A stretch of DNA of 64,000 nucleotides from Thiobacillus denitrificans ATCC 25259 (GTDB lineage Bacteria; Pseudomonadota; Gammaproteobacteria; Burkholderiales; Thiobacillaceae). This document shows positions 1-64,000 of this stretch, in pieces (positions within the stretch are counted from its first letter, which is position 1; each line of letters begins with the position of its first letter). Location of the stretch: assembly GCF_000012745.1 (NCBI RefSeq), contig NC_007404.1:1674001-1738000 (forward strand), written 5' to 3'. Below the pieces are notes generated by a model. The model was not told where the DNA came from. It ran no database searches and saw nothing but the letters and a program-made list of their open reading frames with translations. A program made the translations under genes and the position numbers.

Positions 1-1
1 C

Positions 2-208
2 GGCCTGCCGCACGAGAGCCTCTCCAATCGCGAGTACCAGACCCTGTGCATGATCGCCTCCGGCCTCACGGTCAGCGGCATCGCCGACAAGCTCGCGCTT
101 TCGGTCAAGACCGTCAGCATGTATCGCGGCCGGGTCCTGGCCAAGATGCAACTCAAGAACAACGCCGAGCTGACCCATTACGCGATCAAGCACGGCCTGC
201 TCGACTAG
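2..208 (+). CDS. LuxR/NarL-family response regulator, C-terminal part (truncated by window edge)
   Basis: The frame is open from the window edge and ends at TAG 206-208. The visible 68 residues are a LuxR-type helix-turn-helix: an LSNREYQTLCMIASG start, then the recognition helix region LSVKTVSMYRGRVLAKM, ending HYAIKHGLLD. This arrangement is typical of the DNA-binding output domain of NarL/FixJ-type response regulators, which bind DNA after phosphorylation of an N-terminal receiver. The receiver would lie outside the window, so its presence is inferred. The gene precedes a diguanylate cyclase on the same strand, separated by 120 bp with no recognisable promoter. Target genes cannot be read from the sequence. 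Confidence 0.85.
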   Translation, partial: GLPHESLSNREYQTLCMIASGLTVSGIADKLALSVKTVSMYRGRVLAKMQLKNNAELTHYAIKHGLLD

Positions 209-328
209 CCCCCCCCGCCCCGGGCCAGCCGTTCTGCCGGCTCGCCGCGCCCGAGACCCGGCGTCCACGGAAATACCCGGCTTTTACCGCCCTAATCGGC
301 GCTTAAGCGTACGCCTTCGGGTCTTACC

Positions 329-1945
329 ATGCGCAGCATGGAGCAGGTCCCGACCGGGGCGCCTAAAATGGCCGAACCGACAGAAAAACTCAACCTTCCC
401 GATCCGACCGAGGTCGCGCGTGAAACGCTGCGCCGCTTGGCCATGCGACGGATCGCGCCGACGCCCGACAATTACCAGACCCTCTACGAGGAGATCGTCG
501 GGCCGACCGCGAGCGCCGCAGCGGCGGGTACCGCGACAGCGACGAGCGTGCTCGCCGGCCTGGCCATGGACCTCACGCTGCATCACCCGGCCTTGGCGGC
601 TTCGGCCGAGGCGCTGAAGCAGGCGCTGCGCGCGAGCGACTGGGCGCAATGCCGAAAGCAGGTCGGGCAGATCGTCCTGCAGCTGAAGCCGGGCGGGGGA
701 AGCGGCCCGGGCCAGATCGACACCCTGGGCCTGTTGCGCGAGCTGCTCGTCAAGACGCTCGAATTCGGCGTCGCGACGCAGCTTTCACACAACCCGACGC
801 TCTTCGAGAAGACGCAGCGGCTGGCGGCAGCGGTTCGCGAGGCGAACAGCATCGCCGGCCTGCGCGAGGCCGCGTCCGGCCTGAAAAGCATGTGGATCGA
901 CGTCGACCTGCATGTCTCGCATACGCACGACCAGCAGGAGACGCTCAGACGCCTCCTCCTGCTGCTGGTGGAAAACATCGGCGAACTGCTCGACGACGAC
1001 ACCTGGCTGCGCGGCCAGCTCGACGTCGTTCAGACCGTGATCACAGGACCGCTCAAGATCCAGGCGCTGCTCGAGGCGGAAAAACGCCTCAAGGAGGTCA
1101 TCTACAAGCAGAGCCTGGTCAAGCACGGCCTGCGCGAGGCGACCGCGACGCTCAAGGCGACGATGACGAGCTTCGTCAGCCACATGAGCGACGCGGTCGC
1201 GGCGAATGACGACTACCAGCAGACCATCGCCGCGCACATCGAACGGATCAGCCGCACCGAAGACGTGCTCGAGCTGAACCGCATTCTTGAAAATCTGCTC
1301 GACGAAACGCGCAGCGCCCAGTCCGACAGCCGCCGCGTCCACGCCCAGATGATCGAGGAACGCGACGCCGCCCAGCATGCCGCCAATCACATCAAGCAGC
1401 TCGAACTGGAACTCGCCCAGATGAGCGCCCTGGTGCGCGAGGACCCGATGACGCACAGCCTCAACCGGCGCGGGCTCGACGACGAGTTCGCCCGGGAGGC
1501 ATCGCGCGCCGAGCGATTTAACACGCCTTTCAGCATCGCCGTGCTCGACGTCGACAACTTCAAGGCACTCAACGACCGGCGCGGCCACAACACCGGCGAC
1601 GAGGCGCTGATCCATCTGGTCAAGGTCGCCAAGGAAGAGCTGCGCCTGAGCGACCACATTGCACGCATCGGCGGCGAAGAATTCCTGATCATCCTGCCCA
1701 ATACCCCCGTCGCCGAGGCCGTACAGATCGTCACCCGCCTGCAACGCAGCCTGACCAAGAAATATTTCCTCGACAACAACGAGCGCGTGCTGATCACCTT
1801 CAGCGCCGGCGTCGCCGAACGTCGCGCCGGCGAGACCCAGGAAGCCCTCATTGCGCGCGCCGACAGCGCCATGTACGAAGCCAAGCACAGCGGCAAGAAC
1901 CGCGTCTGCGTCGCGCCGGACGCGCTGCCGCAGGCTGCCGGATGA
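329..1945 (+). CDS. Diguanylate cyclase (GGDEF) with long N-terminal region
   Basis: The protein has 538 residues. The last ~170 form a GGDEF domain that makes cyclic di-GMP from two GTP. The active-site motif is intact as GGEEF (residues 448-452). An RxxD inhibitory site (RLSD, 439-442) lies five residues upstream, so product feedback inhibition is expected. The ~370-residue N-terminus has no recognisable transmembrane helix or sensor domain and looks helical, with coiled-coil stretches around residues 280-370. It therefore probably acts in the cytoplasm. The start is uncertain: ATG 329 has no clear ribosome site, and ATG 338 or ATG 368 are possible. It lies directly upstream of flagellin; with ycgR further on, this suggests motility control by c-di-GMP. 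Confidence 0.9.
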   Translation: MRSMEQVPTGAPKMAEPTEKLNLPDPTEVARETLRRLAMRRIAPTPDNYQTLYEEIVGPTASAAAAGTATATSVLAGLAMDLTLHHPALAASAEALKQALRASDWAQCRKQVGQIVLQLKPGGGSGPGQIDTLGLLRELLVKTLEFGVATQLSHNPTLFEKTQRLAAAVREANSIAGLREAASGLKSMWIDVDLHVSHTHDQQETLRRLLLLLVENIGELLDDDTWLRGQLDVVQTVITGPLKIQALLEAEKRLKEVIYKQSLVKHGLREATATLKATMTSFVSHMSDAVAANDDYQQTIAAHIERISRTEDVLELNRILENLLDETRSAQSDSRRVHAQMIEERDAAQHAANHIKQLELELAQMSALVREDPMTHSLNRRGLDDEFAREASRAERFNTPFSIAVLDVDNFKALNDRRGHNTGDEALIHLVKVAKEELRLSDHIARIGGEEFLIILPNTPVAEAVQIVTRLQRSLTKKYFLDNNERVLITFSAGVAERRAGETQEALIARADSAMYEAKHSGKNRVCVAPDALPQAAG

Positions 1946-1973
1946 CGATATGCAGATTTTTGAGTTGACAGCC

Positions 1974-2000
1974 TTAACTTTCTCCGACCCCCGACGATTC
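1974..2000 (+). promoter_or_regulatory. FliA (sigma-28) promoter of fliC
   Basis: TTAACTTT (1974-1981), an 11-bp spacer, then GACGATTC (1993-2000). The enterobacterial FliA consensus is TAAAGTTT-N11-GCCGATAA; the matches are 6/8 and 5/8 with exact spacing. It lies 110 bp upstream of the flagellin start, where a class-3 promoter is expected. Confidence 0.75.
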
Positions 2001-2109
2001 CTCACACAACGGCGGTTCACACAGCCCCAGCGGGCAGACCAACGTTGACGGCATCAGCCGGAACTTCGACTCACTCAGACCCCCGTTGGGGCACATAAGG
2101 AGAAACACT

Positions 2110-3939
2110 ATGGCAGCAGTGATCAATACCAACATCGCGTCGCTCAACGCGCAGCGCAACCTCAATAGCTCCCAGGCATCGCTGGCTACGTCCCTGCAGC
2201 GCCTGTCCTCCGGCCTGCGCATCAACAGCGCCAAGGACGACGCGGCCGGTCTGGCGATTTCCGACCGTTTTACCACCCAGATTCGCGGCCTGAACCAGGC
2301 AGCCCGTAACGCCAACGACGGCATCTCGCTTGCACAGACAGCTGAAGGTGCCCTGACCGAGACCGGCGCCAACCTGCAGCGTATCCGCGAACTGGCCGTC
2401 CAATCCGCCAACTCGACCAACTCGGCCTCCGACCGCAAGGCGCTCAACGCGGAAGTGCAGCAACTGCTCGCGGAAGTGCAGCGCGTCGGTACCACGACAG
2501 AGTTCAACGGCCTGAAGCTGCTCGACGGTACCTTCAGCAACGCCCAGTTCCAGGTCGGCGCCAATGCGAACCAGACGATCTCCGTGACCGTTTCCGGCGC
2601 GACCACTGACTTGATCGGCGCCTACCAGGCCACCGGCAACGCAGTGACCAGCGCTGCGTTCGATGGCTCGGGCTTCACCATCAACGGCGTCGAAATCGGC
2701 GTTTCCGCAGGCACCAGCGCGGCGGGCGTGACCGCGGACAGCGCGACCGCCAAGGCCACTGCCATCAACGCGAAAACCGGCGAAACCGGCGTCACCGCGA
2801 CTGCGAGCAGCAACGTCACCGGATCGGGCCCCACCGCCCGCTCGGGCCTCGCCAGCGGCGCCTTGCTGATCAACGGGATCGCCGTCGGCGCGATCGCCGC
2901 TGACACCAATGCAGTGACGCAGGGGCGCAACGCCGCTACCGCGATTAACGCCGTGTCCAACCAGACCGGTGTCAGCGCGGTTGCCGATGCGACGACCGGC
3001 GCACTGACCTTGTCGACGGCCGACGGTCGCAATATCGAGCTGACTTCGTCGCCTGCGACCGCCGCCGGTGCCCAAGCAATCCAGAACGCCACGGGCCTTG
3101 ACGTATCGGCCGGCAGCAACGCAAGCGGCAACGAAACCGCGACCCTGACCTTTGCCGTTGCGAACGCCAACGCCGCGGGCGGCATCACGACCGCGAACGG
3201 CGGCGGCGACACCATCACGATCGGTGAAAGGACTTACCAGTTCACGATCGACGGCGTGGTTGCGGCAGGCAACGTTGCGGTGACACTGGCCGCCGGCGCT
3301 GCGGAAACGGTAGCTATCGCCAATCTGAAGACCGCGATCAATGCCGAATATGCGGCTGGCCGTACGGCCGTCCAAGGCGGCGCAACGACAGCGACCAGTC
3401 TGGTGGTGACCTCCAGCAAGCTCGGTACCGGAACGCTAGCCATTGCCGAGACCGCAACCAACGCCGCTGCCATCGCGCCGGGCGCAGCCAGCGGCGGCAC
3501 GGCGGCGGCTGACGGCAGCGGCATGACCACGCGCGGCACGCTGACGCTCAGCTCACCCGAAAGCTTCACGGTCGCTGGCGCCGACGTGGCCTACGGCGGC
3601 CTCGGTTCGGTGTCCGCCTCGCTGACCAAGCTGAACACGGTGGACATCAGCACGGTGGCCGGCTCCAACGCCGCGCTTGCGGTCCTCGACGGCGCACTGA
3701 GCCAGGTGACGAGCCAGCGTGCCACGCTGGGCGCGGTGCAGAACCGCTTCGCTTCGACCGTCTCGAACCTGCAGACGACTGCGGAAAACCTCAGCGCAGC
3801 GCGCAGCCGTATCGTCGATGCGGACTTCGCGGCCGAGACCGCCAACCTGACGCGCGGCCAGATCCTGCAGCAGGCCGGCACGGCAATGCTGGCTCAAGCG
3901 AATCAGCTGCCGAACCAAGTGTTGTCGCTGTTGCGGTAA
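2110..3939 (+). CDS. fliC: Flagellin (filament subunit)
   Basis: Structural protein of the flagellar filament, exported through the flagellar type III apparatus without a cleaved signal. The start at 2110 is fixed by AAGGAG at 2097-2102. The N-terminus ([17 protein letters not shown]) and the C-terminus (ending [14 protein letters not shown]-like) are canonical D0/D1 helices that form the filament core. At 609 residues it is larger than a minimal flagellin. The extra length is a Gly/Ala/Thr-rich central region (about 175-520) that contains two IN-motif-like copies near residues 188 (FTINGVEIG) and 253 (LLINGIAVG), each followed by an ATAIN-type segment. The gene is followed by a strong terminator, so it is probably transcribed mostly as a single gene from the FliA promoter. 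Confidence 0.97.
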
Positions 3940-3946
3940 GCAGGGC

Positions 3947-3978
3947 AACCCCGGCCGGGGTAACCCGGCCGGGGTTTT
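3947..3978 (+). terminator. Rho-independent terminator after fliC
   Basis: A perfect 13-bp stem (3947-3959 with 3964-3976) closes a GTAA loop of the GNRA type and runs into TTTT. It starts eight bases after the fliC stop. Confidence 0.85.
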
Positions 3979-3995
3979 GAGACAGGAGAAGCGAA

Positions 3996-4391
3996 ATGCT
4001 CATCCAAAACGTCAACAATACAAATCAGGCTTTGCAGCCTGCCAGGCTCGCCGGAGACGGCGGGCCTGTTTCCGTTGTTTCCGCCTCAAATGTCCAGGCA
4101 CCGCCGACTGCAGTACCCAATCTTCAGCGCACCGCGGCCGATCCGGCTGCCGAAGCGCAACCCTCAGCCATGCAGCTGAAAAACGTGGTGGAAGCCATTA
4201 ACAAGACACTTCAACAGGCGAACAAGAATCTCGAATTCATCGTCGACAGCGAAACGCACGATCCCGTAGTCAAGCTGGTGGATTCGGAAACCGGCGACGT
4301 AATTCGGCAATTCCCCACCGAGGAAGCCTTGTCGATCGCCAGAGCGATCGACAGCTTCCAGCAGGGATTGCTGATCAAGCAGAAGGCCTGA
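3996..4391 (+). CDS. flaG: FlaG family flagellar protein
   Basis: The protein has 131 residues. The C-terminal half carries the FlaG signature: LEFIVDSETHDPVVKLVD followed by ETGDVIRQFPTEEAL. FlaG proteins affect filament length in several bacteria by an unclear mechanism. The N-terminal ~55 residues are low-complexity and poorly conserved, as is usual for the family. The start at ATG 3996 has an AGGAG site about 10 bases upstream. The gene follows the fliC terminator by only 17 bp and is followed after 11 bp by fliD, so it heads the flaG-fliD-fliS-fliT group, whose promoter was not identified. Confidence 0.9.
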   Translation: MLIQNVNNTNQALQPARLAGDGGPVSVVSASNVQAPPTAVPNLQRTAADPAAEAQPSAMQLKNVVEAINKTLQQANKNLEFIVDSETHDPVVKLVDSETGDVIRQFPTEEALSIARAIDSFQQGLLIKQKA

Positions 4392-4402
4392 GGAAAGCGA
4401 CC

Positions 4403-6400
4403 ATGGCAACCACAAGTTCGGTTCTTGATATCAGCAGCATCGTCAGTCAGCTGATGGCGGTGGAACGCCGCCCGCTGACCAAGCTCGCAGCCAGGGAAGC
4501 TGGCTACCAAGCCAGACTCTCCGCCTACGGCAGCGTCAAGGGCGCCGTCAGCAGCTTCCAGGCTGCGCTTCAGGCGCTGAACAGTCCGAGCAAGTTCCAG
4601 TCGGTCACGGCGACCGCCTCGGACAGCGCTGTTTTTTCCGCCTCGGCCACCAGCACCGCGGTGCCGGGCACCTATTCCATCGAGGTGGCCACCCTCGCCC
4701 AGCCACAGAAGCTCGTTGCGGCCGGGCAGGCCAGCAGCAGCGCTGCGATCGGTGGGGGAACGGCGACCACGGTCACCTTCGATTTTGGCACCATCAGTGG
4801 CGGCACGTTGGCCAACGGGGTCTATAGCGGTGCGAGTTTTGTTTCGAACGGCGACGGGACCAAGAGCATTACCATCGACAGCAGCAACAATTCGCTGCTG
4901 GGCATACGCGACGCGATCAACGCCGCGAAAATAGGCGTCGCCGCCACCATCGTCAACGACGGCAGCGGTTCGCCATACCGCCTCGCGCTGGCGGCGGACC
5001 ACAACGGCGTCGACCAGAGCCTCAAGATTTCGGTGAGCGGCGACGCCGCGATCGACAGTTTGCTCGCACACGACCCGGGCGGCGTGCAGAATCTCACTGA
5101 AACAGCGGCCGCGCAGAACGCCAATCTCAAGATCAACGGCGTCACCGTCACCAAGACCTCGAATACGATCTCCGACGCGGTCGAGGGCGTGACGCTGAAC
5201 CTGAACAAGGTGACCAGCTCGCCTGCAAGCCTGACGGTCGCACGCGACACGAACTCGATCAAGGCTTCGATCAACAGCTTCGTCAAAGCCTACAACGAGC
5301 TGTCGGGGACGCTGAAAAACGTTTCGGCCTACGATGCCGCCGCCAAGAAGGGGGCGATCCTGCAAGGCGACGCCACGGTTCGGTCGCTGCAAACGCAACT
5401 GCGGGCGATGATCGGTGCACCGGTCGAGGGTGCGCCCGGCGACCTGAAGACCTTGGCCAGTATCGGGATCACCTTCCAGAAGGACGGTACCCTGGGAGTG
5501 GACCAGGGCAAGCTCAGCACGGCGATAGCCGATCACTTCGACGAGATCGCATCACTGTTCACCACGGTCGGCAGCAGCACCGACAGCCTGGTGAGCTTCA
5601 GCAGCGGCACCCGCAGCACCAAGGCAGGCAGCTACGCACTCGACGTCACGCAGGTTGCGACCCAAGGCAAAACCGTCGGCAAGACGATCTCCGTCCCGCT
5701 CGTCATTGCGGCCGGCAGCAACGACACGCTCAACCTCAGTATCGACGGCGTCGGCGCCTCAGTCGAACTTTCACCCGGCACCTACACGACGGCGGGTGCA
5801 CTGGCGGCCGAACTGCAAACCAAGATCAATGGCGCAGCCGCCTTGTCCGGGGCGGGTGTGTCCGTCGCGGTTTCGGAAAGCGCCGGGAAACTCACTATTA
5901 CGTCCGTAAAGTACGGTTCGGGTTCGACGGTGCTCATCAGTGGCGGAACCGCCGAGGTGTCGCTGGGTCTAGACGGCGACGCACCTAGCGATGGGGTCGA
6001 CGTGGCGGGCACGATTGCCGGCGTGACGGCCAGCGGCTCCGGCCAAGTCTTGACCGCGAGCAGCGGCGAGGCCACGGGCCTGGCGATCGTGGTGAACGGG
6101 GGGACGCTCGGCAGCCGCGGCAGGCTGCACTACTCCCAAGGCTATGCCGCGACGCTCAACAGCTGGGCAAGCGCGGTCCTGGACAGCGACAGCATCATTT
6201 CCGCGCGAACGGACGGCATCGACAGAAGCATCAAGGATGTGGCCAAGCGGCGCTCCGAATTCGAAGCGCGTCTGGTCAACATGGAAAAGCGCTATCGCGC
6301 GCAGTTCGTCGCACTCGACTCCATGCTCGCCAGCATGAACAACACCAGCAATTACCTGACCCAGCAACTGGCCAACCTGCCCGGCAACCAGAAATCATAG
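4403..6400 (+). CDS. fliD: Flagellar hook-associated protein 2 (filament cap)
   Basis: FliD forms the pentameric cap that inserts flagellin at the filament tip. The N-terminal FliD_N domain begins SSVLDISSIVSQLMAVERRPL. The C-terminal FliD_C domain ends with a long helix (SEFEARLVNMEKRYRAQF region) and the usual NTSNYLTQQL tail. At 665 residues it is larger than the ~450-500 residues of many homologues. A segment near residue 90 (GTYSIEVATLAQPQKLV) has a look-alike near residue 409 (GSYALDVTQVATQGKTV), suggesting an internal domain duplication that explains the size. It sits between flaG and the FliS chaperone gene. Confidence 0.95.
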   Translation: MATTSSVLDISSIVSQLMAVERRPLTKLAAREAGYQARLSAYGSVKGAVSSFQAALQALNSPSKFQSVTATASDSAVFSASATSTAVPGTYSIEVATLAQPQKLVAAGQASSSAAIGGGTATTVTFDFGTISGGTLANGVYSGASFVSNGDGTKSITIDSSNNSLLGIRDAINAAKIGVAATIVNDGSGSPYRLALAADHNGVDQSLKISVSGDAAIDSLLAHDPGGVQNLTETAAAQNANLKINGVTVTKTSNTISDAVEGVTLNLNKVTSSPASLTVARDTNSIKASINSFVKAYNELSGTLKNVSAYDAAAKKGAILQGDATVRSLQTQLRAMIGAPVEGAPGDLKTLASIGITFQKDGTLGVDQGKLSTAIADHFDEIASLFTTVGSSTDSLVSFSSGTRSTKAGSYALDVTQVATQGKTVGKTISVPLVIAAGSNDTLNLSIDGVGASVELSPGTYTTAGALAAELQTKINGAAALSGAGVSVAVSESAGKLTITSVKYGSGSTVLISGGTAEVSLGLDGDAPSDGVDVAGTIAGVTASGSGQVLTASSGEATGLAIVVNGGTLGSRGRLHYSQGYAATLNSWASAVLDSDSIISARTDGIDRSIKDVAKRRSEFEARLVNMEKRYRAQFVALDSMLASMNNTSNYLTQQLANLPGNQKS

Positions 6401-6414
6401 CGAGGAATCAAGAC

Positions 6415-6867
6415 GTGTACACGAACCCCAGAAGTGCCGCGCGCGCCTACGTCAACGTAGGCTTGGAAACCGGCGTGAGCGTGGCCAGCCCTCACCAACT
6501 GATCGTCATGCTCTACGAGGGTGCCGAGTTGTCGATCCGGATGGCGATCAAGCATCTCAACGAAGGTGATATCGCCAAGAAATGCGCTGCCTTGAGCAAG
6601 GCGAGCCACATCCTCGTCGATGGCCTGCGTGCTTCGCTCGACCTCAAGCAGGGCGGCGAGATCGCACAGCAACTCGACAGCCTGTACGAATATATGAACC
6701 AGCGTCTGATGCTGGCGAACATCAACAACCAGACTGCACCGCTGGAAGAAGTACTGGGCCTGCTACGCGAACTGCACGAAGCCTGGCGCCAGATCGGCGC
6801 GCAAGCACCCGCCGCTGCCTCGGCAGCCGGTGGGTCCCGCCCCGCCATGCCGCACATCGCTGCCTGA
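6415..6867 (+). CDS. fliS: Flagellar secretion chaperone FliS (flagellin chaperone)
   Basis: The protein has 150 residues and matches FliS: ARAYVNVGLETGVSVASPHQLIVMLYEGA, then helices that bind the C-terminal D0 region of flagellin and prevent premature polymerisation in the cytoplasm. Translation starts at GTG 6415 with an AGGAA site upstream. The C-terminal ~20 residues are Ala/Ser-rich and variable. The gene follows fliD after 14 bp and precedes the FliT-like gene after 14 bp, the usual fliD-fliS-fliT order. Confidence 0.95.
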   Translation: MYTNPRSAARAYVNVGLETGVSVASPHQLIVMLYEGAELSIRMAIKHLNEGDIAKKCAALSKASHILVDGLRASLDLKQGGEIAQQLDSLYEYMNQRLMLANINNQTAPLEEVLGLLRELHEAWRQIGAQAPAAASAAGGSRPAMPHIAA

Positions 6868-6881
6868 ACCGGAGACTTGCC

Positions 6882-7211
6882 ATGACCAGCAACGAAATGC
6901 TCAGCACCTACGAAACCCTCTCCGAGCTCACCGGAACGATGTTGAATGCCGCGCGCGAGGGCGAGTGGGAGCATCTGGCCACGCTCGAGCAGCGCTGTCG
7001 CAGTTACGTCGGCACCTTGATGGAGGCGGCGCCGATCCCGCTGAACGCTCAGGAGCAACGGGCCAAGGTCGCGATCATCCGTGCCATCCTGCAGAACGAC
7101 GCGCAGATCCGCGCGCTCACCGAGCCACGGCTGCACGAGCTGCAACAGCGCCTGCAGGCGACACGTGTGGGACAGCGCGGCATGGCCGCCTACGGAGCGC
7201 AGCGGGCCTGA
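6882..7211 (+). CDS. fliT: FliT-like flagellar export chaperone
   Basis: A 109-residue, mainly helical protein. Its start (ATG 6882) is fixed by GGAG at 6871-6874. Small size, helical composition (LSTYETLSELTGTMLNAAREGEWEHLATLEQRC) and position directly after fliS match FliT, the chaperone of the cap protein FliD. Sequence conservation of FliT is low across proteobacteria, so the call rests on the E-W-x-x-L-A-x-L-E-Q-R motif and on gene order. Whether this homologue also antagonises a flagellar master regulator, as in Salmonella, cannot be told. Confidence 0.8.
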   Translation: MTSNEMLSTYETLSELTGTMLNAAREGEWEHLATLEQRCRSYVGTLMEAAPIPLNAQEQRAKVAIIRAILQNDAQIRALTEPRLHELQQRLQATRVGQRGMAAYGAQRA

Positions 7212-7223
7212 CGCCCGCACCCC

Positions 7224-8291
7224 ATGTATCCGGCGCAAGCGCTGTCCCGCGTTGTGGCCGCCCAGCCTGTGCTGGACGCGATCGAGCGCGATCACGGTGC
7301 GCCACGGGCGGCGTTCGAGCACCTGACGATCGGGCAGAGCCTGACCGGCCAGGTCAAAAGCCTCGCGAAGGGGGTCGCGCTGGTCGAAATTGCCGGCCAG
7401 ACCGTCGCCATGCGCCTGCCCCATACCGCGCAGTCAGGCGACACGCTGCGCCTGCGATTCGCCGGACACATGCCACAGGCGGTTTTCCTGCTCGAAGCGC
7501 CCGAAACCGCAGCAGCCGGCGACACGCCGCAACTGAGCCCGACGGCGCGCCTGCTGAGCGACCTCGTGCAACGCCTGCCCGAGCGCAACGCGCCGCCCAC
7601 GCTGACGCCGCCCCTGCCCCTGTTCGAGTGGCCGGGTGCAGCGCCCGCCGAGATGGCGCTCGCGCTGCGTACGGCGCTCGTCCGCAGCGGCCTGTTTTAC
7701 GAATCGCATCTCGCCGACTGGGCGGTCGGTCTCGACAGCGTCGATGGGCTGATGCAGGAGCCGCAAAACCGCCCCGCTGCCGCCCAACAGGAGCCCCAGC
7801 ACCGCTCAACTACCGCCGAAACGGCGCGCGCCGCGAGTCCACAGGCGGCGTTGTCCGAACCTGGCGCGAACGGCGAGCAGAAACCGCTCAGTCCCATGCT
7901 CGCCTTGCTGTCACAGCAGTTGCAGGTGTTGGAATCGCCGCAGTTCGCGTGGCGCGGCGAGCTGTGGCCGGGGCAGTCGCTGTCCTGGTCGCTGCGTCAG
8001 GAAAGCGACCCCGACTCCAAGCACGGTAATACCGGCACCCCGCGCGTCGATGATTCGACGCGGCGCTGGGAATCGCGACTCGATCTGACGCTGCCCCGCC
8101 TCGGCAAACTGACCGTGCACATCACGCTCGACGCCCGGGACGCCCGGCAGGCGTTCAGCATCCGGATCACGCCGGAGCGGCCCGCGGTCGAAACGCTGCT
8201 TCAGGATAACCAGGCGCGCCTGCTTTCCCAGATGTCCGCGGCCGGCTGTGCGCTTCAAGCTTTTGTGGTGCAACACGATGCCGACGCCTGA
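7224..8291 (+). CDS. FliK-like protein (Flg_hook C-terminal domain)
   Basis: The protein has 355 residues. The N-terminal ~100 form a compact region with the look of a beta domain (GQSLTGQVKSLAKGVALVEI). The middle is Pro/Ala/Gln-rich. The C-terminus (about 265-350, WESRLDLTLPRLGKLTVHI to SAAGCALQAFVV) resembles the FliK Flg_hook domain that switches export specificity through FlhB. A second, conventional fliK exists at 16268, so this is a paralogue or a specialised partner. Its stop overlaps the start of the small FlhB-like gene, which suggests translational coupling and a shared function in export-substrate switching. No convincing ribosome site is visible at ATG 7224. Confidence 0.75.
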   Translation: MYPAQALSRVVAAQPVLDAIERDHGAPRAAFEHLTIGQSLTGQVKSLAKGVALVEIAGQTVAMRLPHTAQSGDTLRLRFAGHMPQAVFLLEAPETAAAGDTPQLSPTARLLSDLVQRLPERNAPPTLTPPLPLFEWPGAAPAEMALALRTALVRSGLFYESHLADWAVGLDSVDGLMQEPQNRPAAAQQEPQHRSTTAETARAASPQAALSEPGANGEQKPLSPMLALLSQQLQVLESPQFAWRGELWPGQSLSWSLRQESDPDSKHGNTGTPRVDDSTRRWESRLDLTLPRLGKLTVHITLDARDARQAFSIRITPERPAVETLLQDNQARLLSQMSAAGCALQAFVVQHDADA

Positions 8292-8652
8292 CACGCAGCC
8301 GGCCGCGAGCGGGGATGTCGGCGCGTTATCCGAAGGGGCATCCCTTGGGACAGCGGCTCTACAGTCCCGGCCTACTCCCCGCGCGTGCGCCGCCCTCGCC
8401 TACCGCGGCGGGGACGCGGCGCCGCGCGTCGTCGCCAAGGGCCGCGGCATCCTGGCTGACAGCATCATCGAAAAAGCCCGCGCGTCGGGCGTGTACGTCC
8501 ACGAGTCTCGCGAACTGCTGGCGCTTTTGATGCAGATCGACCTCGACAGCCACATCCCGCCGCAACTGTACATCGCCGTCGCGGAATTGCTGGCGTGGCT
8601 CTATCATCTGGAAGAAACCGGCGACCGACGCCTATCGCATCCTCCCACTTGA
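8278..8652 (+). CDS. Small FlhB-like protein (cytoplasmic FlhB domain homologue, FhlB type)
   Basis: The protein has 124 residues. From about residue 32 it aligns with the cytoplasmic domain of FlhB: CAALAYRGGDAAPRVVAKGRG, ADSIIEKARASGVYVHES, and IPPQLYIAVAELLAWLYHL. The transmembrane part of FlhB is absent. The autocleavage motif NPTH is not present; the equivalent position reads RPTPR, so no self-cleavage is expected. Such stand-alone FlhB C-terminal homologues are known in several proteobacteria and may replace or compete with the cleaved FlhB fragment. The start at 8278 lies inside the end of the FliK-like gene. Full-length flhB is not in the window. Confidence 0.85.
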   Translation: MPTPDTQPAASGDVGALSEGASLGTAALQSRPTPRACAALAYRGGDAAPRVVAKGRGILADSIIEKARASGVYVHESRELLALLMQIDLDSHIPPQLYIAVAELLAWLYHLEETGDRRLSHPPT

Positions 8653-8657
8653 GCACA

Positions 8658-9425
8658 ATGTCTTCTTCCCCCCCGCAACACGATCTCGGCCACTGCGACG
8701 GCGACGACTTCCTCGCGCGTTATACCCTGCATTCACGCGCCGAAATCCTTTTTCAACTGCGTGCGCTCCAGAAGCGCAAGGTTCTCGTGAATCTCGACCT
8801 GAGCGAGAGCCGGCAGATCATCGTCACCTCGGTGCTCGCCGTGAACGAAGCCGACAATACGGTGGTTCTCGACAGCGCCCGCGGCGACGCGCTGAACAAC
8901 GAACTGATGTCCGGCAAGGGGGCCGAGTTCGTCGCCCAGCTCGACGGCGTCTCGATCTCCTTCAGCATCGGCGCGGTGAGCCTGTGCGAGTACGAAAAGC
9001 TCCCCGCGCTGCGAATTCCCGTGCCGACCTCGCTGATCCGTCTACAGCGACGCGAACACTTCCGGGTTCCGCTGCCAATCGCCAACCCGGTCAAGTGCAT
9101 CGTTCCCTCGCCCTGGGAAGAAAGCAAAGAACAGATCACGACGCACCTCGTCGACATCGGCTGCGGCGGCGTCGCGCTGACCGACATCGGCGCCCGCCTC
9201 GGCACCGAAAGCGGTCGGCTGCTCCGCGGGTGCCGGCTGCTGCTCCCCGAAACCGACGTGGTCGTCACCACCCTGGAGATCCGCAACTCGGCGCAAATCC
9301 GCCTGCAGAACGGCAGCTTCCAGACCCGCCTGGGCTGCAAATTCGTCGACCTGCCCAACGATATGGCCGCGCACCTGCAGCGCTTCGTCATGAATATCGA
9401 GCGCGCACGGCGCAACCGCCTGTAA
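8658..9425 (+). CDS. ycgR: Flagellar brake protein YcgR (PilZ domain, c-di-GMP effector)
   Basis: The protein has 255 residues. The N-terminal YcgR domain (about 20-115) begins with RYTLHSRAEILFQLRAL. The C-terminal PilZ domain has the c-di-GMP binding RxxxR in RLQRREHFR and the second motif as DIGCGG, where the usual Ser is Gly. When loaded with c-di-GMP, YcgR proteins bind the motor-switch complex and slow or bias rotation. The start ATG 8658 follows the FlhB-like stop by five bases, so the genes are probably cotranscribed. Together with the GGDEF gene at 329 this gives both synthesis and a motility read-out of c-di-GMP in one block. Confidence 0.93.
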   Translation: MSSSPPQHDLGHCDGDDFLARYTLHSRAEILFQLRALQKRKVLVNLDLSESRQIIVTSVLAVNEADNTVVLDSARGDALNNELMSGKGAEFVAQLDGVSISFSIGAVSLCEYEKLPALRIPVPTSLIRLQRREHFRVPLPIANPVKCIVPSPWEESKEQITTHLVDIGCGGVALTDIGARLGTESGRLLRGCRLLLPETDVVVTTLEIRNSAQIRLQNGSFQTRLGCKFVDLPNDMAAHLQRFVMNIERARRNRL

Positions 9426-9462
9426 TTCCGCGCCACCCGTAAAAACACTCAAGGAGCCGGTC

Positions 9463-10416
9463 ATGCAAACGATCCAGCAAGAGATAGACGAGAGAACCAA
9501 CCTCACGAGTTCCAATAAACTCGAGCTACTGCTCTTTCGGCTCGGCGACGACGGCGACCGCAGCGAGTTGTTCGGCATCAATGTGTTCAAGATCCGCGAA
9601 ATCCTGCCGATGCCGACGATCACGGCGGTCGCCGGTTCGCCGCCGCACATGATGGGTGTGGTCGACCTGCGCGGCCAGATCCTGCCGGTGATCGATCTTC
9701 CCGCGGTCGCAGGCTGCGTTCCGCGCACCGGCCTCAACATTCTGCTCGTGACCGAATATGCGCGCAGCACCCAGGCGTTCGCCGTCGAAGCGGTCGAAGA
9801 CATCGTGCGTCTCGACTGGCGCCAGGTGCTGTCGGCCGAGGGCAGCGCCGCTGGCGGCATGGTCACGAGCATCGCACGCCTCGACGGCGACAACAGCCAG
9901 CGCCTGGCGCAGGTGCTCGACGTCGAGACCATTCTGCGCAACGTCATGCCAGGGCAAGACAACGACATCGATCCCGCAACGCTCGGCGCGCACGTCGACA
10001 TGAAACCGGGGACGGTGATTCTCGCTGCCGACGATTCGCTGATCGCGCGGACGATGATCGAGCAGGGGCTCGATGCAATGGGACTGCCCTACATCATGTG
10101 CAAGACAGGAAAGGAAGCCTGGGACCAGCTGCAGGCGATCGCGGCAGCCGCGGAGGGCGAAGGCGAGACCGTGGGCGACCGCGTCGCGCTGGTCCTGACC
10201 GACCTCGAAATGCCGGAGATGGACGGCTTCACACTGACCCGCAACATCAAGCAGGACAACCGCTTCGCTTCGATCCCCGTGGTTATCCATTCGTCGCTGA
10301 CGGGGTCGACCAACGAAGCGCATGTCCGCAAGGTCGGCGCCGACGCCTACGTGGCGAAGTTCGTCGCCGAGGATCTGGCCGAGGCCTTGCGCGAGGCCTT
10401 GAATCCCGCGCGCTGA
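9463..10416 (+). CDS. cheV: CheV-type chemotaxis coupling protein (CheW-receiver fusion)
   Basis: The protein has 317 residues. A CheW-like domain (about 20-165, FKIREILPMPTITAVAGSPP and GVVDLRGQILPVIDL) is followed by a receiver domain (about 178-315) with the acidic pocket (AADDS) and the phospho-acceptor Asp in VLTDLEMPEMDG. CheV couples receptors to CheA and can be phosphorylated, probably for adaptation. The AAGGAG site just before ATG 9463 is strong. It faces fliE convergently, with an imperfect hairpin between them. It lies apart from the main che cluster at 21.8-38.9 kb. Confidence 0.94.
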   Translation: MQTIQQEIDERTNLTSSNKLELLLFRLGDDGDRSELFGINVFKIREILPMPTITAVAGSPPHMMGVVDLRGQILPVIDLPAVAGCVPRTGLNILLVTEYARSTQAFAVEAVEDIVRLDWRQVLSAEGSAAGGMVTSIARLDGDNSQRLAQVLDVETILRNVMPGQDNDIDPATLGAHVDMKPGTVILAADDSLIARTMIEQGLDAMGLPYIMCKTGKEAWDQLQAIAAAAEGEGETVGDRVALVLTDLEMPEMDGFTLTRNIKQDNRFASIPVVIHSSLTGSTNEAHVRKVGADAYVAKFVAEDLAEALREALNPAR

Positions 10417-10459
10417 TCGCCCTGAAAGGCGCGCCGCCGACCGATCCCGGCTTGGCGAC

Positions 10460-10487
10460 GCAAAAGCGCGGCCATGCGGGGTTTTGC
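10460..10487. terminator. Possible bidirectional terminator between cheV and fliE
   Basis: GCAAAA (10460-10465) pairs with TTTTGC (10482-10487), and CGC (10467-10469) pairs with GCG (10476-10478). The A/T flanks would give a U-run in either direction. The stem is interrupted, so this is tentative. Confidence 0.4.
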
Positions 10488-10511
10488 GAGGGGTGGCTTG
10501 CGGACGCCGGC

Positions 10512-10856
10512 TTACACGCCCATGTTCATGATTTCCTGATAGGCCGCGACGAGCTTGTTGCGGACCTGCACCGTCTGCTGAAAGGAGATGCTCGATTTCT
10601 GCAGCGAAATCATCGCGTCGGACAGGCTGACCGTGCTGTCGCCCATGGCGAAACGCTGCGCCAGCGCGCTCGACTGCTGCTGAACCTCGTTGACCTGGTC
10701 GAGCGAGGATTTGAGCAGCGATTCGAAGCTCACGCGGCTGGTCGTCTGTTCGACCGGCGAGGCCGCTCCCGCCCCAGGCGTCGCCTGGGCCGCCGCCGCC
10801 CTGAGCTGCGCCACCATCGCCTCGATTCGGCTCGTGTCGATTCCGCCGATGCTCAT
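10512..10856 (-). CDS. fliE: Flagellar hook-basal body complex protein FliE
   Basis: The protein has 114 residues. FliE joins the MS ring to the rod. The family signature is clear: SFESLLKSSLDQVNEVQQQSS, then FAMGDSTVSLSDAMISLQKSS and the C-terminal VRNKLVAAYQEIMNMGV. The start at 10856 is chosen because AAGGAGG lies five bases upstream; an ATG at 10874 would place that site inside the gene. It is transcribed away from fliF, so fliE and fliF are divergent here rather than arranged in series with an intergenic promoter as in enterics. Confidence 0.95.
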   Translation of the reverse strand: MSIGGIDTSRIEAMVAQLRAAAAQATPGAGAASPVEQTTSRVSFESLLKSSLDQVNEVQQQSSALAQRFAMGDSTVSLSDAMISLQKSSISFQQTVQVRNKLVAAYQEIMNMGV

Positions 10857-10878
10857 CCTGACCTCCTTGTTCATCCTG

Positions 10879-10900
10879 CCGCCTGCATCGGCGGTTTTTT
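10879..10900 (+). terminator. Possible terminator reading against fliE
   Basis: CCGCC (10879-10883), a 6-base loop, GGCGG (10890-10894), then six Ts on the + strand. It would stop + strand transcripts that run through fliE from cheV before they reach fliF. The stem is only five base pairs. Confidence 0.4.
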
Positions 10901-11100
10901 CACGCTCTCACCTTATCAGCGCCCGATCAAGGCATAAGGCCGATAAGCGCCGAAAACGGCCTTCTATTCCGCTGATTGAAAGTGCGGGCCGTGCCGATAA
11001 TGCGTTCACATAGCGAAATTCCTGGCAGGCGACGCGACGGGCAGCAAACCGGAAAACGCACGCCGCGGGGAACGCAGGACAAGAACACGAGGACAACGAG

Positions 11101-12747
11101 ATGGCGGTAGCAGGTGAAATGGTGGTTCCGGGCAACGTCATGGAATTTACCCGCACGGCCGGCGGGCGAAAAATCCTGTTGATGCTCGGCGTCGCCGCGT
11201 CGGTCGCGGTGATGGCTGCGGTCTGGATGTGGGGCCAGCAGCCCGAGTATCGCGTGCTGTTCTCCAACTTCAGCGACCGCGACGGCGGCGCGATCGTCGC
11301 CGAGCTGGAAAAAATGAACGTCCCCTACAAATACGCCGAAGGCGGCGGCGCGGTGCTGGTGCCGGCCGACCGCGTGCACGACGCGCGTCTGAAGCTCGCC
11401 TCGCAAGGCCTGCCCAAGGGCGGCAACGTCGGGTTCGAGCTGATGGAGAACCAACGGCTCGGCGCCTCGCAATTCGTCGAACAGGTCAATTTCCAGCGCG
11501 CGATGGAAGGCGAACTCGCACGATCGATCGAATCGGTCTCGGCCGTGCAGGCCGCGCGCGTGCACCTCGCCCTGCCCAAGGACTCGATTTTCGTTTCCGA
11601 GCAGAAACAGCCGACCGCCTCCGTACTGCTCAATCTTCACCCCGGCCGCGCCCTCGATCCGCAGCAGGTCAGCGCGATCGTTCACCTGGTTGCGAGCAGC
11701 GTGCCCGAACTCGCGACCAAGAACGTCACCGTCGTCGACCAGAACGGCAATCTGCTGTCCGACGCCGGCAAGGCCCCGCGCGTCAACGGCATGGATCCGA
11801 GCCAGATCAAATACGTGCAAGAGCTGCAGCAGGACGTCGTCCAGCGCATCGAATCGATCATCACGCCGATCGTCGGCCCCGGCAACGTGCGCGCCGAAGC
11901 GACCGCGGACGTCGATTTTTCGCGCAGCGAGCAGGCCGTCGAATCGTACAAGCCGAACCAGACCCCCGACGCGATGGCGATCCGCAGCCAGCAGACGAGC
12001 GAATCGCTCAATGGCTCGGCGAACCCCGCCGGCGTACCCGGCGCGCTGATCAATCAGCCGCCTGCGCCCGCGACCGCACCGATCACAGTGCCCGGCCAGG
12101 CGACGCCGGCACCCGCGGCGGCGGCGGCGCAGCCTGCGACGAGCACGCGCAAGGACGCGACGGTCAATTACGAAGTCGACAAGACGATCCAGTACGTCCA
12201 GCAGGCGGGCGGCGGCCTCAAGCGGCTGTCGGTCGGGGTCGTCGTCAACTACAAGAAGACCGTCGACAAGGCCGGCAAGGTCGCCATGAAGCCCTTGAGC
12301 GAAGCCGAGAAAACCCAGATCACGAATCTGGTCAAGGAAGCGATGGGCTACAACCAGGCGCGCGGCGACACCGTCAACGTCGTCAACAGCCCCTTTGCCA
12401 GCGCCCAGGAGGAAGACCTCCCCCAACCGCCGTTCTGGAAGCAGCCGGAGTACGCCGAATACTTCGACATCGCACGCAACGTGGGCAAGTACCTGCTGAT
12501 GGGCATCGCGCTGCTCCTGCTCTACCTGAAAGTGGCCAAGCCCCTGCTGAAGAAGATGTCCGAGCAGCAGGCGTTGGCCGCGCCCAACCACCCCCTGCAC
12601 CTGGAGCAACTCGCGACCGACGAGCGCGCCGCCCTTCCCGGCCAGCGCAACTACCAGGAGAACCTGTCGCGCGCGCAGAGGCTCGCCAACGAGGACCCGC
12701 GCGTCGTCGCCAACATCGTGAAGACCTGGGTCGCCAACAATGACTGA
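11101..12747 (+). CDS. fliF: Flagellar MS-ring protein FliF
   Basis: The protein has 548 residues and forms the inner-membrane MS ring on which the motor and export apparatus assemble. Two membrane segments frame the periplasmic region: about residues 24-45 (ILLMLGVAASVAVMAAVWMWG) and about 460-478 (YLLMGIALLLLYLKV). The ring-building motifs between them are conserved, including EGELARSIESVSAVQAARVHLALP. The C-terminal cytoplasmic tail, which binds FliG, ends NIVKTWVAN. A Pro/Ala/Thr-rich stretch (about 320-345) is typical. It is the first gene of the fliFGHIJK run; its stop overlaps the fliG start. Confidence 0.97.
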   Translation: MAVAGEMVVPGNVMEFTRTAGGRKILLMLGVAASVAVMAAVWMWGQQPEYRVLFSNFSDRDGGAIVAELEKMNVPYKYAEGGGAVLVPADRVHDARLKLASQGLPKGGNVGFELMENQRLGASQFVEQVNFQRAMEGELARSIESVSAVQAARVHLALPKDSIFVSEQKQPTASVLLNLHPGRALDPQQVSAIVHLVASSVPELATKNVTVVDQNGNLLSDAGKAPRVNGMDPSQIKYVQELQQDVVQRIESIITPIVGPGNVRAEATADVDFSRSEQAVESYKPNQTPDAMAIRSQQTSESLNGSANPAGVPGALINQPPAPATAPITVPGQATPAPAAAAAQPATSTRKDATVNYEVDKTIQYVQQAGGGLKRLSVGVVVNYKKTVDKAGKVAMKPLSEAEKTQITNLVKEAMGYNQARGDTVNVVNSPFASAQEEDLPQPPFWKQPEYAEYFDIARNVGKYLLMGIALLLLYLKVAKPLLKKMSEQQALAAPNHPLHLEQLATDERAALPGQRNYQENLSRAQRLANEDPRVVANIVKTWVANND

Positions 12748-13741
12748 GCTCAGCGGCATTACCAAGGGCGCAATCCTGATGCTCGCGCTCGGCGAGGAAG
12801 GCGCGTCGGAAGTGATGAAATATCTCGGCCCGCGCGAGGTACAGAAACTCGGCGAGGCCATGACGGCGTTGAAGACCATCCCGCAGGAAGAGGTCGAGAC
12901 GGTGCTGCACCACTTCAATGTCGTCGTCGACCAGAATTCTTCTCTCGGGCTCGACTCCAACGACTACATCCGCACGGTACTCAGGAAGGCGCTCGGCGAC
13001 GACAAGGCGTCGTCGCTGCTCAATCGCATCCTCGGCGGCGGCGGCGACGCCAGCGGCATCGAAAGCCTGAAGTGGATGGACGCGGAATCGGTCGCCGACC
13101 TTATTCACAACGAACATCCCCAGACGATCGCGACGATTCTCGTCCACCTCGAGCGCGACCAGGCCTGCGAGGTGCTGAACTGCTTCACCGAGCGCCTGCG
13201 CAACGACGTGCTCCTGCGCATCGCGACCCTCTCCGGGGTACAGCCCACCGCGCTGCGCGAACTCAACGACGTGCTGACCAAACTGCTCTCGGGCAGCGAC
13301 ATTCTCAAGAAACAGCCGATGGGGGGTACGCGCGCGGCCGCCGACATCCTCAACTTCATGAGCGGCGAAAACGAGGCAATCGCGATGGAGTACCTGAAAA
13401 GCTACGACCCCGACATGGCGCAGAAGATCATGGACGAGATGTTCGTGTTCGAAAACATCATGGACATCGAGGATCGTGGCGTTCAGCTGCTGCTGCGCGA
13501 AGTCCAGTCGGATTCTCTGATCATCGCGCTCAAGGGTGCGTCGGAGGACATGCGCGAAAAGATCTTCAAGAACATGTCGCAGCGCGCCGCCGAAATGATG
13601 CGCGAAGACCTCGAATCCAAAGGCCCGGTACGCTTGTCCGAGGTCGAGGCGCAGCAGAAGGAAATCCTGATGATCGTGCGTCGCCTCGCCGACGAAGGTC
13701 AGATTTCGCTCGGCATGAAGGGGGAGGAGAAGTATGTCTAG
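12740..13741 (+). CDS. fliG: Flagellar motor switch protein FliG
   Basis: The protein has 333 residues, a normal length. FliG forms the rotor torque ring between FliF and FliM. The N-terminal part (ITKGAILMLALGEEGASEVMKYLG) binds FliF. The middle domain contains the EHPQT motif (HNEHPQTIATILVHL) that binds FliM. The C-terminal torque helix region (DRGVQLLLREVQSDSLIIALKG) carries the charged residues that act on the stator. The start at 12740 overlaps the fliF stop by 8 bases, indicating translational coupling. Confidence 0.97.
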   Translation: MTELSGITKGAILMLALGEEGASEVMKYLGPREVQKLGEAMTALKTIPQEEVETVLHHFNVVVDQNSSLGLDSNDYIRTVLRKALGDDKASSLLNRILGGGGDASGIESLKWMDAESVADLIHNEHPQTIATILVHLERDQACEVLNCFTERLRNDVLLRIATLSGVQPTALRELNDVLTKLLSGSDILKKQPMGGTRAAADILNFMSGENEAIAMEYLKSYDPDMAQKIMDEMFVFENIMDIEDRGVQLLLREVQSDSLIIALKGASEDMREKIFKNMSQRAAEMMREDLESKGPVRLSEVEAQQKEILMIVRRLADEGQISLGMKGEEKYV

Positions 13742-14363
13742 CTGCATCATCTCCGATGTTGCCTGCACGCCCTGGGAGATGGCGAGCTTCGAGAGCACGC
13801 CCCACGCCGTGAAGCCCACCGACTACCCGGACGTCAGCTTGCCGACGATCGAGCAGATCAGCGCAATCCAGGAACAGGCGCGCCAGGAAGGCTACCAGGC
13901 CGGGCGTGCCGAAGGCTACGCGGCCGGCATGCAGGAAGCGGCGCTGGAAGCGACGCGGCTCGGCGGCATCGCCGAGGCCTTTGCCGGCGAGCTCGCCCGC
14001 GCCGACGAAACGATCTCGCAGCAGGTACTCGATCTTTCGCTCGACTTCGCGCGCGCGATCCTGAAAACCGCGCTCACGGTGCAGCCCGAGCTGATCCTCC
14101 CGATCGTCAAGGAAGCGGTGCGCTACCTGCCGGGCGTTCAGAAGGCGGCGTTGCTCTACCTTCATCCAGCGGACACGGTCCTGGTCCGGGACAAGATGGG
14201 CGACCATCTCGACAAGCTGGGCTGGCTGCTCACGGACGACGCCGAACTCGAGCGCGGCAGCTGCCGCGTCGAAACCGCCAACAACCAGATCGACGCCGCA
14301 TTGTCCACGCGCTGGCATCGCCTCGCTGCGGCGCTCGGCAAGGATTCGGGCTGGCTCGCCTGA
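13734..14363 (+). CDS. fliH: Flagellar assembly protein FliH
   Basis: The protein has 209 residues. FliH regulates the export ATPase FliI and links it to the switch ring. An N-terminal variable region is followed by a helix with small-residue spacing ([18 protein letters not shown], about 46-63), the GxxxG-type repeat known from FliH and YscL. The C-terminal domain (about 100-205) binds FliI. The start ATG 13734 overlaps the end of fliG and is preceded by a GGGAGGAG site inside fliG. It is followed after 10 bp by fliI. Confidence 0.93.
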
Positions 14364-14373
14364 CCGACGAAAG

Positions 14374-15780
14374 ATGAACACCCACGTGCACGCCGCCCGC
14401 TGGCAAGCCTACCTGCAAGACTGCACCGAACTGCTCGCGATCGCCGAGCCGATGCGGCTGTCCGGGCGGATTACGCGCGTCGCGGGACTCGTGATGGAGG
14501 CGGTGGGCTTGAAGCTTCCGGTCGGCAGCGCCTGTACCGTGCCGCTGCCCAACGGCTCGCACCTCGAAGCCGAGGTCGTCGGGTTCGAAGGCGAGCGCTT
14601 GTTCCTGATGCCGCAGAGCGACGTCGAGGGCATCGTCCCGGGCGCCCGGGTGTTTCCGGTCGAAGTCATCCCCACTTTGCCTGGCTTGGGCCAGGTCAAT
14701 CATCCCCGGCGACGCCCGAGCGATCGCACGCGCCACCTGCCCGTGGGCGAGGTCCTGCTGGGCCGCGTGCTCGACAGCAACGGGCGCCCACTCGATGGCC
14801 TCGGCTCGGTCCATACCTCGGCGACAGCACCGCTCAACAACCGCGCGGCGAACCCGCTCTCGCGCGCCCCGATCAGCGAGATCCTCGACGTCGGCGTGCG
14901 CGCGATCAACAGCATGCTGACGATCGGTCGCGGCCAGCGCATGGGCCTCTTCGCCGGCTCGGGCGTCGGCAAGAGCGTGCTACTCGGCATGATGGCGCGC
15001 TACACCAGCGCCGACGTGATCGTCGTCGGCCTGATCGGCGAACGCGGCCGCGAAGTAAAGGAATTCATCGAGCAAATCCTCGGCGAAGAAGGCCTGGCCC
15101 GCGCGGTCGTCGTCGCCGCCCCGGCCGACACGCCGCCGCTCATGCGTCTGCAAGGGGCGGCCTACGCCACGGCGATCGCCGAGCATTTCCGCGACGAGGG
15201 CAAGAACGTCTTGCTGATCATGGATTCGCTGACGAGATATGCCATGGCGCAGCGCGAAATCGCGCTCGCGATCGGCGAGCCGCCGGCGACAAAGGGCTAT
15301 CCGCCGTCGGTTTTCGCCAAGCTGCCGGCGCTGGTCGAACGCGCCGGCAACGGCAAGCCGGGCGGCGGGTCGATCACTGCCTTTTACACCGTGCTCACCG
15401 AGGGCGACGACCAGCAGGACCCGATCGCCGACTCGGCGCGCGCGATCCTCGACGGCCATATCGTGCTGTCGCGCGACCTCGCCGAAAGCGGCCACTACCC
15501 GGCGATCGACATCGAGCAATCGATCAGCCGCGCGATGCACGGCATCACGAGCGCGGCGCACCAGCAGATGGCGCGCCGCCTGAAGAAGCTCTATTCGCGT
15601 TACGCGCGCAGCCGCGACCTGATCAACGTCGGCGCCTATGCCCCCGGGACCGATCCGCTGCTCGACGAGGCGATCCGCCTGCAGGAGGGCATCGAGGCCT
15701 TCCTCCAGCAGAACATCCCCGAACGCGCGGGCGTCGAGGAGAGCCTGGCCGCGTTGTCCACCCTCTTCCCGTCCACCTGA
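14374..15780 (+). CDS. fliI: Flagellum-specific ATPase FliI
   Basis: The protein has 468 residues. This is the ATPase of the flagellar type III export system, related to the F1 beta subunit. The Walker A motif GSGVGKS lies at about 195-201, and the Walker B region [17 protein letters not shown] at about 285-300. The [11 protein letters not shown] motif and the C-terminal [12 protein letters not shown] region are typical. The N-terminal part is a beta-barrel-like domain involved in oligomerisation. It is cytoplasmic and works with FliH and FliJ, whose genes flank it. Confidence 0.97.
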
Positions 15781-15798
15781 ACCGGAACACATCGCTGA

Positions 15799-16248
15799 AT
15801 GGCCGCACCCTCCGCACTCGATACGCTGATCGACCTCGCCATCAAGGAAACCGACGAGGCAGCCAAACGGCTCGCCGCCGCGCTGCGCGCGGGCGAAGAG
15901 GCAAGCGAGAAACTCGCCTTGCTGACGCAGTACCGCGACGACTACAGCATGCGCTGTCAGGCCGACCTCGCCGGCGGCCTCAGCACGACCCAGCTTCACA
16001 ACTACCAGGTCTTCATGCAGAAGCTCGATTACGCCATCTCAGGGCAGCAGAAGGTCGTCGACGCCGTCCAGGCGCAGATCGCGGCCGCACGCACCGCCTG
16101 GCAGGCCTGTGAACAGAAGAAGATGTCCTTCGTCACGCTGGCCGGCCGCGCGAAGAAGGAAGAGACGCGCCGCGAACTGTGGCGCGACCAGAAGCAGAAC
16201 GACGAGCATGCGGCGCGCCGCGCGCTCGTCAAGCGAACCCCCACGTGA
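15799..16248 (+). CDS. fliJ: Flagellar export protein FliJ
   Basis: The protein has 149 residues, almost entirely helical and charged, which fits the antiparallel coiled coil of FliJ that inserts in the FliI hexamer like the gamma subunit of F1 ATPase. Recognisable segments are LDTLIDLAIKETDEAAKRLA at the start and LWRDQKQNDEHAARRAL near the end. It follows fliI by 18 bp. Sequence conservation in this family is low, but size, composition and position agree. Confidence 0.92.
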   Translation: MAAPSALDTLIDLAIKETDEAAKRLAAALRAGEEASEKLALLTQYRDDYSMRCQADLAGGLSTTQLHNYQVFMQKLDYAISGQQKVVDAVQAQIAAARTAWQACEQKKMSFVTLAGRAKKEETRRELWRDQKQNDEHAARRALVKRTPT

Positions 16249-16267
16249 ACCCGAACAGGAAGCAGCG

Positions 16268-17350
16268 ATGAACGCGACCCCCATGAACCTCAACCCCGGC
16301 AACGCCGTGCAAGGCCAGGCGCCGGGCGCCAAGCAGGGCGACGCGCACGCCGCCGAGGTGCCGTTCAGCCGCGTACTGTCGGGAGAAATCGCGCGCACGG
16401 CGCGGGGCGGCGCCGAGGAGACTCCCGCCTCCGCATCGCCCGCTGCGGACCTCGCCGGCGCTGCGCTCGCCGCCGGCCTGGGCGCCGAGGCCGATCGGGC
16501 GCTCCCCACCGCCAAACCGGACGCCGCCGCCGACACGCTCGTGCCGCTGACCGACACCCTGCTCGGCCTCGCGATCACGCCCGATGCGCTCGCCCGGACC
16601 GCGCCGGTCGCGGTCGAGACGCCCGGCACCGCAGCGCGCACCGCTTCTGCCGATGGCAAGCCGATCGACCTACTGGGTCGGGGCGCCGCCGCCGGTGCCA
16701 GGAAGGACGCCGCGAGCCTGCCGGCCGCAGCCCCCGATGTTGCGGAGGCCGCCGGGTCCGAAGCCGCAGCGACGTTCGCCGAGCGCCTGGCCGTCGCACG
16801 CCAGGGTGACCCGGCGGGCGCGAGCGAGCGCGTCGCGGAACTCATGAGCCAGCCGGGCCTGCGCGCCGTGGCCGCACCGCCCGCGGAGGCGACCGCCGTG
16901 CACGAGGCCGGTGGCAAGCACCTCGCGCCGAGCGTAGGCACGGCCGCCTGGGGTCAGGCGCTCGGCGAAAAACTGGTGTGGATGGCGTCGGGCAACCAGC
17001 AGACGGCGTCGCTCACGCTCAACCCGCCGAACCTCGGTCCGTTGCAGATCGTCGTCAACGTCTCCAACGACCAGGCCACGGCGAACTTCTTCGCGGCGCA
17101 GCCTGAAGTGCGACAGGCGCTCGAATCGGCCTTCCCGCGCTTGCGCGAGATGATGAGCGAAGCCGGGATCCAGCTCGGGCAGGCCACGGTGAGCGCCGAA
17201 ACGCCGCAGCAGCAGAGCCACCCGTCCGACAGCCAGGGGCATCGCGCGGCGGCAGGATTCGCGCGGGGCGCGGACGACGGCGTCGATCTCGCGGCAGGTC
17301 TTGCGACACCCGCCCGCAGCGGCCGCGGGCTCGTCGACACCTTCGCCTGA
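16268..17350 (+). CDS. fliK: Flagellar hook-length control protein FliK
   Basis: The protein has 360 residues. FliK measures hook length and triggers the switch to late export substrates. The N-terminal two-thirds is Ala/Pro-rich and of low complexity. The C-terminal Flg_hook domain (about 235-320) is clear: ASLTLNPPNLGPLQIVVNVS, then FPRLREMMSEAGIQLGQATV. The start ATG 16268 has AGGAAG upstream. It closes the fliFGHIJK group; 118 bp separate it from fliL. A second FliK-like gene lies at 7224. Confidence 0.93.
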   Translation: MNATPMNLNPGNAVQGQAPGAKQGDAHAAEVPFSRVLSGEIARTARGGAEETPASASPAADLAGAALAAGLGAEADRALPTAKPDAAADTLVPLTDTLLGLAITPDALARTAPVAVETPGTAARTASADGKPIDLLGRGAAAGARKDAASLPAAAPDVAEAAGSEAAATFAERLAVARQGDPAGASERVAELMSQPGLRAVAAPPAEATAVHEAGGKHLAPSVGTAAWGQALGEKLVWMASGNQQTASLTLNPPNLGPLQIVVNVSNDQATANFFAAQPEVRQALESAFPRLREMMSEAGIQLGQATVSAETPQQQSHPSDSQGHRAAAGFARGADDGVDLAAGLATPARSGRGLVDTFA

Positions 17351-17468
17351 GCGCGGCGCAACGAAGGATATGGCGCGGTTTTCGCCCTCTTTTCAGGGCA
17401 TCGACCGCGCGCGTTTCTCCCAATAATGGCAAGCATCCCCACCCTGTCCATGTAGAGGAACCGTATCG

Positions 17469-17945
17469 ATGGCCGAACCTGCCGAAAGCGCCGAAACCCC
17501 AGCACCCAAGAAATCGAAGAAGAAACTGTTCGTGCTCGTCGGCGCGCTCGTCATCCTGCTCGGTGCGGGCGGCGCGGGCGCCTGGTATTTCACGCGCGAC
17601 ACCGGTGCCGGCAAGCCCGAAGCCGCCGCGCCCAAGGTCCCGGTCTTTCTCGCGCTCGACACCTTCACCGTCAACCTGCAGGACGGCGAGCAGTATCTGC
17701 AGCTCGACATCACGCTCCAGGTCGCCGACCAGGCGCAGATCGACGCGATCAAGCTGCATATGCCGCGTGTGCGCAGCCGGCTGCTGAGCCTGCTGTCGAG
17801 CAAGCACCCGGACGAGCTGATGAGCCCCGAAGACAAGAAAAAGCTGACCGCCGAAATCTTGGCGCAGGTCAAGCAGCCCTTCGAGCCGAAGGGCAAGCCG
17901 CAGCAGATCGAGGACGTCCTGTTCACCTCCTTCGTCATCCAGTAA
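17469..17945 (+). CDS. fliL: Flagellar basal body-associated protein FliL
   Basis: The protein has 158 residues. It has a Lys-rich cytoplasmic N-terminus, one transmembrane helix (about 20-42, KLFVLVGALVILLGAGGAGAWYF) and a periplasmic FliL domain (FLALDTFTVNLQDGEQYLQLDITLQV). FliL associates with the stator and supports torque in several bacteria. An AGAGGAAC site precedes ATG 17469. It is followed after 7 bp by fliM, so it starts the fliLMNOPQR part of the operon. Confidence 0.95.
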   Translation: MAEPAESAETPAPKKSKKKLFVLVGALVILLGAGGAGAWYFTRDTGAGKPEAAAPKVPVFLALDTFTVNLQDGEQYLQLDITLQVADQAQIDAIKLHMPRVRSRLLSLLSSKHPDELMSPEDKKKLTAEILAQVKQPFEPKGKPQQIEDVLFTSFVIQ

Positions 17946-17952
17946 AACCGTC

Positions 17953-18957
17953 ATGGCCGACAATTTTCTCTCGCAGGATGAAGTCGACGCGCTGCTGAAG
18001 GGCGTGTCGGGCGAAGTCGACGACGCGCCCCAGGAGGCGGTCGACACGGGAGGCCCTCGGCCATACAACCTGGCGACGCAGGAACGCATCGTCCGCGGCC
18101 GCATGCCGACGCTCGAGATCATCAACGAGCGCTTCGCCCGGCTGCTGCGCATCGGCCTTTACAACTTCCTGCGCCGCGGCGTGGAAATCTCGGTCGGCCC
18201 GGTGCGCGTCTCGAAGTACAGCGAGTTCATCCGCAACCTGGTCGTGCCGACCAACCTCAACCTCGTGCAGTTCAAGCCGCTGCGCGGCACCGCGTTGATG
18301 ATCTTCAACCCCGACCTCGTCTTCCTCATGGTCGACAACCTCTTCGGCGGCGACGGGCGTTTCCATACCCGGGTCGAGGGCCGCGACTTCACGCAGACCG
18401 AGCACCGCATCATCCAGCGCATCCTCAACATCGTGTTCGAGGCCTACGGAAAATCCTGGGAGCCGGTCTACCCGATCGAATTCGAGTTCATCCGTTCGGA
18501 AATGAACACCCAGTTCGCGAACATCGCGACGCCCAACGAAGTCGTCGTCGCCGTGACCTTCGCGATCGAGCTCGGTCAGATCAGCGGCGAAATGCACTTC
18601 TGCATGCCGTATTCGATGATCGAGCCGATCAAGGATCTGCTGACCAGCAGCCTGCAGGCCGAAAACCTCGAAGTCGACAAACGCTGGATCCGCCTCATGC
18701 GCCAGCAGATCCAGCTCGCCGAGGTCGAGATCGTCGCCGACCTCGGAACCGCCGAAGTCAGCCTGCGCGACATCGTCAACCTGAAGGTCGGCGACGTCAT
18801 TCCGCTCGACATTCCGCCGACGATCGAGGCCAAGGTCGACGGCGTCCCGGTCATGGAATGCGCATACGGAAAATTCAACGGCCAGTACACCCTGCGCGTC
18901 GAAAAGCTGTTGTCGACCAGCGCGGTCGAACCGAAAACAGGAGAGCAGCATGTCTGA
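17953..18957 (+). CDS. fliM: Flagellar motor switch protein FliM
   Basis: The protein has 334 residues. The N-terminal peptide (NFLSQDEVDALLKGVSGE) is the CheY-P binding segment. The central domain contains the FliG-binding region, with the GGDGR-containing stretch LVDNLFGGDGRFHTRVEGRDF. The C-terminal SpoA-like domain (about 245-320) pairs with FliN in the C ring. Motifs and length are normal. The fliN start overlaps its stop. Confidence 0.97.
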   Translation: MADNFLSQDEVDALLKGVSGEVDDAPQEAVDTGGPRPYNLATQERIVRGRMPTLEIINERFARLLRIGLYNFLRRGVEISVGPVRVSKYSEFIRNLVVPTNLNLVQFKPLRGTALMIFNPDLVFLMVDNLFGGDGRFHTRVEGRDFTQTEHRIIQRILNIVFEAYGKSWEPVYPIEFEFIRSEMNTQFANIATPNEVVVAVTFAIELGQISGEMHFCMPYSMIEPIKDLLTSSLQAENLEVDKRWIRLMRQQIQLAEVEIVADLGTAEVSLRDIVNLKVGDVIPLDIPPTIEAKVDGVPVMECAYGKFNGQYTLRVEKLLSTSAVEPKTGEQHV

Positions 18958-19348
18958 AGACACCACGCAAACGATCGCCGAGGACGATTGGGCCGCGGCC
19001 ATGGCCGAGCAGGCCGCGCCGGCCGCCGCCCCCGCCCCCGAGATCTTCAAGGAATTCTCGGGAAGCGCGTCGAGCACGGGCCTCGCCAACGACATCGATT
19101 TCATCCTCGACATCCCGGTCCTGCTGACCGTCGAACTCGGCCGCACCAAGATCGCGATCAAGAATCTGCTGCAGCTCGCGCAGGGCTCGGTGGTCGAGCT
19201 CGACGGCCTGGCTGGCGAGCCGATGGACGTGCTGGTCAACGGCTGCCTGATCGCCCAGGGCGAGGTGGTCGTCGTCAACGACAAATTCGGCGTGCGGCTG
19301 ACCGACATCATCACGCCGGCCGAACGCATCCGGAAGCTCAACAAGTGA
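18950..19348 (+). CDS. fliN: Flagellar motor switch protein FliN
   Basis: The protein has 132 residues. The C-terminal ~80 form the SpoA domain of the C ring: DIPVLLTVELGRTKIAIKNLL, then GSVVELDGLAGEPMDVLVNG and VNDKFGVRLTDIITPAERI. The N-terminal 50 residues are acidic and Ala/Pro-rich, as is usual. Its start overlaps fliM (AGGAGAG site inside fliM), and its stop overlaps the GTG start of fliO. Confidence 0.97.
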   Translation: MSEDTTQTIAEDDWAAAMAEQAAPAAAPAPEIFKEFSGSASSTGLANDIDFILDIPVLLTVELGRTKIAIKNLLQLAQGSVVELDGLAGEPMDVLVNGCLIAQGEVVVVNDKFGVRLTDIITPAERIRKLNK

Positions 19349-19779
19349 CCCATTTCCGCTACGTCGCGTCGCTGCCGCTCTGCGCGCCCGCGCTCGCGCG
19401 CGCAGCCGACGCCCCGGTATCGGCCGCCGGCAGCCTTTTGCAGGTCTTCGTCGGCCTCGTCGCCGTCCTGCTGCTGATCGCGGCGACCGCCTGGGTCGCC
19501 AAGCGCTTCGGCGTCGCGCGGCCCGGCGCGTCGAGCCTGCTGCAGATCGTGAGCAGCGCCTCGGTCGGTGCACGCGAGCGCGTCGTCGTCGTCGAGGTCG
19601 GAGAAACCTGGCTTGTCGTCGGCGTCGCGCCGGGCAGCGTCAACGCGCTCGCCACACTACCGAAGGGCACCGTGCCGCCGCAGGCCGGCTCGGGGATCGG
19701 ACTCGGCTCCCCCTTCGCCGCCCGCCTGCAACAGCTCATCGAAAAATCTCCCTACGGGGACAAGCGTCGTGAAAAGTAA
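19345..19779 (+). CDS. fliO: Flagellar biosynthetic protein FliO
   Basis: The protein has 144 residues and starts at GTG 19345, overlapping the fliN stop (GTGA). A hydrophobic N-terminal segment ending ARAADA (about residues 1-22) looks like a signal peptide. It is followed by one transmembrane helix (about 31-50, [20 protein letters not shown]) and a cytoplasmic FliO domain with [20 protein letters not shown] and [14 protein letters not shown]. FliO helps assemble the FliP ring of the export gate. The stop overlaps the fliP start. Confidence 0.93.
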
Positions 19780-20530
19780 ATTATTTCACCGCGTCGCGCA
19801 GGCGCTCGTCATGCTGGCCGCGCTCGCCCTTCCGACGTTCGCGCTCGCCCAGAGCGCCGGCCTGCCGGCGTTCACGAGCACGCCGTCGGGCGGCGGCGGC
19901 CAGACCTACACGCTCAGCCTGCAGACGCTGCTGCTGCTGACGTCGCTCTCCTTCCTGCCCGCGGCCCTGCTGATGATGACGAGCTTCACGCGCATCATCA
20001 TCGTGCTGTCGCTGCTGCGCCACGCGCTCGGCACACAGTCGTCGCCGCCGAATCAGGTGCTCATCGGACTCGCGCTGTTCCTAACGCTGTTCGTGATGGG
20101 GCCGACCTTCGACAAGATCTACGTCGAGGCATATCAGCCGCTGGCGGAAAACCGCATCCAGATGCAGGAGGCGCTCGACAAGGGCGCCGTGCCGCTACGC
20201 GCCTTCATGCTCAAGCAGACGCGCGAGAGCGACCTCGCGCTGTTCGTTAAGATGTCGCGCAGCCCGGCGCCGAAGACGGCCGCCGACATTCCGATGCGCG
20301 TGCTGATTCCGGCCTACATCACGAGCGAACTCAAGACCGCGTTCCAGATCGGCTTCGCGGTGTTCATCCCCTTTCTGATCATCGACATGGTCGTCGCCAG
20401 CATCCTCATGGCGATGGGCATGATGATGGTCTCGCCCGCGATCGTCGCGCTGCCGTTCAAGATCATCCTGTTCGTGCTCGTGGACGGCTGGAACCTGCTG
20501 CTCGGCTCGCTCGCACAAAGCTTTTACTAG
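19769..20530 (+). CDS. fliP: Flagellar export gate protein FliP
   Basis: The protein has 253 residues. The GTG start at 19769 lies inside fliO, with a GGGGA site about 9 bases upstream. FliP carries a cleaved signal peptide (ending [10 protein letters not shown]), four further membrane segments and the hallmark motif [20 protein letters not shown]. The C-terminal part contains the Met-rich segment [16 protein letters not shown] of the export pore gasket. It forms the FliPQR pore at the centre of the MS ring. The fliQ gene follows after 9 bp. Confidence 0.97.
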
Positions 20531-20539
20531 GAAATCGCA

Positions 20540-20809
20540 ATGACGCCCGAAAGCGTAATGACCATCGGCCGCACCGCACTCGAAATGACGATCCTGGTCT
20601 CGGCGCCGGTGCTGCTCGTCACGCTCGTCGTCGGCCTGGTCGTGAGCGTGTTCCAGGCCGCGACGCAGATCAACGACGCGAGCCTGTCGTTCATCCCCAA
20701 GGTGCTCGCCGTGCTCGCGACCTTCGCGCTCGCCGGGCCGTGGATGCTGACCGTAATGACCGACTACATGCGCCGCGTGCTGACCGAACTGCCCGGCGTC
20801 GTCGGCTGA
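20540..20809 (+). CDS. fliQ: Flagellar export gate protein FliQ
   Basis: The protein has 89 residues with two transmembrane helices, the normal size. It begins MTPESVMTIGRTALEMTILV and contains the conserved GLVVSVFQAATQINDASLSFIPK. FliQ packs around the FliP/FliR core of the export gate. A TAGGAAAT site precedes ATG 20540. Unlike its neighbours it is separated from the next gene, fliR, by 166 bp. Confidence 0.97.
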   Translation: MTPESVMTIGRTALEMTILVSAPVLLVTLVVGLVVSVFQAATQINDASLSFIPKVLAVLATFALAGPWMLTVMTDYMRRVLTELPGVVG

Positions 20810-20975
20810 CGGCGGCGGGCGAAGCTGCCTTGTTCAGCGGCTCGACCCGGGCGGTGCGCGACGCCGTCGAAACGGCGGCGGCAGACGCCCGGCGGCGCGC
20901 GCGGCCGAGGCGCCCGGGTTTGGCTCGCCTTCTCCCGCCCTCGCCGCCGCATGTCGCCACCGCAGGCGCGCCGCG

Positions 20976-21764
20976 ATGATCAGCCTTACCGACGCGCAGC
21001 TCAACGTCTGGCTGATCAGTTTCATCTGGCCGCTCACGCGCATACTCGGCCTCGTCATGGTGGCGCCGGTGTTTGGCCACCGCGCCGTTCCGGGCCGGGT
21101 CAAGATCGGCCTCGGCATCTTCATCGCGCTGATCGCGGCGCCTACACTGCCGCCGATGCCTGCGGTCGGGCTAGGTTCCTGGCACGGCCTGTTCATCCTG
21201 GTCCAGCAGTTTCTGATCGGCGTCGCCATCGGCTTCATCATGCGCATCGTGTTCGCGGCCGTCGAAGCCGCTGGCGAAATCATCGGCCTGCAGATGGGTC
21301 TCGGCTTCGCGTCGTTCTTCGATCCGCAAAGCGCAGGCCAGACCCTCGTGCTCGCGCGCTTCTTCAACATGCTCGCCGTGCTGCTGATGCTTGCGGTCAA
21401 CGCACATCTACTGCTCCTCGGCGTCCTCGTCGAGAGCTTCCAGATCCTGCCGATCAGCCACGAGCCGCTCGCCGCGGCGGGATTCCGCAACGTCGCGGCG
21501 TTCGGTACGACGATCTTCTCGCTCGGCCTGCAACTCGCGCTGCCGCTGATCGCGATCCTGCTAATGACCAACCTCACGCTGGGCATCCTCACCCGCTCCG
21601 CGCCGCAACTCAACATCTTCGCGATCGGTTTTCCGATCACGCTGGGCGTCGGCCTGATCATGCTCGACGTGACCCTGCCCTACTTCGCGCCGCAGTTCGA
21701 ACAGCTGATCGCGAGCGGGCTGGACGCCGCGACGAGCGTCGTCCGCACCCTGCGTCCTCACTAG
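20976..21764 (+). CDS. fliR: Flagellar export gate protein FliR
   Basis: The protein has 262 residues with about six membrane segments. FliR completes the FliP5-Q4-R1 export pore. Typical features are an N-terminal WLISFIWPLTRILGLVMVAPVFG stretch and GEIIGLQMGLGFASFFDP in the middle. The start ATG 20976 has only a weak GCAGG site. It is the last gene of the fliF-fliR strand and converges with cheZ; an 8-bp hairpin lies between the two stops. Confidence 0.96.
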   Translation: MISLTDAQLNVWLISFIWPLTRILGLVMVAPVFGHRAVPGRVKIGLGIFIALIAAPTLPPMPAVGLGSWHGLFILVQQFLIGVAIGFIMRIVFAAVEAAGEIIGLQMGLGFASFFDPQSAGQTLVLARFFNMLAVLLMLAVNAHLLLLGVLVESFQILPISHEPLAAAGFRNVAAFGTTIFSLGLQLALPLIAILLMTNLTLGILTRSAPQLNIFAIGFPITLGVGLIMLDVTLPYFAPQFEQLIASGLDAATSVVRTLRPH

Positions 21765-21804
21765 GCGCCACGGAAAAGGGTTGAAACAAGGGTGTAGCGA
21801 GACA

Positions 21805-21822
21805 CGCGAGGCAAGCCTCGCG
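21805..21822. terminator. Hairpin between convergent fliR and cheZ
   Basis: CGCGAGGC (21805-21812), a 2-base loop and GCCTCGCG (21815-21822) form a perfect 8-bp inverted repeat. It sits between two convergent stops and could slow polymerase from either side. No T-run follows, so it is a candidate only. Confidence 0.4.
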
Positions 21823-21834
21823 CCGAAGGACGGC

Positions 21835-22527
21835 TCAGAAGCCGAGGCTGTCGAGAAGGTCGTCGACCTGGCTCTGATCGGCGACGACGTCGCTCTTGTG
21901 CGGGTTGATCTGCGGCCCGTTGAGAAGCCCGCTGCCGACGCTGACTTCGCGCTTCACTTCCGCCGGGGAATAATCGAGCAGCAGCTGCACCAGTTGCTGC
22001 TCGAGGCCGTGCGCGAGTTCGGTCACCTTGCGGATCACCTGGCCGGTGAGGTCCTGGAAATCCTGGGCCATCATGATGTCGAGCAATTGCTGCTTGGTCG
22101 AGCTCGTGTCGTTGCGCATGTCGATCAGGCACTGCATGGTCAGCGTCGCCATGTCACGGTAGCCGCTCTCGGAAAAAGGCGCGGCGAGCGTGGCACGCCA
22201 GCCCCTGAGCACCTCGTCGGCGCCGGCGTCGATGCGCTCCTGCATCGGAATCGCGGCATCGGTGGCATTGAGCACGCGCTGGGCAGCCTGCTCGGTCATG
22301 CGGGCGACGTAGTTGAGACGCTCGCGCACATCGGGGATATCGTTGGTCGCCTTTTCCACGACCTTGTCGAGCCCGAGTTCGCGCAGGCTCTCGTGCAAGG
22401 TGCGCGTGATCTGGCCGACCCGCGCCAGCATCTCGTCGTGCTCGCGGTTTTCTCTTTCCGCCGGCGGTAGCGCGACGGCGCTCCCCGGCGGGGCCTCCAG
22501 ATCGGTGCCGACGAATCGCGTATCCAC
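21835..22527 (-). CDS. cheZ: Protein phosphatase CheZ
   Basis: The protein has 230 residues. CheZ dephosphorylates CheY-P. The catalytic region is intact: AQDFQDLTGQVIRKV, with D159 and Q163 corresponding to the D143/Q147 pair of the E. coli enzyme. The C-terminal CheY-docking peptide is present (QVDDLLDSLGF). Long helices on both sides of the catalytic segment match the four-helix bundle dimer. It lies directly after cheY (one base between the genes), the classical cheYZ pair, and ends the che cluster. Confidence 0.96.
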   Translation of the reverse strand: MDTRFVGTDLEAPPGSAVALPPAERENREHDEMLARVGQITRTLHESLRELGLDKVVEKATNDIPDVRERLNYVARMTEQAAQRVLNATDAAIPMQERIDAGADEVLRGWRATLAAPFSESGYRDMATLTMQCLIDMRNDTSSTKQQLLDIMMAQDFQDLTGQVIRKVTELAHGLEQQLVQLLLDYSPAEVKREVSVGSGLLNGPQINPHKSDVVADQSQVDDLLDSLGF

Positions 22528-22528
22528 G

Positions 22529-22924
22529 TCAGGCGCCTTTTTCGAGTTTTTCGAATATCTTGGTGAGTTTTTCGTCGAGCGTCGCGGCCGTGAAGGGTTT
22601 GACGACGTAGCCGTTGGCGCCGGCCTGAGCCGCCGCGATGATGTTCTCCTTTTTCGCCTCGGCCGTGACCATCAGCACCGGCAGTTTGGACAAGGCCGCG
22701 TCGGCACGGATGTTCTGCAGCATCGTCAGGCCGTCCATATTGGGCATGTTCCAGTCGGACACGACGAAGTCGAAGCTGCCGGCACGCAACTTGGCGAGGC
22801 CGTCGGCGCCGTCCTCGGCCTCCTCGACGTTGGAATATCCCAGCTCCTTGAGCAGGTTGCGCACGATGCGTCGCATCGTGGAAAAGTCGTCAACAACCAA
22901 GAATTTGGTGTTCGGGTCGGCCAT
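22529..22924 (-). CDS. cheY: Chemotaxis response regulator CheY (first copy)
   Basis: A 131-residue single receiver domain. The acidic pocket ([10 protein letters not shown]) and phospho-acceptor D57 ([12 protein letters not shown]) are intact, with Thr in LMVTAEA and Lys in VVKPFTA. The sequence is close to the enterobacterial motor-binding CheY, and it is paired with CheZ, so it is the likely flagellar switch regulator. A very good FliA promoter lies 38 bp upstream of the start. A second CheY-like gene is at 37923. Confidence 0.97.
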
Positions 22925-22961
22925 GCAGTACTCCGTCAGTGAGGCTTATCGTGTTTATAAA

Positions 22962-22988
22962 TAATCGGCACGAGCATAGCAAACTTAA
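22962..22988 (-). promoter_or_regulatory. FliA (sigma-28) promoter of cheYZ
   Basis: Read on the minus strand: TTAAGTTT, 11-bp spacer, GCCGATTA. This matches the consensus TAAAGTTT-N11-GCCGATAA at 7/8 in each box with exact spacing, the best such match in the window. It would give a leader of roughly 30 bases for cheY. Confidence 0.85.
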
Positions 22989-23023
22989 GCCGCTCCGTGC
23001 CGCAAAGCGCGCCGCGACGCGGT

Positions 23024-24094
23024 TTATACGCGCATCGCGCGTTCGCCGTGGGCTGCGAAAAATTCGAGCACGCGGCGCGGCAATTCATGTAGAGGGGCAA
23101 CCTCGTGCGTCGCGCCAACCGCAATGGCTTCCTTGGGCATGCCGAACACCACGCACGAGGCCTCGTCCTGCGCCAGGTTGTAACCGCCCGCCTTTTTCAT
23201 CTCGAGCATGCCGGCGGCACCATCCTTGCCCATGCCGGTCAGGATCACGCCGACCGCGTTCTTGCCGGCCGTAAGTGCGGCCGAGTTGAAGAGTACGTCG
23301 ACCGAGGGACGGTGGCGATTGACCGGCGGACCCTGGTCGAGCTTGGTCATGTAGTTGGCGCCGCTTCTGACGAGCAGCAGATGCGAGTGTCCGGGCGCGA
23401 GGTAGGCATGCCCGGGCAGCACACGCTCGCCGCCCTCCGCTTCCTTGACCGAGATCTTGCACAACTTGTCGAGCCGGTTGGCGAAGGAGCGGGTAAAGCC
23501 TTCCGGCATGTGCTGCGTGATCAGAACACCCGGGCTGTCGGGCGGAAGCTGCATGAGGAAGTCCTTGATCGCTTCGGTGCCGCCGGTCGAGGCGCCGATG
23601 ATGATGAGCTTCTCGCTGCTGGTGAGCGGATTGCGCACGGCGGCCAGCGTCGTTCCGCTTTGCCCGCCCTGCGCGTGCGGTGTCCGCGGCTTGATGCGCG
23701 CGCGCGCGGCGATACGGATCTTGTCGGCAATGAGATCGGTGTACTCGAGCATGCCGCTCTGGATCGACATCTTGGGCTTGGTGACGAAGTCGACCGCACC
23801 AAGTTCGAGCGCCCGCATCGTGATTTCCGAACCCCGTTCGGTCAGCGACGACACCATGACGACCGGCATCGGGCGCAGGCGCATGAGCTTTTCGAGGAAC
23901 TCGAGGCCATCCATCTTGGGCATCTCGACGTCGAGCGTAAGCACATCGGGATTGGTTTGCTTGATGAGTTCGCGCGCGGCGATCGGGTCGGGCGCGACGC
24001 CGACGACCTCCATGTCCGGCTGACTGTTGATAATTTCGCGCATCACCCCGCGGATCAGCGCGGAGTCGTCGACGATCAGTACCTTGATTTTCAT
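23024..24094 (-). CDS. cheB: Chemotaxis protein-glutamate methylesterase/deamidase CheB
   Basis: The protein has 356 residues. The N-terminal receiver ([17 protein letters not shown], phospho-acceptor in [12 protein letters not shown]) controls a C-terminal methylesterase. The catalytic motifs are present: Ser in [12 protein letters not shown], His in TQHMPEGFT and Asp in the GMGKDGA segment. It removes methyl groups from receptor glutamates, opposing CheR. The start at 24094 is preferred because AGGAA lies 7 bases upstream. It follows cheD after 27 bp. Confidence 0.96.
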
Positions 24095-24121
24095 TTTTCG
24101 TTCCTGCACAGCCGCGGTCGG

Positions 24122-24730
24122 TCAGAACAGATCGACCTCGCCCGCGACGACGTTGCTCTTGAGGCGGCTCGCGTAATCCTGTTCGCGTTTCACCAGCGTG
24201 TAGTTGTTGAGTTGTTTCAGCTTCTTGACCAGCACCCTGCCGGTCCGGGGGAAGAAATAGACCTTGCGCGGATGCACGTCGTTGAGGTCTTCCGCCACGA
24301 CGCGGATGTTCTCGGCGCGCAGGAAATCGCGCACGAACTGGGCATTACGCTCGCCGACGTTCATGGTCGTGAAACCGCGCAGCACGTTGCCGCCGCCGAA
24401 TACCTTGGCCTCGAGATTTTCGCGGCGTGCGCCGGCCTTGAGCAGCTGGTTGATCAGCACCTCCATCGCGTAGGCGCCATAGCGCATCGATGCCGAAAGC
24501 GGGTTGCCCGGATCGCCGCCGCCGTCGGGCAGCATGAAATGATTCATGCCGCCGATGCCGGAGACGCGGTCTCGGATGCAGGCCGCGACGCAGGAGCCGA
24601 GCACCGTGACGATGAGCATGGGCTTGGCCGTGAAGTAGTACTCGCCCGGCAATATCTTGGCCGTCTCGCAGTCGAAATTGCGGTCGTAGTACAGGTTGGT
24701 CGCCAGCTGCTCCTCGATCGCCGAGTTCAT
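24122..24730 (-). CDS. cheD: Chemoreceptor glutamine deamidase CheD
   Basis: The protein has 202 residues. CheD deamidates receptor glutamines. The catalytic Cys is in [12 protein letters not shown] and the His in GGMNHFMLP; the FGGGNVL motif is present. The C-terminus ends GEVDLF, a short acidic-hydrophobic tail not needed for the fold (see findings). The ATG overlaps the cheR stop as ATGA, so the two are translationally coupled. The order cheR-cheD-cheB forms an adaptation module. Confidence 0.95.
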
Positions 24731-25596
24731 GCAGGCGTCCCTGTACGGCGATGGCGCGGGTCGAGTTCGTAGACGGTCTTGCCGCGAAGCTTGAACGCGT
24801 CGCAGGCGTAGAGAAAGTTCTCGGAATGGCCGGCGAACAACAGGCCATCGGGCTTCATCAAGGGAACGAAGCGCGTGAGGATTTTGCTCTGCGTCGGTTT
24901 GTCGAAATAAATCATCACGTTGCGGCAAAAGATCGCGTCGAACGGCCCGTTGATCGGCCACGTGCTGGCGAGGAGGTTGAGCGGTTTGAACGTCACGAGC
25001 TGGCGCAGTTCCGGCCGCACGCGCACGAAGCCGGCGCGCTCGCCGACGCCGCGCTGAAAAAAGCGCTTGACCCGGTCGCGGGCCAGCTTGCTGACACGCT
25101 CTTCCGGATAGACGCCGGCGGCGGCGGTGGCGAGCACGTTGGTATCGATGTCGGTCGCGACGATCGTCACGGGAGGCGTGAAGCTGTCGTAGACCTCGCA
25201 CGCGGTCATGGCGAGCGAATACGGCTCCTCGCCCGTCGAACTGGCGGAGCACCAGATCGATGCCGGGCCTTTGAGCTTGCGCAGGTGCTCGGCGAGGATC
25301 GGAAAGTGATGCTCTTCGCGAAAGAACGCGGTCAGATTGGTCGTAAGCGCGTTGGTGAACGCCTCCCACTCCTCGCCGTCACATCCGGCTTCGAGACGGT
25401 CGAGATATTCCGAGAACGAATTGAGCCCCTTGGCCCGCAGGCGCCGGGCGAGCCGGCTGTAGACCATCTCCTGCTTGCTTTCGGCGAGCGCGATGCCGGC
25501 TTGCCGGTAGATCAGCGCTCGTACGCGTGCAAAGTCGCGTGCGGTGAATTCGAATACCTTGACGTTATCGGCTTGGCGTTTGGGTTGGGCGGTCAT
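24727..25596 (-). CDS. cheR: Chemotaxis protein methyltransferase CheR
   Basis: The protein has 289 residues. CheR methylates receptor glutamates with S-adenosylmethionine. The N-terminal helical domain is followed by the Rossmann methyltransferase domain with [17 protein letters not shown] (the SAM motif), [15 protein letters not shown] and [13 protein letters not shown]. Three of the four receptors in the cluster end with a tethering pentapeptide that CheR could bind. The ribosome site before the start is weak. A long G+C-rich hairpin lies between this gene and the receptor upstream. Confidence 0.96.
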
Positions 25597-25647
25597 GTAC
25601 GGGTAAAGCGATCAGCGCCACCGAAGATGGAACGGGAATTGCGTGGG

Positions 25648-25686
25648 GCGGAGGGGACAACGGCCCGGTCGGGCCGCGCCCTCCGC
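25648..25686 (-). other. Two-tier hairpin between a receptor gene and cheR
   Basis: An outer stem (GCGGAGGG 25648-25655 with CCCTCCGC 25679-25686) encloses an inner perfect stem (CGGCCC 25661-25666 with GGGCCG 25671-25676, 4-base loop). No T-run follows on the minus strand. It may reduce read-through into cheR or stabilise an RNA end. Confidence 0.5.
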
Positions 25687-25710
25687 GGGTCGCGGCCAGG
25701 GCTCGACTCG

Positions 25711-27384
25711 CTACGCCGCTTGCATTGCGCCGCTCGCTCCGCCCGAAAGCGCCGTGTTCGTTCCGGATGCGAGGGCACGGCCTGCGCCGGGGCGGCGTCC
25801 CGCGTCCCGGCCGCTCACGAGTTTGAACGTGTCGACGATGGCCGCGAGTTTGACCGCCTGATCCTGCAGGGTCTCGGACGCGGCCGCGACCTGTTCGACC
25901 AGCGCCGCGTTCTGCTGGGTGAGTTCGTCCATCTGCGCCACGGCCTGGTTGACCTGCTCGATCCCGGTACTCTGCTCCTGGCTCGCACTCGCCGTGCCGG
26001 CAATGATGTCGGCGACCAGTTGCACCGAGGTCACGATGTCGTCCATCGCGTCGCCCGCCTCGTCGACGAGCTTCCTGCCGGCGTCGACCTGGGCGACCGA
26101 GTCGTTGATCAAGGTCTTGATCTCCTTGGCCGCACCCGCGCTGCGCTGCGCCAGGTTGCGCACCTCGGTCGCGACGACGGCGAAGCCTCGTCCCTGCTCG
26201 CCCGCGCGCGCTGCTTCGACGGCTGCGTTCAAGGCGAGGATGTTGGTCTGGAAGGCGATCCCATCGATGACGCCAATGATGTCGGAGATCTTGCGCGAGC
26301 TTTCCTTGATCGAGCCCATGGTGGTGATCACCTTGCCGACAACCTCGCCGCCGTTTGCCGCGATCTGTGCGGTAGAGGTGACGAGCTGGCTCGCGTGACG
26401 CGTCCCCTCGGCGTTCTGCTTGACCGTGCCGGTCAGCTCCTCGAGCGAGCTTGCGGTCTCCTCGAGACTCGACGCCTGCGATTCGGTCCGCGCCGACAGA
26501 TCCGCGTTGCCTTTGGCGATTTCGGCCGCGCCGTTGCCGACGAGGTCTGTGCTCTGCTTGATCTGGCCGATCAGGAGCTTCATGTTGATCTGCAGCACGC
26601 GCAGCGACTGCATCAGTCTGACGAGTTCGTCAGCCCCCCCCGCGACGATGCGGCCGGTGAGGTCGCCCGCGCTCATGCGCTCGATGTCGGCGCGAACGCG
26701 GTCGAGCGGTATGACGACGCTGCGATACGACAGGACTGCGAACAAGGCGGCGAGCGGCACGCCGAGCCCTGCGATCCCCATCAGCCAGCCTGTGAACTGG
26801 CCGTTGGTCTCGGTCGTCGCAAGCCATGCCAGGACCGCCATCACCACGAAAATGAGCGCCATCGACGACGAAGCGATCGCAAGCAGGGTCTTGAGCGCCG
26901 GCGCACGGCGCGCGAAGCAGCGGTCGAGCGACGAGCACTTGATCGCCTTGCCCTCGACGATCCCAAGGCCCTTGTCGCCCGCCTTCACAGCGCGATACAC
27001 CCGCTCGGCTTCCTTGACCTGCTCACGGTCCGGCTTGCTGCGGATCGAAGCATAGCCGACGGTCTTTCCATTCTCGATGAGCGGTGCCACATCGGCATCG
27101 ACCCAGTAGTAGTCGCCGTTCTTGCAGCGATTCTTGACCAGGCCGCTCCACACCTTGCCGCTCTGGAGCGTCCGCCAGAGGTCGGCGAAAGCCTCCTCGG
27201 GCATGTCGGGGTGACGCACGATGTTCTGCGGCGCGCCGATCAGTTCGGCTTCGCTGAAGCCGCTGACGTCGACGAAATCCTGGTTGACGTAGGTGATGTT
27301 GCCGCGCAGGTCCGTTTTCGACACCACGGTTTCGGTATCTTTCAGGACGTATTCGACGTTGGTTACGGGTTGATTGGATCGCAT
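25711..27384 (-). CDS. Aer-like PAS chemoreceptor (methyl-accepting chemotaxis protein)
   Basis: The protein has 557 residues. The N-terminal PAS domain (about 1-120) resembles Aer: [41 protein letters not shown] and [16 protein letters not shown]. Aer binds FAD and senses redox or oxygen state. Two membrane helices (about 163-185 and 195-217) anchor it without a periplasmic domain. A HAMP region and the signalling hairpin follow, with the conserved tip [20 protein letters not shown]. The C-terminus lacks the WxxF pentapeptide found on the other three receptors, so it may depend on them for adaptation. FAD binding is inferred from similarity only. Confidence 0.92.
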
Positions 27385-27709
27385 CGTTTTCTTTCTTCCG
27401 CAGGGGAGAGTTAACGCTTATTTTTTGATTGATCTGCGACCCGCTCGCGACTGAGCGATCGCTTGCCCTCACTCTCCATATCGGCGGACGCAGCGCGGTT
27501 CTGAAGCGCCGGCGAATGAAATCTTGAAACGAAACTGCACGGGTGGCGGGCTTCGACGCCGGCTCTGCGTCAGCGTCCAAAACGTGTTCGAGGTCGTTGA
27601 CCGGGCAGGTCGAGGTGCCCAGCGCGGACCCGTGCTACGTCATAGCGGAGGGCTCGCACGGGGCACCCGCCACGTCAGACGACGGGCGCCGGGTTCTAAA
27701 GGCCGTGGC
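27385..27709. other. Intergenic region upstream of the Aer-like receptor gene
   Basis: These 325 bp hold no convincing gene. The part nearest the receptor start has an A/T-rich stretch (around 27418-27432). A FliA-type promoter candidate lies at 27478-27504. The remainder is G+C-rich, with no clear terminator for the upstream receptor gene. Confidence 0.6.
27478..27504 (-). promoter_or_regulatory. Candidate FliA promoter of the Aer-like receptor
   Basis: On the minus strand: TCAGAACC, 11-bp spacer, GCCGATAT. The -10 box matches 7/8 of the consensus; the -35 box is weak but resembles the TCAAG-type boxes found upstream of flgK and of the next receptor. Confidence 0.45.
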
Positions 27710-29389
27710 TCAGAACTCTTCCCAATCGCCGCCGTCGTTGCCTTGGGCGGCTGCCAGCTTCTTCGGGCGTGCGGCCGGCACGGAGGCAGGACGCGGACGG
27801 GTCGGCAACGGGGCGACGCGCGGGGCCGACACCGGAACTTCCCGGCGCTGCGCGTATGCACCGTCGAGTCTGAACACGCTGACCGCGTCGGCGAGCTTGG
27901 CCGCCTGCTCCTGCAGGCTCTCGGCGGCAGCGGCCGCCTCTTCGACCAAGGCCGCGTTCTGCTGGGTCATCTCGTCCATCTGGCCGACGGCCTGGTTGAC
28001 CTGCTCGATCCCGGCGCTCTGCTCCTGGCTCGCGGCGGCGATCTCGCTCATGATGTCGGTGACGCGTTTGACCGAGCTGACGATCTCGTCCATGGTCTTG
28101 CCGGCTTCGTCGACGAGCTTGCTGCCGGCGTCGACCTTGCCGACGGAGTCTTCGATCAGGGACTTGATTTCCTTGGCGGCACCGGCGCTGCGCTGGGCAA
28201 GATTCCTGACTTCGCTGGCGACGACGGCGAAGCCCCTGCCCTGCTCGCCGGCACGCGCCGCTTCGACGGCGGCGTTGAGCGCAAGGATGTTGGTCTGGAA
28301 GGCGATGCCGTCGATGACGCCGATGATGTCGGAGATCTTCCGCGAGCTGTCCTTGATGGAGGCCATGGTGTCGACGACCTGGCCGACGACTTCGCCACCC
28401 TTGACGGCGACGTCGGCGGTGGAGACGACGAGCTGGTTGGCCTGGCGGGCGTTCTCGGCGTTCTGCCGTACGGTGCTGGTCAGTTCTTCCATCGAGCTCG
28501 CGGTCTCTTCGAGGCTCGAGGCCTGCGATTCGGTGCGCGAGGAGAGGTCGGCGTTGCCCGAGGCGATCTCGCGCGAGGCGACGGCGATGGTGTCGGCCGC
28601 TTGACGAATGCTGCCGACCGTCACCGTCAGATTTTCGCGCATGCCGTTGATGGCATATAGCAGGCTCGAGTTATCGCCTTTGTCCAGGGTGATCGACCGC
28701 GAAAAATTACCCTCGGAGATCGCCTGCGCCATTTCGACGGCGTAGACCGGTTCGCCACCGAGCTGTTTCATGATGTGGCGGACCAGCCAGACAACGATGA
28801 CGCTTGCGACACCGAGCGCCAACACTACCAGAACGAGCGTGATCGTAAGCATGCGCTGACTGAAGGCGTTCACTTCCGCCTTGGTCTGCTCGACCGCGGC
28901 GTTCTTCGCCTTGTTGAGGTCCATGAGGCGAACACGGATGTTGCGCCATACCGGTGTCTCTTCCTCACGGATCGTTGTCATCGCTGCCGCCTGGTCGGCG
29001 GCGGCAAGGGACACGATCTTGGCCTGAAGGGGGATCTGCTGTTCGCGGAAGGCGACAACTTCTTGAAGAACTTTAAGATCGGCTGGGGAAGCGGCAGCGA
29101 GCACCAAGGCCTCATCGCTCGTTTTCTTGAATCCCGCCGCAGAGTCTTCAAGGTTTTTGTAGGCCGCCTGGTTGGACGGGTCCATCACGATATTGCGCAG
29201 CGCCTGGCCCATCTGCAGCCCGTGCGCGTACAAGTTTGTCACGGCGCGCGACAGCGCGAGATCCTGTTCCACAAAGCGGTCGAATCTGTCCTTGTTTCCT
29301 TGCATTCCGATCAGTGCGACGCTGATCGCGACGCCGAAGAGCAGGAAAACCAACCCCATGCTTAAAACGATTTTTGACTTCAGCTTCAT
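27710..29389 (-). CDS. Methyl-accepting chemotaxis protein with converted signalling domain (copy A)
   Basis: The protein has 559 residues. TM1 is at about 9-29 and TM2 at about 182-207, with a ~150-residue helical periplasmic domain of the four-helix-bundle type between them. HAMP follows, then the cytoplasmic hairpin with the [20 protein letters not shown] tip. The C-terminus carries a linker rich in Pro/Arg and the CheR/CheB tethering pentapeptide DWEEF. The ligand is unknown. The last 885 bp (from about residue 265 to the stop) are identical to those of the receptor gene at 33478, whereas the N-terminal sensor parts differ, which indicates recent gene conversion or duplication. Confidence 0.95.
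27712..28596 (-). repeat. 885-bp direct repeat, copy A (receptor signalling module)
   Basis: Identical base for base to 33480-34364 by direct line-by-line comparison. It covers the HAMP-distal signalling domain, linker and pentapeptide of this receptor. The identity breaks at the stop codon on one side (TGA here, TAG there) and at 28597/34365 on the other. Confidence 0.95.
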
Positions 29390-29586
29390 TTCTATCGAAC
29401 CCCTGATTCATTCATTGATTAATGACAGTCGCCCTGGATCGCACCGAGCTGCTGTCCATCGGGCCGGGAATACGGAAGCGGCTTCACTTCGCGGAGGCCA
29501 CCCCGTGCGGCCTCCCGCCGGAGATGAACAGCGATACCGCAGCAACCCGTAGCCCGTCGTCATTGAGAGATACACCTCAGTAGTAG

Positions 29587-29613
29587 AAATCGGCGCGATT
29601 CCGTCTGCCTTGA
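29587..29613 (-). promoter_or_regulatory. FliA promoter candidate of receptor copy A
   Basis: On the minus strand: TCAAGGCA, 11-bp spacer, GCCGATTT. The -10 box matches 6/8 and the spacing is exact. It lies about 200 bp upstream of the receptor start at 29389, in the gap after the preceding receptor gene. Confidence 0.6.
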
Positions 29614-29683
29614 TACCCCACGGCAGGTCATTCGCACCATCGATCCGTAGTCCGTTCGTCGGATGCCTCGGCCCACGAGACGG

Positions 29684-31378
29684 TCAGAACTCTTCCCACT
29701 CGCCGCCGCTTGAACCCTGGATAGCCGCGAGCTTCTTCGTGCGCACCACGGGTGCCGCGGCCGTATGGGTCCGGGCCGGCAGCGCCGCGATCCGCTCGTT
29801 CGATGTCAGCTGTTCCGGGCGCTGCGTGTTGACGCCGGCGAGCCTGAACACGCTCACCGCCTCAGCCAGATTGGCCGCCTGGTCCTGCATGGAAGACGCC
29901 GCCGCTGCCGCCTCCTCCACCAGGGCGGCATTCTGCTGCGTCACTTCGTCCATCTGGGCGATGGCCTGGTTGACCTGTTCGATGCCGGCGCTCTGTTCCT
30001 GGCTGGCCGCCGTGATCTCGCCCATGATGTCGGTCACGCGCTTCACGCTGGCCACGATCTCGTCCATGGTGGCGCCCGCCTGACCGACCAGTTTGCTGCC
30101 TATGTCGGCCTTCTCCACCGAATCGCCTATCAGGGTTTTGATTTCCTTGGCCGCACCCGCACTGCGCTGCGCGAGGCTGCGTACCTCGCTGGCAACCACC
30201 GCGAAGCCCCGCCCCTGTTCGCCCGCTCGCGCCGCTTCCACCGCCGCATTGAGCGCCAGAATGTTGGTCTGAAACGCGATGCCGTCGATCACGGCGATGA
30301 TGTCGACGATTTTCCTTGAAGACTCGTTGATCGAGCCCATGGTGTCGACCACTTGCGCGACGACCGCTCCGCCCTTGACCGCCACTTCGCTGGCCGAGAC
30401 CGCCATCTGATTCGCCTGGCGCGCATGGTCCGCGTTCTGCTTCACCGTCGAGGTGAGCTGTTCCATCGAGGAAGCGGTCTCTTCCAGAGAACTTGCCTGT
30501 TCTTCCGTCCGGCTCGACAGATCCAGGTTCCCCGTCGCAATCTCGCTCGAGGCGGTGGCGATGGCGTCGGTGCCGAGGCGTACCTGGCCGACAATCTTCA
30601 CCAGACTGTCATTCATGTCCTTCAGCGCCTGCAGCAATCGGCCCGTTTCATCCTTGCCTTCCACCTCGATGCGGCTCGTCAGGTCGCCGGCGGCCACCGT
30701 CTGCGCAACCTTCACCGCCTGGTTCATCGGGCGCGTGATCGAGCGCGTGATCCAGAACGCGAAGCCGATTCCCATCATGAGCGCCACGATGCTCAAACCG
30801 ATCAACAGCATCCGGCCGCTTTCATACTGCCGATGGATATTCCCTGCGGTCGCATCGATAGCCTGCTTCTGATAGCGCGCAAGGTCGTGCAGGCTCTCCA
30901 GATACGCATCCAGCCTGGGCTTCATGTCTTCATCGACGAACTTCTTTGCGCCCAGAACATTCCCGGCCGCTTTTTCCTTGAGCGCGGCGTCGCGCGCCGC
31001 GAGGTAAGCGCTACGCTTGTCCGCGATGGCCGCGAACAGGGCCCTGGATTCCGCGTCCGTGAGCAGCGACTCGAGCTGTTTCTGCAATGCGATGCCGCCC
31101 TTGCTGGCCGCGGCACTCGCGTCCACGAAAAATTTTTCGGTTTCCGGATTATTGGTCTTGGCCGCCGCGAGGGCTCTTACCGCATTGGCATTGATGATGC
31201 TTTCCCACTCATTGATGATGCGCGCCTTGTGCATTTCATTCTTGACCAGCGAGTCGGTCATCATTCCGACCGTCTGCAGGCGCCAGACGCCAATCACCGC
31301 CACCACGACCAACAGCAGCAGGACACTCGCAAAACCCAGCCCGAGCCGAGCGCCGATCTTCAAATTCGTAATTTTCAC
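29684..31378 (-). CDS. Methyl-accepting chemotaxis protein
   Basis: The protein has 564 residues and starts at GTG 31378 with GGAA upstream. TM1 is at about 10-31 (FASVLLLLVVVAVIGVW) and TM2 at about 190-211, with a helical periplasmic sensor between them that resembles the Tar-type four-helix bundle. HAMP and a complete signalling hairpin follow, and the C-terminus is the tethering pentapeptide EWEEF. Unlike its two neighbours, its signalling domain is clearly diverged at the DNA level, so it has escaped the conversion seen between 27712 and 33480. Ligand unknown. Confidence 0.95.
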   Translation of the reverse strand: MKITNLKIGARLGLGFASVLLLLVVVAVIGVWRLQTVGMMTDSLVKNEMHKARIINEWESIINANAVRALAAAKTNNPETEKFFVDASAAASKGGIALQKQLESLLTDAESRALFAAIADKRSAYLAARDAALKEKAAGNVLGAKKFVDEDMKPRLDAYLESLHDLARYQKQAIDATAGNIHRQYESGRMLLIGLSIVALMMGIGFAFWITRSITRPMNQAVKVAQTVAAGDLTSRIEVEGKDETGRLLQALKDMNDSLVKIVGQVRLGTDAIATASSEIATGNLDLSSRTEEQASSLEETASSMEQLTSTVKQNADHARQANQMAVSASEVAVKGGAVVAQVVDTMGSINESSRKIVDIIAVIDGIAFQTNILALNAAVEAARAGEQGRGFAVVASEVRSLAQRSAGAAKEIKTLIGDSVEKADIGSKLVGQAGATMDEIVASVKRVTDIMGEITAASQEQSAGIEQVNQAIAQMDEVTQQNAALVEEAAAAASSMQDQAANLAEAVSVFRLAGVNTQRPEQLTSNERIAALPARTHTAAAPVVRTKKLAAIQGSSGGEWEEF

Positions 31379-31589
31379 AATTCCAGTTCCAAAGTTAACC
31401 CGTCATGAAAGGGCAACGTTCGAATAATTCGGTTATCCGCTGAAAACCGGCGAATACCGGCAATTACTATTGCGCCCCTCGTCTGCAATGAATTCATTGA
31501 ATCGAACAAACATTTCCCGAAACTCCATGTCGCTCTTCTCCAAATCAGCCGGATGGCACGATGCGGAGGCGCAAACAGGACCTGCGCAA

Positions 31590-31608
31590 GGGCGGCCCGG
31601 GGCCGCCC
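31590..31608 (-). terminator. Possible terminator after the SoxB-like gene
   Basis: GGGCGGCCC (31590-31598) and GGGCCGCCC (31600-31608) form a strong G+C inverted repeat 18 bases after the stop of the SoxB-like gene. Only TT follows on the minus strand, so intrinsic termination is uncertain. Confidence 0.35.
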
Positions 31609-31625
31609 CTGACGGGGGATGACGC

Positions 31626-33359
31626 CTACTTCGTCACCGACCCCAAGGGTTGCATTTCGCGCAGGCCATGCTCTGCTGCCGGCAGCGGATTGACGAGCCG
31701 GATACGATTCAGCGGCAGGTTTTCAGGGGTGACCGTTTTGCCTGGCAAGGATTCGATATAGCGCTTCACCACATCGGTGCCATCGAGTGTGCTGCCATCC
31801 TCGTCCTTCAGCACGGTGATGTTTTTGGCCGGGACGCGGTTGATCAGATTCGGCACCAGATCGTAATAGTAGCCGGCGACCGTGTAGCGGGCCTGCGGCT
31901 CCAGCGGCTGGCCGTTGACGCGGATGTTTGAGACGCGATTCCCCTGGGGCGCCTTCGGATCGAAGTCCGCGGTCAGCCCGCTGTAGCCCGCAGTCCAGCC
32001 GTTGACCCAGGTGTTCGTACGCCCTGCCTCTTCCTGCGGCGCGCCCTCCAGGGTCTTCTTGATCTGCGCGCCGGTCAGTTCACCCTTGGCGATCTGCGGT
32101 CCGACCGGCATGAAGTGATAGAGGTCTTCAAGCTTGATCGGTCCGGCTCCCACCGTGGTGCCATAACGGAAACCGGTGATGCCGCCGAGCTGCGCGCCCG
32201 TCATCACGCGAAACGCGTCGGTCAGGAAATCGTGGGAGCTGCCTTCGGTCACGGCCGGCATCGCCTCATCGCTGAAATTGCTGCGATACAGGGGGACCTT
32301 GGTCTGGCCGATCACCGTATCGATCGGATAACGAAGGAACGAGCCGTTGAACGGATTCTTGATCTTTCCAGCTTGGAACTGCGGTCCGGTCACGTAGGGC
32401 CGACGCACCGACTGCACGGCCGCGGCGATCGCGGGGTCGGGCTGGAACCGGTCCGTGATGCGATGAGAGACGTATTGCTTGTCGATGACCCGACCCTCTT
32501 TCACACGGATGCTCAATTCGCCCACGACCTGGCCGTCCATGCCCTGCTCGACCAGCAGCGTGCCGTGTTTCGACACGACGGGTTTGACCGTGATCTCGTG
32601 CTTGTCGGACGACAGAATGACGTCGACGCCCGGAATCCGGTCGGCCAGGGTCAAATTGCCGTGCAGGCCCAGCTCGGAAATGACCACGACCAGATCGACG
32701 TCCTGCTCGCGCAGCAGCTTGACGTATTTTTCATACTCCGCTGCACCATTGGTGAACTTCAAACCCTTCGTGATGTTGGGGTCGCCCGCTTGGGGTCCGC
32801 GGTCGGAGGTGAATCCCAGAATCCCGATGCGCAGACCGTTGACGGTCTTGATCGTGTAGGGCGCCGCCACGTGCTGTCCGTTCCGCGCTTCGGCGCCGGG
32901 GTAGTTGTCGTAGTAGAGATTCGAAATGACCGGGTTCCAGTTGGCCATGGCCGGACGACCGACGAAATACTCGATGAACTTGTCCGCGCCATAGACGAAG
33001 TCCCAGTTGCCCGGCGCATAGGCATCGATGCCGAACAGGTTCAGGACATTGATCATCGCCTCGCCCTGGGTGAACAGCGCCTCGGCGCCGCCGTGCAGCG
33101 TGTCGCCGGTATTCACCAGCAGCGTCTGCTCCGGTTTGGCCCGGCGGATGTCCTTGATCAACGTAGCGATGCGCGCCACGCCGCCCTCGCTCTGGCCGTT
33201 GCCGTCGCTGCGCACATTCGGATGCGGGATCAGATGGCCATGGAGATCCCCCATGTGGATGAGAGTGACCTCGCCAGTGCCGCTTCCTGCGTGCGCCAGT
33301 GAAAAAGGCGATAGCGCCGCACATACCGCCACCGCCAGCCGTGTAGACCTGAATTTCAC
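31626..33359 (-). CDS. SoxB-like periplasmic metallophosphoesterase/5'-nucleotidase family protein
   Basis: The protein has 577 residues. It starts at GTG 33359 (AAGGAA five bases upstream), followed by a signal peptide cut after SLAHA (residue 24), so it is periplasmic. The N-terminal calcineurin-type domain keeps D38-x-H40, D86 (VNTGDTLHGG) and a SoxB-like GNWDFVYG (N118) in place of the nucleotidase GNHEF. Two expected metal-ligand His positions differ: ISELG (E229) instead of SH-G, and SSDKHE (D252, H254) instead of GHTH. The C-terminal domain (about 340-540) is of the 5'-nucleotidase type. SoxB hydrolyses sulfate from SoxY-bound thiosulfate; whether this protein does, or is a phosphatase or a binding protein, is open. 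It lies between chemoreceptor genes. Confidence 0.8.
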   Translation of the reverse strand: MKFRSTRLAVAVCAALSPFSLAHAGSGTGEVTLIHMGDLHGHLIPHPNVRSDGNGQSEGGVARIATLIKDIRRAKPEQTLLVNTGDTLHGGAEALFTQGEAMINVLNLFGIDAYAPGNWDFVYGADKFIEYFVGRPAMANWNPVISNLYYDNYPGAEARNGQHVAAPYTIKTVNGLRIGILGFTSDRGPQAGDPNITKGLKFTNGAAEYEKYVKLLREQDVDLVVVISELGLHGNLTLADRIPGVDVILSSDKHEITVKPVVSKHGTLLVEQGMDGQVVGELSIRVKEGRVIDKQYVSHRITDRFQPDPAIAAAVQSVRRPYVTGPQFQAGKIKNPFNGSFLRYPIDTVIGQTKVPLYRSNFSDEAMPAVTEGSSHDFLTDAFRVMTGAQLGGITGFRYGTTVGAGPIKLEDLYHFMPVGPQIAKGELTGAQIKKTLEGAPQEEAGRTNTWVNGWTAGYSGLTADFDPKAPQGNRVSNIRVNGQPLEPQARYTVAGYYYDLVPNLINRVPAKNITVLKDEDGSTLDGTDVVKRYIESLPGKTVTPENLPLNRIRLVNPLPAAEHGLREMQPLGSVTK

Positions 33360-33382
33360 AAAATTCCTTTCGAACTGAATGG

Positions 33383-33441
33383 GATGCCCGTCAGGGTGGG
33401 CATCGGGACCCTGCCCCGCACAGCCGGATTGTGGATCCGGC
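33383..33441 (-). other. Two hairpins in the leader of the SoxB-like gene
   Basis: GATGCCC (33383-33389) pairs with GGGCATC (33398-33404), starting 24 bases before the GTG start. GCCGGAT (33423-33429) pairs with ATCCGGC (33435-33441), about 37 bases after the upstream receptor stop. The distal one may be a weak terminator for the receptor. The proximal one could control translation. Confidence 0.45.
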
Positions 33442-33477
33442 ATGATTCATCGATAGCGTGTCTTCAGAGGCAAACGA

Positions 33478-35196
33478 CTAGAACTCTTCCCAATCGCCGC
33501 CGTCGTTGCCTTGGGCGGCTGCCAGCTTCTTCGGGCGTGCGGCCGGCACGGAGGCAGGACGCGGACGGGTCGGCAACGGGGCGACGCGCGGGGCCGACAC
33601 CGGAACTTCCCGGCGCTGCGCGTATGCACCGTCGAGTCTGAACACGCTGACCGCGTCGGCGAGCTTGGCCGCCTGCTCCTGCAGGCTCTCGGCGGCAGCG
33701 GCCGCCTCTTCGACCAAGGCCGCGTTCTGCTGGGTCATCTCGTCCATCTGGCCGACGGCCTGGTTGACCTGCTCGATCCCGGCGCTCTGCTCCTGGCTCG
33801 CGGCGGCGATCTCGCTCATGATGTCGGTGACGCGTTTGACCGAGCTGACGATCTCGTCCATGGTCTTGCCGGCTTCGTCGACGAGCTTGCTGCCGGCGTC
33901 GACCTTGCCGACGGAGTCTTCGATCAGGGACTTGATTTCCTTGGCGGCACCGGCGCTGCGCTGGGCAAGATTCCTGACTTCGCTGGCGACGACGGCGAAG
34001 CCCCTGCCCTGCTCGCCGGCACGCGCCGCTTCGACGGCGGCGTTGAGCGCAAGGATGTTGGTCTGGAAGGCGATGCCGTCGATGACGCCGATGATGTCGG
34101 AGATCTTCCGCGAGCTGTCCTTGATGGAGGCCATGGTGTCGACGACCTGGCCGACGACTTCGCCACCCTTGACGGCGACGTCGGCGGTGGAGACGACGAG
34201 CTGGTTGGCCTGGCGGGCGTTCTCGGCGTTCTGCCGTACGGTGCTGGTCAGTTCTTCCATCGAGCTCGCGGTCTCTTCGAGGCTCGAGGCCTGCGATTCG
34301 GTGCGCGAGGAGAGGTCGGCGTTGCCCGAGGCGATCTCGCGCGAGGCGACGGCGATGGTGTCGGTGCCGTGGCGGACTTGGCCGACGATATCCGCGAGGC
34401 TCACGTTCATGTCCTTCAGGGCCTGCATCAACTGGCCGGTTTCGTCCTGGCTCTGCACTTCGATTTTCTGCGTGAGGTCGCCCGCTGCGACGCTTTCCGC
34501 AATGCGCACCGCTTGGTTCAAAGGACGCGTGATCGCGCGTACTAGCCACACGCCAGTCAAGCCGGCGAGTAGCACGCCGGCGACGATCGCGAATACCGAA
34601 ATATTGCGCACCATGACGAAGCGCGACTGTGCGGCCGCAAACTCCGACTGGGCGAGCTTGAGCTGAGACGCGATGAGGGCTTCCGCGTTGGCCCGCACGG
34701 CCGGGTAGGTCTCTCTCATCGGCCCCTGCAGAATTTCGCCGGCTTGCTGAAAGTCGTGCGCGCTCAACGCGGCAAGCACGGGAACCACGCCCTCGCGCCC
34801 ATACTTCTGTCGGCTCGCGCTGAATGCGTCCGCGAGCGCCTTTTCTTCGGAGCTCAGGTGCGAGGCGAGGAAGGTCTTCCAGATGCCGTCGATTTCCGTG
34901 ATTGTGTTTTTGATGTCGTTGACGCGTTGGTCAACGACCGCGGAATCGTCCGGGAATGCCGAGAGCTGGCCGGCGACGGCCTCGCCGACGATGATCTGGC
35001 TGCCGTTCATCAGCGCGTTGATGCGCTCCAGGTGCCCCAGCCCGACAACCCTGTCTTCATAGACGGTTTTAAGCGACCCATTCGTGGCGCTGAGGCTGAC
35101 AAGGCCAAGCCCTCCAATGGCGGTCAGCAGAATGGATAAAAAACCGATCACGAAGACCAGCCGTGACTTGATGCTCAGGTTCGCTAACATTTCCAT
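33478..35196 (-). CDS. Methyl-accepting chemotaxis protein with converted signalling domain (copy B)
   Basis: The protein has 572 residues. TM1 is at about 12-34 and TM2 at about 196-217; the periplasmic part has the Tar-like helical bundle layout ([20 protein letters not shown]). HAMP ([20 protein letters not shown]) leads into a signalling hairpin and the pentapeptide DWEEF. From about residue 278 to the end the DNA is identical to the receptor at 27710, although the sensor halves are unrelated in detail. The first ATG (35196) and the third codon (35190) are both possible starts. It follows cheW, so it is probably part of the cheA-cheW transcription unit. Confidence 0.95.
33480..34364 (-). 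repeat. 885-bp direct repeat, copy B (receptor signalling module)
   Basis: Identical to 27712-28596, in the same orientation, offset by 5,768 bp. There are no synonymous differences over 295 codons, while the third receptor between them differs throughout. Confidence 0.95.
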
Positions 35197-35275
35197 AGCC
35201 TTTCTGAAAAACGACTCCCGGACCGAGGCTTTTGGGCTCTACTTATTTTTATTTGCGTGCTTCATATTTCCAGCT

Positions 35276-35779
35276 TCAGGCTGCCAATTTGTCGATCAGG
35301 CCCATTTCGGAGCTCGACATGAGCTTGTCGATATCGACCAGGATCAGCATGCGGTCGTCGAGCGTGCCGAGACCGATCAGATAGTCGGTATCGAAAGTCG
35401 TCCCGATTTCCGGAGCAGGCTTGACCTGCTCGGGCGCCAGCGTCATGACGTCCGAAACGCTGTCGACCACCATGCCGACGACGCGGCCACCGATGTTCAG
35501 GATGATCACGACCGTGAACTGGTCGTAGGTGGGCTCGCCGAGGTTGAACTTGATCCGCATGTCGACGACCGGGACGATCGTTCCGCGCAGGTTGACGACC
35601 CCCTTGATGAAGGCCGGCGCATTGGCGATGCGCGTAACCGGCTCGTAGCCGCGGATCTCCTGCACACGCAGGATGTCGATGCCGTATTCCTCACGCCCGA
35701 GCGTGAAGGCGAGATATTCGTTGCCGTCACCTTCCGCTTCGGTCGGCGCGCTGGACGGGGTTTGCATCGGGAGAGTCAT
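35276..35779 (-). CDS. cheW: Chemotaxis coupling protein CheW
   Basis: The protein has 167 residues. CheW bridges receptors and CheA. Core motifs are present: [41 protein letters not shown] and [13 protein letters not shown]. The start at 35779 is favoured because AAGGA lies about 8 bases upstream; an ATG at 35788 would overlap that site. It follows cheA after 21 bp and precedes receptor copy B after 79 bp. Confidence 0.96.
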
Positions 35780-35800
35780 GGATTGCATCCTTCTGGAGTA

Positions 35801-37876
35801 TCAGGAATAAATGGGATCCGCGTTGAGCTGGTGGCTGGAACGCAGCAGCGCAGAGACGTCGAGGATCAGCGAAACACCGCCGTCGCCAAGGATGGTGGCG
35901 CCGGAAATGCCCGCCACCCTGCGGAAGTTCGATTCGAGGTTCTTGACCACGACCTGCTGCTGGCCGACCAAGCTGTCGACGAGCAGCGCCGCTTTCTTGC
36001 CTTCGGATTCGAGAATGACGATGATGCCGCGCGCGGCGTCGTCGAAGCTCGGCTCGATCGCGAAGATCTGGTAGAGCGGAATCAGCGGCAGATACTCTTC
36101 GCGCACCTTGACGACCTTGCCCTGGCCGGCGATTTCCTTCACGTCGGCGGCCGCCGGCTGAAGGGACTCGATGACGTAGCCGAGCGGCAGGATATAGACC
36201 TCGTCGCCGACCTTCACCGACATGCCATCGAGGATCGCGAGCGTGAGCGGCAACGAAATCGCGATCGTCGTGCCGGTACCGGGCACCGACTGGATTTCGA
36301 CGTTGCCGCCCATCGCCGTGATATTGCGCTTGACGACGTCCATGCCGACGCCGCGTCCCGAGACGTCGGTCACGAATTCGGCCGTGGAAAATCCGGGGGC
36401 AAAAATGAGCTGCCAGACTTCGCTGTCGGGCATCGCGTCGGACACCGGAATACCTTGCTGCCGGGCCTTGGCGAGTATCTTTTCGCGATTGAGGCCGCCG
36501 CCGTCGTCGGTCACCTCGATGACGATGTTGCCGCCTTGATGGGCCGCCGACAGGGTCAGCTTGCCGCTTTCGTTCTTGCCGCTCGCGCGCCGTTTTTCGG
36601 GCATCTCGATGCCGTGGTCGACGCTATTGCGGACGAGATGGGTCAGCGGGTCGACGATGCGCTCGATCAGGCCCTTGTCGAGTTCGGTCGCGGCGCCGCG
36701 CGTGGCGAACTCGACCTTCTTGCCGAGCTTGGCCGCCAGGTCGCGCACCATGCGCGGGAAGCGCGAGAACACATAGTCCATCGGCATCATGCGGATCGAC
36801 ATCACCGCTTCCTGCAGGTCCCGGGTGTTACGGGCGAGCTGGCTCGCGCTGTTGAGCAGTCGCTCGTGGACGATGGGATCGAGCGCGTTGATGCGCTGCT
36901 CGATCATGGCCTGGGTGATGACGAGTTCGCCGACCAGGTTGATCAGCTGGTCGACTTTTTCGACGCCAACGCGGATCGATGAAGATTCGGCGCTGACGCC
37001 CTCCTTGTCGGTCGCGCGCCGAGCGGGAGTTCTGGCCTCACCAGCCTCCACACTGGCAGACGACGCAGCGGCAGACCCCGGCGCCACCGCGGGCGCCTCG
37101 GTCTTGGCCTCTTCGAAAATTCCGTAGCCCGGATCGGCGTCGGCCGTCGCCGCAGCAGCAGGCGCAGCCGGCGCGGGCTCGCTGCTGCCATGGGTGATCT
37201 TGAGATCGTCCGGGTCGAGCACGAAGGAACAGATCGCGACGATGCTGTCGACGCCTTCGCTCGTGACGAGGGTAAAGGCGACCCGCTTGTCGGCCAGCGT
37301 CTCCTGCGTGACGGTGCCGAGCAGGCCGAGTTCGACGGCGAGCGCGTCGACGTCGCGCTGCGGCACCTCGGGCATTTCGATCCGGAAACGGTAGTTTCCG
37401 TCGGCGTCCGCCACAGGCGCGGCGGACGGCGGGGGGACCTCCGCAGGCGGCTGCGCCACCGTCTCGATCACCGGCACCTCGGCAAGAATCCCCTGGGACA
37501 GGGCCTTCAGCCGCTGGCAAACCGAATCGACCGACGACTGGTCGACGCCCGCGCCGTGGTGATGGCCTTCCATCTGCATCGCGAGGATGTCTTTCGCCAC
37601 CAGAAAGGCGTCGACGTGCTCTCCGGTCAGCGCCATTTCGCCCTTGCGAATGCGGTCGAGCAGGGACTCGAGCATGTGGGTGACTTCGGTGATGTCGGTG
37701 AAGCCGAAGGTCGCGGCGCCGCCCTTGATCGAATGCGCGGCGCGGAAGATCGCGTTGAGGTCCTCGCTGTCGGGTGCCGCCACGTCCAGAGCCAGCAGCA
37801 GCTTCTCCATTTCGGCGAGGAGCTCGTCGGCCTCGTCGAAAAAGACCTGGTAGAACTGGCTCATATCAATAGTCAT
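35801..37876 (-). CDS. cheA: Chemotaxis sensor histidine kinase CheA
   Basis: The protein has 691 residues. Domain order: HPt (P1) with phospho-accepting H48 in FRAAHSIKGGAATFGF, a P2-like regulatory domain (about 155-245, a CheY/CheB docking type), a Pro/Ala linker, dimerisation P3 (about 300-360, VGVEKVDQLINLVGELVI), kinase P4 with N box (NSVDHGIEMPEKR), G1 (DDGGGLN) and G2 (GRGVGMDVVK), and a CheW-like P5 at the C-terminus. All catalytic motifs are present. It autophosphorylates and passes phosphate to CheY and CheB. The start ATG 37876 has GGAG upstream. It lies between cheY2 and cheW. Confidence 0.97.
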   Translation of the reverse strand: MTIDMSQFYQVFFDEADELLAEMEKLLLALDVAAPDSEDLNAIFRAAHSIKGGAATFGFTDITEVTHMLESLLDRIRKGEMALTGEHVDAFLVAKDILAMQMEGHHHGAGVDQSSVDSVCQRLKALSQGILAEVPVIETVAQPPAEVPPPSAAPVADADGNYRFRIEMPEVPQRDVDALAVELGLLGTVTQETLADKRVAFTLVTSEGVDSIVAICSFVLDPDDLKITHGSSEPAPAAPAAAATADADPGYGIFEEAKTEAPAVAPGSAAASSASVEAGEARTPARRATDKEGVSAESSSIRVGVEKVDQLINLVGELVITQAMIEQRINALDPIVHERLLNSASQLARNTRDLQEAVMSIRMMPMDYVFSRFPRMVRDLAAKLGKKVEFATRGAATELDKGLIERIVDPLTHLVRNSVDHGIEMPEKRRASGKNESGKLTLSAAHQGGNIVIEVTDDGGGLNREKILAKARQQGIPVSDAMPDSEVWQLIFAPGFSTAEFVTDVSGRGVGMDVVKRNITAMGGNVEIQSVPGTGTTIAISLPLTLAILDGMSVKVGDEVYILPLGYVIESLQPAAADVKEIAGQGKVVKVREEYLPLIPLYQIFAIEPSFDDAARGIIVILESEGKKAALLVDSLVGQQQVVVKNLESNFRRVAGISGATILGDGGVSLILDVSALLRSSHQLNADPIYS

Positions 37877-37922
37877 CTGGGACTCCGTCTTTCGTTCTCT
37901 CGAGGGCTGCGCGTTCGTCGCG

Positions 37923-38285
37923 TCAGCCGATCAGTTTCTTCACCACTTCGGTCAGGCGCGCCGGATCGAAGGGCTTGACCAGCCAGCCGTTCGCGCCCGC
38001 GGCACGCCCCATCGCCTTGATGTCGTCGCCCGATTCGGTCGTCAGCATCAGGATCGGCACGCTCTTGTAGTTCGCCATGCCGCGTAGCGCCTTGATCAGG
38101 GTCAGGCCGTCCATGCCGGGCATGTTCTGGTCGGTGAGGACCAGGTCGACCTTCTGCTGCTTCGCCTTCTTCAGGCCGTCCTCGCCGTCGACGGCCTCGA
38201 TCACGCCGTAGCCGGCCGCCTTCAGACTGAAGGACAGCATCTGACGCAGCGACCCCGAGTCGTCTACTGCAAGTATTGTTTTCAT
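37923..38285 (-). CDS. cheY: CheY-like response regulator (second copy)
   Basis: A 120-residue lone receiver. Acidic residues (AVDDSGSLRQML), D52 (LVLTDQNMPGMDG), Thr in LMLTTES and Lys in LVKPFDP are all present, so it should accept phosphate. The sequence (SLRQMLSFSLKAAGYGVIEA) resembles the CheY type often placed next to cheA and differs from the motor-type CheY at 22529. It could act as a phosphate sink or an alternative output. The ATG at 38285 is preceded by AAGG, with GCAGGAG further upstream. A CheZ-like gene lies directly upstream. Confidence 0.92.
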   Translation of the reverse strand: MKTILAVDDSGSLRQMLSFSLKAAGYGVIEAVDGEDGLKKAKQQKVDLVLTDQNMPGMDGLTLIKALRGMANYKSVPILMLTTESGDDIKAMGRAAGANGWLVKPFDPARLTEVVKKLIG

Positions 38286-38337
38286 CCTTATTGCTCCTGC
38301 TGCGTTCTTTGCCGCGCATGCGCGACGGTTCATAAGC

Positions 38338-38901
38338 TCAAAAAAGGTCGATGTCGCCGCTTTCCATGTGGCGCTGTTTTACGCTGCTCCGGGTCACGCG
38401 GGGCAGTTCGGTGCCGTGGACGCCGACCCGTTCGCTGATGCTGTCGAGCAAGGCCAGCATCTCTTCGCTGCCGCTCTCGGGCAACGCCGTGCTTCCGTCG
38501 GCGCCCAGCGCGCCGAACACGTCACGCAGCCCGGCGAGATGCTGCACCATGCGTCCGATGAGCTGGCTCGTCATGTCCTGGAACTGCAGCCCGGTCACTG
38601 CCGCGCCGACGTGCTGGCTGATTTCATCGCGCAGCGCTTCGAGCCGTGCCGCCTGCTCAGGGCCGGCTACGCCCGAGGCGAGCACGCCATTGAGCGCTTC
38701 CTGCTGCAGCCCGATCGTCTGGTGAATCGCCATGAAGCTCGCGCACAGCTTTTTGATCGCCTCGTTGAGCAGCGCGTCGACCTGCACCAGATCGCGCTCG
38801 ACCTCGGCGAGATGCTGGTCGCCGTGCAGCGAGACGCCCGCGAGCAGCCGCACGAGCTGGGCTTTCGTCGCGTCGTTCGACAGGGAATCGGGAGGGCGCA
38901 C
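38338..38901 (-). CDS. CheZ-like helical chemotaxis protein (candidate CheY phosphatase)
   Basis: A 187-residue, mainly helical protein of a family often annotated only as a chemotaxis protein. The segment GLQFQDMTSQLIGRMVQHL contains D109-x-x-x-Q113, the same spacing as the CheZ catalytic pair in DFQDLTGQ. The C-terminus ends GDIDLF, reminiscent of the CheD tail GEVDLF and of the acidic-hydrophobic CheY-docking tail of CheZ. It is followed by cheY2 and preceded after 8 bp by flgL. A role as phosphatase for CheY2 is inferred, not shown; true CheZ is at 21835. Confidence 0.65.
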   Translation of the reverse strand: MRPPDSLSNDATKAQLVRLLAGVSLHGDQHLAEVERDLVQVDALLNEAIKKLCASFMAIHQTIGLQQEALNGVLASGVAGPEQAARLEALRDEISQHVGAAVTGLQFQDMTSQLIGRMVQHLAGLRDVFGALGADGSTALPESGSEEMLALLDSISERVGVHGTELPRVTRSSVKQRHMESGDIDLF

Positions 38902-38909
38902 GGGGCGTT

Positions 38910-39812
38910 TCAGATGAAGTTGAACAAGGACAGGCCGGAGGTCTTGACGAACGATTTCTGCGCGGCTTCGAGCGTAAGTTGCTGCTTCGACAGTTCGGTG
39001 AGTGCCTGCGTGTAATCGAGGTCCTGGAGGCCCGAGAGGATTTCGCTGTACTGGAGATGGCGGTCTTCGCCTGCGCTGTCGAGCGCGTCGATCTCCTGCA
39101 GACGCGATCCGACCGAGGCGCGCACGGTCAGCACGTTGTCGAGCGCGAGGTCGATCTTGCCGTTGGCCGTTTCGAGTCCCGCGGTGAGGCCTGCCGTACC
39201 GGGGGTCTCGAGCACGGCAATGAGGTCGTTCAAGGTCTGGAAGACATCCTGACCGCCGCCCTGGAATATGGCCTGCCCGGAGTGCGACACGGCGAGCTGG
39301 CGGGTCGTGTCGACCTGCATCAGCCGTTGCCCGGCGTCGCCGTTGTAGGTGACGGCATTGCCCGCATTTTTGCTGAAGGGCGGGGTCGCGGTCTGAAAGC
39401 CCGAGAACAGGTAGTTGCCCTGCGCGTCACGGCTGTTGGCCATTCCGAGCAACTGCTCGAAGCGCCCCCGGAGCTCGGTCGCCATGTAGCCGCGTTCCAT
39501 GTCGCCGAGCGTCCCGTTGCCCGCGGCGACGATCGTCGTCTTCACGTCCTGGAGCAGTTCGGTCACGCCCGTGAGCGAGCCTTCGACCGCGGCGAGCGAA
39601 CTTTTCGCATAGTCGCGGTTGACACCGTACTGGCTGTTCATCGACTGCGACTGCGTGACTTCGAGCGCACGCGCCGCGGCGACCGGATCGTCGGCCGGCG
39701 TGAGCACGCGGCGGCCGGTTGAAATCTGCTGCTGGGTCTTGACCATGTCCGACTGCAGTTCGCTCAGACGGGCGGCGCCGGCTTCGAACAGGGTTTGGGT
39801 GCTGATGCGCAT
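38910..39812 (-). CDS. flgL: Flagellar hook-associated protein 3 (hook-filament junction)
   Basis: The protein has 300 residues. FlgL joins FlgK to the filament. The N-terminal flagellin-like D0/D1 helix (MRISTQTLFEAGAARLSELQ, STGRRVLTPADDPVAAARAL) and the C-terminal helix (LDYTQALTELSKQQLTLEAA, ending LSLFNFI) are typical. GAGGA precedes ATG 39812. It follows flgK after 12 bp and runs on into the CheZ-like gene after only 8 bp, linking hook and chemotaxis genes on one strand. Confidence 0.96.
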   Translation of the reverse strand: MRISTQTLFEAGAARLSELQSDMVKTQQQISTGRRVLTPADDPVAAARALEVTQSQSMNSQYGVNRDYAKSSLAAVEGSLTGVTELLQDVKTTIVAAGNGTLGDMERGYMATELRGRFEQLLGMANSRDAQGNYLFSGFQTATPPFSKNAGNAVTYNGDAGQRLMQVDTTRQLAVSHSGQAIFQGGGQDVFQTLNDLIAVLETPGTAGLTAGLETANGKIDLALDNVLTVRASVGSRLQEIDALDSAGEDRHLQYSEILSGLQDLDYTQALTELSKQQLTLEAAQKSFVKTSGLSLFNFI

Positions 39813-39824
39813 GGTGAAGTCCTC

Positions 39825-41714
39825 TTACCTGCCGATCGTGAGCAGCGCGTCGAACATTTCGCTCGCGACCTGCATGACCTTGGCCGCGGCCTGATAGGCC
39901 TGCTGGTAGCGCAGCAGGTTCGTCGCCTCTTCGTCGAGGTTGACGCCGGACTCGTTCTGCAGCGCGGTCGTCGATTCCGACAGCAGCTTGCCCGCGGCGC
40001 TGCTCGTCACTTCGAGCTCGCGGGTCTTGTTGCCGATCTGGCTAACGAATTGCGAATACGCGCCCTGGTAGCTGATCGTGCCGTTGCCGAGCGTGTTCGC
40101 GCTCTGCAGGCCACCGAGCAGCAGCGCGTTGCGGTTGTCCCCGACGCCGTTGGTGTTCGGCTCCACGGTGAAGCTGTCGTTGTCGGCGGGCGTGCCGCTG
40201 AGCGTGAAACTGATGCCGCCGAAGCTGATTGTCGCGCCCGGCGCATAGGTGGTAGAAAAACCTGCACCATCGCTGAGGGTGTTGGTGAGAGCGTCGTAGG
40301 TCAGCGTCACCGGCGCACCGAGCGGCATGGCCGGATAGGTCGAATCGACCGTACCTGCGCTGATTGCCCCCGATCCGGTATTGGTGTTTGCAGCCGCAGT
40401 ACGAATCGGCGCCGCGGCGGCGATCTTGGCGGGGTCGGTGATGGCGACGGCGAACTGGCTCGCCCCGGCGACAGTCGGCCGGATCAGGAAACTGTCTCCC
40501 GCCGCCGCCGTACCGCTCAAGCTCAAGGTGACGCCGTCGACGGTCTGTCCGTCGACGACGGTCCAGCTCGCCCGGTCGGACACGCGCGTCAGCGTGTAAC
40601 TGCTGCCGTCGTATTGCAGGCGGTAGTCGCTCGTCGTCAGCGCGCCGACGTCGCTGATGCTTGCCGCGACCGCGGCGGTGCTCGTGCTGGCGTTGTTTGT
40701 GTTCGCGGTGACGACGGGACCGGCCGTTGTGAAGAATTCGCCGCCTGCCGCGCCGTTGAGGTCGATGCCCAACCGATGTTGCGCGTTGAAGCTGCTCGCG
40801 AGCCCGATCGCGACCCGCCCGAGCGCGTTTTGTGCGGGCTCGAGCGTCCGGGTACGAAATTCCACCAACCCGCCGAGCTTGCCACCAACCAGACCCGACT
40901 CGCCGACGATCGAGACGCTGCCGTCGCTGGCCTGATAGGCGACCTCGATGCGCTCGGGATTGGTCGGCGACGCCATCGTGCTCAGGCGCGACGTCGTGCC
41001 GCCCACGACGAGCGGCTGGCCGTTGCCGATGAACACGTTGTAGGCACCGTCGCCCTGCTTGACGACGGTCGCCTTGATTTCCTTGTTGAGGTCGAGGATC
41101 AGCTGGTCGCGCTGGTCGAGCAGGTCGTTGGCGGGCTGGCCGCTCGCACGCTGGGCCTTTCCGATTGCGTCGTTGAGCCGTGCGATCTGCTCGGCGTAGG
41201 TGTTGATGACGTCGACGCTCGACACGATCTGGCTGTTGACGCCCTGCTCGATCTCGTCGAGCCGGCCCGCCAGACTGTTGAAGCGCGACGCCAGCGCCTC
41301 GGCCGAGGACAGCGCGGCCTGGCGCGAAGGCATCGCCCCAGGGTTGGCGGCCAGCTCCTGGATGCCGCTGAAGAAATCCTGCAACGACGGCGACAAGCCC
41401 GACGCGGGATCGGCCAGCAGGTTGTCGATCTGCTTGATCTGCGCGTAATAGCTGTCGAGCCCGCTTTTCGACGCCTGCGCGGTCTGGACCTGCACGCCGA
41501 GGTATTCGTTGTAGACGCGCTTGACCGTCTCGATCTGCGTGCCCTGCCCCATGAAGCCGAAACCGAAATTCTGCGGCAGCGCAGCGCCCTGCACGACGAC
41601 CTGGCGGCTGTAACCTGGCGTCGACGCGTTGGCGATGTTATGGCCGGTCGTACTCAGGCCCGCCTGTGCGGCGGCGAGCGCGCTCTGTCCAATGCCGAGA
41701 ATGCTGGTAGCCAT
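39825..41714 (-). CDS. flgK: Flagellar hook-associated protein 1
   Basis: The protein has 629 residues. It is the first hook-filament junction protein. The N-terminus shows the rod/hook family motif (GLSTTGHNIANASTPGYSRQ) and the C-terminus the matching ESGVNLDEEATNLLRYQQAY. The middle is a variable, beta-rich region (about 330-540). It is preceded on the minus strand by a FliA-type promoter candidate located just after the flgJ stop, matching the enterobacterial pattern where flgKL has its own class-3 promoter. No strong ribosome site was found at ATG 41714. Confidence 0.96.
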   Translation of the reverse strand: MATSILGIGQSALAAAQAGLSTTGHNIANASTPGYSRQVVVQGAALPQNFGFGFMGQGTQIETVKRVYNEYLGVQVQTAQASKSGLDSYYAQIKQIDNLLADPASGLSPSLQDFFSGIQELAANPGAMPSRQAALSSAEALASRFNSLAGRLDEIEQGVNSQIVSSVDVINTYAEQIARLNDAIGKAQRASGQPANDLLDQRDQLILDLNKEIKATVVKQGDGAYNVFIGNGQPLVVGGTTSRLSTMASPTNPERIEVAYQASDGSVSIVGESGLVGGKLGGLVEFRTRTLEPAQNALGRVAIGLASSFNAQHRLGIDLNGAAGGEFFTTAGPVVTANTNNASTSTAAVAASISDVGALTTSDYRLQYDGSSYTLTRVSDRASWTVVDGQTVDGVTLSLSGTAAAGDSFLIRPTVAGASQFAVAITDPAKIAAAAPIRTAAANTNTGSGAISAGTVDSTYPAMPLGAPVTLTYDALTNTLSDGAGFSTTYAPGATISFGGISFTLSGTPADNDSFTVEPNTNGVGDNRNALLLGGLQSANTLGNGTISYQGAYSQFVSQIGNKTRELEVTSSAAGKLLSESTTALQNESGVNLDEEATNLLRYQQAYQAAAKVMQVASEMFDALLTIGR

Positions 41715-41766
41715 CTATAGGGTTGCGAAAGGGTTGGGGAAAACGATACGAATCCACTCGATAGCT

Positions 41767-41793
41767 GAATCGGTTGCCGGGGCTGTTTCTTGA
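41767..41793 (-). promoter_or_regulatory. FliA promoter candidate of flgKL
   Basis: On the minus strand: TCAAGAAA, 11-bp spacer, ACCGATTC. The -10 box shares CGATTC with the fliC promoter. It lies between the flgJ stop (41795) and the flgK start. Confidence 0.65.
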
Positions 41794-41794
41794 G

Positions 41795-42679
41795 TCACGC
41801 GGTGTCGAGCATCCGGATCACGCCCACGAGCTTGCTCGCGTAGGCGGGGTCGGTCGCATAGCCTGCCTGCTGCAGGCCGTGGGCAAAGCCCGCTGCGTCG
41901 TGCCCGGACGCGACGACGTCGGCGTAGCGCGCGTTGTTGCGCAGCAGCCGCGCGTAGTCGCGGAAGGAATCGGCGTAGGAGTCGTAGGCGCGGAAGCGCT
42001 CGACCTGCTTCTGCGGCCGGCCGTCGACGTACTCGGTCGTGACGACGTCGACGCTGCGGCCGGTCCAGCCGGGGCCCGCCTTGATGCCGAAGAGGTTGTG
42101 GCTGTTGCGGCCGTCGGCGCCGCGGATTTCGCTACGACCCCAGCCGGTCTCGAGCGCGGCCTGGCCGAGCATGAAGCGCGCGGGAATGCCGCTGCTGGCA
42201 CTCGCGGCTTCGGCGTGGGGCGCCAGGCGCTGCACGAAGGCCTGCACGTGCGCCGGCGCATCCCCGCCCCGGGTCAGGCCGGGCGCTTGCTGCGGCGGTG
42301 CCGGCGCAGGAACCGGCGCGAGCGCGGGCCCCGGCTCGCTGAGGCCGCCGGCGGGGCCGGGCGCCTGGGCAGCAAGCGCCGTCGAAAGCTGGCGCACCAT
42401 GACGTCGGCGAGACCGATGCCGCGGCTCGCCAGATTCTGCGTCAGCTGCTGGTCGAGCATGGAGGTGTACATGCGCGTCTGTTCGCTGTCGAACATGCCG
42501 TCCTGCGGCGTCGCCTCGCGCATGCTCTTCATCAGCATGTTCATGAAGACCGCCTCGAACTGGCGCGCGGCGGCCTTCAGCGCTTCGGGCGACGACTGTC
42601 TGGCGTCGAGCTTGAGCTGGTTGACGCCCTGGACGTCGAGCGCGAACTTCGAGGAAAGGTCGGCGCCGCCGATGCTCAC
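41795..42679 (-). CDS. flgJ: Flagellar rod assembly protein/peptidoglycan hydrolase FlgJ
   Basis: The protein has 294 residues and starts at GTG 42679, directly after the flgI stop. The N-terminal rod-binding domain (about 25-105) contains AARQFEAVFMNMLMKSMREA. The C-terminal glucosaminidase domain (about 165-290) has LGQAALETGWGRSEI, with the likely catalytic Glu, and NLFGIKAGPGWTGRSVDVVT. A Pro/Ala linker joins the two. It acts in the periplasm to let the rod pass through peptidoglycan and is exported by the flagellar system. Confidence 0.95.
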   Translation of the reverse strand: MSIGGADLSSKFALDVQGVNQLKLDARQSSPEALKAAARQFEAVFMNMLMKSMREATPQDGMFDSEQTRMYTSMLDQQLTQNLASRGIGLADVMVRQLSTALAAQAPGPAGGLSEPGPALAPVPAPAPPQQAPGLTRGGDAPAHVQAFVQRLAPHAEAASASSGIPARFMLGQAALETGWGRSEIRGADGRNSHNLFGIKAGPGWTGRSVDVVTTEYVDGRPQKQVERFRAYDSYADSFRDYARLLRNNARYADVVASGHDAAGFAHGLQQAGYATDPAYASKLVGVIRMLDTA

Positions 42680-43777
42680 TCAGATCACCTCGAGTTCGGC
42701 ACGCAGCGCGCCCGAAGCCTTTAGGGCCTGCAGGATCGCGAGCAGGTCCTGCGGCGTCGCGCCGATCGAATTGAGCGCCTTGACCACGTCGGCGAGCGAC
42801 GCACCGCCCTTCAGCATCATGACTTCGCCGGGCTGCTGGCGAATCTCGATCTGCGACTCCGCCGCGACGACGGTTTCGCCGCGACCAAACGGCGCGGGCT
42901 GGCTGATCACGGGTGCGGTGCTGATCACCACCGACAGATTGCCGTGCGAGACCGCGCTCGGGTCGAGCGTGACCGTCTGGTTCATGACGACCGAACCGGT
43001 GCGCGCGTTGATGATGACCTTAGCCATCGCCTGGCCCGGGCTGACCTCGAGGCCCTCGATCGCGCCGAGAAAGGCGACGCGTTCACTCGCGCCGAGCGGC
43101 GTCTTGACGGCGACCACGCGCGCGTTGAGGGCACGCGCGGTGTCCGCGCCGAAGCGCGCGTTGACCACGTCGACGACGCGACTGGCGGTCGTGAAGTCGC
43201 TCTGCCGCAGTTCGAGGTTGATGCTGCCGGATTCGCCGAGCGCGGTGGCGACCGTGCGCTCGACCGTCGCCCCGGCCGGTATGCGGCCGACGCTCAAATG
43301 GTTGACCTGGACCTTGCTGCCGTTCGCGGACGCGCCCGCGCCGCTGACGACGAGGCTGCCCTGCGCCATCGCGTAGACCAGACCATCGGCGCCTTTGAGC
43401 GGCGCCATCACGAGCGTGCCGCCGCGCAGGCTCTTGGCGTTGCCGATCGACGAGACGGTGACGTCGATAGCCTGTCCGGCCTGGGCGAAGGGCGGCAGAT
43501 CGGCGGTCACCATCACGGCGGCGACGTTCTTCAACTGCATGTTGATGCCAGGCGGCAGGTTGACGCCCATCTGCGTCAGCATGTTGGCGATGCTCTGCGT
43601 CGTGAAAGGCGTCTGCGTGGTCTGGTCGCCCGTGCCGTCGAGGCCGACGACGAGGCCGTAGCCGAAGAGCTGGTTGGCGCGCACGCCCTGGATCGCGGCG
43701 ATGTCCTTGATGCGCTCGGCATGAGCGGCGCCAGAGAGCACCAGCGCGGCCAACACGAAGAAATGCGGCAGCTTCAT
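42680..43777 (-). CDS. flgI: Flagellar P-ring protein FlgI
   Basis: The protein has 365 residues. It has a Sec signal peptide (ending LVLSGAAHA) followed by the canonical ERIKDIAAIQGVRANQLFGYGLVVGLDGTGDQ. The P ring is a periplasmic bushing around the rod. The C-terminal region (ASLADVVKALNSIGATPQDLLAILQALKASGAL) is highly conserved. AAGGGGAC precedes ATG 43777. It lies between flgH and flgJ with minimal spacing. Confidence 0.97.
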   Translation of the reverse strand: MKLPHFFVLAALVLSGAAHAERIKDIAAIQGVRANQLFGYGLVVGLDGTGDQTTQTPFTTQSIANMLTQMGVNLPPGINMQLKNVAAVMVTADLPPFAQAGQAIDVTVSSIGNAKSLRGGTLVMAPLKGADGLVYAMAQGSLVVSGAGASANGSKVQVNHLSVGRIPAGATVERTVATALGESGSINLELRQSDFTTASRVVDVVNARFGADTARALNARVVAVKTPLGASERVAFLGAIEGLEVSPGQAMAKVIINARTGSVVMNQTVTLDPSAVSHGNLSVVISTAPVISQPAPFGRGETVVAAESQIEIRQQPGEVMMLKGGASLADVVKALNSIGATPQDLLAILQALKASGALRAELEVI

Positions 43778-43786
43778 GCGGTCCCC

Positions 43787-44455
43787 TTAAAGCGGAATGA
43801 AACTGAGGAAGAAGCGCCCGAGCCAGTTCATGACCTCGGCCTTGTCGAATTTGGCGCTGCTGCGGTATTCGATGCGCGCGTCGGCGACCTTGGCCGACGA
43901 GACCGTGTTGCCAGCCTGGATCGTGTCGGGCTGCACGACGCCCGACAGGCGGATGTACTCGGTGCCCTTGTCGAGCCCGATCTGCTTTTCGCCGGCGACG
44001 ACGAGGTTACCGTTCGGCAGGACCTCGATCACGGTCACCGTGACGTTGCCGCTGAAGGTGTTGCTCGAGTCGAGCGCCGACTCGTCTTCATACTCGGCCG
44101 ACGCTTCGGCGTTGATGCCAAGGCCCTGGAACATCTTGAGCGGAAGCTTGGCGACGCCACCGACCGACGCGTCGACCGCACTGGTCTTCGACGCGCTCGA
44201 CGAGGCCTCCTTGCCGGCCCGGGTGCGCTCGTTGATGACGATCGTGAGCACGTCGCCGACGTGACGGGCACGCCGGTCCTCGAACAGCGGCCGATAGGTC
44301 GCTGCCTGGTAGATCGCGCCGTTGGTCGCTGGCACCGCGGCAGGTGCCTGCGGCCGCGCGGTCGTCGGCCGCTCGACGATGGTCGACGGCGTCGTGCCGC
44401 AGGCCGCGAGGCCGAGCAGCAGTCCGAGCATTGCGATTGCGCGCGTCGTCTTCAT
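43787..44455 (-). CDS. flgH: Flagellar L-ring lipoprotein FlgH
   Basis: The protein has 222 residues. The signal peptide ends in a lipobox (GLAAC, Cys19), so it is anchored in the outer membrane, where it forms the L ring. Conserved motifs include GDVLTIVINERTRAGKEA, FSGNVTVTVIEVLPNGNLVVAGEKQI and ending region WLGRFFLSFIPL. It is followed after 9 bp by flgI. Confidence 0.97.
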   Translation of the reverse strand: MKTTRAIAMLGLLLGLAACGTTPSTIVERPTTARPQAPAAVPATNGAIYQAATYRPLFEDRRARHVGDVLTIVINERTRAGKEASSSASKTSAVDASVGGVAKLPLKMFQGLGINAEASAEYEDESALDSSNTFSGNVTVTVIEVLPNGNLVVAGEKQIGLDKGTEYIRLSGVVQPDTIQAGNTVSSAKVADARIEYRSSAKFDKAEVMNWLGRFFLSFIPL

Positions 44456-44463
44456 GGCGTGAC

Positions 44464-45246
44464 TCAGAGCTGGGTCAGACGCTGCAGCATCTGGTCGGAA
44501 GTCTGGATCGCCTTGCTGTTGATTTCATAGGCGCGCTGCGTCTGGATCATGTTGACGAGCTCCTCGACGACGTTGACGTTCGACGTCTCGACGTAGCCCT
44601 GATTGAGCAGTCCGGCGCCGTTGCTGCCGGGCGCACTCGAACTGGGAGTGCCCGAGGCGGCGGTCTCCGCGTACAGGTTTTCGCCCAGGCTCTGCAGGCC
44701 GGCCGGGTTGACGAACATCGCGAGCTGCAGCGTGCCTATCGTGACCGGGGTCGCCGAACCCGGTTGCGTCACCGAGACGGTGCCGTCGCGGCCGATCGTC
44801 AGCGTCTGGGTATCAGCAGGAATCGTGATCGCGGGCTGCACCGCATAGCCGCTCGCCGTGACGAGCTGACCGTTGGCGTCGGCCATGAAGGAGCCGTCCC
44901 GCGTGTAGGACGTGGTGCCGTCCGGCATCAGGACCTGGAAGAAACCGTTGCCCTGGATCGCGACGTCCTTGGCGTTGCCGGTCTGCTGCAGGTTGCCCTG
45001 GGTGAAGATGCGCTCGGTCGCGACCGGCTTCACGCCCGTGCCGATCTGCAGGCCCGACGGCAGCTGGGTCTGCTCGGACGATTGCGCGCCGGGCTGGCGG
45101 ATCGTCTGGTAGAGCAGGTCCTCGAACACGGCGCGCGCGCGCTTGAAGCCGCTCGTGCTGACGTTGGCGAGGTTGTTGGAAATCACGTCCATCTGCGTCT
45201 GTTGCGCATCCAGACCGGTCTTGGCAATCCATAGCGAGCGAATCAT
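44464..45246 (-). CDS. flgG: Flagellar distal rod protein FlgG
   Basis: The protein has 260 residues, the standard length. The N-terminus ([29 protein letters not shown]) and C-terminus ([20 protein letters not shown]) form the rod family helices. It is the main component of the distal rod. AAGGAG lies seven bases before ATG 45246. It follows flgF after 40 bp. Confidence 0.97.
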
Positions 45247-45286
45247 CTCGGCTCCTTCAATTGGTCGAAAGGCGTTGCCGCCGGGC

Positions 45287-46027
45287 TCAGCTCATGCTCA
45301 GCAGCTGGGCTGCCTTGCTGTCGTTGTTCTCGGCGTGCTGCAAGAGCTTCATGTGCATGTCGAACTGGCGCGCAAGCGAAATCATGTTGACCATCTCGTC
45401 GACGACGTTGACGTTGGACGACTCGAGCGCCCCGCCGATCAACGCGACTTTCGGATCGACGTCGGCCGCGCCGCCGTCCTTGAGGCGGAACAGGCCGTCG
45501 TCACCGCGCACGAGATCGCCTGCCGGCGGGTTCACGAGCTTCATGCGCCCGATCGACGTCAGGCCTGTCGCCGCCGAGCCGTCGGGCACGAGCGAAATCG
45601 TGCCGTCCTTGCCGACCGCGACGTTACGGCCTGGCGGGATCGAGAGCGGTCCGCCGTCGCCCATCACCTGAAGCCCGTCGCGCGTCAGCAGCACGCCGTT
45701 CTCGTCGAGCTTGAGGCTGCCGTTGCGCGTGTAGGCCTCGCTGCCATCGGGGGCCTGCACCGCGATCCAGCCGTCGCCCTGCACGGCCATGTCGAGTTCG
45801 CGCCCGGTGTGCTGGATCGCGCCGGAGCGGAAGTCGCTGCCCGTGGTCGAGTCGACGACGAAGGCCCGCGTCGGCAGGATCGCGCCCTGCACCGGCACCG
45901 CGCGGAACTGGTCGATCTGTGCGCGAAAGCCCGTCGTCGTCGCGTTCGCGAGGTTGTGCGAAGTCGTCGCCTGCTGCTCGAGCGCGTGCTTGGCGCCGGT
46001 CATGGCGGTGTAGATCAGACGGTCCAT
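45287..46027 (-). CDS. flgF: Flagellar proximal rod protein FlgF
   Basis: The protein has 246 residues. It shares the rod family N-terminus ([26 protein letters not shown]) and the C-terminal [20 protein letters not shown]. It is shorter than FlgG and lies between flgE and flgG as usual. GGGGGA precedes ATG 46027. Confidence 0.96.
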
Positions 46028-46052
46028 ACGGTCCCCCTAGTGCGGCACGTGG

Positions 46053-47270
46053 TTAACGCAGATTCACCAGCGTCTGCAGCACGGCGTCCTGCGACTTGAT
46101 CGTCTGTGCGTTCGCCTGGTAGACGCGCTGCGCCGTGATCATGTTGACGAGTTCGGCGGTCAGGTCGACGTTCGAATCCTCGACCGCCGAGGACTGCAGC
46201 ACGCCGAGCCCGCCGGAGTCGGGCGTGCCGACCAGCGGCGTGCCCGAGGTCGCGGTCTCGGTCCACAGGTTGTTGCCCATCTGCTGCAGGCCGTTCGGGT
46301 TCGCGAAATTCGCGAGCACGACCTGGCCGAGCACGGCCGACTGGCCGTTGGTGTAGCGGCCGAGGATCGTGCCGTCGGCGCCGATGTTGAAGCCGGCCAG
46401 GCGGCCCGAGGTGTAGCCGTCCTGGTTGAGCGTGTTGACGCTGAAGGCCGAACCGAACTGCGTCGTGCCGGTGAAGTCGAACGCGGCCGTGATCGGATTG
46501 GCGCCGGTCGTCACCGGCGCGGTCACGGTGAACTGGCCACCCCCGGTCAGTGCGCCGCTGCCGTTGAACGTGAGCGTACTCACGGGCGTGCCGGCGGCCG
46601 GAATCGGCGTCCCGTCGCTAGCCGCATAGACGTTCCAGGTGCCCGCAGCCGTCTTGACGTAATAGGTCTGCAGCGTGTGCTGATTGCCGAGGCTGTCGTA
46701 GACCGAGGCTGCGGTCGAGCTGTGGTAGGTGGTCGGATCGTTCATGTCGAACGAGGCCGCTGGCAGCGCCGTTCCGGTCGAGTCTAGGTTCAGCACGGCA
46801 TTGACTTCGCTGGTGGCCTGTGGCGTGAGGTCGGCCGTGTTGATCGCGAGCGGCGCCGGGGCGCCGGTCGAGAGGACACCCGAGGCGTTCGCCGTGTAGC
46901 CGGTGAGCTTGCCGCCGGTCGGATTGACGATGTAGCCGTTCTTGTCGAGCTGGAACTGGCCGTTGCGCTGGTAGGCGATCTCGCCGCCGTTGTCCATGCG
47001 GAAAAAGCCACCGCCGTTAATCGCCATGTCGAGCGGATTGTTGGTCGAGGTGATGTTGCCCTGCGTGAACTGCTGAGCGACCTGCGCGACCTTGACGCCG
47101 ATGCCGATGCTCGAGCCGCCCGCGCCGGTCAGCGAGTTGGCGTAGACGTCGGCAAACTGTGCCTGCGACTGCTTGAAGCCGACCGTGCTGGCGTTGGAGA
47201 CGTTGTTGCCGATGACGTCCAGATTTTTGGCGGCGGCGTTGAGGCCGCTCAAACCCTGCTGAAAACTCAT
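46053..47270 (-). CDS. flgE: Flagellar hook protein FlgE
   Basis: The protein has 405 residues. It forms the flexible hook. The N-terminal SFQQGLSGLNAAAKNLDVIGNNVSNA and C-terminal DLTAELVNMITAQRVYQANA helices are conserved; the middle is a beta-rich region with Thr/Gly. AAGGAGC lies before ATG 47270. It follows flgD after 49 bp. Length and motifs are normal. Confidence 0.97.
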   Translation of the reverse strand: MSFQQGLSGLNAAAKNLDVIGNNVSNASTVGFKQSQAQFADVYANSLTGAGGSSIGIGVKVAQVAQQFTQGNITSTNNPLDMAINGGGFFRMDNGGEIAYQRNGQFQLDKNGYIVNPTGGKLTGYTANASGVLSTGAPAPLAINTADLTPQATSEVNAVLNLDSTGTALPAASFDMNDPTTYHSSTAASVYDSLGNQHTLQTYYVKTAAGTWNVYAASDGTPIPAAGTPVSTLTFNGSGALTGGGQFTVTAPVTTGANPITAAFDFTGTTQFGSAFSVNTLNQDGYTSGRLAGFNIGADGTILGRYTNGQSAVLGQVVLANFANPNGLQQMGNNLWTETATSGTPLVGTPDSGGLGVLQSSAVEDSNVDLTAELVNMITAQRVYQANAQTIKSQDAVLQTLVNLR

Positions 47271-47319
47271 GTTGTGCTCCTTGTTGTGGTGACCGGCAGC
47301 CTGCTGCCGCCTTGCGGGA

Positions 47320-47985
47320 TCAGAAGATCTCTCGAATGTCGGCGTAGCCGACGCTGCCGTTTCCTGCCAGATTGAGTTGCACGCCCTCGCTGTTCTGCGA
47401 CACGCTGTTCACCAGGCCGACGTTGAGCGCGATGCTGCTCTGCGCCTGACCGCCTTGCACGGCGCTGACCTTGAAGCTGTAGGCGCCGGCCGGTGCGACG
47501 GCGCCGCTGCCCGTCAACCCGTCCCAGGCGACGACGTTGACACCCGCATCGCGCGGGCCGAGGTCGACGCTGCGAACAAGGTTGCCGCCCGCATCATGGA
47601 TGTCGAGCGTGACCTTGTCGGCCGGTCGCGTCAGTTCGAATCCCATGAGGTTCTCGAGCTGGCCCGGACCGACCGCATTGCCCGGCACGAGCACGGCGTG
47701 ACCGATCAGGTTGGCCGCCTGCGACATCTGGCTCGCGCCCATGCTCGATGCCAGCGCTTCGAGGCTCTTGTTCATGTTCTCGATGCCCTCGACCGTCGAC
47801 AGCTGCGCCATCTGGCTCGTGACCTCGGCGTTGTCGAGCGGATTGAGCGGATCCTGGTTCTTCATCTGCGCGACCAGGAGACTCAGGAAGCGGTCCTGCG
47901 TGTCGCTCGACCCGCTTTTTGAAGTCTTGGCCGCTTCGGCGCCGAACAGGCTGCCGACCGAGCTCGCGTCTTGTACCGTACTCAT
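47320..47985 (-). CDS. flgD: Flagellar hook capping/assembly protein FlgD
   Basis: The protein has 221 residues. FlgD caps the growing hook. The N-terminal half carries DRFLSLLVAQMKNQDPLNPLDNAEVTSQMAQLSTVEGI, the hallmark of the family. The C-terminal half is a FlgD Ig-like/tudor-type domain (WDGLTGSGAVAPAGAYSFKV). GAGGAC precedes ATG 47985. It lies between flgC and flgE. Confidence 0.96.
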   Translation of the reverse strand: MSTVQDASSVGSLFGAEAAKTSKSGSSDTQDRFLSLLVAQMKNQDPLNPLDNAEVTSQMAQLSTVEGIENMNKSLEALASSMGASQMSQAANLIGHAVLVPGNAVGPGQLENLMGFELTRPADKVTLDIHDAGGNLVRSVDLGPRDAGVNVVAWDGLTGSGAVAPAGAYSFKVSAVQGGQAQSSIALNVGLVNSVSQNSEGVQLNLAGNGSVGYADIREIF

Positions 47986-48014
47986 GGTGTGTCCTCGTGA
48001 GGGTTTCAGGCGGG

Positions 48015-48419
48015 TCAGCTGCCCAGGTTCAGCGTCTTCAGCAACAGCGTCTTGGTGGTGTTCATCATCTCGACGTTGGACTGGTAGGAGCGCGACGCCG
48101 AAATCATGTTGACCATTTCCTCGACGACGTTGACGTTGGGCATCGTGACGTAGCCCTTGTCGTCGGCGAGCGGGTTCTTCGGGTCGTAGACCGTTTTCAT
48201 CGGCGACGGATCGTCGATGACGGCGGCGACGTTGACCCCGGTCGCGCCGTTATCGCCAACCGGTGCCGCGGCGAACACGACCTGTTTGGCCTTGTAGGGC
48301 TGGCCGTTCGCGCTGGTCGCGCTGTCGGCGTTGGCGAGATTGCTGGCGACGGTGTTGAGCCGCTGCGACTGGGCGTTCATCGCCGAGCCGGCGACGTTGA
48401 AGATGTTGAAGAGGGACAT
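48015..48419 (-). CDS. flgC: Flagellar proximal rod protein FlgC
   Basis: The protein has 134 residues, a normal size. The N-terminal motif ([27 protein letters not shown]) and the C-terminal [21 protein letters not shown] are conserved. It forms part of the proximal rod. AAGGAGG lies a few bases before ATG 48419. It follows flgB after 9 bp. Confidence 0.97.
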
Positions 48420-48428
48420 GACGCCTCC

Positions 48429-48830
48429 TTATCCCTGGATCGCGGCCAGAAGGCCCTTGATCTGCTGGTTGAGCCGGGTCAGGTTGAACTCGTACTGGAT
48501 CGCGTTTTCGGCGAACGCCGCACGCTCGGCGTCGACGTCGACCGTGTTGCCGTCGACGCTGCCCTGCGCCGGGGTACGATATAGCAGCCCCGCGTCGGAG
48601 CCGCCGGCCTTGCCTGCCAGGTGACCCGGCGCCGTCGTCGCGAGCGCCGTACCGCCCGTCTGCGTACCCTGCAGCGCACCTTGCAGCGCAGTCTTGAAAT
48701 CGAGGTCGCGCGCCTTGTAATGCGGCGTGTCGGCGTTGGCGATATTGGACGCCAATACCTGCTGGCGCTGGTCGCGGACGCGCAGCGCCTGGGTATGGAA
48801 ATTCAACATCTCGTCGAGCCGGTTCAGCAT
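48429..48830 (-). CDS. flgB: Flagellar proximal rod protein FlgB
   Basis: The protein has 133 residues. Conserved elements: LDEMLNFHTQALRVRDQRQQVLASNIANADTP and a C-terminal AFAENAIQYEFNLTRLNQQIKGL. It is the first gene of flgBCDEFGHIJ on the minus strand. GAGGGG precedes ATG 48830. The 168-bp gap to divergent flgA must hold the promoters of both groups, but no convincing sigma-54 or FliA match with correct spacing was found there. Confidence 0.96.
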   Translation of the reverse strand: MLNRLDEMLNFHTQALRVRDQRQQVLASNIANADTPHYKARDLDFKTALQGALQGTQTGGTALATTAPGHLAGKAGGSDAGLLYRTPAQGSVDGNTVDVDAERAAFAENAIQYEFNLTRLNQQIKGLLAAIQG

Positions 48831-48998
48831 GGTCGTCCCCTCATCCGGGCCGCAGGCCCTTTTACGATGACTGCATCCTAGACACGCCCCTGTCCATCCA
48901 ATCTAACGATAAGCGGCAAAAAGGCCCCTCATTTCCCCCCTTGCGAAACGGCCTGGCTTCCTAGAATGCTCGGTGTGGAAAGCCGAGGAGGCATCGAG

Positions 48999-49712
48999 AT
49001 GGCGAGCGCATCATCTTCCGTGGGCAAATGGCTGCGCGCGACCGCGGCGGCCGTCGCGGCGTGCGGGCTCGCCGGCAACGCGAACGCTGCGGCGCAGCAG
49101 GACCCGGCGGCCGTGCAGGCCCAGGCCGAACGTTTTCTGAAAATGCAGAGCAGCGGCCTGCCCGGGACGCTGACCGTCGAGGTCAAGCCGCCGCGTGCGG
49201 CCCTACCCGCGTGCGCGAGCCTCGAGGCGTTTCAAACGGCCGGGGCCCGCAGCATCGGTCGCACGACCGTCGGCGTGCGCTGCCTCGCGCCGCAAAGCTG
49301 GACGGTCTACCTGGGGGCCGACGTGCGGCTGATCGCGGCCTATGCCGTGACGCGCCACCCGGTGCCCGCCAACCACGTGCTGACCGAAGCCGATCTCACG
49401 CTTCGCGAAGGCAATCTCGGCAACCTGCCGACCGACGTCGCGCGCGACGTGGGCGCGCTGCTCGGCTACCGCACGGTATCGGGCCTCGCTGCCGGCGCGC
49501 CCTTGCGCGCCGCGCTCTTGCGCGCGCCGCTCGCCGTGCAACAAGGCCAGACGACGCGCCTCGTGCTCAACGGACCGGGGTTTTCCGTGCAAACCGAAGG
49601 CCAGGCGCTCGCCAACGCCGGGCGCGGCGAGCGCGTGCGCGTGAAGACCCGCTCGGGGCAGGTCGTCAGTGGCGTCGCACAGGACGGCCAGCAGGTCGTC
49701 GTCGCGTTTTGA
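48999..49712 (+). CDS. flgA: Flagellar P-ring assembly chaperone FlgA
   Basis: The protein has 237 residues. The ATG at 48999 is chosen because GAGGAGG lies seven bases upstream, although an upstream ATG at 48966 is in frame. A signal peptide ends ANANA; the mature periplasmic protein contains a SAF-type domain (ADVRLIAAYAVTRHPVPANHVLTEADL) and the C-terminal VRVKTRSGQVVSGVAQDGQ. FlgA assists P-ring formation. It is divergent from flgB and followed by flgM. Confidence 0.95.
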   Translation: MASASSSVGKWLRATAAAVAACGLAGNANAAAQQDPAAVQAQAERFLKMQSSGLPGTLTVEVKPPRAALPACASLEAFQTAGARSIGRTTVGVRCLAPQSWTVYLGADVRLIAAYAVTRHPVPANHVLTEADLTLREGNLGNLPTDVARDVGALLGYRTVSGLAAGAPLRAALLRAPLAVQQGQTTRLVLNGPGFSVQTEGQALANAGRGERVRVKTRSGQVVSGVAQDGQQVVVAF

Positions 49713-49809
49713 AGGCGCGAATCATGGCTACAGGATTTCGCGATATCGACGTTACTGAGAGTGTTTCGGACGCGCTGCCCGCGCCGTTCGTCAACCACAG
49801 GAATTCGCC

Positions 49810-50106
49810 ATGAAAATCGATCCCGGCGCGCAGCCGATCCCGCTACCCTCCATCGACAACCGACCAGCTCAGGCACGGGCCAACGGACACGCGTCAACCG
49901 CCCCGCAAACCGACGTCACGCTGAGCCCGCAGGCGACGCAGTTGAAGCAGCTCGAAAGCCAGCTCGCGGCGATCCCGGTCGTCGACCGCGCCCGCGTCGA
50001 CAGCATCAAGCAAGCCATTGCATCGGGCCAGTACACCATCGATACCGCAAACATCGCCGAAGGCCTGCTCGATTCCGTCAAGGAGATGCTCCGTGCCGCC
50101 AAGTGA
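49810..50106 (+). CDS. flgM: Anti-sigma-28 factor FlgM
   Basis: The protein has 98 residues. FlgM binds FliA and is exported when the hook is complete, releasing late gene expression. The C-terminal half contains the sigma-binding helices VDRARVDSIKQAIASGQYTID and IAEGLLDSVKEML. AGGAA precedes ATG 49810. It lies between flgA and flgN as in enterics. Its presence supports reading the FliA boxes in this window as functional. fliA itself is outside the window. Confidence 0.95.
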   Translation: MKIDPGAQPIPLPSIDNRPAQARANGHASTAPQTDVTLSPQATQLKQLESQLAAIPVVDRARVDSIKQAIASGQYTIDTANIAEGLLDSVKEMLRAAK

Positions 50107-50569
50107 GTCTTCGCTGTCCGCCGGCCTCAAGGCGGAAGTCGCCGCTTGGCAGGCCCTGCTAAACGTTCTGGCGGAGGAGGAACGCGCGCTGGTCGACGGC
50201 GAAGCCGATCACCTCGCGCAGTTGAACGCGTCCAAGCTGAGTCAGTTGCAGAATCTCGGCAAACTCGCCAGCGCGCGCCAAGCCGATCTGCTCGCCGCCG
50301 GCTGCACCGCCGACCGCGCCGGAATGGACAGCTGGCTCGCGCAACATGGCGACCCCGAATCACGGGACCGCTGGCAGGAACTGTGCGACCTGGAAGGACA
50401 GGCCCGGGCGATGAACGAGCGCATCGGCGCGCTGATCGATCTGCGACTCGCCTCCACTCGCCAGGCACTCAACGTGCTGGTTCACGCCGCGACCCATCAG
50501 AATGGGCTTTACGACCAGGCGGGACTCGCGGTTGCCGCGCGCACGGGAAAACCGCTCACCGCCGCCTGA
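50093..50569 (+). CDS. flgN: Flagellar export chaperone FlgN
   Basis: The protein has 158 residues and starts at GTG 50093 with AAGGAG eight bases upstream, overlapping the flgM end. It is a helical protein (LKAEVAAWQALLNVLAEEERALV) matching FlgN, the chaperone of FlgK and FlgL. The C-terminal part (NVLVHAATHQNGLYDQAGL) resembles the usual N-x-x-YxxxG ending. The gene converges with mnmC; only 33 bp separate them. Confidence 0.92.
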   Translation: MPPSESSLSAGLKAEVAAWQALLNVLAEEERALVDGEADHLAQLNASKLSQLQNLGKLASARQADLLAAGCTADRAGMDSWLAQHGDPESRDRWQELCDLEGQARAMNERIGALIDLRLASTRQALNVLVHAATHQNGLYDQAGLAVAARTGKPLTAA

Positions 50570-50602
50570 TCCGCTGCGGCAACGCCACGGCCCAGTTTCG
50601 CT

Positions 50603-52453
50603 TCAGGCCGTCTTTCTGTTGCCGGCAAACCGCGCCGGCGCGATTCCTCGCATCAACTCGGCTTCCAAAGGCAGCGGCTGGCCGGTGATCAGGTCGGCAA
50701 GCGCCTCCCCGAGCAGCCCCGCCCAGACGACGCCGCGCGAGGCGTAACCCGCCGCCACATACAACCCCGGTTGTCCATCGACTGCCCCGACGAGCGGCAG
50801 GCGATCCGGCAGGGTCGCGCGCAGCGAGGCGCGGCCGCTCACCTCATTCGACACGAATCGCTGAGTAGCGCCGGGCAGAATGGCCTCGAGGCGCGCGAGA
50901 TTGGCGACGTCGCTCGCCGCGCGCGGCGCGGTGTCGTCGTCGTTCTCCTTGTACCCTTCAGGATGTTCGTAAGTCGCGCCGACCAGCGGCCCGGCGGCCC
51001 CCGGCGCGACGTAGCCTTCGCGCGCGATCACACGGGCGATTTCCGGCAGGCTGCCCGCCGGCAGTTGCGTGACCTGCCCGCGCACAGTGTGGAGCGGCCA
51101 GGCTTGACCGAGGGCGAGACGCGACGCGTCGCGTGCGTTGGCGAGCACGACCGCGTCGGCTTCGGCTAGCGCGTGGCCTTCGCGATCCAGGATCTGCCAG
51201 CCGTTCGAGACCGCTTGGAGACGCCCGACCGCCCGATTGGTCTGCAAGCCGATGCCGGGGTGGTCGAGCCAGGCGCGGCACAGGCTTCCGGGCACGACCC
51301 AGCCCGCCGCCGAGTAGAACGTGCCGGGCGCGGCGACGGACCAGTGCGCGAGTTCGCGCGCCTCGCCCAAGTCCACCCAGCGCGCGTAATCGGCCGGGAG
51401 GGCAATCTCGGCCAAGGCCTGCTGCTGCTTCGCGGCGGTCGCCGCGTCGCGCGCGAGGTGCAGGACGCCGCAACGCGCCCATTGCACGCACTCGCCGAGC
51501 GCGGCCCACGCGCGCAGATCGTGAAGGAAAGCCGCCCGTGTGAGGCGCGTCGCGCGGTTGTCGTCGCGCGAAATCAGCGGCCGGAACACTGCGACCGGAT
51601 TGCCCGAAGCCCCCTCGGCCGGCGCGGTTGCGCGCTCGAGCAGCGTTACCGACACGCCGCGGTCGACCAGCGCGCGCGCTGCCGCCGCGCCCGCGACGCC
51701 GCCGCCGATGACCGCGACATGCCGGGGGGCAGCGGACACCTCCGCGCGTGATCGGCCTGCGAAACGCGCGCTCATGCAATGACGCTTGCGGCCGTAGCCG
51801 CGACGTTTTTCGCAGGCGAAGCCGGCTTGGGTCAGCCCCTGTAACACCGGCGCCGCGACGGTGTAGGTCGCGGCCGTTGCCCCCGGGTTCGCGAGCCACG
51901 CCAGGGTTTCAAATAATTGGGGTTGCCACAGATCCGTGTTGCGGTCGGGGGCGAAGCCGTCGAGATAGAACGCGTCCACGCGCGCCTCGACCTCGTGCAG
52001 GCATTCCGCCGCCTCGCCGAGCATCAGCGTGAGCTGCACGCGGCCGCCGTCGAGCGCGACGCGGTGGAATCCCGGCAGAAGCATGGGCCAATTGCCGCGC
52101 AGCACCTCGGACAGCTCAGCGAATTCGGGCCATTGCGCGTGAATGCGGGCGAGGTCGGCCGCCTGGAACGGGTGTTTTTCGACCGACAGGAAATGCAGCC
52201 GCGACGGCCGGGCGGGGTCGTCACGCCACGCCGCCCAGGTCGCGAGAAAATTCAGCCCGGTGCCGAAACCGGTCTCGAGCACGACGAAGCTGTCGCGGCC
52301 GGCCCAGGCGGCGGGCAGGCCGCAGCCGGCAAGAAAGACATGGCGGGCCTGGCCGGGGCCGCCGTCGGCAGAATGGTAAACGTCGCCGTAGGCCGCGGAA
52401 TACGGGACGCCGTCGCGGAATTCGAGTCGGGCGGGGACGATGGTTCTGAGCAT
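50603..52453 (-). CDS. mnmC: Bifunctional tRNA 5-methylaminomethyl-2-thiouridine biosynthesis protein MnmC
   Basis: The protein has 616 residues. The N-terminal methyltransferase domain (VLETGFGTGLNFLATW, EARVDAFYLDGFAPDRNTDLW) performs the SAM-dependent last step. The C-terminal FAD-dependent domain (HVAVIGGGVAGAAAARALVD, starting about residue 245) removes the carboxymethyl group from cmnm5(s2)U34. The order methyltransferase then oxidase and the length fit bifunctional MnmC. The start at 52453 (LRTIVPARLEFRDGVPYS) is preferred over upstream in-frame ATGs because the conserved domain begins there. It is a housekeeping gene that ends the flagellar block. Confidence 0.93.
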   Translation of the reverse strand: MLRTIVPARLEFRDGVPYSAAYGDVYHSADGGPGQARHVFLAGCGLPAAWAGRDSFVVLETGFGTGLNFLATWAAWRDDPARPSRLHFLSVEKHPFQAADLARIHAQWPEFAELSEVLRGNWPMLLPGFHRVALDGGRVQLTLMLGEAAECLHEVEARVDAFYLDGFAPDRNTDLWQPQLFETLAWLANPGATAATYTVAAPVLQGLTQAGFACEKRRGYGRKRHCMSARFAGRSRAEVSAAPRHVAVIGGGVAGAAAARALVDRGVSVTLLERATAPAEGASGNPVAVFRPLISRDDNRATRLTRAAFLHDLRAWAALGECVQWARCGVLHLARDAATAAKQQQALAEIALPADYARWVDLGEARELAHWSVAAPGTFYSAAGWVVPGSLCRAWLDHPGIGLQTNRAVGRLQAVSNGWQILDREGHALAEADAVVLANARDASRLALGQAWPLHTVRGQVTQLPAGSLPEIARVIAREGYVAPGAAGPLVGATYEHPEGYKENDDDTAPRAASDVANLARLEAILPGATQRFVSNEVSGRASLRATLPDRLPLVGAVDGQPGLYVAAGYASRGVVWAGLLGEALADLITGQPLPLEAELMRGIAPARFAGNRKTA

Positions 52454-52738
52454 GGGCCGCAATGTTACATCGGCGCGTCCGCTCCTTTTCCCCCGGGTGA
52501 CTCCCGGTGGCGCGGCCATATCGCACGACCCATCGAACTGAGTTTGGGGGAATCTGCGCGGCTATGACTCAGGGCCGGTTGCCCTAGTCCTACAAGAGGT
52601 CGCGCGCTCGGCCTATACGCTTGCGCGCGTGCCGCGGATACAGTCTGAACTGCGCCGCAAGGCAAGCTGCGTGGCCGGAGCACCAGAATCCGCGCAGAAG
52701 GGAATCGTCACGGTGTCACTTTTTTAAGGAGCCTTCCC

Positions 52739-53173
52739 ATGAATGGAACCCGTATCGCAACGATCGCCTTTGCCGCCAGCCTCGCGCTCTTTGCTGCCGG
52801 CTGCGATCGCAACAACGAAGCTACCGAGAACGACGCCGTCGACGTCGGCGAAGCAGAAACCCCCGCTTCGAGCGGCTCAGCCGGCAGCGTCGGGAGCACC
52901 TTGGGCGACACGGCCGACCGGGCCGGCCAGGCGATTGACGACGCGGCCGTCACGACCGCGGTCAAAGGGAAATATCTTGCCGACGATACGCTCAAAGGCC
53001 TCGATATTTCGGTCGATACCGAGCAAGGAACCGTCACGTTGACCGGGGCGGTGCAGGACGACGCGGCGAAGCAACGCGCGACCGAGATCGCACAGGGCGT
53101 CGACGGCGTCGTCAACGTGGACAACCAGCTTACGATCCAGGGGAGCGACGATCAGGCGGCCACCGACCGCTGA
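52739..53173 (+). CDS. BON-domain lipoprotein (OsmY-like)
   Basis: The protein has 144 residues. The signal peptide has a lipobox (FAAGC, Cys21), so it is a lipoprotein. An acidic Ser/Gly linker is followed by one BON domain (about 66-135, VTTAVKGKYLADDTLKGLDISV to TEIAQGVDGVVNVDNQLTI). BON domains bind phospholipids or other envelope components, and such proteins are often stress-induced. AAGGAG precedes ATG 52739. It stands alone and converges with the flavin reductase-like gene; regulation is not visible. Confidence 0.9.
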   Translation: MNGTRIATIAFAASLALFAAGCDRNNEATENDAVDVGEAETPASSGSAGSVGSTLGDTADRAGQAIDDAAVTTAVKGKYLADDTLKGLDISVDTEQGTVTLTGAVQDDAAKQRATEIAQGVDGVVNVDNQLTIQGSDDQAATDR

Positions 53174-53236
53174 GCTTGGGACGGCGGTCGTACGCGAGTC
53201 GCCGGCGGCACTCCCCAGTGAACACCTCGGGGCGTG

Positions 53237-53749
53237 CTAGTCGCCCAATCGGTCGGGAAGGAGTTCGTTGCTGCCGTCGAGGTCGCCGAGTTCGTCGTAG
53301 CGAAGCGGCCTCCCCCGTGGCTGCAGAAACTCCCCGCCCGTCACCTCGGCCAGGATCACCACGTGATCGCCGGCCGGCAGCTTGCTGATCACCCGGCAGT
53401 CGAAGTAGGACAAGCCTTCGTCGAGCACAGGCGCGCCCGATACCGAGTCGTGCCATGCGACGCCGGCGAGCTTGTCGTCGTCCTTCGCGCTGAGATTGCC
53501 GAAACGATCGGCGAGCGCCGCTTGATCGCTCTGCAGCACCGTCACCGCAAAGATGCCGCCCGCGATCAGCAGCGGGTAGGACGCGTTGCCCGGATTGACG
53601 GCAAGCGCGAGCATCGGCGGCTGCAGCGACACCTGCATGACCGACGACGCCGTGAAGGCGTTATACCGTCCGTCGTCGACGACGCCGACGACGTAGACAC
53701 CCTGGGTGAGCGTCATGAACAGGCGTTTGACAGGATTCTCAAGGCTCAC
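53237..53749 (-). CDS. Flavin reductase-like (FMN-binding split barrel) protein
   Basis: The protein has 170 residues. It starts at GTG 53749 with a GGGGGAG stretch upstream. Motifs typical of the flavin reductase family are seen: YVVGVVDDGRYNAFTASSVMQVSLQPPMLALAVN, then FAVTVLQSDQAALADRFGN and HVVILAEVTGG. Members reduce FMN with NAD(P)H or act as FMN-binding partners. It is downstream, on the same strand, of a small acidic protein and of the qmo-hdr operon, but a terminator precedes that group, so a functional link is only suggestive. Confidence 0.85.
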   Translation of the reverse strand: MSLENPVKRLFMTLTQGVYVVGVVDDGRYNAFTASSVMQVSLQPPMLALAVNPGNASYPLLIAGGIFAVTVLQSDQAALADRFGNLSAKDDDKLAGVAWHDSVSGAPVLDEGLSYFDCRVISKLPAGDHVVILAEVTGGEFLQPRGRPLRYDELGDLDGSNELLPDRLGD

Positions 53750-54000
53750 GGCCGCTCCCCCGCTGGATGGAAAACTCACGCCGCATCGGCGTTCGCCGGA
53801 CCGCGGGTTCACGCCGCGCGCGACGTCGAACGGCAATCAAAGCGCGTGTAGCGAGAGTGTGACGGACATGCGCGGGGGAGCGCATCGGCAGCGACCGAAA
53901 GCGGCGTAGGACGATTCTTTGGTGAGCGAGCAGCATGCCCGGAACCCGCCAGCGCTTGCTCGGGCCTGCCCGGGATCCGCTTACCGCGGTGGCGCCGAAT

Positions 54001-54309
54001 TCAGGCCTCGTAGCCCTCGCGATGGGTCGCGTTGATCGTGCGCAGCAGTTCGCGGAACGGGATCGCGCGCTCGTGCTTCTTGAAAAGCGGCATGAAGGCG
54101 AGATCCTCGCCGCCGCCGACGCCGGCGTACCGTCCCGAGACCATGGCCTCGTGCAGGTCGCGCAGCATACGGTCGAGGTCGTCGAGGTAAGGCGTATAGG
54201 TCGAGGCCTCGTCGTCGTCGTGCTCGAGGCAGGCGCGCAATTCATCGACCTCGTACACCGCTTCGTGGACGAGATCGATGAGTTCGTTGAGCGTGTGAGC
54301 TTTCTTCAT
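54001..54309 (-). CDS. Small acidic conserved-looking protein of unknown function
   Basis: The protein has 102 residues and is acidic, starting at ATG 54309 (MKKAHTLNELIDLVHEAVYEVDELRACLE). It looks mostly helical (DDLDRMLRDLHEAMVSGRYAGVGGGEDLAFMPLFKKH) and has one Cys. No signal peptide or membrane helix is seen. I do not recognise the family. It sits 136 bp after hdrB, beyond a terminator, and 251 bp before the flavin reductase-like gene; that gap shows no gene. The start is uncertain because no good ribosome site is present. Confidence 0.6.
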   Translation of the reverse strand: MKKAHTLNELIDLVHEAVYEVDELRACLEHDDDEASTYTPYLDDLDRMLRDLHEAMVSGRYAGVGGGEDLAFMPLFKKHERAIPFRELLRTINATHREGYEA

Positions 54310-54397
54310 GTTCGTCGCAGTCGAGACAAAACCCGAGCATAGCGCGAGGGAGCGCACCTGGCGACCCGTCGCGGGCGCTGCGCCCGGCGGTTCGAGT

Positions 54398-54427
54398 AAA
54401 ACAAAAACAGGGGCCGAGGCCCCTGTT
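54398..54427 (-). terminator. Rho-independent terminator of the qmo-hdr operon
   Basis: On the minus strand, AACAGGGGCC pairs with GGCCCCTGTT (54418-54427 with 54406-54415) and is followed by TTTGTTTT. It begins 18 bases after the hdrB stop. Confidence 0.85.
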
Positions 54428-54445
54428 GCGTCGTGCCGGCGCGGT

Positions 54446-55357
54446 TCAGCGCTTGACCGGCTTGGCGGCGATCTCTTCGAGCTTGCGTGCCTTGATAACC
54501 TGCCCGTTCAGCGCGGCGTCCTTGGCGCTGCCGCCGTAGGCGACGACCATGAGCTGGCTGTAATACATGACGGGAATGTCGAACTTGGTGCCGTAACGCT
54601 TGTTGATCTGGCCCTGATAGATTTCGACGTTGGCCTGGCACAGCGGGCACGGCGTGACGATCATCTCGGCGCCGTGGTCGTAGGCCGACTCGACGATGTC
54701 CTTGATCTGCGCCTGCGCCTTTTCGGGCTCCGAGAACGCGAGCGCGCCGCCGCAGCAGGTCACCTTCTGCTCGTATTCCGGGATCGATTCGGCACCGACC
54801 ATCTCGATCATCTCGTCGAGATACTTCGGGTTCTCGAACGACTCGCCGGCCACGCCGAACGGACGGTTGGTCTGACAGCCGACGTAGCCCGCGATCTTCA
54901 CGCCCTCGAGCGGGCGCACGACGTGCTTCTTCATCTCGTCGAAGCCGAGATCCTCGATCAGCACTTCGACCATGTGGCGGATCTCGGGCATTTCGTTGAT
55001 CGTCAGGCCGGCCTCCTTCAAAGCCTCGCGCGTATCGGCCATCAGCGTGTCGGAATGGGTCAGGCGCTCGCGGGTCTCGCGCGCGCCGAGCCAGCACGCG
55101 GCACAGGTCGCGACCATTTCCTGTCCGGGAAGGTTTTTCTCGGACAGCGCGAAGTTGCGCGCATTGAGCACGTGGCGCGGCAATTCGCCGGCCTCGGCAT
55201 AACCGATCGACGCGCCGCAGCAATTCCAGTCGGGGATCTCGGTCAGCTTGACGTCGAGCGTCTTGCACATCGACTCGACCGAGGTCAGGTAGTTGGATGC
55301 GGACGCGCCCTTCTGCGACGAGCAACCGGGGTAAAACGCGTATTCATGTTTCGCCAT
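54446..55357 (-). CDS. hdrB: Heterodisulfide reductase subunit B-like protein (CCG domains)
   Basis: The protein has 303 residues with two cysteine-rich CCG domains: the first with PGCSSQ, NCCGAS and CAACW, the second with VGCQTN, TCCGGA and TPCPLC. In methanogen HdrB, such motifs bind noncubane [4Fe-4S] clusters that reduce a disulfide. No membrane helix is present. It follows hdrC after 14 bp (GAGGAGAG site) and is the last gene of qmoA-qmoB-hdrC-hdrB. In this setting it most likely takes part in electron transfer between QmoAB and a thiol/disulfide or quinone partner; the partner is unknown. Confidence 0.9.
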   Translation of the reverse strand: MAKHEYAFYPGCSSQKGASASNYLTSVESMCKTLDVKLTEIPDWNCCGASIGYAEAGELPRHVLNARNFALSEKNLPGQEMVATCAACWLGARETRERLTHSDTLMADTREALKEAGLTINEMPEIRHMVEVLIEDLGFDEMKKHVVRPLEGVKIAGYVGCQTNRPFGVAGESFENPKYLDEMIEMVGAESIPEYEQKVTCCGGALAFSEPEKAQAQIKDIVESAYDHGAEMIVTPCPLCQANVEIYQGQINKRYGTKFDIPVMYYSQLMVVAYGGSAKDAALNGQVIKARKLEEIAAKPVKR

Positions 55358-55371
55358 TTGTCTATCTCTCC

Positions 55372-56004
55372 TCAGCCTGCCATCTTCGCGGCCTTGCGCG
55401 TCCGCTCGATTTCGTAGGCCTTGTTCAGCATCGCCTGGATGCCCTTCTGGTCACGGCACTTGTGGCCGCCGAACAATTCCATCACGTTGAGGCGACCGGC
55501 CTTGACCAGGCCCAACGCGACGGACTGCATCGCCATGCCGTTCTTGATGCCCTGGACGAAGCCGTCCTTGAAATACAGGCCCATCGACAGCTTGAGCTCG
55601 TTGACGCGTCCGGTCTTGGTCGCGTTCTTCCAGAACAGGCCGCTGAAGAAGCGCGTCGGCTGCATCTTCGGCGCCATACCGAGGCGATGCGCGTACTCGG
55701 CGATGCCGTGCATGATGTGGGTGATCGGCAGCTTGCGCGGGCAGCGCACGATGCAGTTGTAGCAGGACGTGCAGTTCCACATCGAGGTCGTCGTCAGCAC
55801 TTCCTCGCGGCGGCCGGCGCGGATCATCATGAAGAGTTCCTGCGGCGGATGCTCCCAGGCGCTCTGGAAGTTGGTCGGACAGGAACCCGAGCAGACGCCG
55901 CATTGCATGCACATCTTGACCCAGTCGCCCATCTCGACCTGTTCTTCGATTTCCTTGAGGAAATTGTTGCGGTACCTCTCCGCCATTGCGGTGTTCGCGC
56001 TCAT
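55372..56004 (-). CDS. hdrC: Heterodisulfide reductase subunit C-like ferredoxin protein
   Basis: The protein has 210 residues. Two classical [4Fe-4S] motifs, CMQCGVCSGSCP (about 32-43) and CTSCYNCIVRCP (about 78-89), are followed by a helical C-terminal region without membrane segments. This matches HdrC, which passes electrons from HdrA-type flavoproteins to HdrB. QmoC of many sulfate reducers fuses such a domain to a membrane anchor; here the anchor is missing. GGAG precedes ATG 56004. It lies 45 bp after qmoB. Confidence 0.92.
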   Translation of the reverse strand: MSANTAMAERYRNNFLKEIEEQVEMGDWVKMCMQCGVCSGSCPTNFQSAWEHPPQELFMMIRAGRREEVLTTTSMWNCTSCYNCIVRCPRKLPITHIMHGIAEYAHRLGMAPKMQPTRFFSGLFWKNATKTGRVNELKLSMGLYFKDGFVQGIKNGMAMQSVALGLVKAGRLNVMELFGGHKCRDQKGIQAMLNKAYEIERTRKAAKMAG

Positions 56005-56049
56005 GCATTCACTCCGGTCTGATGCCTCGTCAAAAATGGCCGATGCATT

Positions 56050-58308
56050 TTAGAATCCCTTGAACGGGCTGGGGCCGACGGCAACCAGCTCTTCCGCGTA
56101 CTTGTTGATCATCTCGGGCACGCGTTCGATGTCGGTGATCGCCACCTCGAGATCGCGCACGCGCTCCGACTCCAGGTTGAGCGTCTTCAGCGTGTCGTCG
56201 ATCTTGGACATGCGCACGCGGCCCAGCTCCGAGCCTTTGACGAAGTGGCACTGGTACTCGTCGCCGGACTTGCAGCCCATCATCATGACGCCGTCGTAGC
56301 CCGCGTTGAGCGCGTCGGTCACCCAGATCGTGTTGACCGAACCGAGACAGCGGATCGGGATGATGCGCACGAAGGCCGAGTACTCGTTGCGGTTCATGCC
56401 GGCCATGTCGAGCGCGGGGTAGGCGTCGTTCTCGCAGGCGAGGATCAGGATGCGCGGCTTCTCGCTGAATTCGTCGGGAATGTCGACGGCCTTGATCTGC
56501 GCGCCGACCGTGTTGACCGAGTAGTTCTCGAACGAAATCACGCGCACCGGGCACGCGCCCATGCAGGTACCGCACCGGCGGCAGCGCGATTCGTTGAAGA
56601 CCGGGAAGCGCTTCTCGTCCTCGTCGATCGCACCGAACGGACATTCGACCGTACAGCGCTTGCACTGCGTGCAGCCTTCGAGACGCACCTTCGGGAAGGA
56701 AAGATCGCCCGAGCGCGGATGCGCCGCGCGGCCCAGTTCGGCATTTTCCAGCGCCTGGATCGCCTTCAGCGCGGCGCCGGTCGCGTCCTCGCGGGCCTGC
56801 GTCATGTCCATCGGACGACGCACCGGGCCGGCCGTGTAGATGCCCGTGCGGCGCGTTTCGTAAGGGAAGCAGATGAAGTGCGAGTCGGTGAAGCCCTGCT
56901 TCAGCTGCGGCACGTCCGGGCCCTGACGATAGGTCAGGTTGAGGATCGAGATCGGCTTGACTTCGACCGTCGCGCCGGACTGCTGTCCACCTTCCTGGCC
57001 CTCGACCTGCGGTTTGGTCAGGGCGTCGATGTTGACGCCCGAGTTCGCGACCTGGCCGGTTGCCAGCACGACGAGGTCGACGTCGCCCATTGTCGCCTTG
57101 CTGTCGTCGAGGATCAGATCGTGGAAGGTCACGGTGAGGCTGTCGCCGCCGGGGACGACTTCCGAGACCTTGCCCTTGGTGAAGATGACGCCCTTCTCCT
57201 GCGCGCTGCGGTAGAAGTCTTCGCCGTTGCCGGGCGTGCGCAGGTCGGTATAGATGATCGTCGTGTCGACCGCCGGGTTGGCGTCCTTGAAGTACATCGC
57301 CTGCTTGATGCTGGCGTTGCAGCAGAAGCCCGAACAGTAGGACAGGTGCTGACCCGTCGGATCGCGCTGACCGGCACACTGCACGAACACGACCGACTTG
57401 ACGGGCTGACCGTCGGAAGGCCGGCGAATCACGCCGTCGCCCGCGGCCGCAGCATTCGCCAGGGCCTCGAGCCCCGCCTGGTCGACGACGTTCGGCGACT
57501 TGCCCGCGCCGAGCTCGGGCAGCTTGTTCATGTCGTACAGCGTGAAGCCGGTCGCCTGCACGATCGCGCCGATGTCCTCGGTGTGCGTCGCGCCGGACTC
57601 GGTCGCGATCTCGACGACGAAGCGTCCGGGCGCGCCGTCGGTCTTCGCGATGCTCGCGTTCAGATACAGCTTGATGTTGCTGTCGCCGAGGACCTGCGAG
57701 ACGAGGTCGGCGACGCCCGTGTCCATCGGCGTTTTGTAGGGCTCGTGCACAGGCACGCGCTTGTAAAGCTTGCCGCCCCAGCCGCCCAGCGCGCCGGATT
57801 TTTCGACGAGCACGACCGGGTAGCCGGTCTTGGACGCCTCGATCGCGGTCGTCATGCCGGTCACGCCGCCGCCGACGACGAGCAGCGTCTTGCTGCTCCC
57901 GGTGTTGGGGTTGCCCGCCGGCGCGGCCATCGCCTTGACTTCGGCACAGCCCATGCGGACGTAGTCCTCGGCCATCTCCTGCGTCGTCTCGCGCGCCTCG
58001 TCGGTGTCGGGGCGGATCCAGATCACGCCCTCGCGCAGGTTGGCGCGTGCGACGGCGTTTTCGGGAAAATAGAACGCCTCGGTCTTGGCGCGCCGCGAGC
58101 ACGCGCCGATCATGATGTGGGTCACGCCCTCGTTGGCGATGTCGTTCTTGATCATCGCGACGCCGTCGGCGTTGCACAGGAAATCGTGCGACTTGGCGAG
58201 AGGGACCTTGCCGTCCTTCTGCGCGATCTTCACGAGCGCGTCGGTGTCGAGGCGCTCGCCGAGTCCGCAGCCCTTGCAGATGTACGCTGCGACTTTGATG
58301 TCAGCCAT
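56050..58308 (-). CDS. qmoB: QmoB-like flavoprotein (HdrA-type with C-terminal MvhD-like domain)
   Basis: The protein has 752 residues. A short N-terminal extension (AYICKGCGLG) is followed by an HdrA-type FAD domain (LLVVGGGVTGMTTAIEAS, about 143-160), the HdrA cysteine cluster (VQCAGQRDP, YCSGFCCNASIKQ), two [4Fe-4S] motifs (CTQCKRCTVECP and CRRCGTCMGACP, about 572-610) and a C-terminal MvhD-like domain (RCLGSVN, GCKSGDEYQC). This layout matches QmoB, which with QmoA links APS reductase to the quinone pool; in sulfur oxidisers it is thought to work in the oxidative direction. The start is 3 bases after the qmoA stop, so coupling is likely. Confidence 0.92.
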   Translation of the reverse strand: MADIKVAAYICKGCGLGERLDTDALVKIAQKDGKVPLAKSHDFLCNADGVAMIKNDIANEGVTHIMIGACSRRAKTEAFYFPENAVARANLREGVIWIRPDTDEARETTQEMAEDYVRMGCAEVKAMAAPAGNPNTGSSKTLLVVGGGVTGMTTAIEASKTGYPVVLVEKSGALGGWGGKLYKRVPVHEPYKTPMDTGVADLVSQVLGDSNIKLYLNASIAKTDGAPGRFVVEIATESGATHTEDIGAIVQATGFTLYDMNKLPELGAGKSPNVVDQAGLEALANAAAAGDGVIRRPSDGQPVKSVVFVQCAGQRDPTGQHLSYCSGFCCNASIKQAMYFKDANPAVDTTIIYTDLRTPGNGEDFYRSAQEKGVIFTKGKVSEVVPGGDSLTVTFHDLILDDSKATMGDVDLVVLATGQVANSGVNIDALTKPQVEGQEGGQQSGATVEVKPISILNLTYRQGPDVPQLKQGFTDSHFICFPYETRRTGIYTAGPVRRPMDMTQAREDATGAALKAIQALENAELGRAAHPRSGDLSFPKVRLEGCTQCKRCTVECPFGAIDEDEKRFPVFNESRCRRCGTCMGACPVRVISFENYSVNTVGAQIKAVDIPDEFSEKPRILILACENDAYPALDMAGMNRNEYSAFVRIIPIRCLGSVNTIWVTDALNAGYDGVMMMGCKSGDEYQCHFVKGSELGRVRMSKIDDTLKTLNLESERVRDLEVAITDIERVPEMINKYAEELVAVGPSPFKGF

Positions 58309-58311
58309 TTC

Positions 58312-59595
58312 TTAAGCCTCCGCCTTTGCTACTTTGTTGACCACCTGGATGGCGCGCAATGCCGCGGCCGTCGCCGACTGCACCGCCCGGTTGACGTCGA
58401 GCGCGTTCGACGCGCACCCGGCGCCGAACACCGCGCCATTGGCCGGATCCGCCTCGATGAAGCCGCTCGAGTCCGCGACGATGTGGCCCGGAATGTTGAT
58501 GCCTTTGACCGACGGCTCCATGCCGACGGCGAGGACCACCAGATCGTGGGTCGTGGTGTAACGCTTGTAGCCTTCGGTATTGACGCCCCAGCAGATCGGA
58601 TTGCCCTGTTCGTCCTCGGTGATCTTGGCGACCTTGGATTTGACGAAGGTGACCGATGGATCGGCCTGGACTTTCTGGTAGAAATCCTCGAAGCGGTCGA
58701 TCGCCCGGATGTCGATGTAGTAGATCGTCGACTTGCCGTCCTGGGGATACGCTTCGCGCACGTAGTGCGTCTGCTTAAGCGACGCCATGCAGCAGATGCG
58801 TGAACAGTGCCGGAGATGGTTTTCGTCGCGCGACCCGGCGCACTGGATGAAGGCGATGTTCTTCGCTTCCTTGCCGTCCGACGGACGCAGGATCTTGCCG
58901 CCGGTCGGGCCGTGGATGTCGGCGAGGCGCTCGAACTCGACACTGGTGATGACGTTCTTGAAGCGGTCGTAGCCGTAAGGCTGGATCTTCGCCGCGTCGT
59001 AGGGCTGCCAACCGGTCGCCCAGACCACCGCGCCGGCCTTGACCTGGATCGTCTCTTCCTTCATGTCGAGGTCGACCGCGCCGTATTTGCAGGCCGCCTT
59101 GGCACGCTCGGCGTCGGCCGTGCCGATGATCGCCGGATCGATCACGTAGCGTTGCGGATAGGCCATCGCGTTCGGCAGATATGCCGCCTTGTGCTGGCCG
59201 AGGTTGTAGTTGAACGGATCGTCGACCAGGGTTTCGACGGCGCGGCCGCATTCGCCGCAGGCGGTGCAATTTTCGTTGACGTAGCGCGGCTTGACCTTGA
59301 CCGAGACGGTGTAGTTGCCGGTGCTGCCCTCGATGCCGGTTACCTCGGCGAGCGTCATGACACGCACGCGCGGATTGTTCTTCAGGCGGCGCGTATTGAT
59401 TTCCAGGCCGCACACGGGATGGCAAAGCTTGGGAAAGTAGCGATACAACTGGGACGTCCGTCCGCCCAACGCAGGGTTTTTCTCAATCAGCACAACGTTT
59501 TTGCCGGTTTCGGCCGCTTCGAGCGCGGCGGTCATGCCGGAAATCCCGCCGCCCACCACGAGGATCGTCTCGTTGGTCGCAACATGCTCCGTCAT
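58312..59595 (-). CDS. qmoA: QmoA-like flavoprotein (HdrA-type)
   Basis: The protein has 427 residues. FAD-binding motif VVGGGISGMTAALEAAETG (about 14-32), a ferredoxin-like Cys group (NCTACGECGRAVE), and the HdrA motif QCAGSRDENHLRHCSRICC. Length and lack of extra ferredoxin domains fit QmoA rather than full HdrA. It is the first gene of the operon; no aprBA genes are in the window. A 449-bp gap upstream separates it from a divergent pair of exported protein genes. Confidence 0.92.
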   Translation of the reverse strand: MTEHVATNETILVVGGGISGMTAALEAAETGKNVVLIEKNPALGGRTSQLYRYFPKLCHPVCGLEINTRRLKNNPRVRVMTLAEVTGIEGSTGNYTVSVKVKPRYVNENCTACGECGRAVETLVDDPFNYNLGQHKAAYLPNAMAYPQRYVIDPAIIGTADAERAKAACKYGAVDLDMKEETIQVKAGAVVWATGWQPYDAAKIQPYGYDRFKNVITSVEFERLADIHGPTGGKILRPSDGKEAKNIAFIQCAGSRDENHLRHCSRICCMASLKQTHYVREAYPQDGKSTIYYIDIRAIDRFEDFYQKVQADPSVTFVKSKVAKITEDEQGNPICWGVNTEGYKRYTTTHDLVVLAVGMEPSVKGINIPGHIVADSSGFIEADPANGAVFGAGCASNALDVNRAVQSATAAALRAIQVVNKVAKAEA

Positions 59596-60044
59596 TGGTT
59601 TCTCCCACCCAGTGGATGCAAAGCCGTTCGAAAATACCTGGGACCAAGGCTTTGAATCATTCCCAGATAGCCGGTTTTTAAGCCGAATTCAGTGTCCGAA
59701 ATGGTACTCCGAAGGCCGTCCCGGCCGCCACGGCCAAGCCGTTAATTTCAATCGAAGTTTTCTATGTGCGAATAAGGGGAAATATTTACAAAGCGGCGGC
59801 TCGAGCGGCCGCCGGACCGGCCTCCAGGGCAGAGTGTCGCTGCCGGCGGTTGGTCAGCGCTGGCGCACCGCGTGTCATGACACATTCGAAAACCGGCCTG
59901 ACAGATGCGTCAGTGTCCGTCTAGGGCCCCGAAGACATTGTTCTTATGAATCAATTGCTTTTCCGGATGGCACGGAAGCTGCTGCAGGCAAACAGCGTAC
60001 CCGGCCATCCGGCGTACGTCCGCAAGTGTTGCAAGGAGACCCGC
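59596..60044. other. Divergent intergenic region between qmoA and a small exported protein gene
   Basis: The gap of 449 bp contains an A/T-rich stretch (about 59745-59795), unusual for this genome and a likely promoter zone for qmoA. An inverted repeat CTGAC-N6-GTCAG lies near 59901-59916. No specific sigma factor match can be defended, and no gene is evident. Confidence 0.5.
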
Positions 60045-60245
60045 ATGACCAGAAGTTTGACGTTCACGACGGCGGCCGTACTGCTGAGTTTCAGCATGGC
60101 GACGGTCGCCGACGAGGCCGAGGCGGAACCCTCGCCACCGGCCGTCAGCACCGCCCCCCAAGCACCCCCGAAAACGCAGGAGGAAACCACCGCCGCGCAA
60201 GGCGCACCAGCGAAACCCGCAGAAGAACCCGCGTGCGATCAATAG
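60045..60245 (+). CDS. Small exported Pro/Ala-rich protein
   Basis: The protein has 66 residues. The start at 60045 is supported by AAGGAG six bases upstream. A signal peptide (SLTFTTAAVLLSFSMATVADE, cut near ATVA-D) leads to a short, acidic and Pro/Ala/Thr-rich mature chain ending in a single Cys (EPACDQ). There is no recognisable domain. It lies 35 bp upstream of the exported rhodanese gene on the same strand, so the two are likely coexpressed. Function unknown; the terminal Cys next to a sulfur-transfer enzyme is suggestive only. Confidence 0.65.
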   Translation: MTRSLTFTTAAVLLSFSMATVADEAEAEPSPPAVSTAPQAPPKTQEETTAAQGAPAKPAEEPACDQ

Positions 60246-60280
60246 CACTGCACACCGATACCAATTCAGGAGACACCCCA

Positions 60281-60934
60281 ATGAAGCTTCGCCCCCTACT
60301 CGTTGCGTCCGCCCTTTTCACCGCAGTCGCCCTGTCGGCGCCGGCCGTCGCACTCGACGTCAAGATCACGGCCGATCTACCTTCCGTCGACGTCATGCAC
60401 GGCGGGCAAAAGGTCACGATCATGCGTAACCAGGACGAGAAGAACACGATCAATCCCGACTTTGCGAAAACCTCGCGCAAGTGCCCGCCATTCTGCATCC
60501 AGCCCGGCCAGCTCGCGCCCGGCGTCGACACGATCGGCGAAGTCGAGCTCATCCACTACATCAAGAAGATGAGCGACGGCGACAAGAGCATCATGGTCGT
60601 CGACTCGCGTACCCCGGACTGGGTCGAGAAGGGAACGATCCCCGGCGCCGTCAACATCCCCTGGGACAAGCTGAATATCGGGAAATCCGACCCGATGACG
60701 GTCCAGGACATCCTCGAAAAGCATTTCGGCGTGCGCAACCAGGACGGCTTCTACATGTTCGATAACGCCAAGACCGTCGTGATGTTCTGCAACGGCCCGT
60801 GGTGCGGCCAGTCGCCGACGAACATCAAGGGACTGCTCAAGATCGGCTACCCGGCCGACAAGATCAAGTGGTATCGCGGCGGGATGCAGGACTGGGAGGT
60901 GCTGGGACTGACGACGGTCAAGCCGGTCAACTAG
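60281..60934 (+). CDS. Exported rhodanese-domain sulfurtransferase-like protein
   Basis: The protein has 217 residues. The signal peptide ends APAVA-LD. The mature protein has a single rhodanese domain (about 85-215: MVVDSRTPDWVEKGTIPGAVNIPWD, FCNGPWCGQSP, YPADKIKWYRGGMQDWEVLGL). The likely active Cys lies in the loop CNGPWCGQS, which has two Cys instead of the usual single CR-type loop. An extra pair (KCPPFC) occurs at about 67-72. Rhodaneses transfer sulfane sulfur; being periplasmic next to the qmo-hdr operon, a role in thiosulfate or polysulfide handling is plausible but unproven. A terminator follows. Confidence 0.88.
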   Translation: MKLRPLLVASALFTAVALSAPAVALDVKITADLPSVDVMHGGQKVTIMRNQDEKNTINPDFAKTSRKCPPFCIQPGQLAPGVDTIGEVELIHYIKKMSDGDKSIMVVDSRTPDWVEKGTIPGAVNIPWDKLNIGKSDPMTVQDILEKHFGVRNQDGFYMFDNAKTVVMFCNGPWCGQSPTNIKGLLKIGYPADKIKWYRGGMQDWEVLGLTTVKPVN

Positions 60935-60960
60935 CGGAAGACGACGACCGCGGCAACGCA

Positions 60961-60990
60961 AAAACGGGGCATCGCGCCCCGTTTTCTTTT
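60961..60990 (+). terminator. Rho-independent terminator after the rhodanese gene
   Basis: AAAACGGGGC (60961-60970) pairs with GCCCCGTTTT (60976-60985), followed by CTTTT. The flanking A/T runs make it potentially bidirectional, which would also serve the phosphoesterase gene on the other strand. Confidence 0.85.
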
Positions 60991-61028
60991 GCTAGGCGGC
61001 CGGATGCCTGTCCGACATGCAGCGCCGG

Positions 61029-61580
61029 CTATACATGCGGCGTCACCGGCGGGAGCACCGACGCGGGCGCCGCCTCGACCGTCACGATCTCGAACTGCAT
61101 CGCCAGAAGGTCGGCCATGATGTAGGTCGGCGGCGCGCCGACCCCACCGACCGTGCCCGGGTTGACGAGCCAGGTCGATCCGCCCTTGACGTTCGCCACC
61201 TGCGAGACGCTTGACTTGTGATCGTGACCGCAGCAGACGAGGTCGTAGTCGCCCGTGCAGGCGAGCGCGTGGGCGTAGTGCGGATAGTGGACCAGGAAGA
61301 GATCGCGGTCGGCCAGCGTGAACGCCGCGTCCTGGCCATGGTAGCGGATGACGCTGTTGGGCTCGGCGGCGAGCCGGCTCATGTTGTAGAGGTCGCCGGT
61401 GTTGTTGCCGTGGATGACGTGCACCGGCAGTTCGTATTTCTGTAGCACGCGCAACGTGGTCGGCGCGACCACGTCGCCGCAGTGCAGCACCGCTTCCGCG
61501 CCATGGGCCTTGGCGTGCTCGACCGCAGCACCGAGCAGGCGGCGGTTGTCGTGGGAGTCGGAGAGGATGCAGACCTTCAT
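61029..61580 (-). CDS. YfcE/MJ0936-type metallophosphoesterase
   Basis: The protein has 183 residues. All motifs of the small calcineurin-like phosphodiesterase family are intact: ILSDSHDN, HCGDVV, IHGNNTG, VHYPHYAHAL and CCGHDHKSSV, giving a dinuclear metal site. The substrate is unknown; family members act on phosphodiester model substrates. The ATG at 61580 has no Shine-Dalgarno sequence; the bases upstream are a heptad repeat array reading CCTGACCCC on the coding strand. It follows ppa on the same strand. Confidence 0.92.
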   Translation of the reverse strand: MKVCILSDSHDNRRLLGAAVEHAKAHGAEAVLHCGDVVAPTTLRVLQKYELPVHVIHGNNTGDLYNMSRLAAEPNSVIRYHGQDAAFTLADRDLFLVHYPHYAHALACTGDYDLVCCGHDHKSSVSQVANVKGGSTWLVNPGTVGGVGAPPTYIMADLLAMQFEIVTVEAAPASVLPPVTPHV

Positions 61581-61629
61581 GGGGGTCAGGGGTCAGGGGT
61601 CAGGGGCTAGGGGCTAGGATTTGGGGGCT
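61581..61629. repeat. G-rich heptad array (left)
   Basis: On the + strand: GGGGTCA repeated about three times, then GGGGCTA twice and a degenerate unit. The array abuts the start codon of the phosphoesterase gene and contains four G4 runs with 3-base loops, a G-quadruplex-type pattern. Confidence 0.9.
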
Positions 61630-61690
61630 ACGGATTTTGGGCGGCTTTCGCCGCGCCTTATGAATTCATGGAAATGCGGCGAAGCACAAG

Positions 61691-61733
61691 ATCCCCTAAT
61701 TCCTAGATCCTATCCCCTATCCCCTATCCCCTA
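61691..61733. repeat. C-rich heptad array (right)
   Basis: On the + strand: units of CCCCTAT/TCCCCTA, repeated three to four times with a degenerate CCTAGAT unit. On the minus strand this reads GGGGATA repeats. The last unit includes the TAG stop of ppa (61731-61733). It is in inverted orientation to the left array. Confidence 0.9.
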
Positions 61734-62279
61734 GAACGCGGGTTTGTCCGCCGCGTTCCGGTAGCGCTCGACGCCGGCGAGAATCTCGGCGCGCGCATCG
61801 TCGACGCCGGTCCAGCCTTCGACCTTGACCCACTTGCCGTCTTCGAGGTCCTTGTAGTGCTCGAAGAAATGGGCGATCTGCTTCAGCAGCAGCGGCTGGA
61901 GGTCTTCCGGCCTGTTGACACCCTTGTACAGCCCGCACAGCTTCTCCACCGGGACCGCCAGCAGCTTGGCGTCGACGCCGGCTTCGTCGGTCATCTTCAG
62001 CATGCCGATCGGGCGGCAGCGCACGACCACGCCGGTGATCAGCGGAATCGGCGTGATGACGAGGACGTCGACCGGATCGCCGTCCTCCGACAGGGTGTGC
62101 GGGATGTAGCCGTAGTTGCAGGGGTAGTGCATGGCCGTCGACATGAAGCGATCGACGAACATCGCGCCGGATTCCTTGTCGACTTCGTACTTGATGGGTT
62201 CGCCGTGGGCGGGGATCTCGACGATGACGTTGAAATCGTCCGGAAGGTTGCGGCCGGAGCTAACGCGATCGAGGCTCAT
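61731..62279 (-). CDS. ppa: Inorganic pyrophosphatase (family I)
   Basis: The protein has 182 residues, a normal length. It hydrolyses pyrophosphate to phosphate in the cytoplasm. The signature [11 protein letters not shown] is intact, as are [13 protein letters not shown] and the [15 protein letters not shown] start region. The start at 62279 ([23 protein letters not shown]) is chosen by family length; the ribosome site is weak. In a sulfur oxidiser, pyrophosphate removal helps ATP sulfurylase-linked steps, but the gene is housekeeping. Confidence 0.96.
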
Positions 62280-62432
62280 GGGGGTCTCAGTAGGAAAAAC
62301 GGAAAGCCGCGCATTATACCCCCGCGCTGCTACCGGCTGCGATCGAATCACCGGACCGTTGCGACGCGCTGCGGCGGAAAGCGGTGCGGACAACAGGAAA
62401 GCTCTCGCCCGCGGATACTGAGGCGCGGTGGC

Positions 62433-63194
62433 TCAGGGGGTCAACTGCCCGTAGGCCGCAACCGCCAGACGCTGCATGGTCTGACGGCCGATCTGGCCTG
62501 ACAGCGCATAACCGAACTCGCCGTCGATCCAGTAGAACACGTCGACGCCTTTTTCGACGGCATGACGGAAGGCCGTAGGCCCGGGGGCGTCAGCGGCCGC
62601 GCGGCGCACATACAGGGTCACCCGGCGTCCCAGACCGTCCTCGTACATGAACTGCGCGACGGGCCCGGTGTCGCCCGAGAGCAGCCGTCCGCCGAGCAGA
62701 CTGAAACCTTGCGCGCTGAAGTCCGGCGCCTGCAGGGGCGTTCCGACCCGCTTGGATAGCCACGCGACCAGATGCGCGCCCTGCGCAGCGTCGACTTCCA
62801 CCGGATGGCGCGTTTCCGGGCTGAACACGGCGTGGGCGATGGCCGCGTCGCGGGCCAGATACGCCGGCGCCCGGGTCGGCTGGCCTTGGCCGGCCACACC
62901 GAATGCGTAGCCGACGAGGCCGGCTGCGAGCAGGGCCAGCGACGCGGCCACGGCGCGGGCAGGCGCAGCGAACGCCGGCCGCCGCGTGGCACGCACCAGG
63001 TTCAGCGGCAGGGGCTCGTTGAGCACGGAGTCGAATGCGTCGTGCATCATCCTGCTCTGCGCGGTCCATGCCGCGACCCGCGCCGCGTCGGCCGGATGCG
63101 CGGCAAGCCACGCCTCGACCTCGAGACGGCGCGCCTCGTCCAGCGCGCCGTCCACATAGGCATGAAGTTCGTCTTCACGCACGTTTTCGTTCAT
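62433..63194 (-). CDS. Membrane anti-sigma factor
   Basis: The protein has 253 residues. An N-terminal zinc-finger-like/anti-sigma region (LHAYVDGALDEARRLEVEAWLAAHP), with no HxxxCxxC motif visible, is followed by one membrane helix (about 83-103, AVAASLALLAAGLVGYAFGV) and a periplasmic C-terminal domain (about 110-250). This layout is typical of transmembrane regulators of ECF sigma factors. Its ATG overlaps the sigma factor stop (ATGA), so the pair is translationally coupled. The signal it senses is unknown. Confidence 0.9.
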   Translation of the reverse strand: MNENVREDELHAYVDGALDEARRLEVEAWLAAHPADAARVAAWTAQSRMMHDAFDSVLNEPLPLNLVRATRRPAFAAPARAVAASLALLAAGLVGYAFGVAGQGQPTRAPAYLARDAAIAHAVFSPETRHPVEVDAAQGAHLVAWLSKRVGTPLQAPDFSAQGFSLLGGRLLSGDTGPVAQFMYEDGLGRRVTLYVRRAAADAPGPTAFRHAVEKGVDVFYWIDGEFGYALSGQIGRQTMQRLAVAAYGQLTP

Positions 63195-63688
63195 TTCACG
63201 GCTTTCAGATTGACGACGGGTTCGCCCGTGAGCATCCGGCGCATGCGTTCGCGCGCCCGCGCCAGACGTGACATCACGGTACCGGTCGGCACCCCGATCA
63301 CCCGGGCGGCTTCAGCGTAGCTGAACTGTTCGAGTCCGACGAGAAGCAGGACCGCACGCTGTTCTTCGGGAAGCTTCGCCAGCGCATCTCGGATGTCGCG
63401 CGCGGTCAGCGCCTCCATCTGCCCGCCGCTGACCGGCTTGTCCGGCAGATCCTCGATCGCCGGGCCCGGTGGCCGAAGGCTGCGCGCCTGGTTTACGTAA
63501 AGATTGTGCATCACGGTAAACAACCACGCGCGCAGGTCGGTGCCGGGCTTCCACAGATCGAGCTTGACCAGCGCACGTTCCATCGTGTCCTGCACGAGGT
63601 CGTCGGCGCGACTGGCGTCGCCCGTCAACGCCCGCGCGTACCGGCGGAGACGGGGCAAGTGCTCGATCAGGTCGGAACGGGCACGCAC
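63191..63688 (-). CDS. ECF-type RNA polymerase sigma factor
   Basis: The protein has 165 residues and starts at GTG 63688, directly after the upstream stop. Region 2 (YARALTGDASRADDLVQDTMERAL, LRAWLFTVMHNLYVNQAR) and region 4 (LPEEQRAVLLLVGLEQFSYAEAARVIGVPTGTVMSRLARARERM) are complete, with no region 3, as expected of an ECF sigma factor. It is cotranscribed with its membrane anti-sigma factor. Target promoters are not evident. Confidence 0.95.
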   Translation of the reverse strand: MRARSDLIEHLPRLRRYARALTGDASRADDLVQDTMERALVKLDLWKPGTDLRAWLFTVMHNLYVNQARSLRPPGPAIEDLPDKPVSGGQMEALTARDIRDALAKLPEEQRAVLLLVGLEQFSYAEAARVIGVPTGTVMSRLARARERMRRMLTGEPVVNLKAVK

Positions 63689-64000
63689 TCAGGGTTTGAC
63701 GGCATGCCAGACGTTGTTGACCCCGTCGCCGGTCGTGTCGCCCGGCTTGACGTCCTTGCTCCACAGGTAAAGCGGCTTGCCCTTATAGGCCCACTGCTTC
63801 GAGCCGTCGTCGCGGCTGATGATCGCGTAGTCGCCACTTGCGCGATCGGACGCGCCGGCCGCCAGCGGGGGCCATTTTTCAGCACAGCCGCCGTTGCACA
63901 TGCTCTTGCCCGAGCCGGCCGTGTCCTTGTCGAATGCATACAGCGTCATGCCGGCCGGGTCGGTGAGGACGCCGCTCTGGCTCTTGACGGGCGGCGCAGC
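63689..64000 (-). CDS. Secreted-repeat (YxFxxD-type) protein, C-terminal part (truncated by window edge)
   Basis: 103 residues are visible; the frame is open to the window edge, so the N-terminus is missing. The sequence shows the COG4315-type repeat: TLYAFDKDTAGSGKSMCNGGC, EKWPPL, SRDDGSKQWAYKGKPLYLWSKD. Such proteins are usually lipoproteins or periplasmic and of unknown function. The stop is immediately followed by the GTG of the ECF sigma factor, so the three genes probably form one operon and the protein may belong to the regulated response. Confidence 0.85.
   Translation of the reverse strand, partial: AAPPVKSQSGVLTDPAGMTLYAFDKDTAGSGKSMCNGGCAEKWPPLAAGASDRASGDYAIISRDDGSKQWAYKGKPLYLWSKDVKPGDTTGDGVNNVWHAVKP

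Follow-up and report, generated by a model that had tools for sequence, protein, structure and literature searches.

Two chemoreceptor genes of Thiobacillus denitrificans ATCC 25259 share an identical 885-bp block encoding their signalling output. This block is very probably the most recent outcome of ectopic (interlocus) gene conversion that recurs among the chemoreceptor paralogues of the genus. The sequences directly show the identity itself, the edges of the block, a third copy elsewhere in the chromosome, the discordance between sensor and module trees and the recurrence of the pattern across the genus, while the direction of copying and the enzymatic route are inferred. The window is the whole stretch of DNA that we analyzed, 64,000 nucleotides in length (positions 1,674,001 to 1,738,000 of NC_007404.1), and the genome is represented by one contig of 2,909,809 bp (handle G000; other genomes are also named by handles). 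The features of the window that enter the argument are as follows:

23024..24109 (-), CheB (Pfam)
24727..25596 (-), CheR (Pfam)
25711..27384 (-), receptor E, with a PAS sensor (ORF and Pfam)
27710..29389 (-), receptor A, 559 aa, with a TarH-like sensor, MCPsignal and a C-terminal DWEEF (ORF and Pfam)
27712..28596 (-), identical module, copy 1, in receptor A (exact match to copy 2)
29684..31378 (-), receptor B, with a 4HB sensor, HAMP and MCPsignal (ORF and Pfam)
33478..35196 (-), receptor C, 572 aa, with a TarH/4HB sensor, HAMP (217-263), MCPsignal (334-488) and a DWEEF end (ORF and Pfam)
33480..34364 (-), identical module, copy 2, in receptor C (exact match to copy 1)
35276..35788 (-), CheW (Pfam)
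35801..37876 (-), CheA-like kinase (ORF with relatives found; named by reading the sequence)

The sensor halves of receptors A and C are unlike, as originally predicted, with 29% amino acid identity. Both proteins carry the MCPsignal domain (PF00015; 193.0 and 192.9 bits, respectively, against a cut-off of 34.6), which in receptor C is separated from the sensor by a HAMP domain (51.7 bits in Pfam, cut-off 25). Receptor A gave no Pfam HAMP match at E values up to 0.001, and its sensor matched TarH at 22.4 bits, under the cut-off of 25.2. Despite the sub-threshold TarH score, the best match to the A sensor in each of 13 other genomes is 64-77% identical. In G000, C is separated from A by receptor B and a gene of the 5'-nucleotidase family (PF02872; 29684-33443). 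Because A and C are adjacent in all eight other genomes that carry both complete, this segment seems to have been inserted into the receptor array.

Direct comparison confirmed that positions 27712-28596 and 33480-34364 are identical base for base (885 bp, offset 5768) and that the bounds of the block are real, with the next base mismatching on either side. The block is made up of the first base of the stop codon, 294 whole sense codons (rather than the 295 first counted) and two bases of the next codon. On the coding strand it opens at the second base of codon 265 in receptor A and of codon 278 in receptor C (codon numbers obtained by arithmetic on the gene coordinates), some 15 codons past HAMP, whose match in receptor C ends at residue 263, ahead of an MCPsignal domain that starts at residue 334. 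At its other end it reaches the first base of two unlike stop codons, TGA in receptor A and TAG in receptor C. Both edges fall where the original prediction had placed them, at the stop codon and in the region after HAMP. No particular mechanism has to be invoked for the exact 3' edge, which lies where genes A and C cease to be alike. Within the shared module lie what we take to be the post-HAMP helices, the kinase-control hairpin, a linker and the terminal pentapeptide. None of the 129 four-fold sites differs between A and C in the 242-codon module used for the trees, and the A/C pairs of the three genomes whose modules group by orthologue differ at 34/125, 40/123 and 48/122 such sites; at the lowest of these three rates, 0/129 has a probability of 1.6e-18. 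Silent sites are homogenised in A and C and the tract edges are sharp, as gene conversion predicts. All listed repeats of at least 60 bp in the window (seed 16) lie among its four receptor genes. The intervening receptor at 29684-31378 is clearly diverged, as had been claimed, with 74% nucleotide identity to the block, and its module is not converted; the module of receptor E is 79% identical to the block and unconverted in G000.

Searching the block against its own genome returned seven matches: two in the window, one of 98% and four of 70-79%. The 98% match (G000:C1:700867-701602(-), over query positions 150-885) is a third copy that the original prediction had missed, and it belongs to a receptor, D, outside the window:

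G000:C1:699873-701720 (+), receptor D, 1.0 Mb from the window and on the strand opposite to A and C
27957..28537 (-), 581-bp exact tract in receptor A, also identical in receptor D
33725..34305 (-), 581-bp exact tract in receptor C, also identical in receptor D

Receptor D shares with A and C one uninterrupted run of 581 bp and differs from them outside this tract; its linker is unlike the A/C linker and it has no WEEF end. By sensor, the D receptors of G000 and G023 are each other's best match in the compared set (40% amino acid identity), and they have matching genes on both flanks. When D and E rows were added to the module tree, D joined the A and C modules of its own genome (support of 100/100 in G000 and 98/97 in G023). 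This grouping of D with own-genome A and C in G000 (L037) and G023 (L041), though D lacks the WEEF end, indicates that the tether is not needed for copying.

To place the window in its genus, we searched 56 Thiobacillus genomes, including the window's own, at a threshold of E up to 1e-20. Sensor A was matched in 14 of them (13 besides G000) and sensor C in 38 (37 besides G000), the weaker sensor-C matches (about 32-46% identical) being homologues rather than orthologues. Nine genomes carry A and C with both modules complete and supplied the 18 rows of the trees; genomes with A or C cut by a contig end or lacking, such as G007, G011, G021, G017 and G047, were left out. The sensor tree recovered A and C each as one clade (100/100), with the caveat that its bootstrap had not settled and that the C sensors of G023 and G050 are of odd composition. 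Forcing own-genome A and C sensors to pair was rejected in all five genomes tried, which were chosen after the module tree was seen (p-AU 8e-7 or less). The module tree (242 codons) tells another history: it requires seven changes between A and C, and a single clade of A modules is rejected (p-AU 2.7e-7). Firmly supported within-genome pairing of the modules is seen in five of the nine genomes, namely G000 (identical), G023, G022, G050 and G054 (starred). In G018, G043 and G048 the modules still sort into an A clade and a C clade, the latter with both G054 modules beside it, and those of G002 form no A/C pair. Consistent with the module tree, A and C modules are more alike within a genome than either is to its best cross-species orthologue in six of nine genomes, G000 among them, and are not in the other three (fraction identical, A-C within the genome, followed by the best orthologue of A and of C):

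G000: 1.000; A 0.890, C 0.893
G023: 0.981; A 0.890, C 0.893
G054: 0.986; A 0.848, C 0.868
G050: 0.910; A 0.835, C 0.825
G022: 0.933; A 0.887, C 0.906
G002: 0.912; A 0.887, C 0.906
G043: 0.871; A 0.916, C 0.884
G048: 0.872; A 0.916, C 0.884
G018: 0.831; A 0.901, C 0.880

Long exact runs are also shared by three receptors of G046 (660, 383 and 383 bp) and by three receptors on contig L157 of G054 (616, 617 and 671 bp), where a fourth is 74-75% identical. Taken together, the trees and runs indicate that several Thiobacillus lineages have repeatedly copied the output half between receptor genes. The process is not constant, given the orthologous grouping in G018, G043 and G048 and the absence of a pair in G002, nor has it reached every homologous receptor, with B, E and a receptor at 2.477 Mb in G000 and the fourth receptor of G054 all unconverted. 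In the module tree, two PAS-type E modules, L045 (G002 C14:100282-101985) and L046 (G022 C58:25467-27254), lie on the side of the A and C modules and apart from the other four E modules, with the fork drawn open; this suggests that conversion once reached receptor E in the G002/G022 lineage.

The original prediction had left two readings for the block, gene conversion or a very recent domain duplication, and only the former stands, with sensors that follow their orthologues and modules that, in five of nine cases, pair within the genome. It had also named modules of relatives that group with their own orthologues as evidence against conversion; in our comparison, made at the species level across the genus, such grouping was found in G018, G043 and G048 but not in the window lineage, G022, G023, G050 or G054. 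A very recent duplication that fused the module under a second sensor, and so created a new receptor, would leave identical DNA below unlike sensors, just as seen in the window. It is nevertheless very unlikely, for A and C with complete modules of their own are present in nine genomes, three of them with orthologous module grouping, and in those three (G018, G043 and G048) the two genes are neighbours and adjoin the cheA-like gene. The presence elsewhere of A and C orthologues, each with a complete module, excludes the creation of a receptor in this strain and leaves only replacement. Whole-gene duplication was ruled out by the sensors of the converted pairs in G000, G023, G046 and G054, which are 23-33% identical at the amino acid level.

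Replacement by gene conversion could proceed as follows. Homologous recombination, most likely of the RecA type, would overwrite the post-HAMP signalling module of one receptor gene with that of another and would halt where the two genes cease to be alike. On the upstream side this is the diverged HAMP region, and on the downstream side it is the hairpin end or, in the event seen in the window, the stop codon. Sensor and HAMP regions would be too unlike to take part, and the sensors of converted pairs are untouched. A second, shorter tract joins A and C to receptor D, 1.0 Mb away. In G023, G050 and G054, the likeness of A and C drops near the hairpin end, before the linker. The linker itself points to receptor C (33478-35196) as the probable donor and receptor A (27710-29389) as the recipient. 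At the protein level, the linker that A and C share scores higher against C linkers than against A linkers in all eight other genomes (means of 71.9 and 53.4, respectively, with BLOSUM62 and the last eight residues removed). The nucleotide means are 10.4 for C and 5.3 for A, with two of the eight genomes (G002 and G022) opposite. Because the eight compared genomes are related, the direction from C to A is a lean rather than proof.

Could the modules of A and C have both been replaced from an outside donor, through transformation with related DNA? The trees alone are compatible with such a donor, which could be a close strain. This route would, however, need two imports with the same end points, and receptor D carries the same type of module while the shared linker leans to the C type, all of which makes an outside origin improbable to a high degree.

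In favour of an artefact of assembly, in which a mixed consensus made two different modules identical, one can point out that repeats of this kind do break assemblies in the genus. We dropped three rows from one-contig genomes from the 44 sensor-C rows and found that 22 of the remaining 41 draft rows are cut after the sensor, leaving frames of 250-450 aa that in all 22 cases run off the contig end. By their frame ends, 19 of the 22 stop inside the module, and the other three (G064, G006 and G012) end right at its start or just ahead of it. From rounded genome sizes and contig numbers, random breaks in 885 bp would be expected in 1.9 rows, as compared to the 19 observed (P for at least 19, 1.3e-16), and counting both ends of every contig with a target of 1000 bp raises the expectation to 4.3, as compared to 22 (P for at least 22, 1.2e-13). 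Used as a control, the cheA-like gene is over twofold longer, yet no more than 7 of its 42 draft orthologues are cut or incomplete; it sits on the same contig in 21 of the 22 cut sensor-C cases. Exact overlaps of 55-141 bases between contig ends were seen in 4 of 15 compared pairs, and such overlaps are of limited use for proving exact repeats. The contig breaks back the reading of an exact repeat as support and not as proof, because assemblies also break at short shared words that purifying selection maintains. They also mean that draft genomes lose receptor genes at the module repeat and, with 22 of 41 draft C-type rows cut, that such genomes probably carry more receptors than are counted. 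Although we worked from assembled sequence, a mixed consensus is hardly credible as the source of the identity in G000: the genome is one contig, the two window copies are flanked by different sequence and end at different stop codons, receptor D departs from them outside its tract, and the separate assemblies of G023, G046 and G054 contain long exact runs with few differences. Nor would a few hidden differences between A and C overturn the conclusion of gene conversion.

As controls for likeness that arises by other means, we compared receptor pairs of G000 outside the A/C/D trio and modules of other families. All compared G000 pairs differ at 39-63 of 90-109 four-fold sites. Stretches were taken from nine other-family genomes, of which six (G031, G038, G029, G025, G039 and G028) gave at least two complete modules, G036 and G037 gave one each and G040 did not enter the comparison; the longest exact module run in the six was 59 bp, a control limited to matching modules in genomes chosen for matching the block. 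Codon bias as a cause was ruled out by the unconverted receptors of G000 and the other-family modules. Strong selection at the nucleotide level or codon bias that keeps modules alike without copying, for which one can cite the high conservation of the module protein, is opposed by these four-fold differences, the short runs and the tract edges, and has next to no probability. Among 80 loci around A-type sensors, 12 have at least two complete modules and five of those 12 are outside Thiobacillus and its kin; one of the five has a run of more than 60 bp. This locus, in Hydrogenophaga sp. 2FB, carries two receptors (L167:4436 and L167:7977) with sensors 31% identical, modules 95.9% identical and an exact run of 236 bp, and is a possible case outside Thiobacillus.

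Gene conversion of this kind is a DNA-level process that could keep the outputs of unlike receptors matched while their sensors diverge. The cell may plausibly benefit from outputs that can stand in for one another within mixed receptor arrays. A neutral process that draws on the strong conservation of the protein would fit the data equally well. More speculatively, the Thiobacillus receptor set may consist of many sensors on one continually re-copied output, with conversion favoured by selection for interchangeable kinase-control tips in a shared array, the sensors diverging freely and the output co-evolving with CheA, CheW, CheR and CheB; we regard this broader proposal as tentative and rather doubtful. 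Whatever its cause, the copying means that signalling-domain trees of chemoreceptors can mislead on receptor ancestry, and it makes Thiobacillus a genus where output-module copying can be measured.

Under interlocus gene conversion, or concerted evolution, copies within a genome resemble each other more closely than they do their orthologues, also at silent sites, and the tracts have sharp edges. The Thiobacillus modules resemble this pattern in that paralogues exceed orthologues in likeness (six of nine genomes) and the tract tree conflicts with the flank tree; they differ from it in that the unit is one protein module, copied between genes up to 1.0 Mb apart and recurrently across a bacterial genus. 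We found no description of chemoreceptor modules that undergo gene conversion or concerted evolution in the open-licence literature searched, which is no proof of absence. In Escherichia coli, mixed trimers of dimers contain receptors that differ in specificity (PMC4692393), and by analogy such mixing would favour matched output tips. As in Thiobacillus, differing sensors share there one output layer that must fit, but the E. coli trimers are a fact at the protein level, with no DNA homogenisation mentioned in the abstract of that paper (PMC4692393).

The closest precedent is in Campylobacter jejuni, whose Tlp2, Tlp3 and Tlp4 (and Tlp11) receptors have identical or very similar signalling halves that form long chromosomal repeats (PMC6433261, PMC9769880), with extensive recombination among Tlp proteins by SplitsTree (PMC6433261). 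Like the Thiobacillus genes, Tlp2, Tlp3 and Tlp4 are paralogous receptors with near-identical signalling halves and unlike sensors, although the sensors are of the four-helix (TarH/4HB) type in Thiobacillus and dCache in Campylobacter. The Campylobacter repeats are explained there as domain duplications and as repeats that could invert about 92 kb (PMC6433261, PMC9769880), whereas the orthologue trees of Thiobacillus show replacement in place. The receptor repeats of G000 are also inverted, with D on the plus strand and A and C on the minus strand, and all three lie on one strand in G023. Comparison of these two species revealed no inversion end point at D, which has matching neighbours on both sides. 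D and the che cluster occupy opposite strands in G000 and share one strand in G023, so some rearrangement separates the two genomes, though not one through the D module. What is new with respect to the Campylobacter work is the orthologue test showing replacement in place, the recurrence across a genus and the lean in the direction from donor to recipient.
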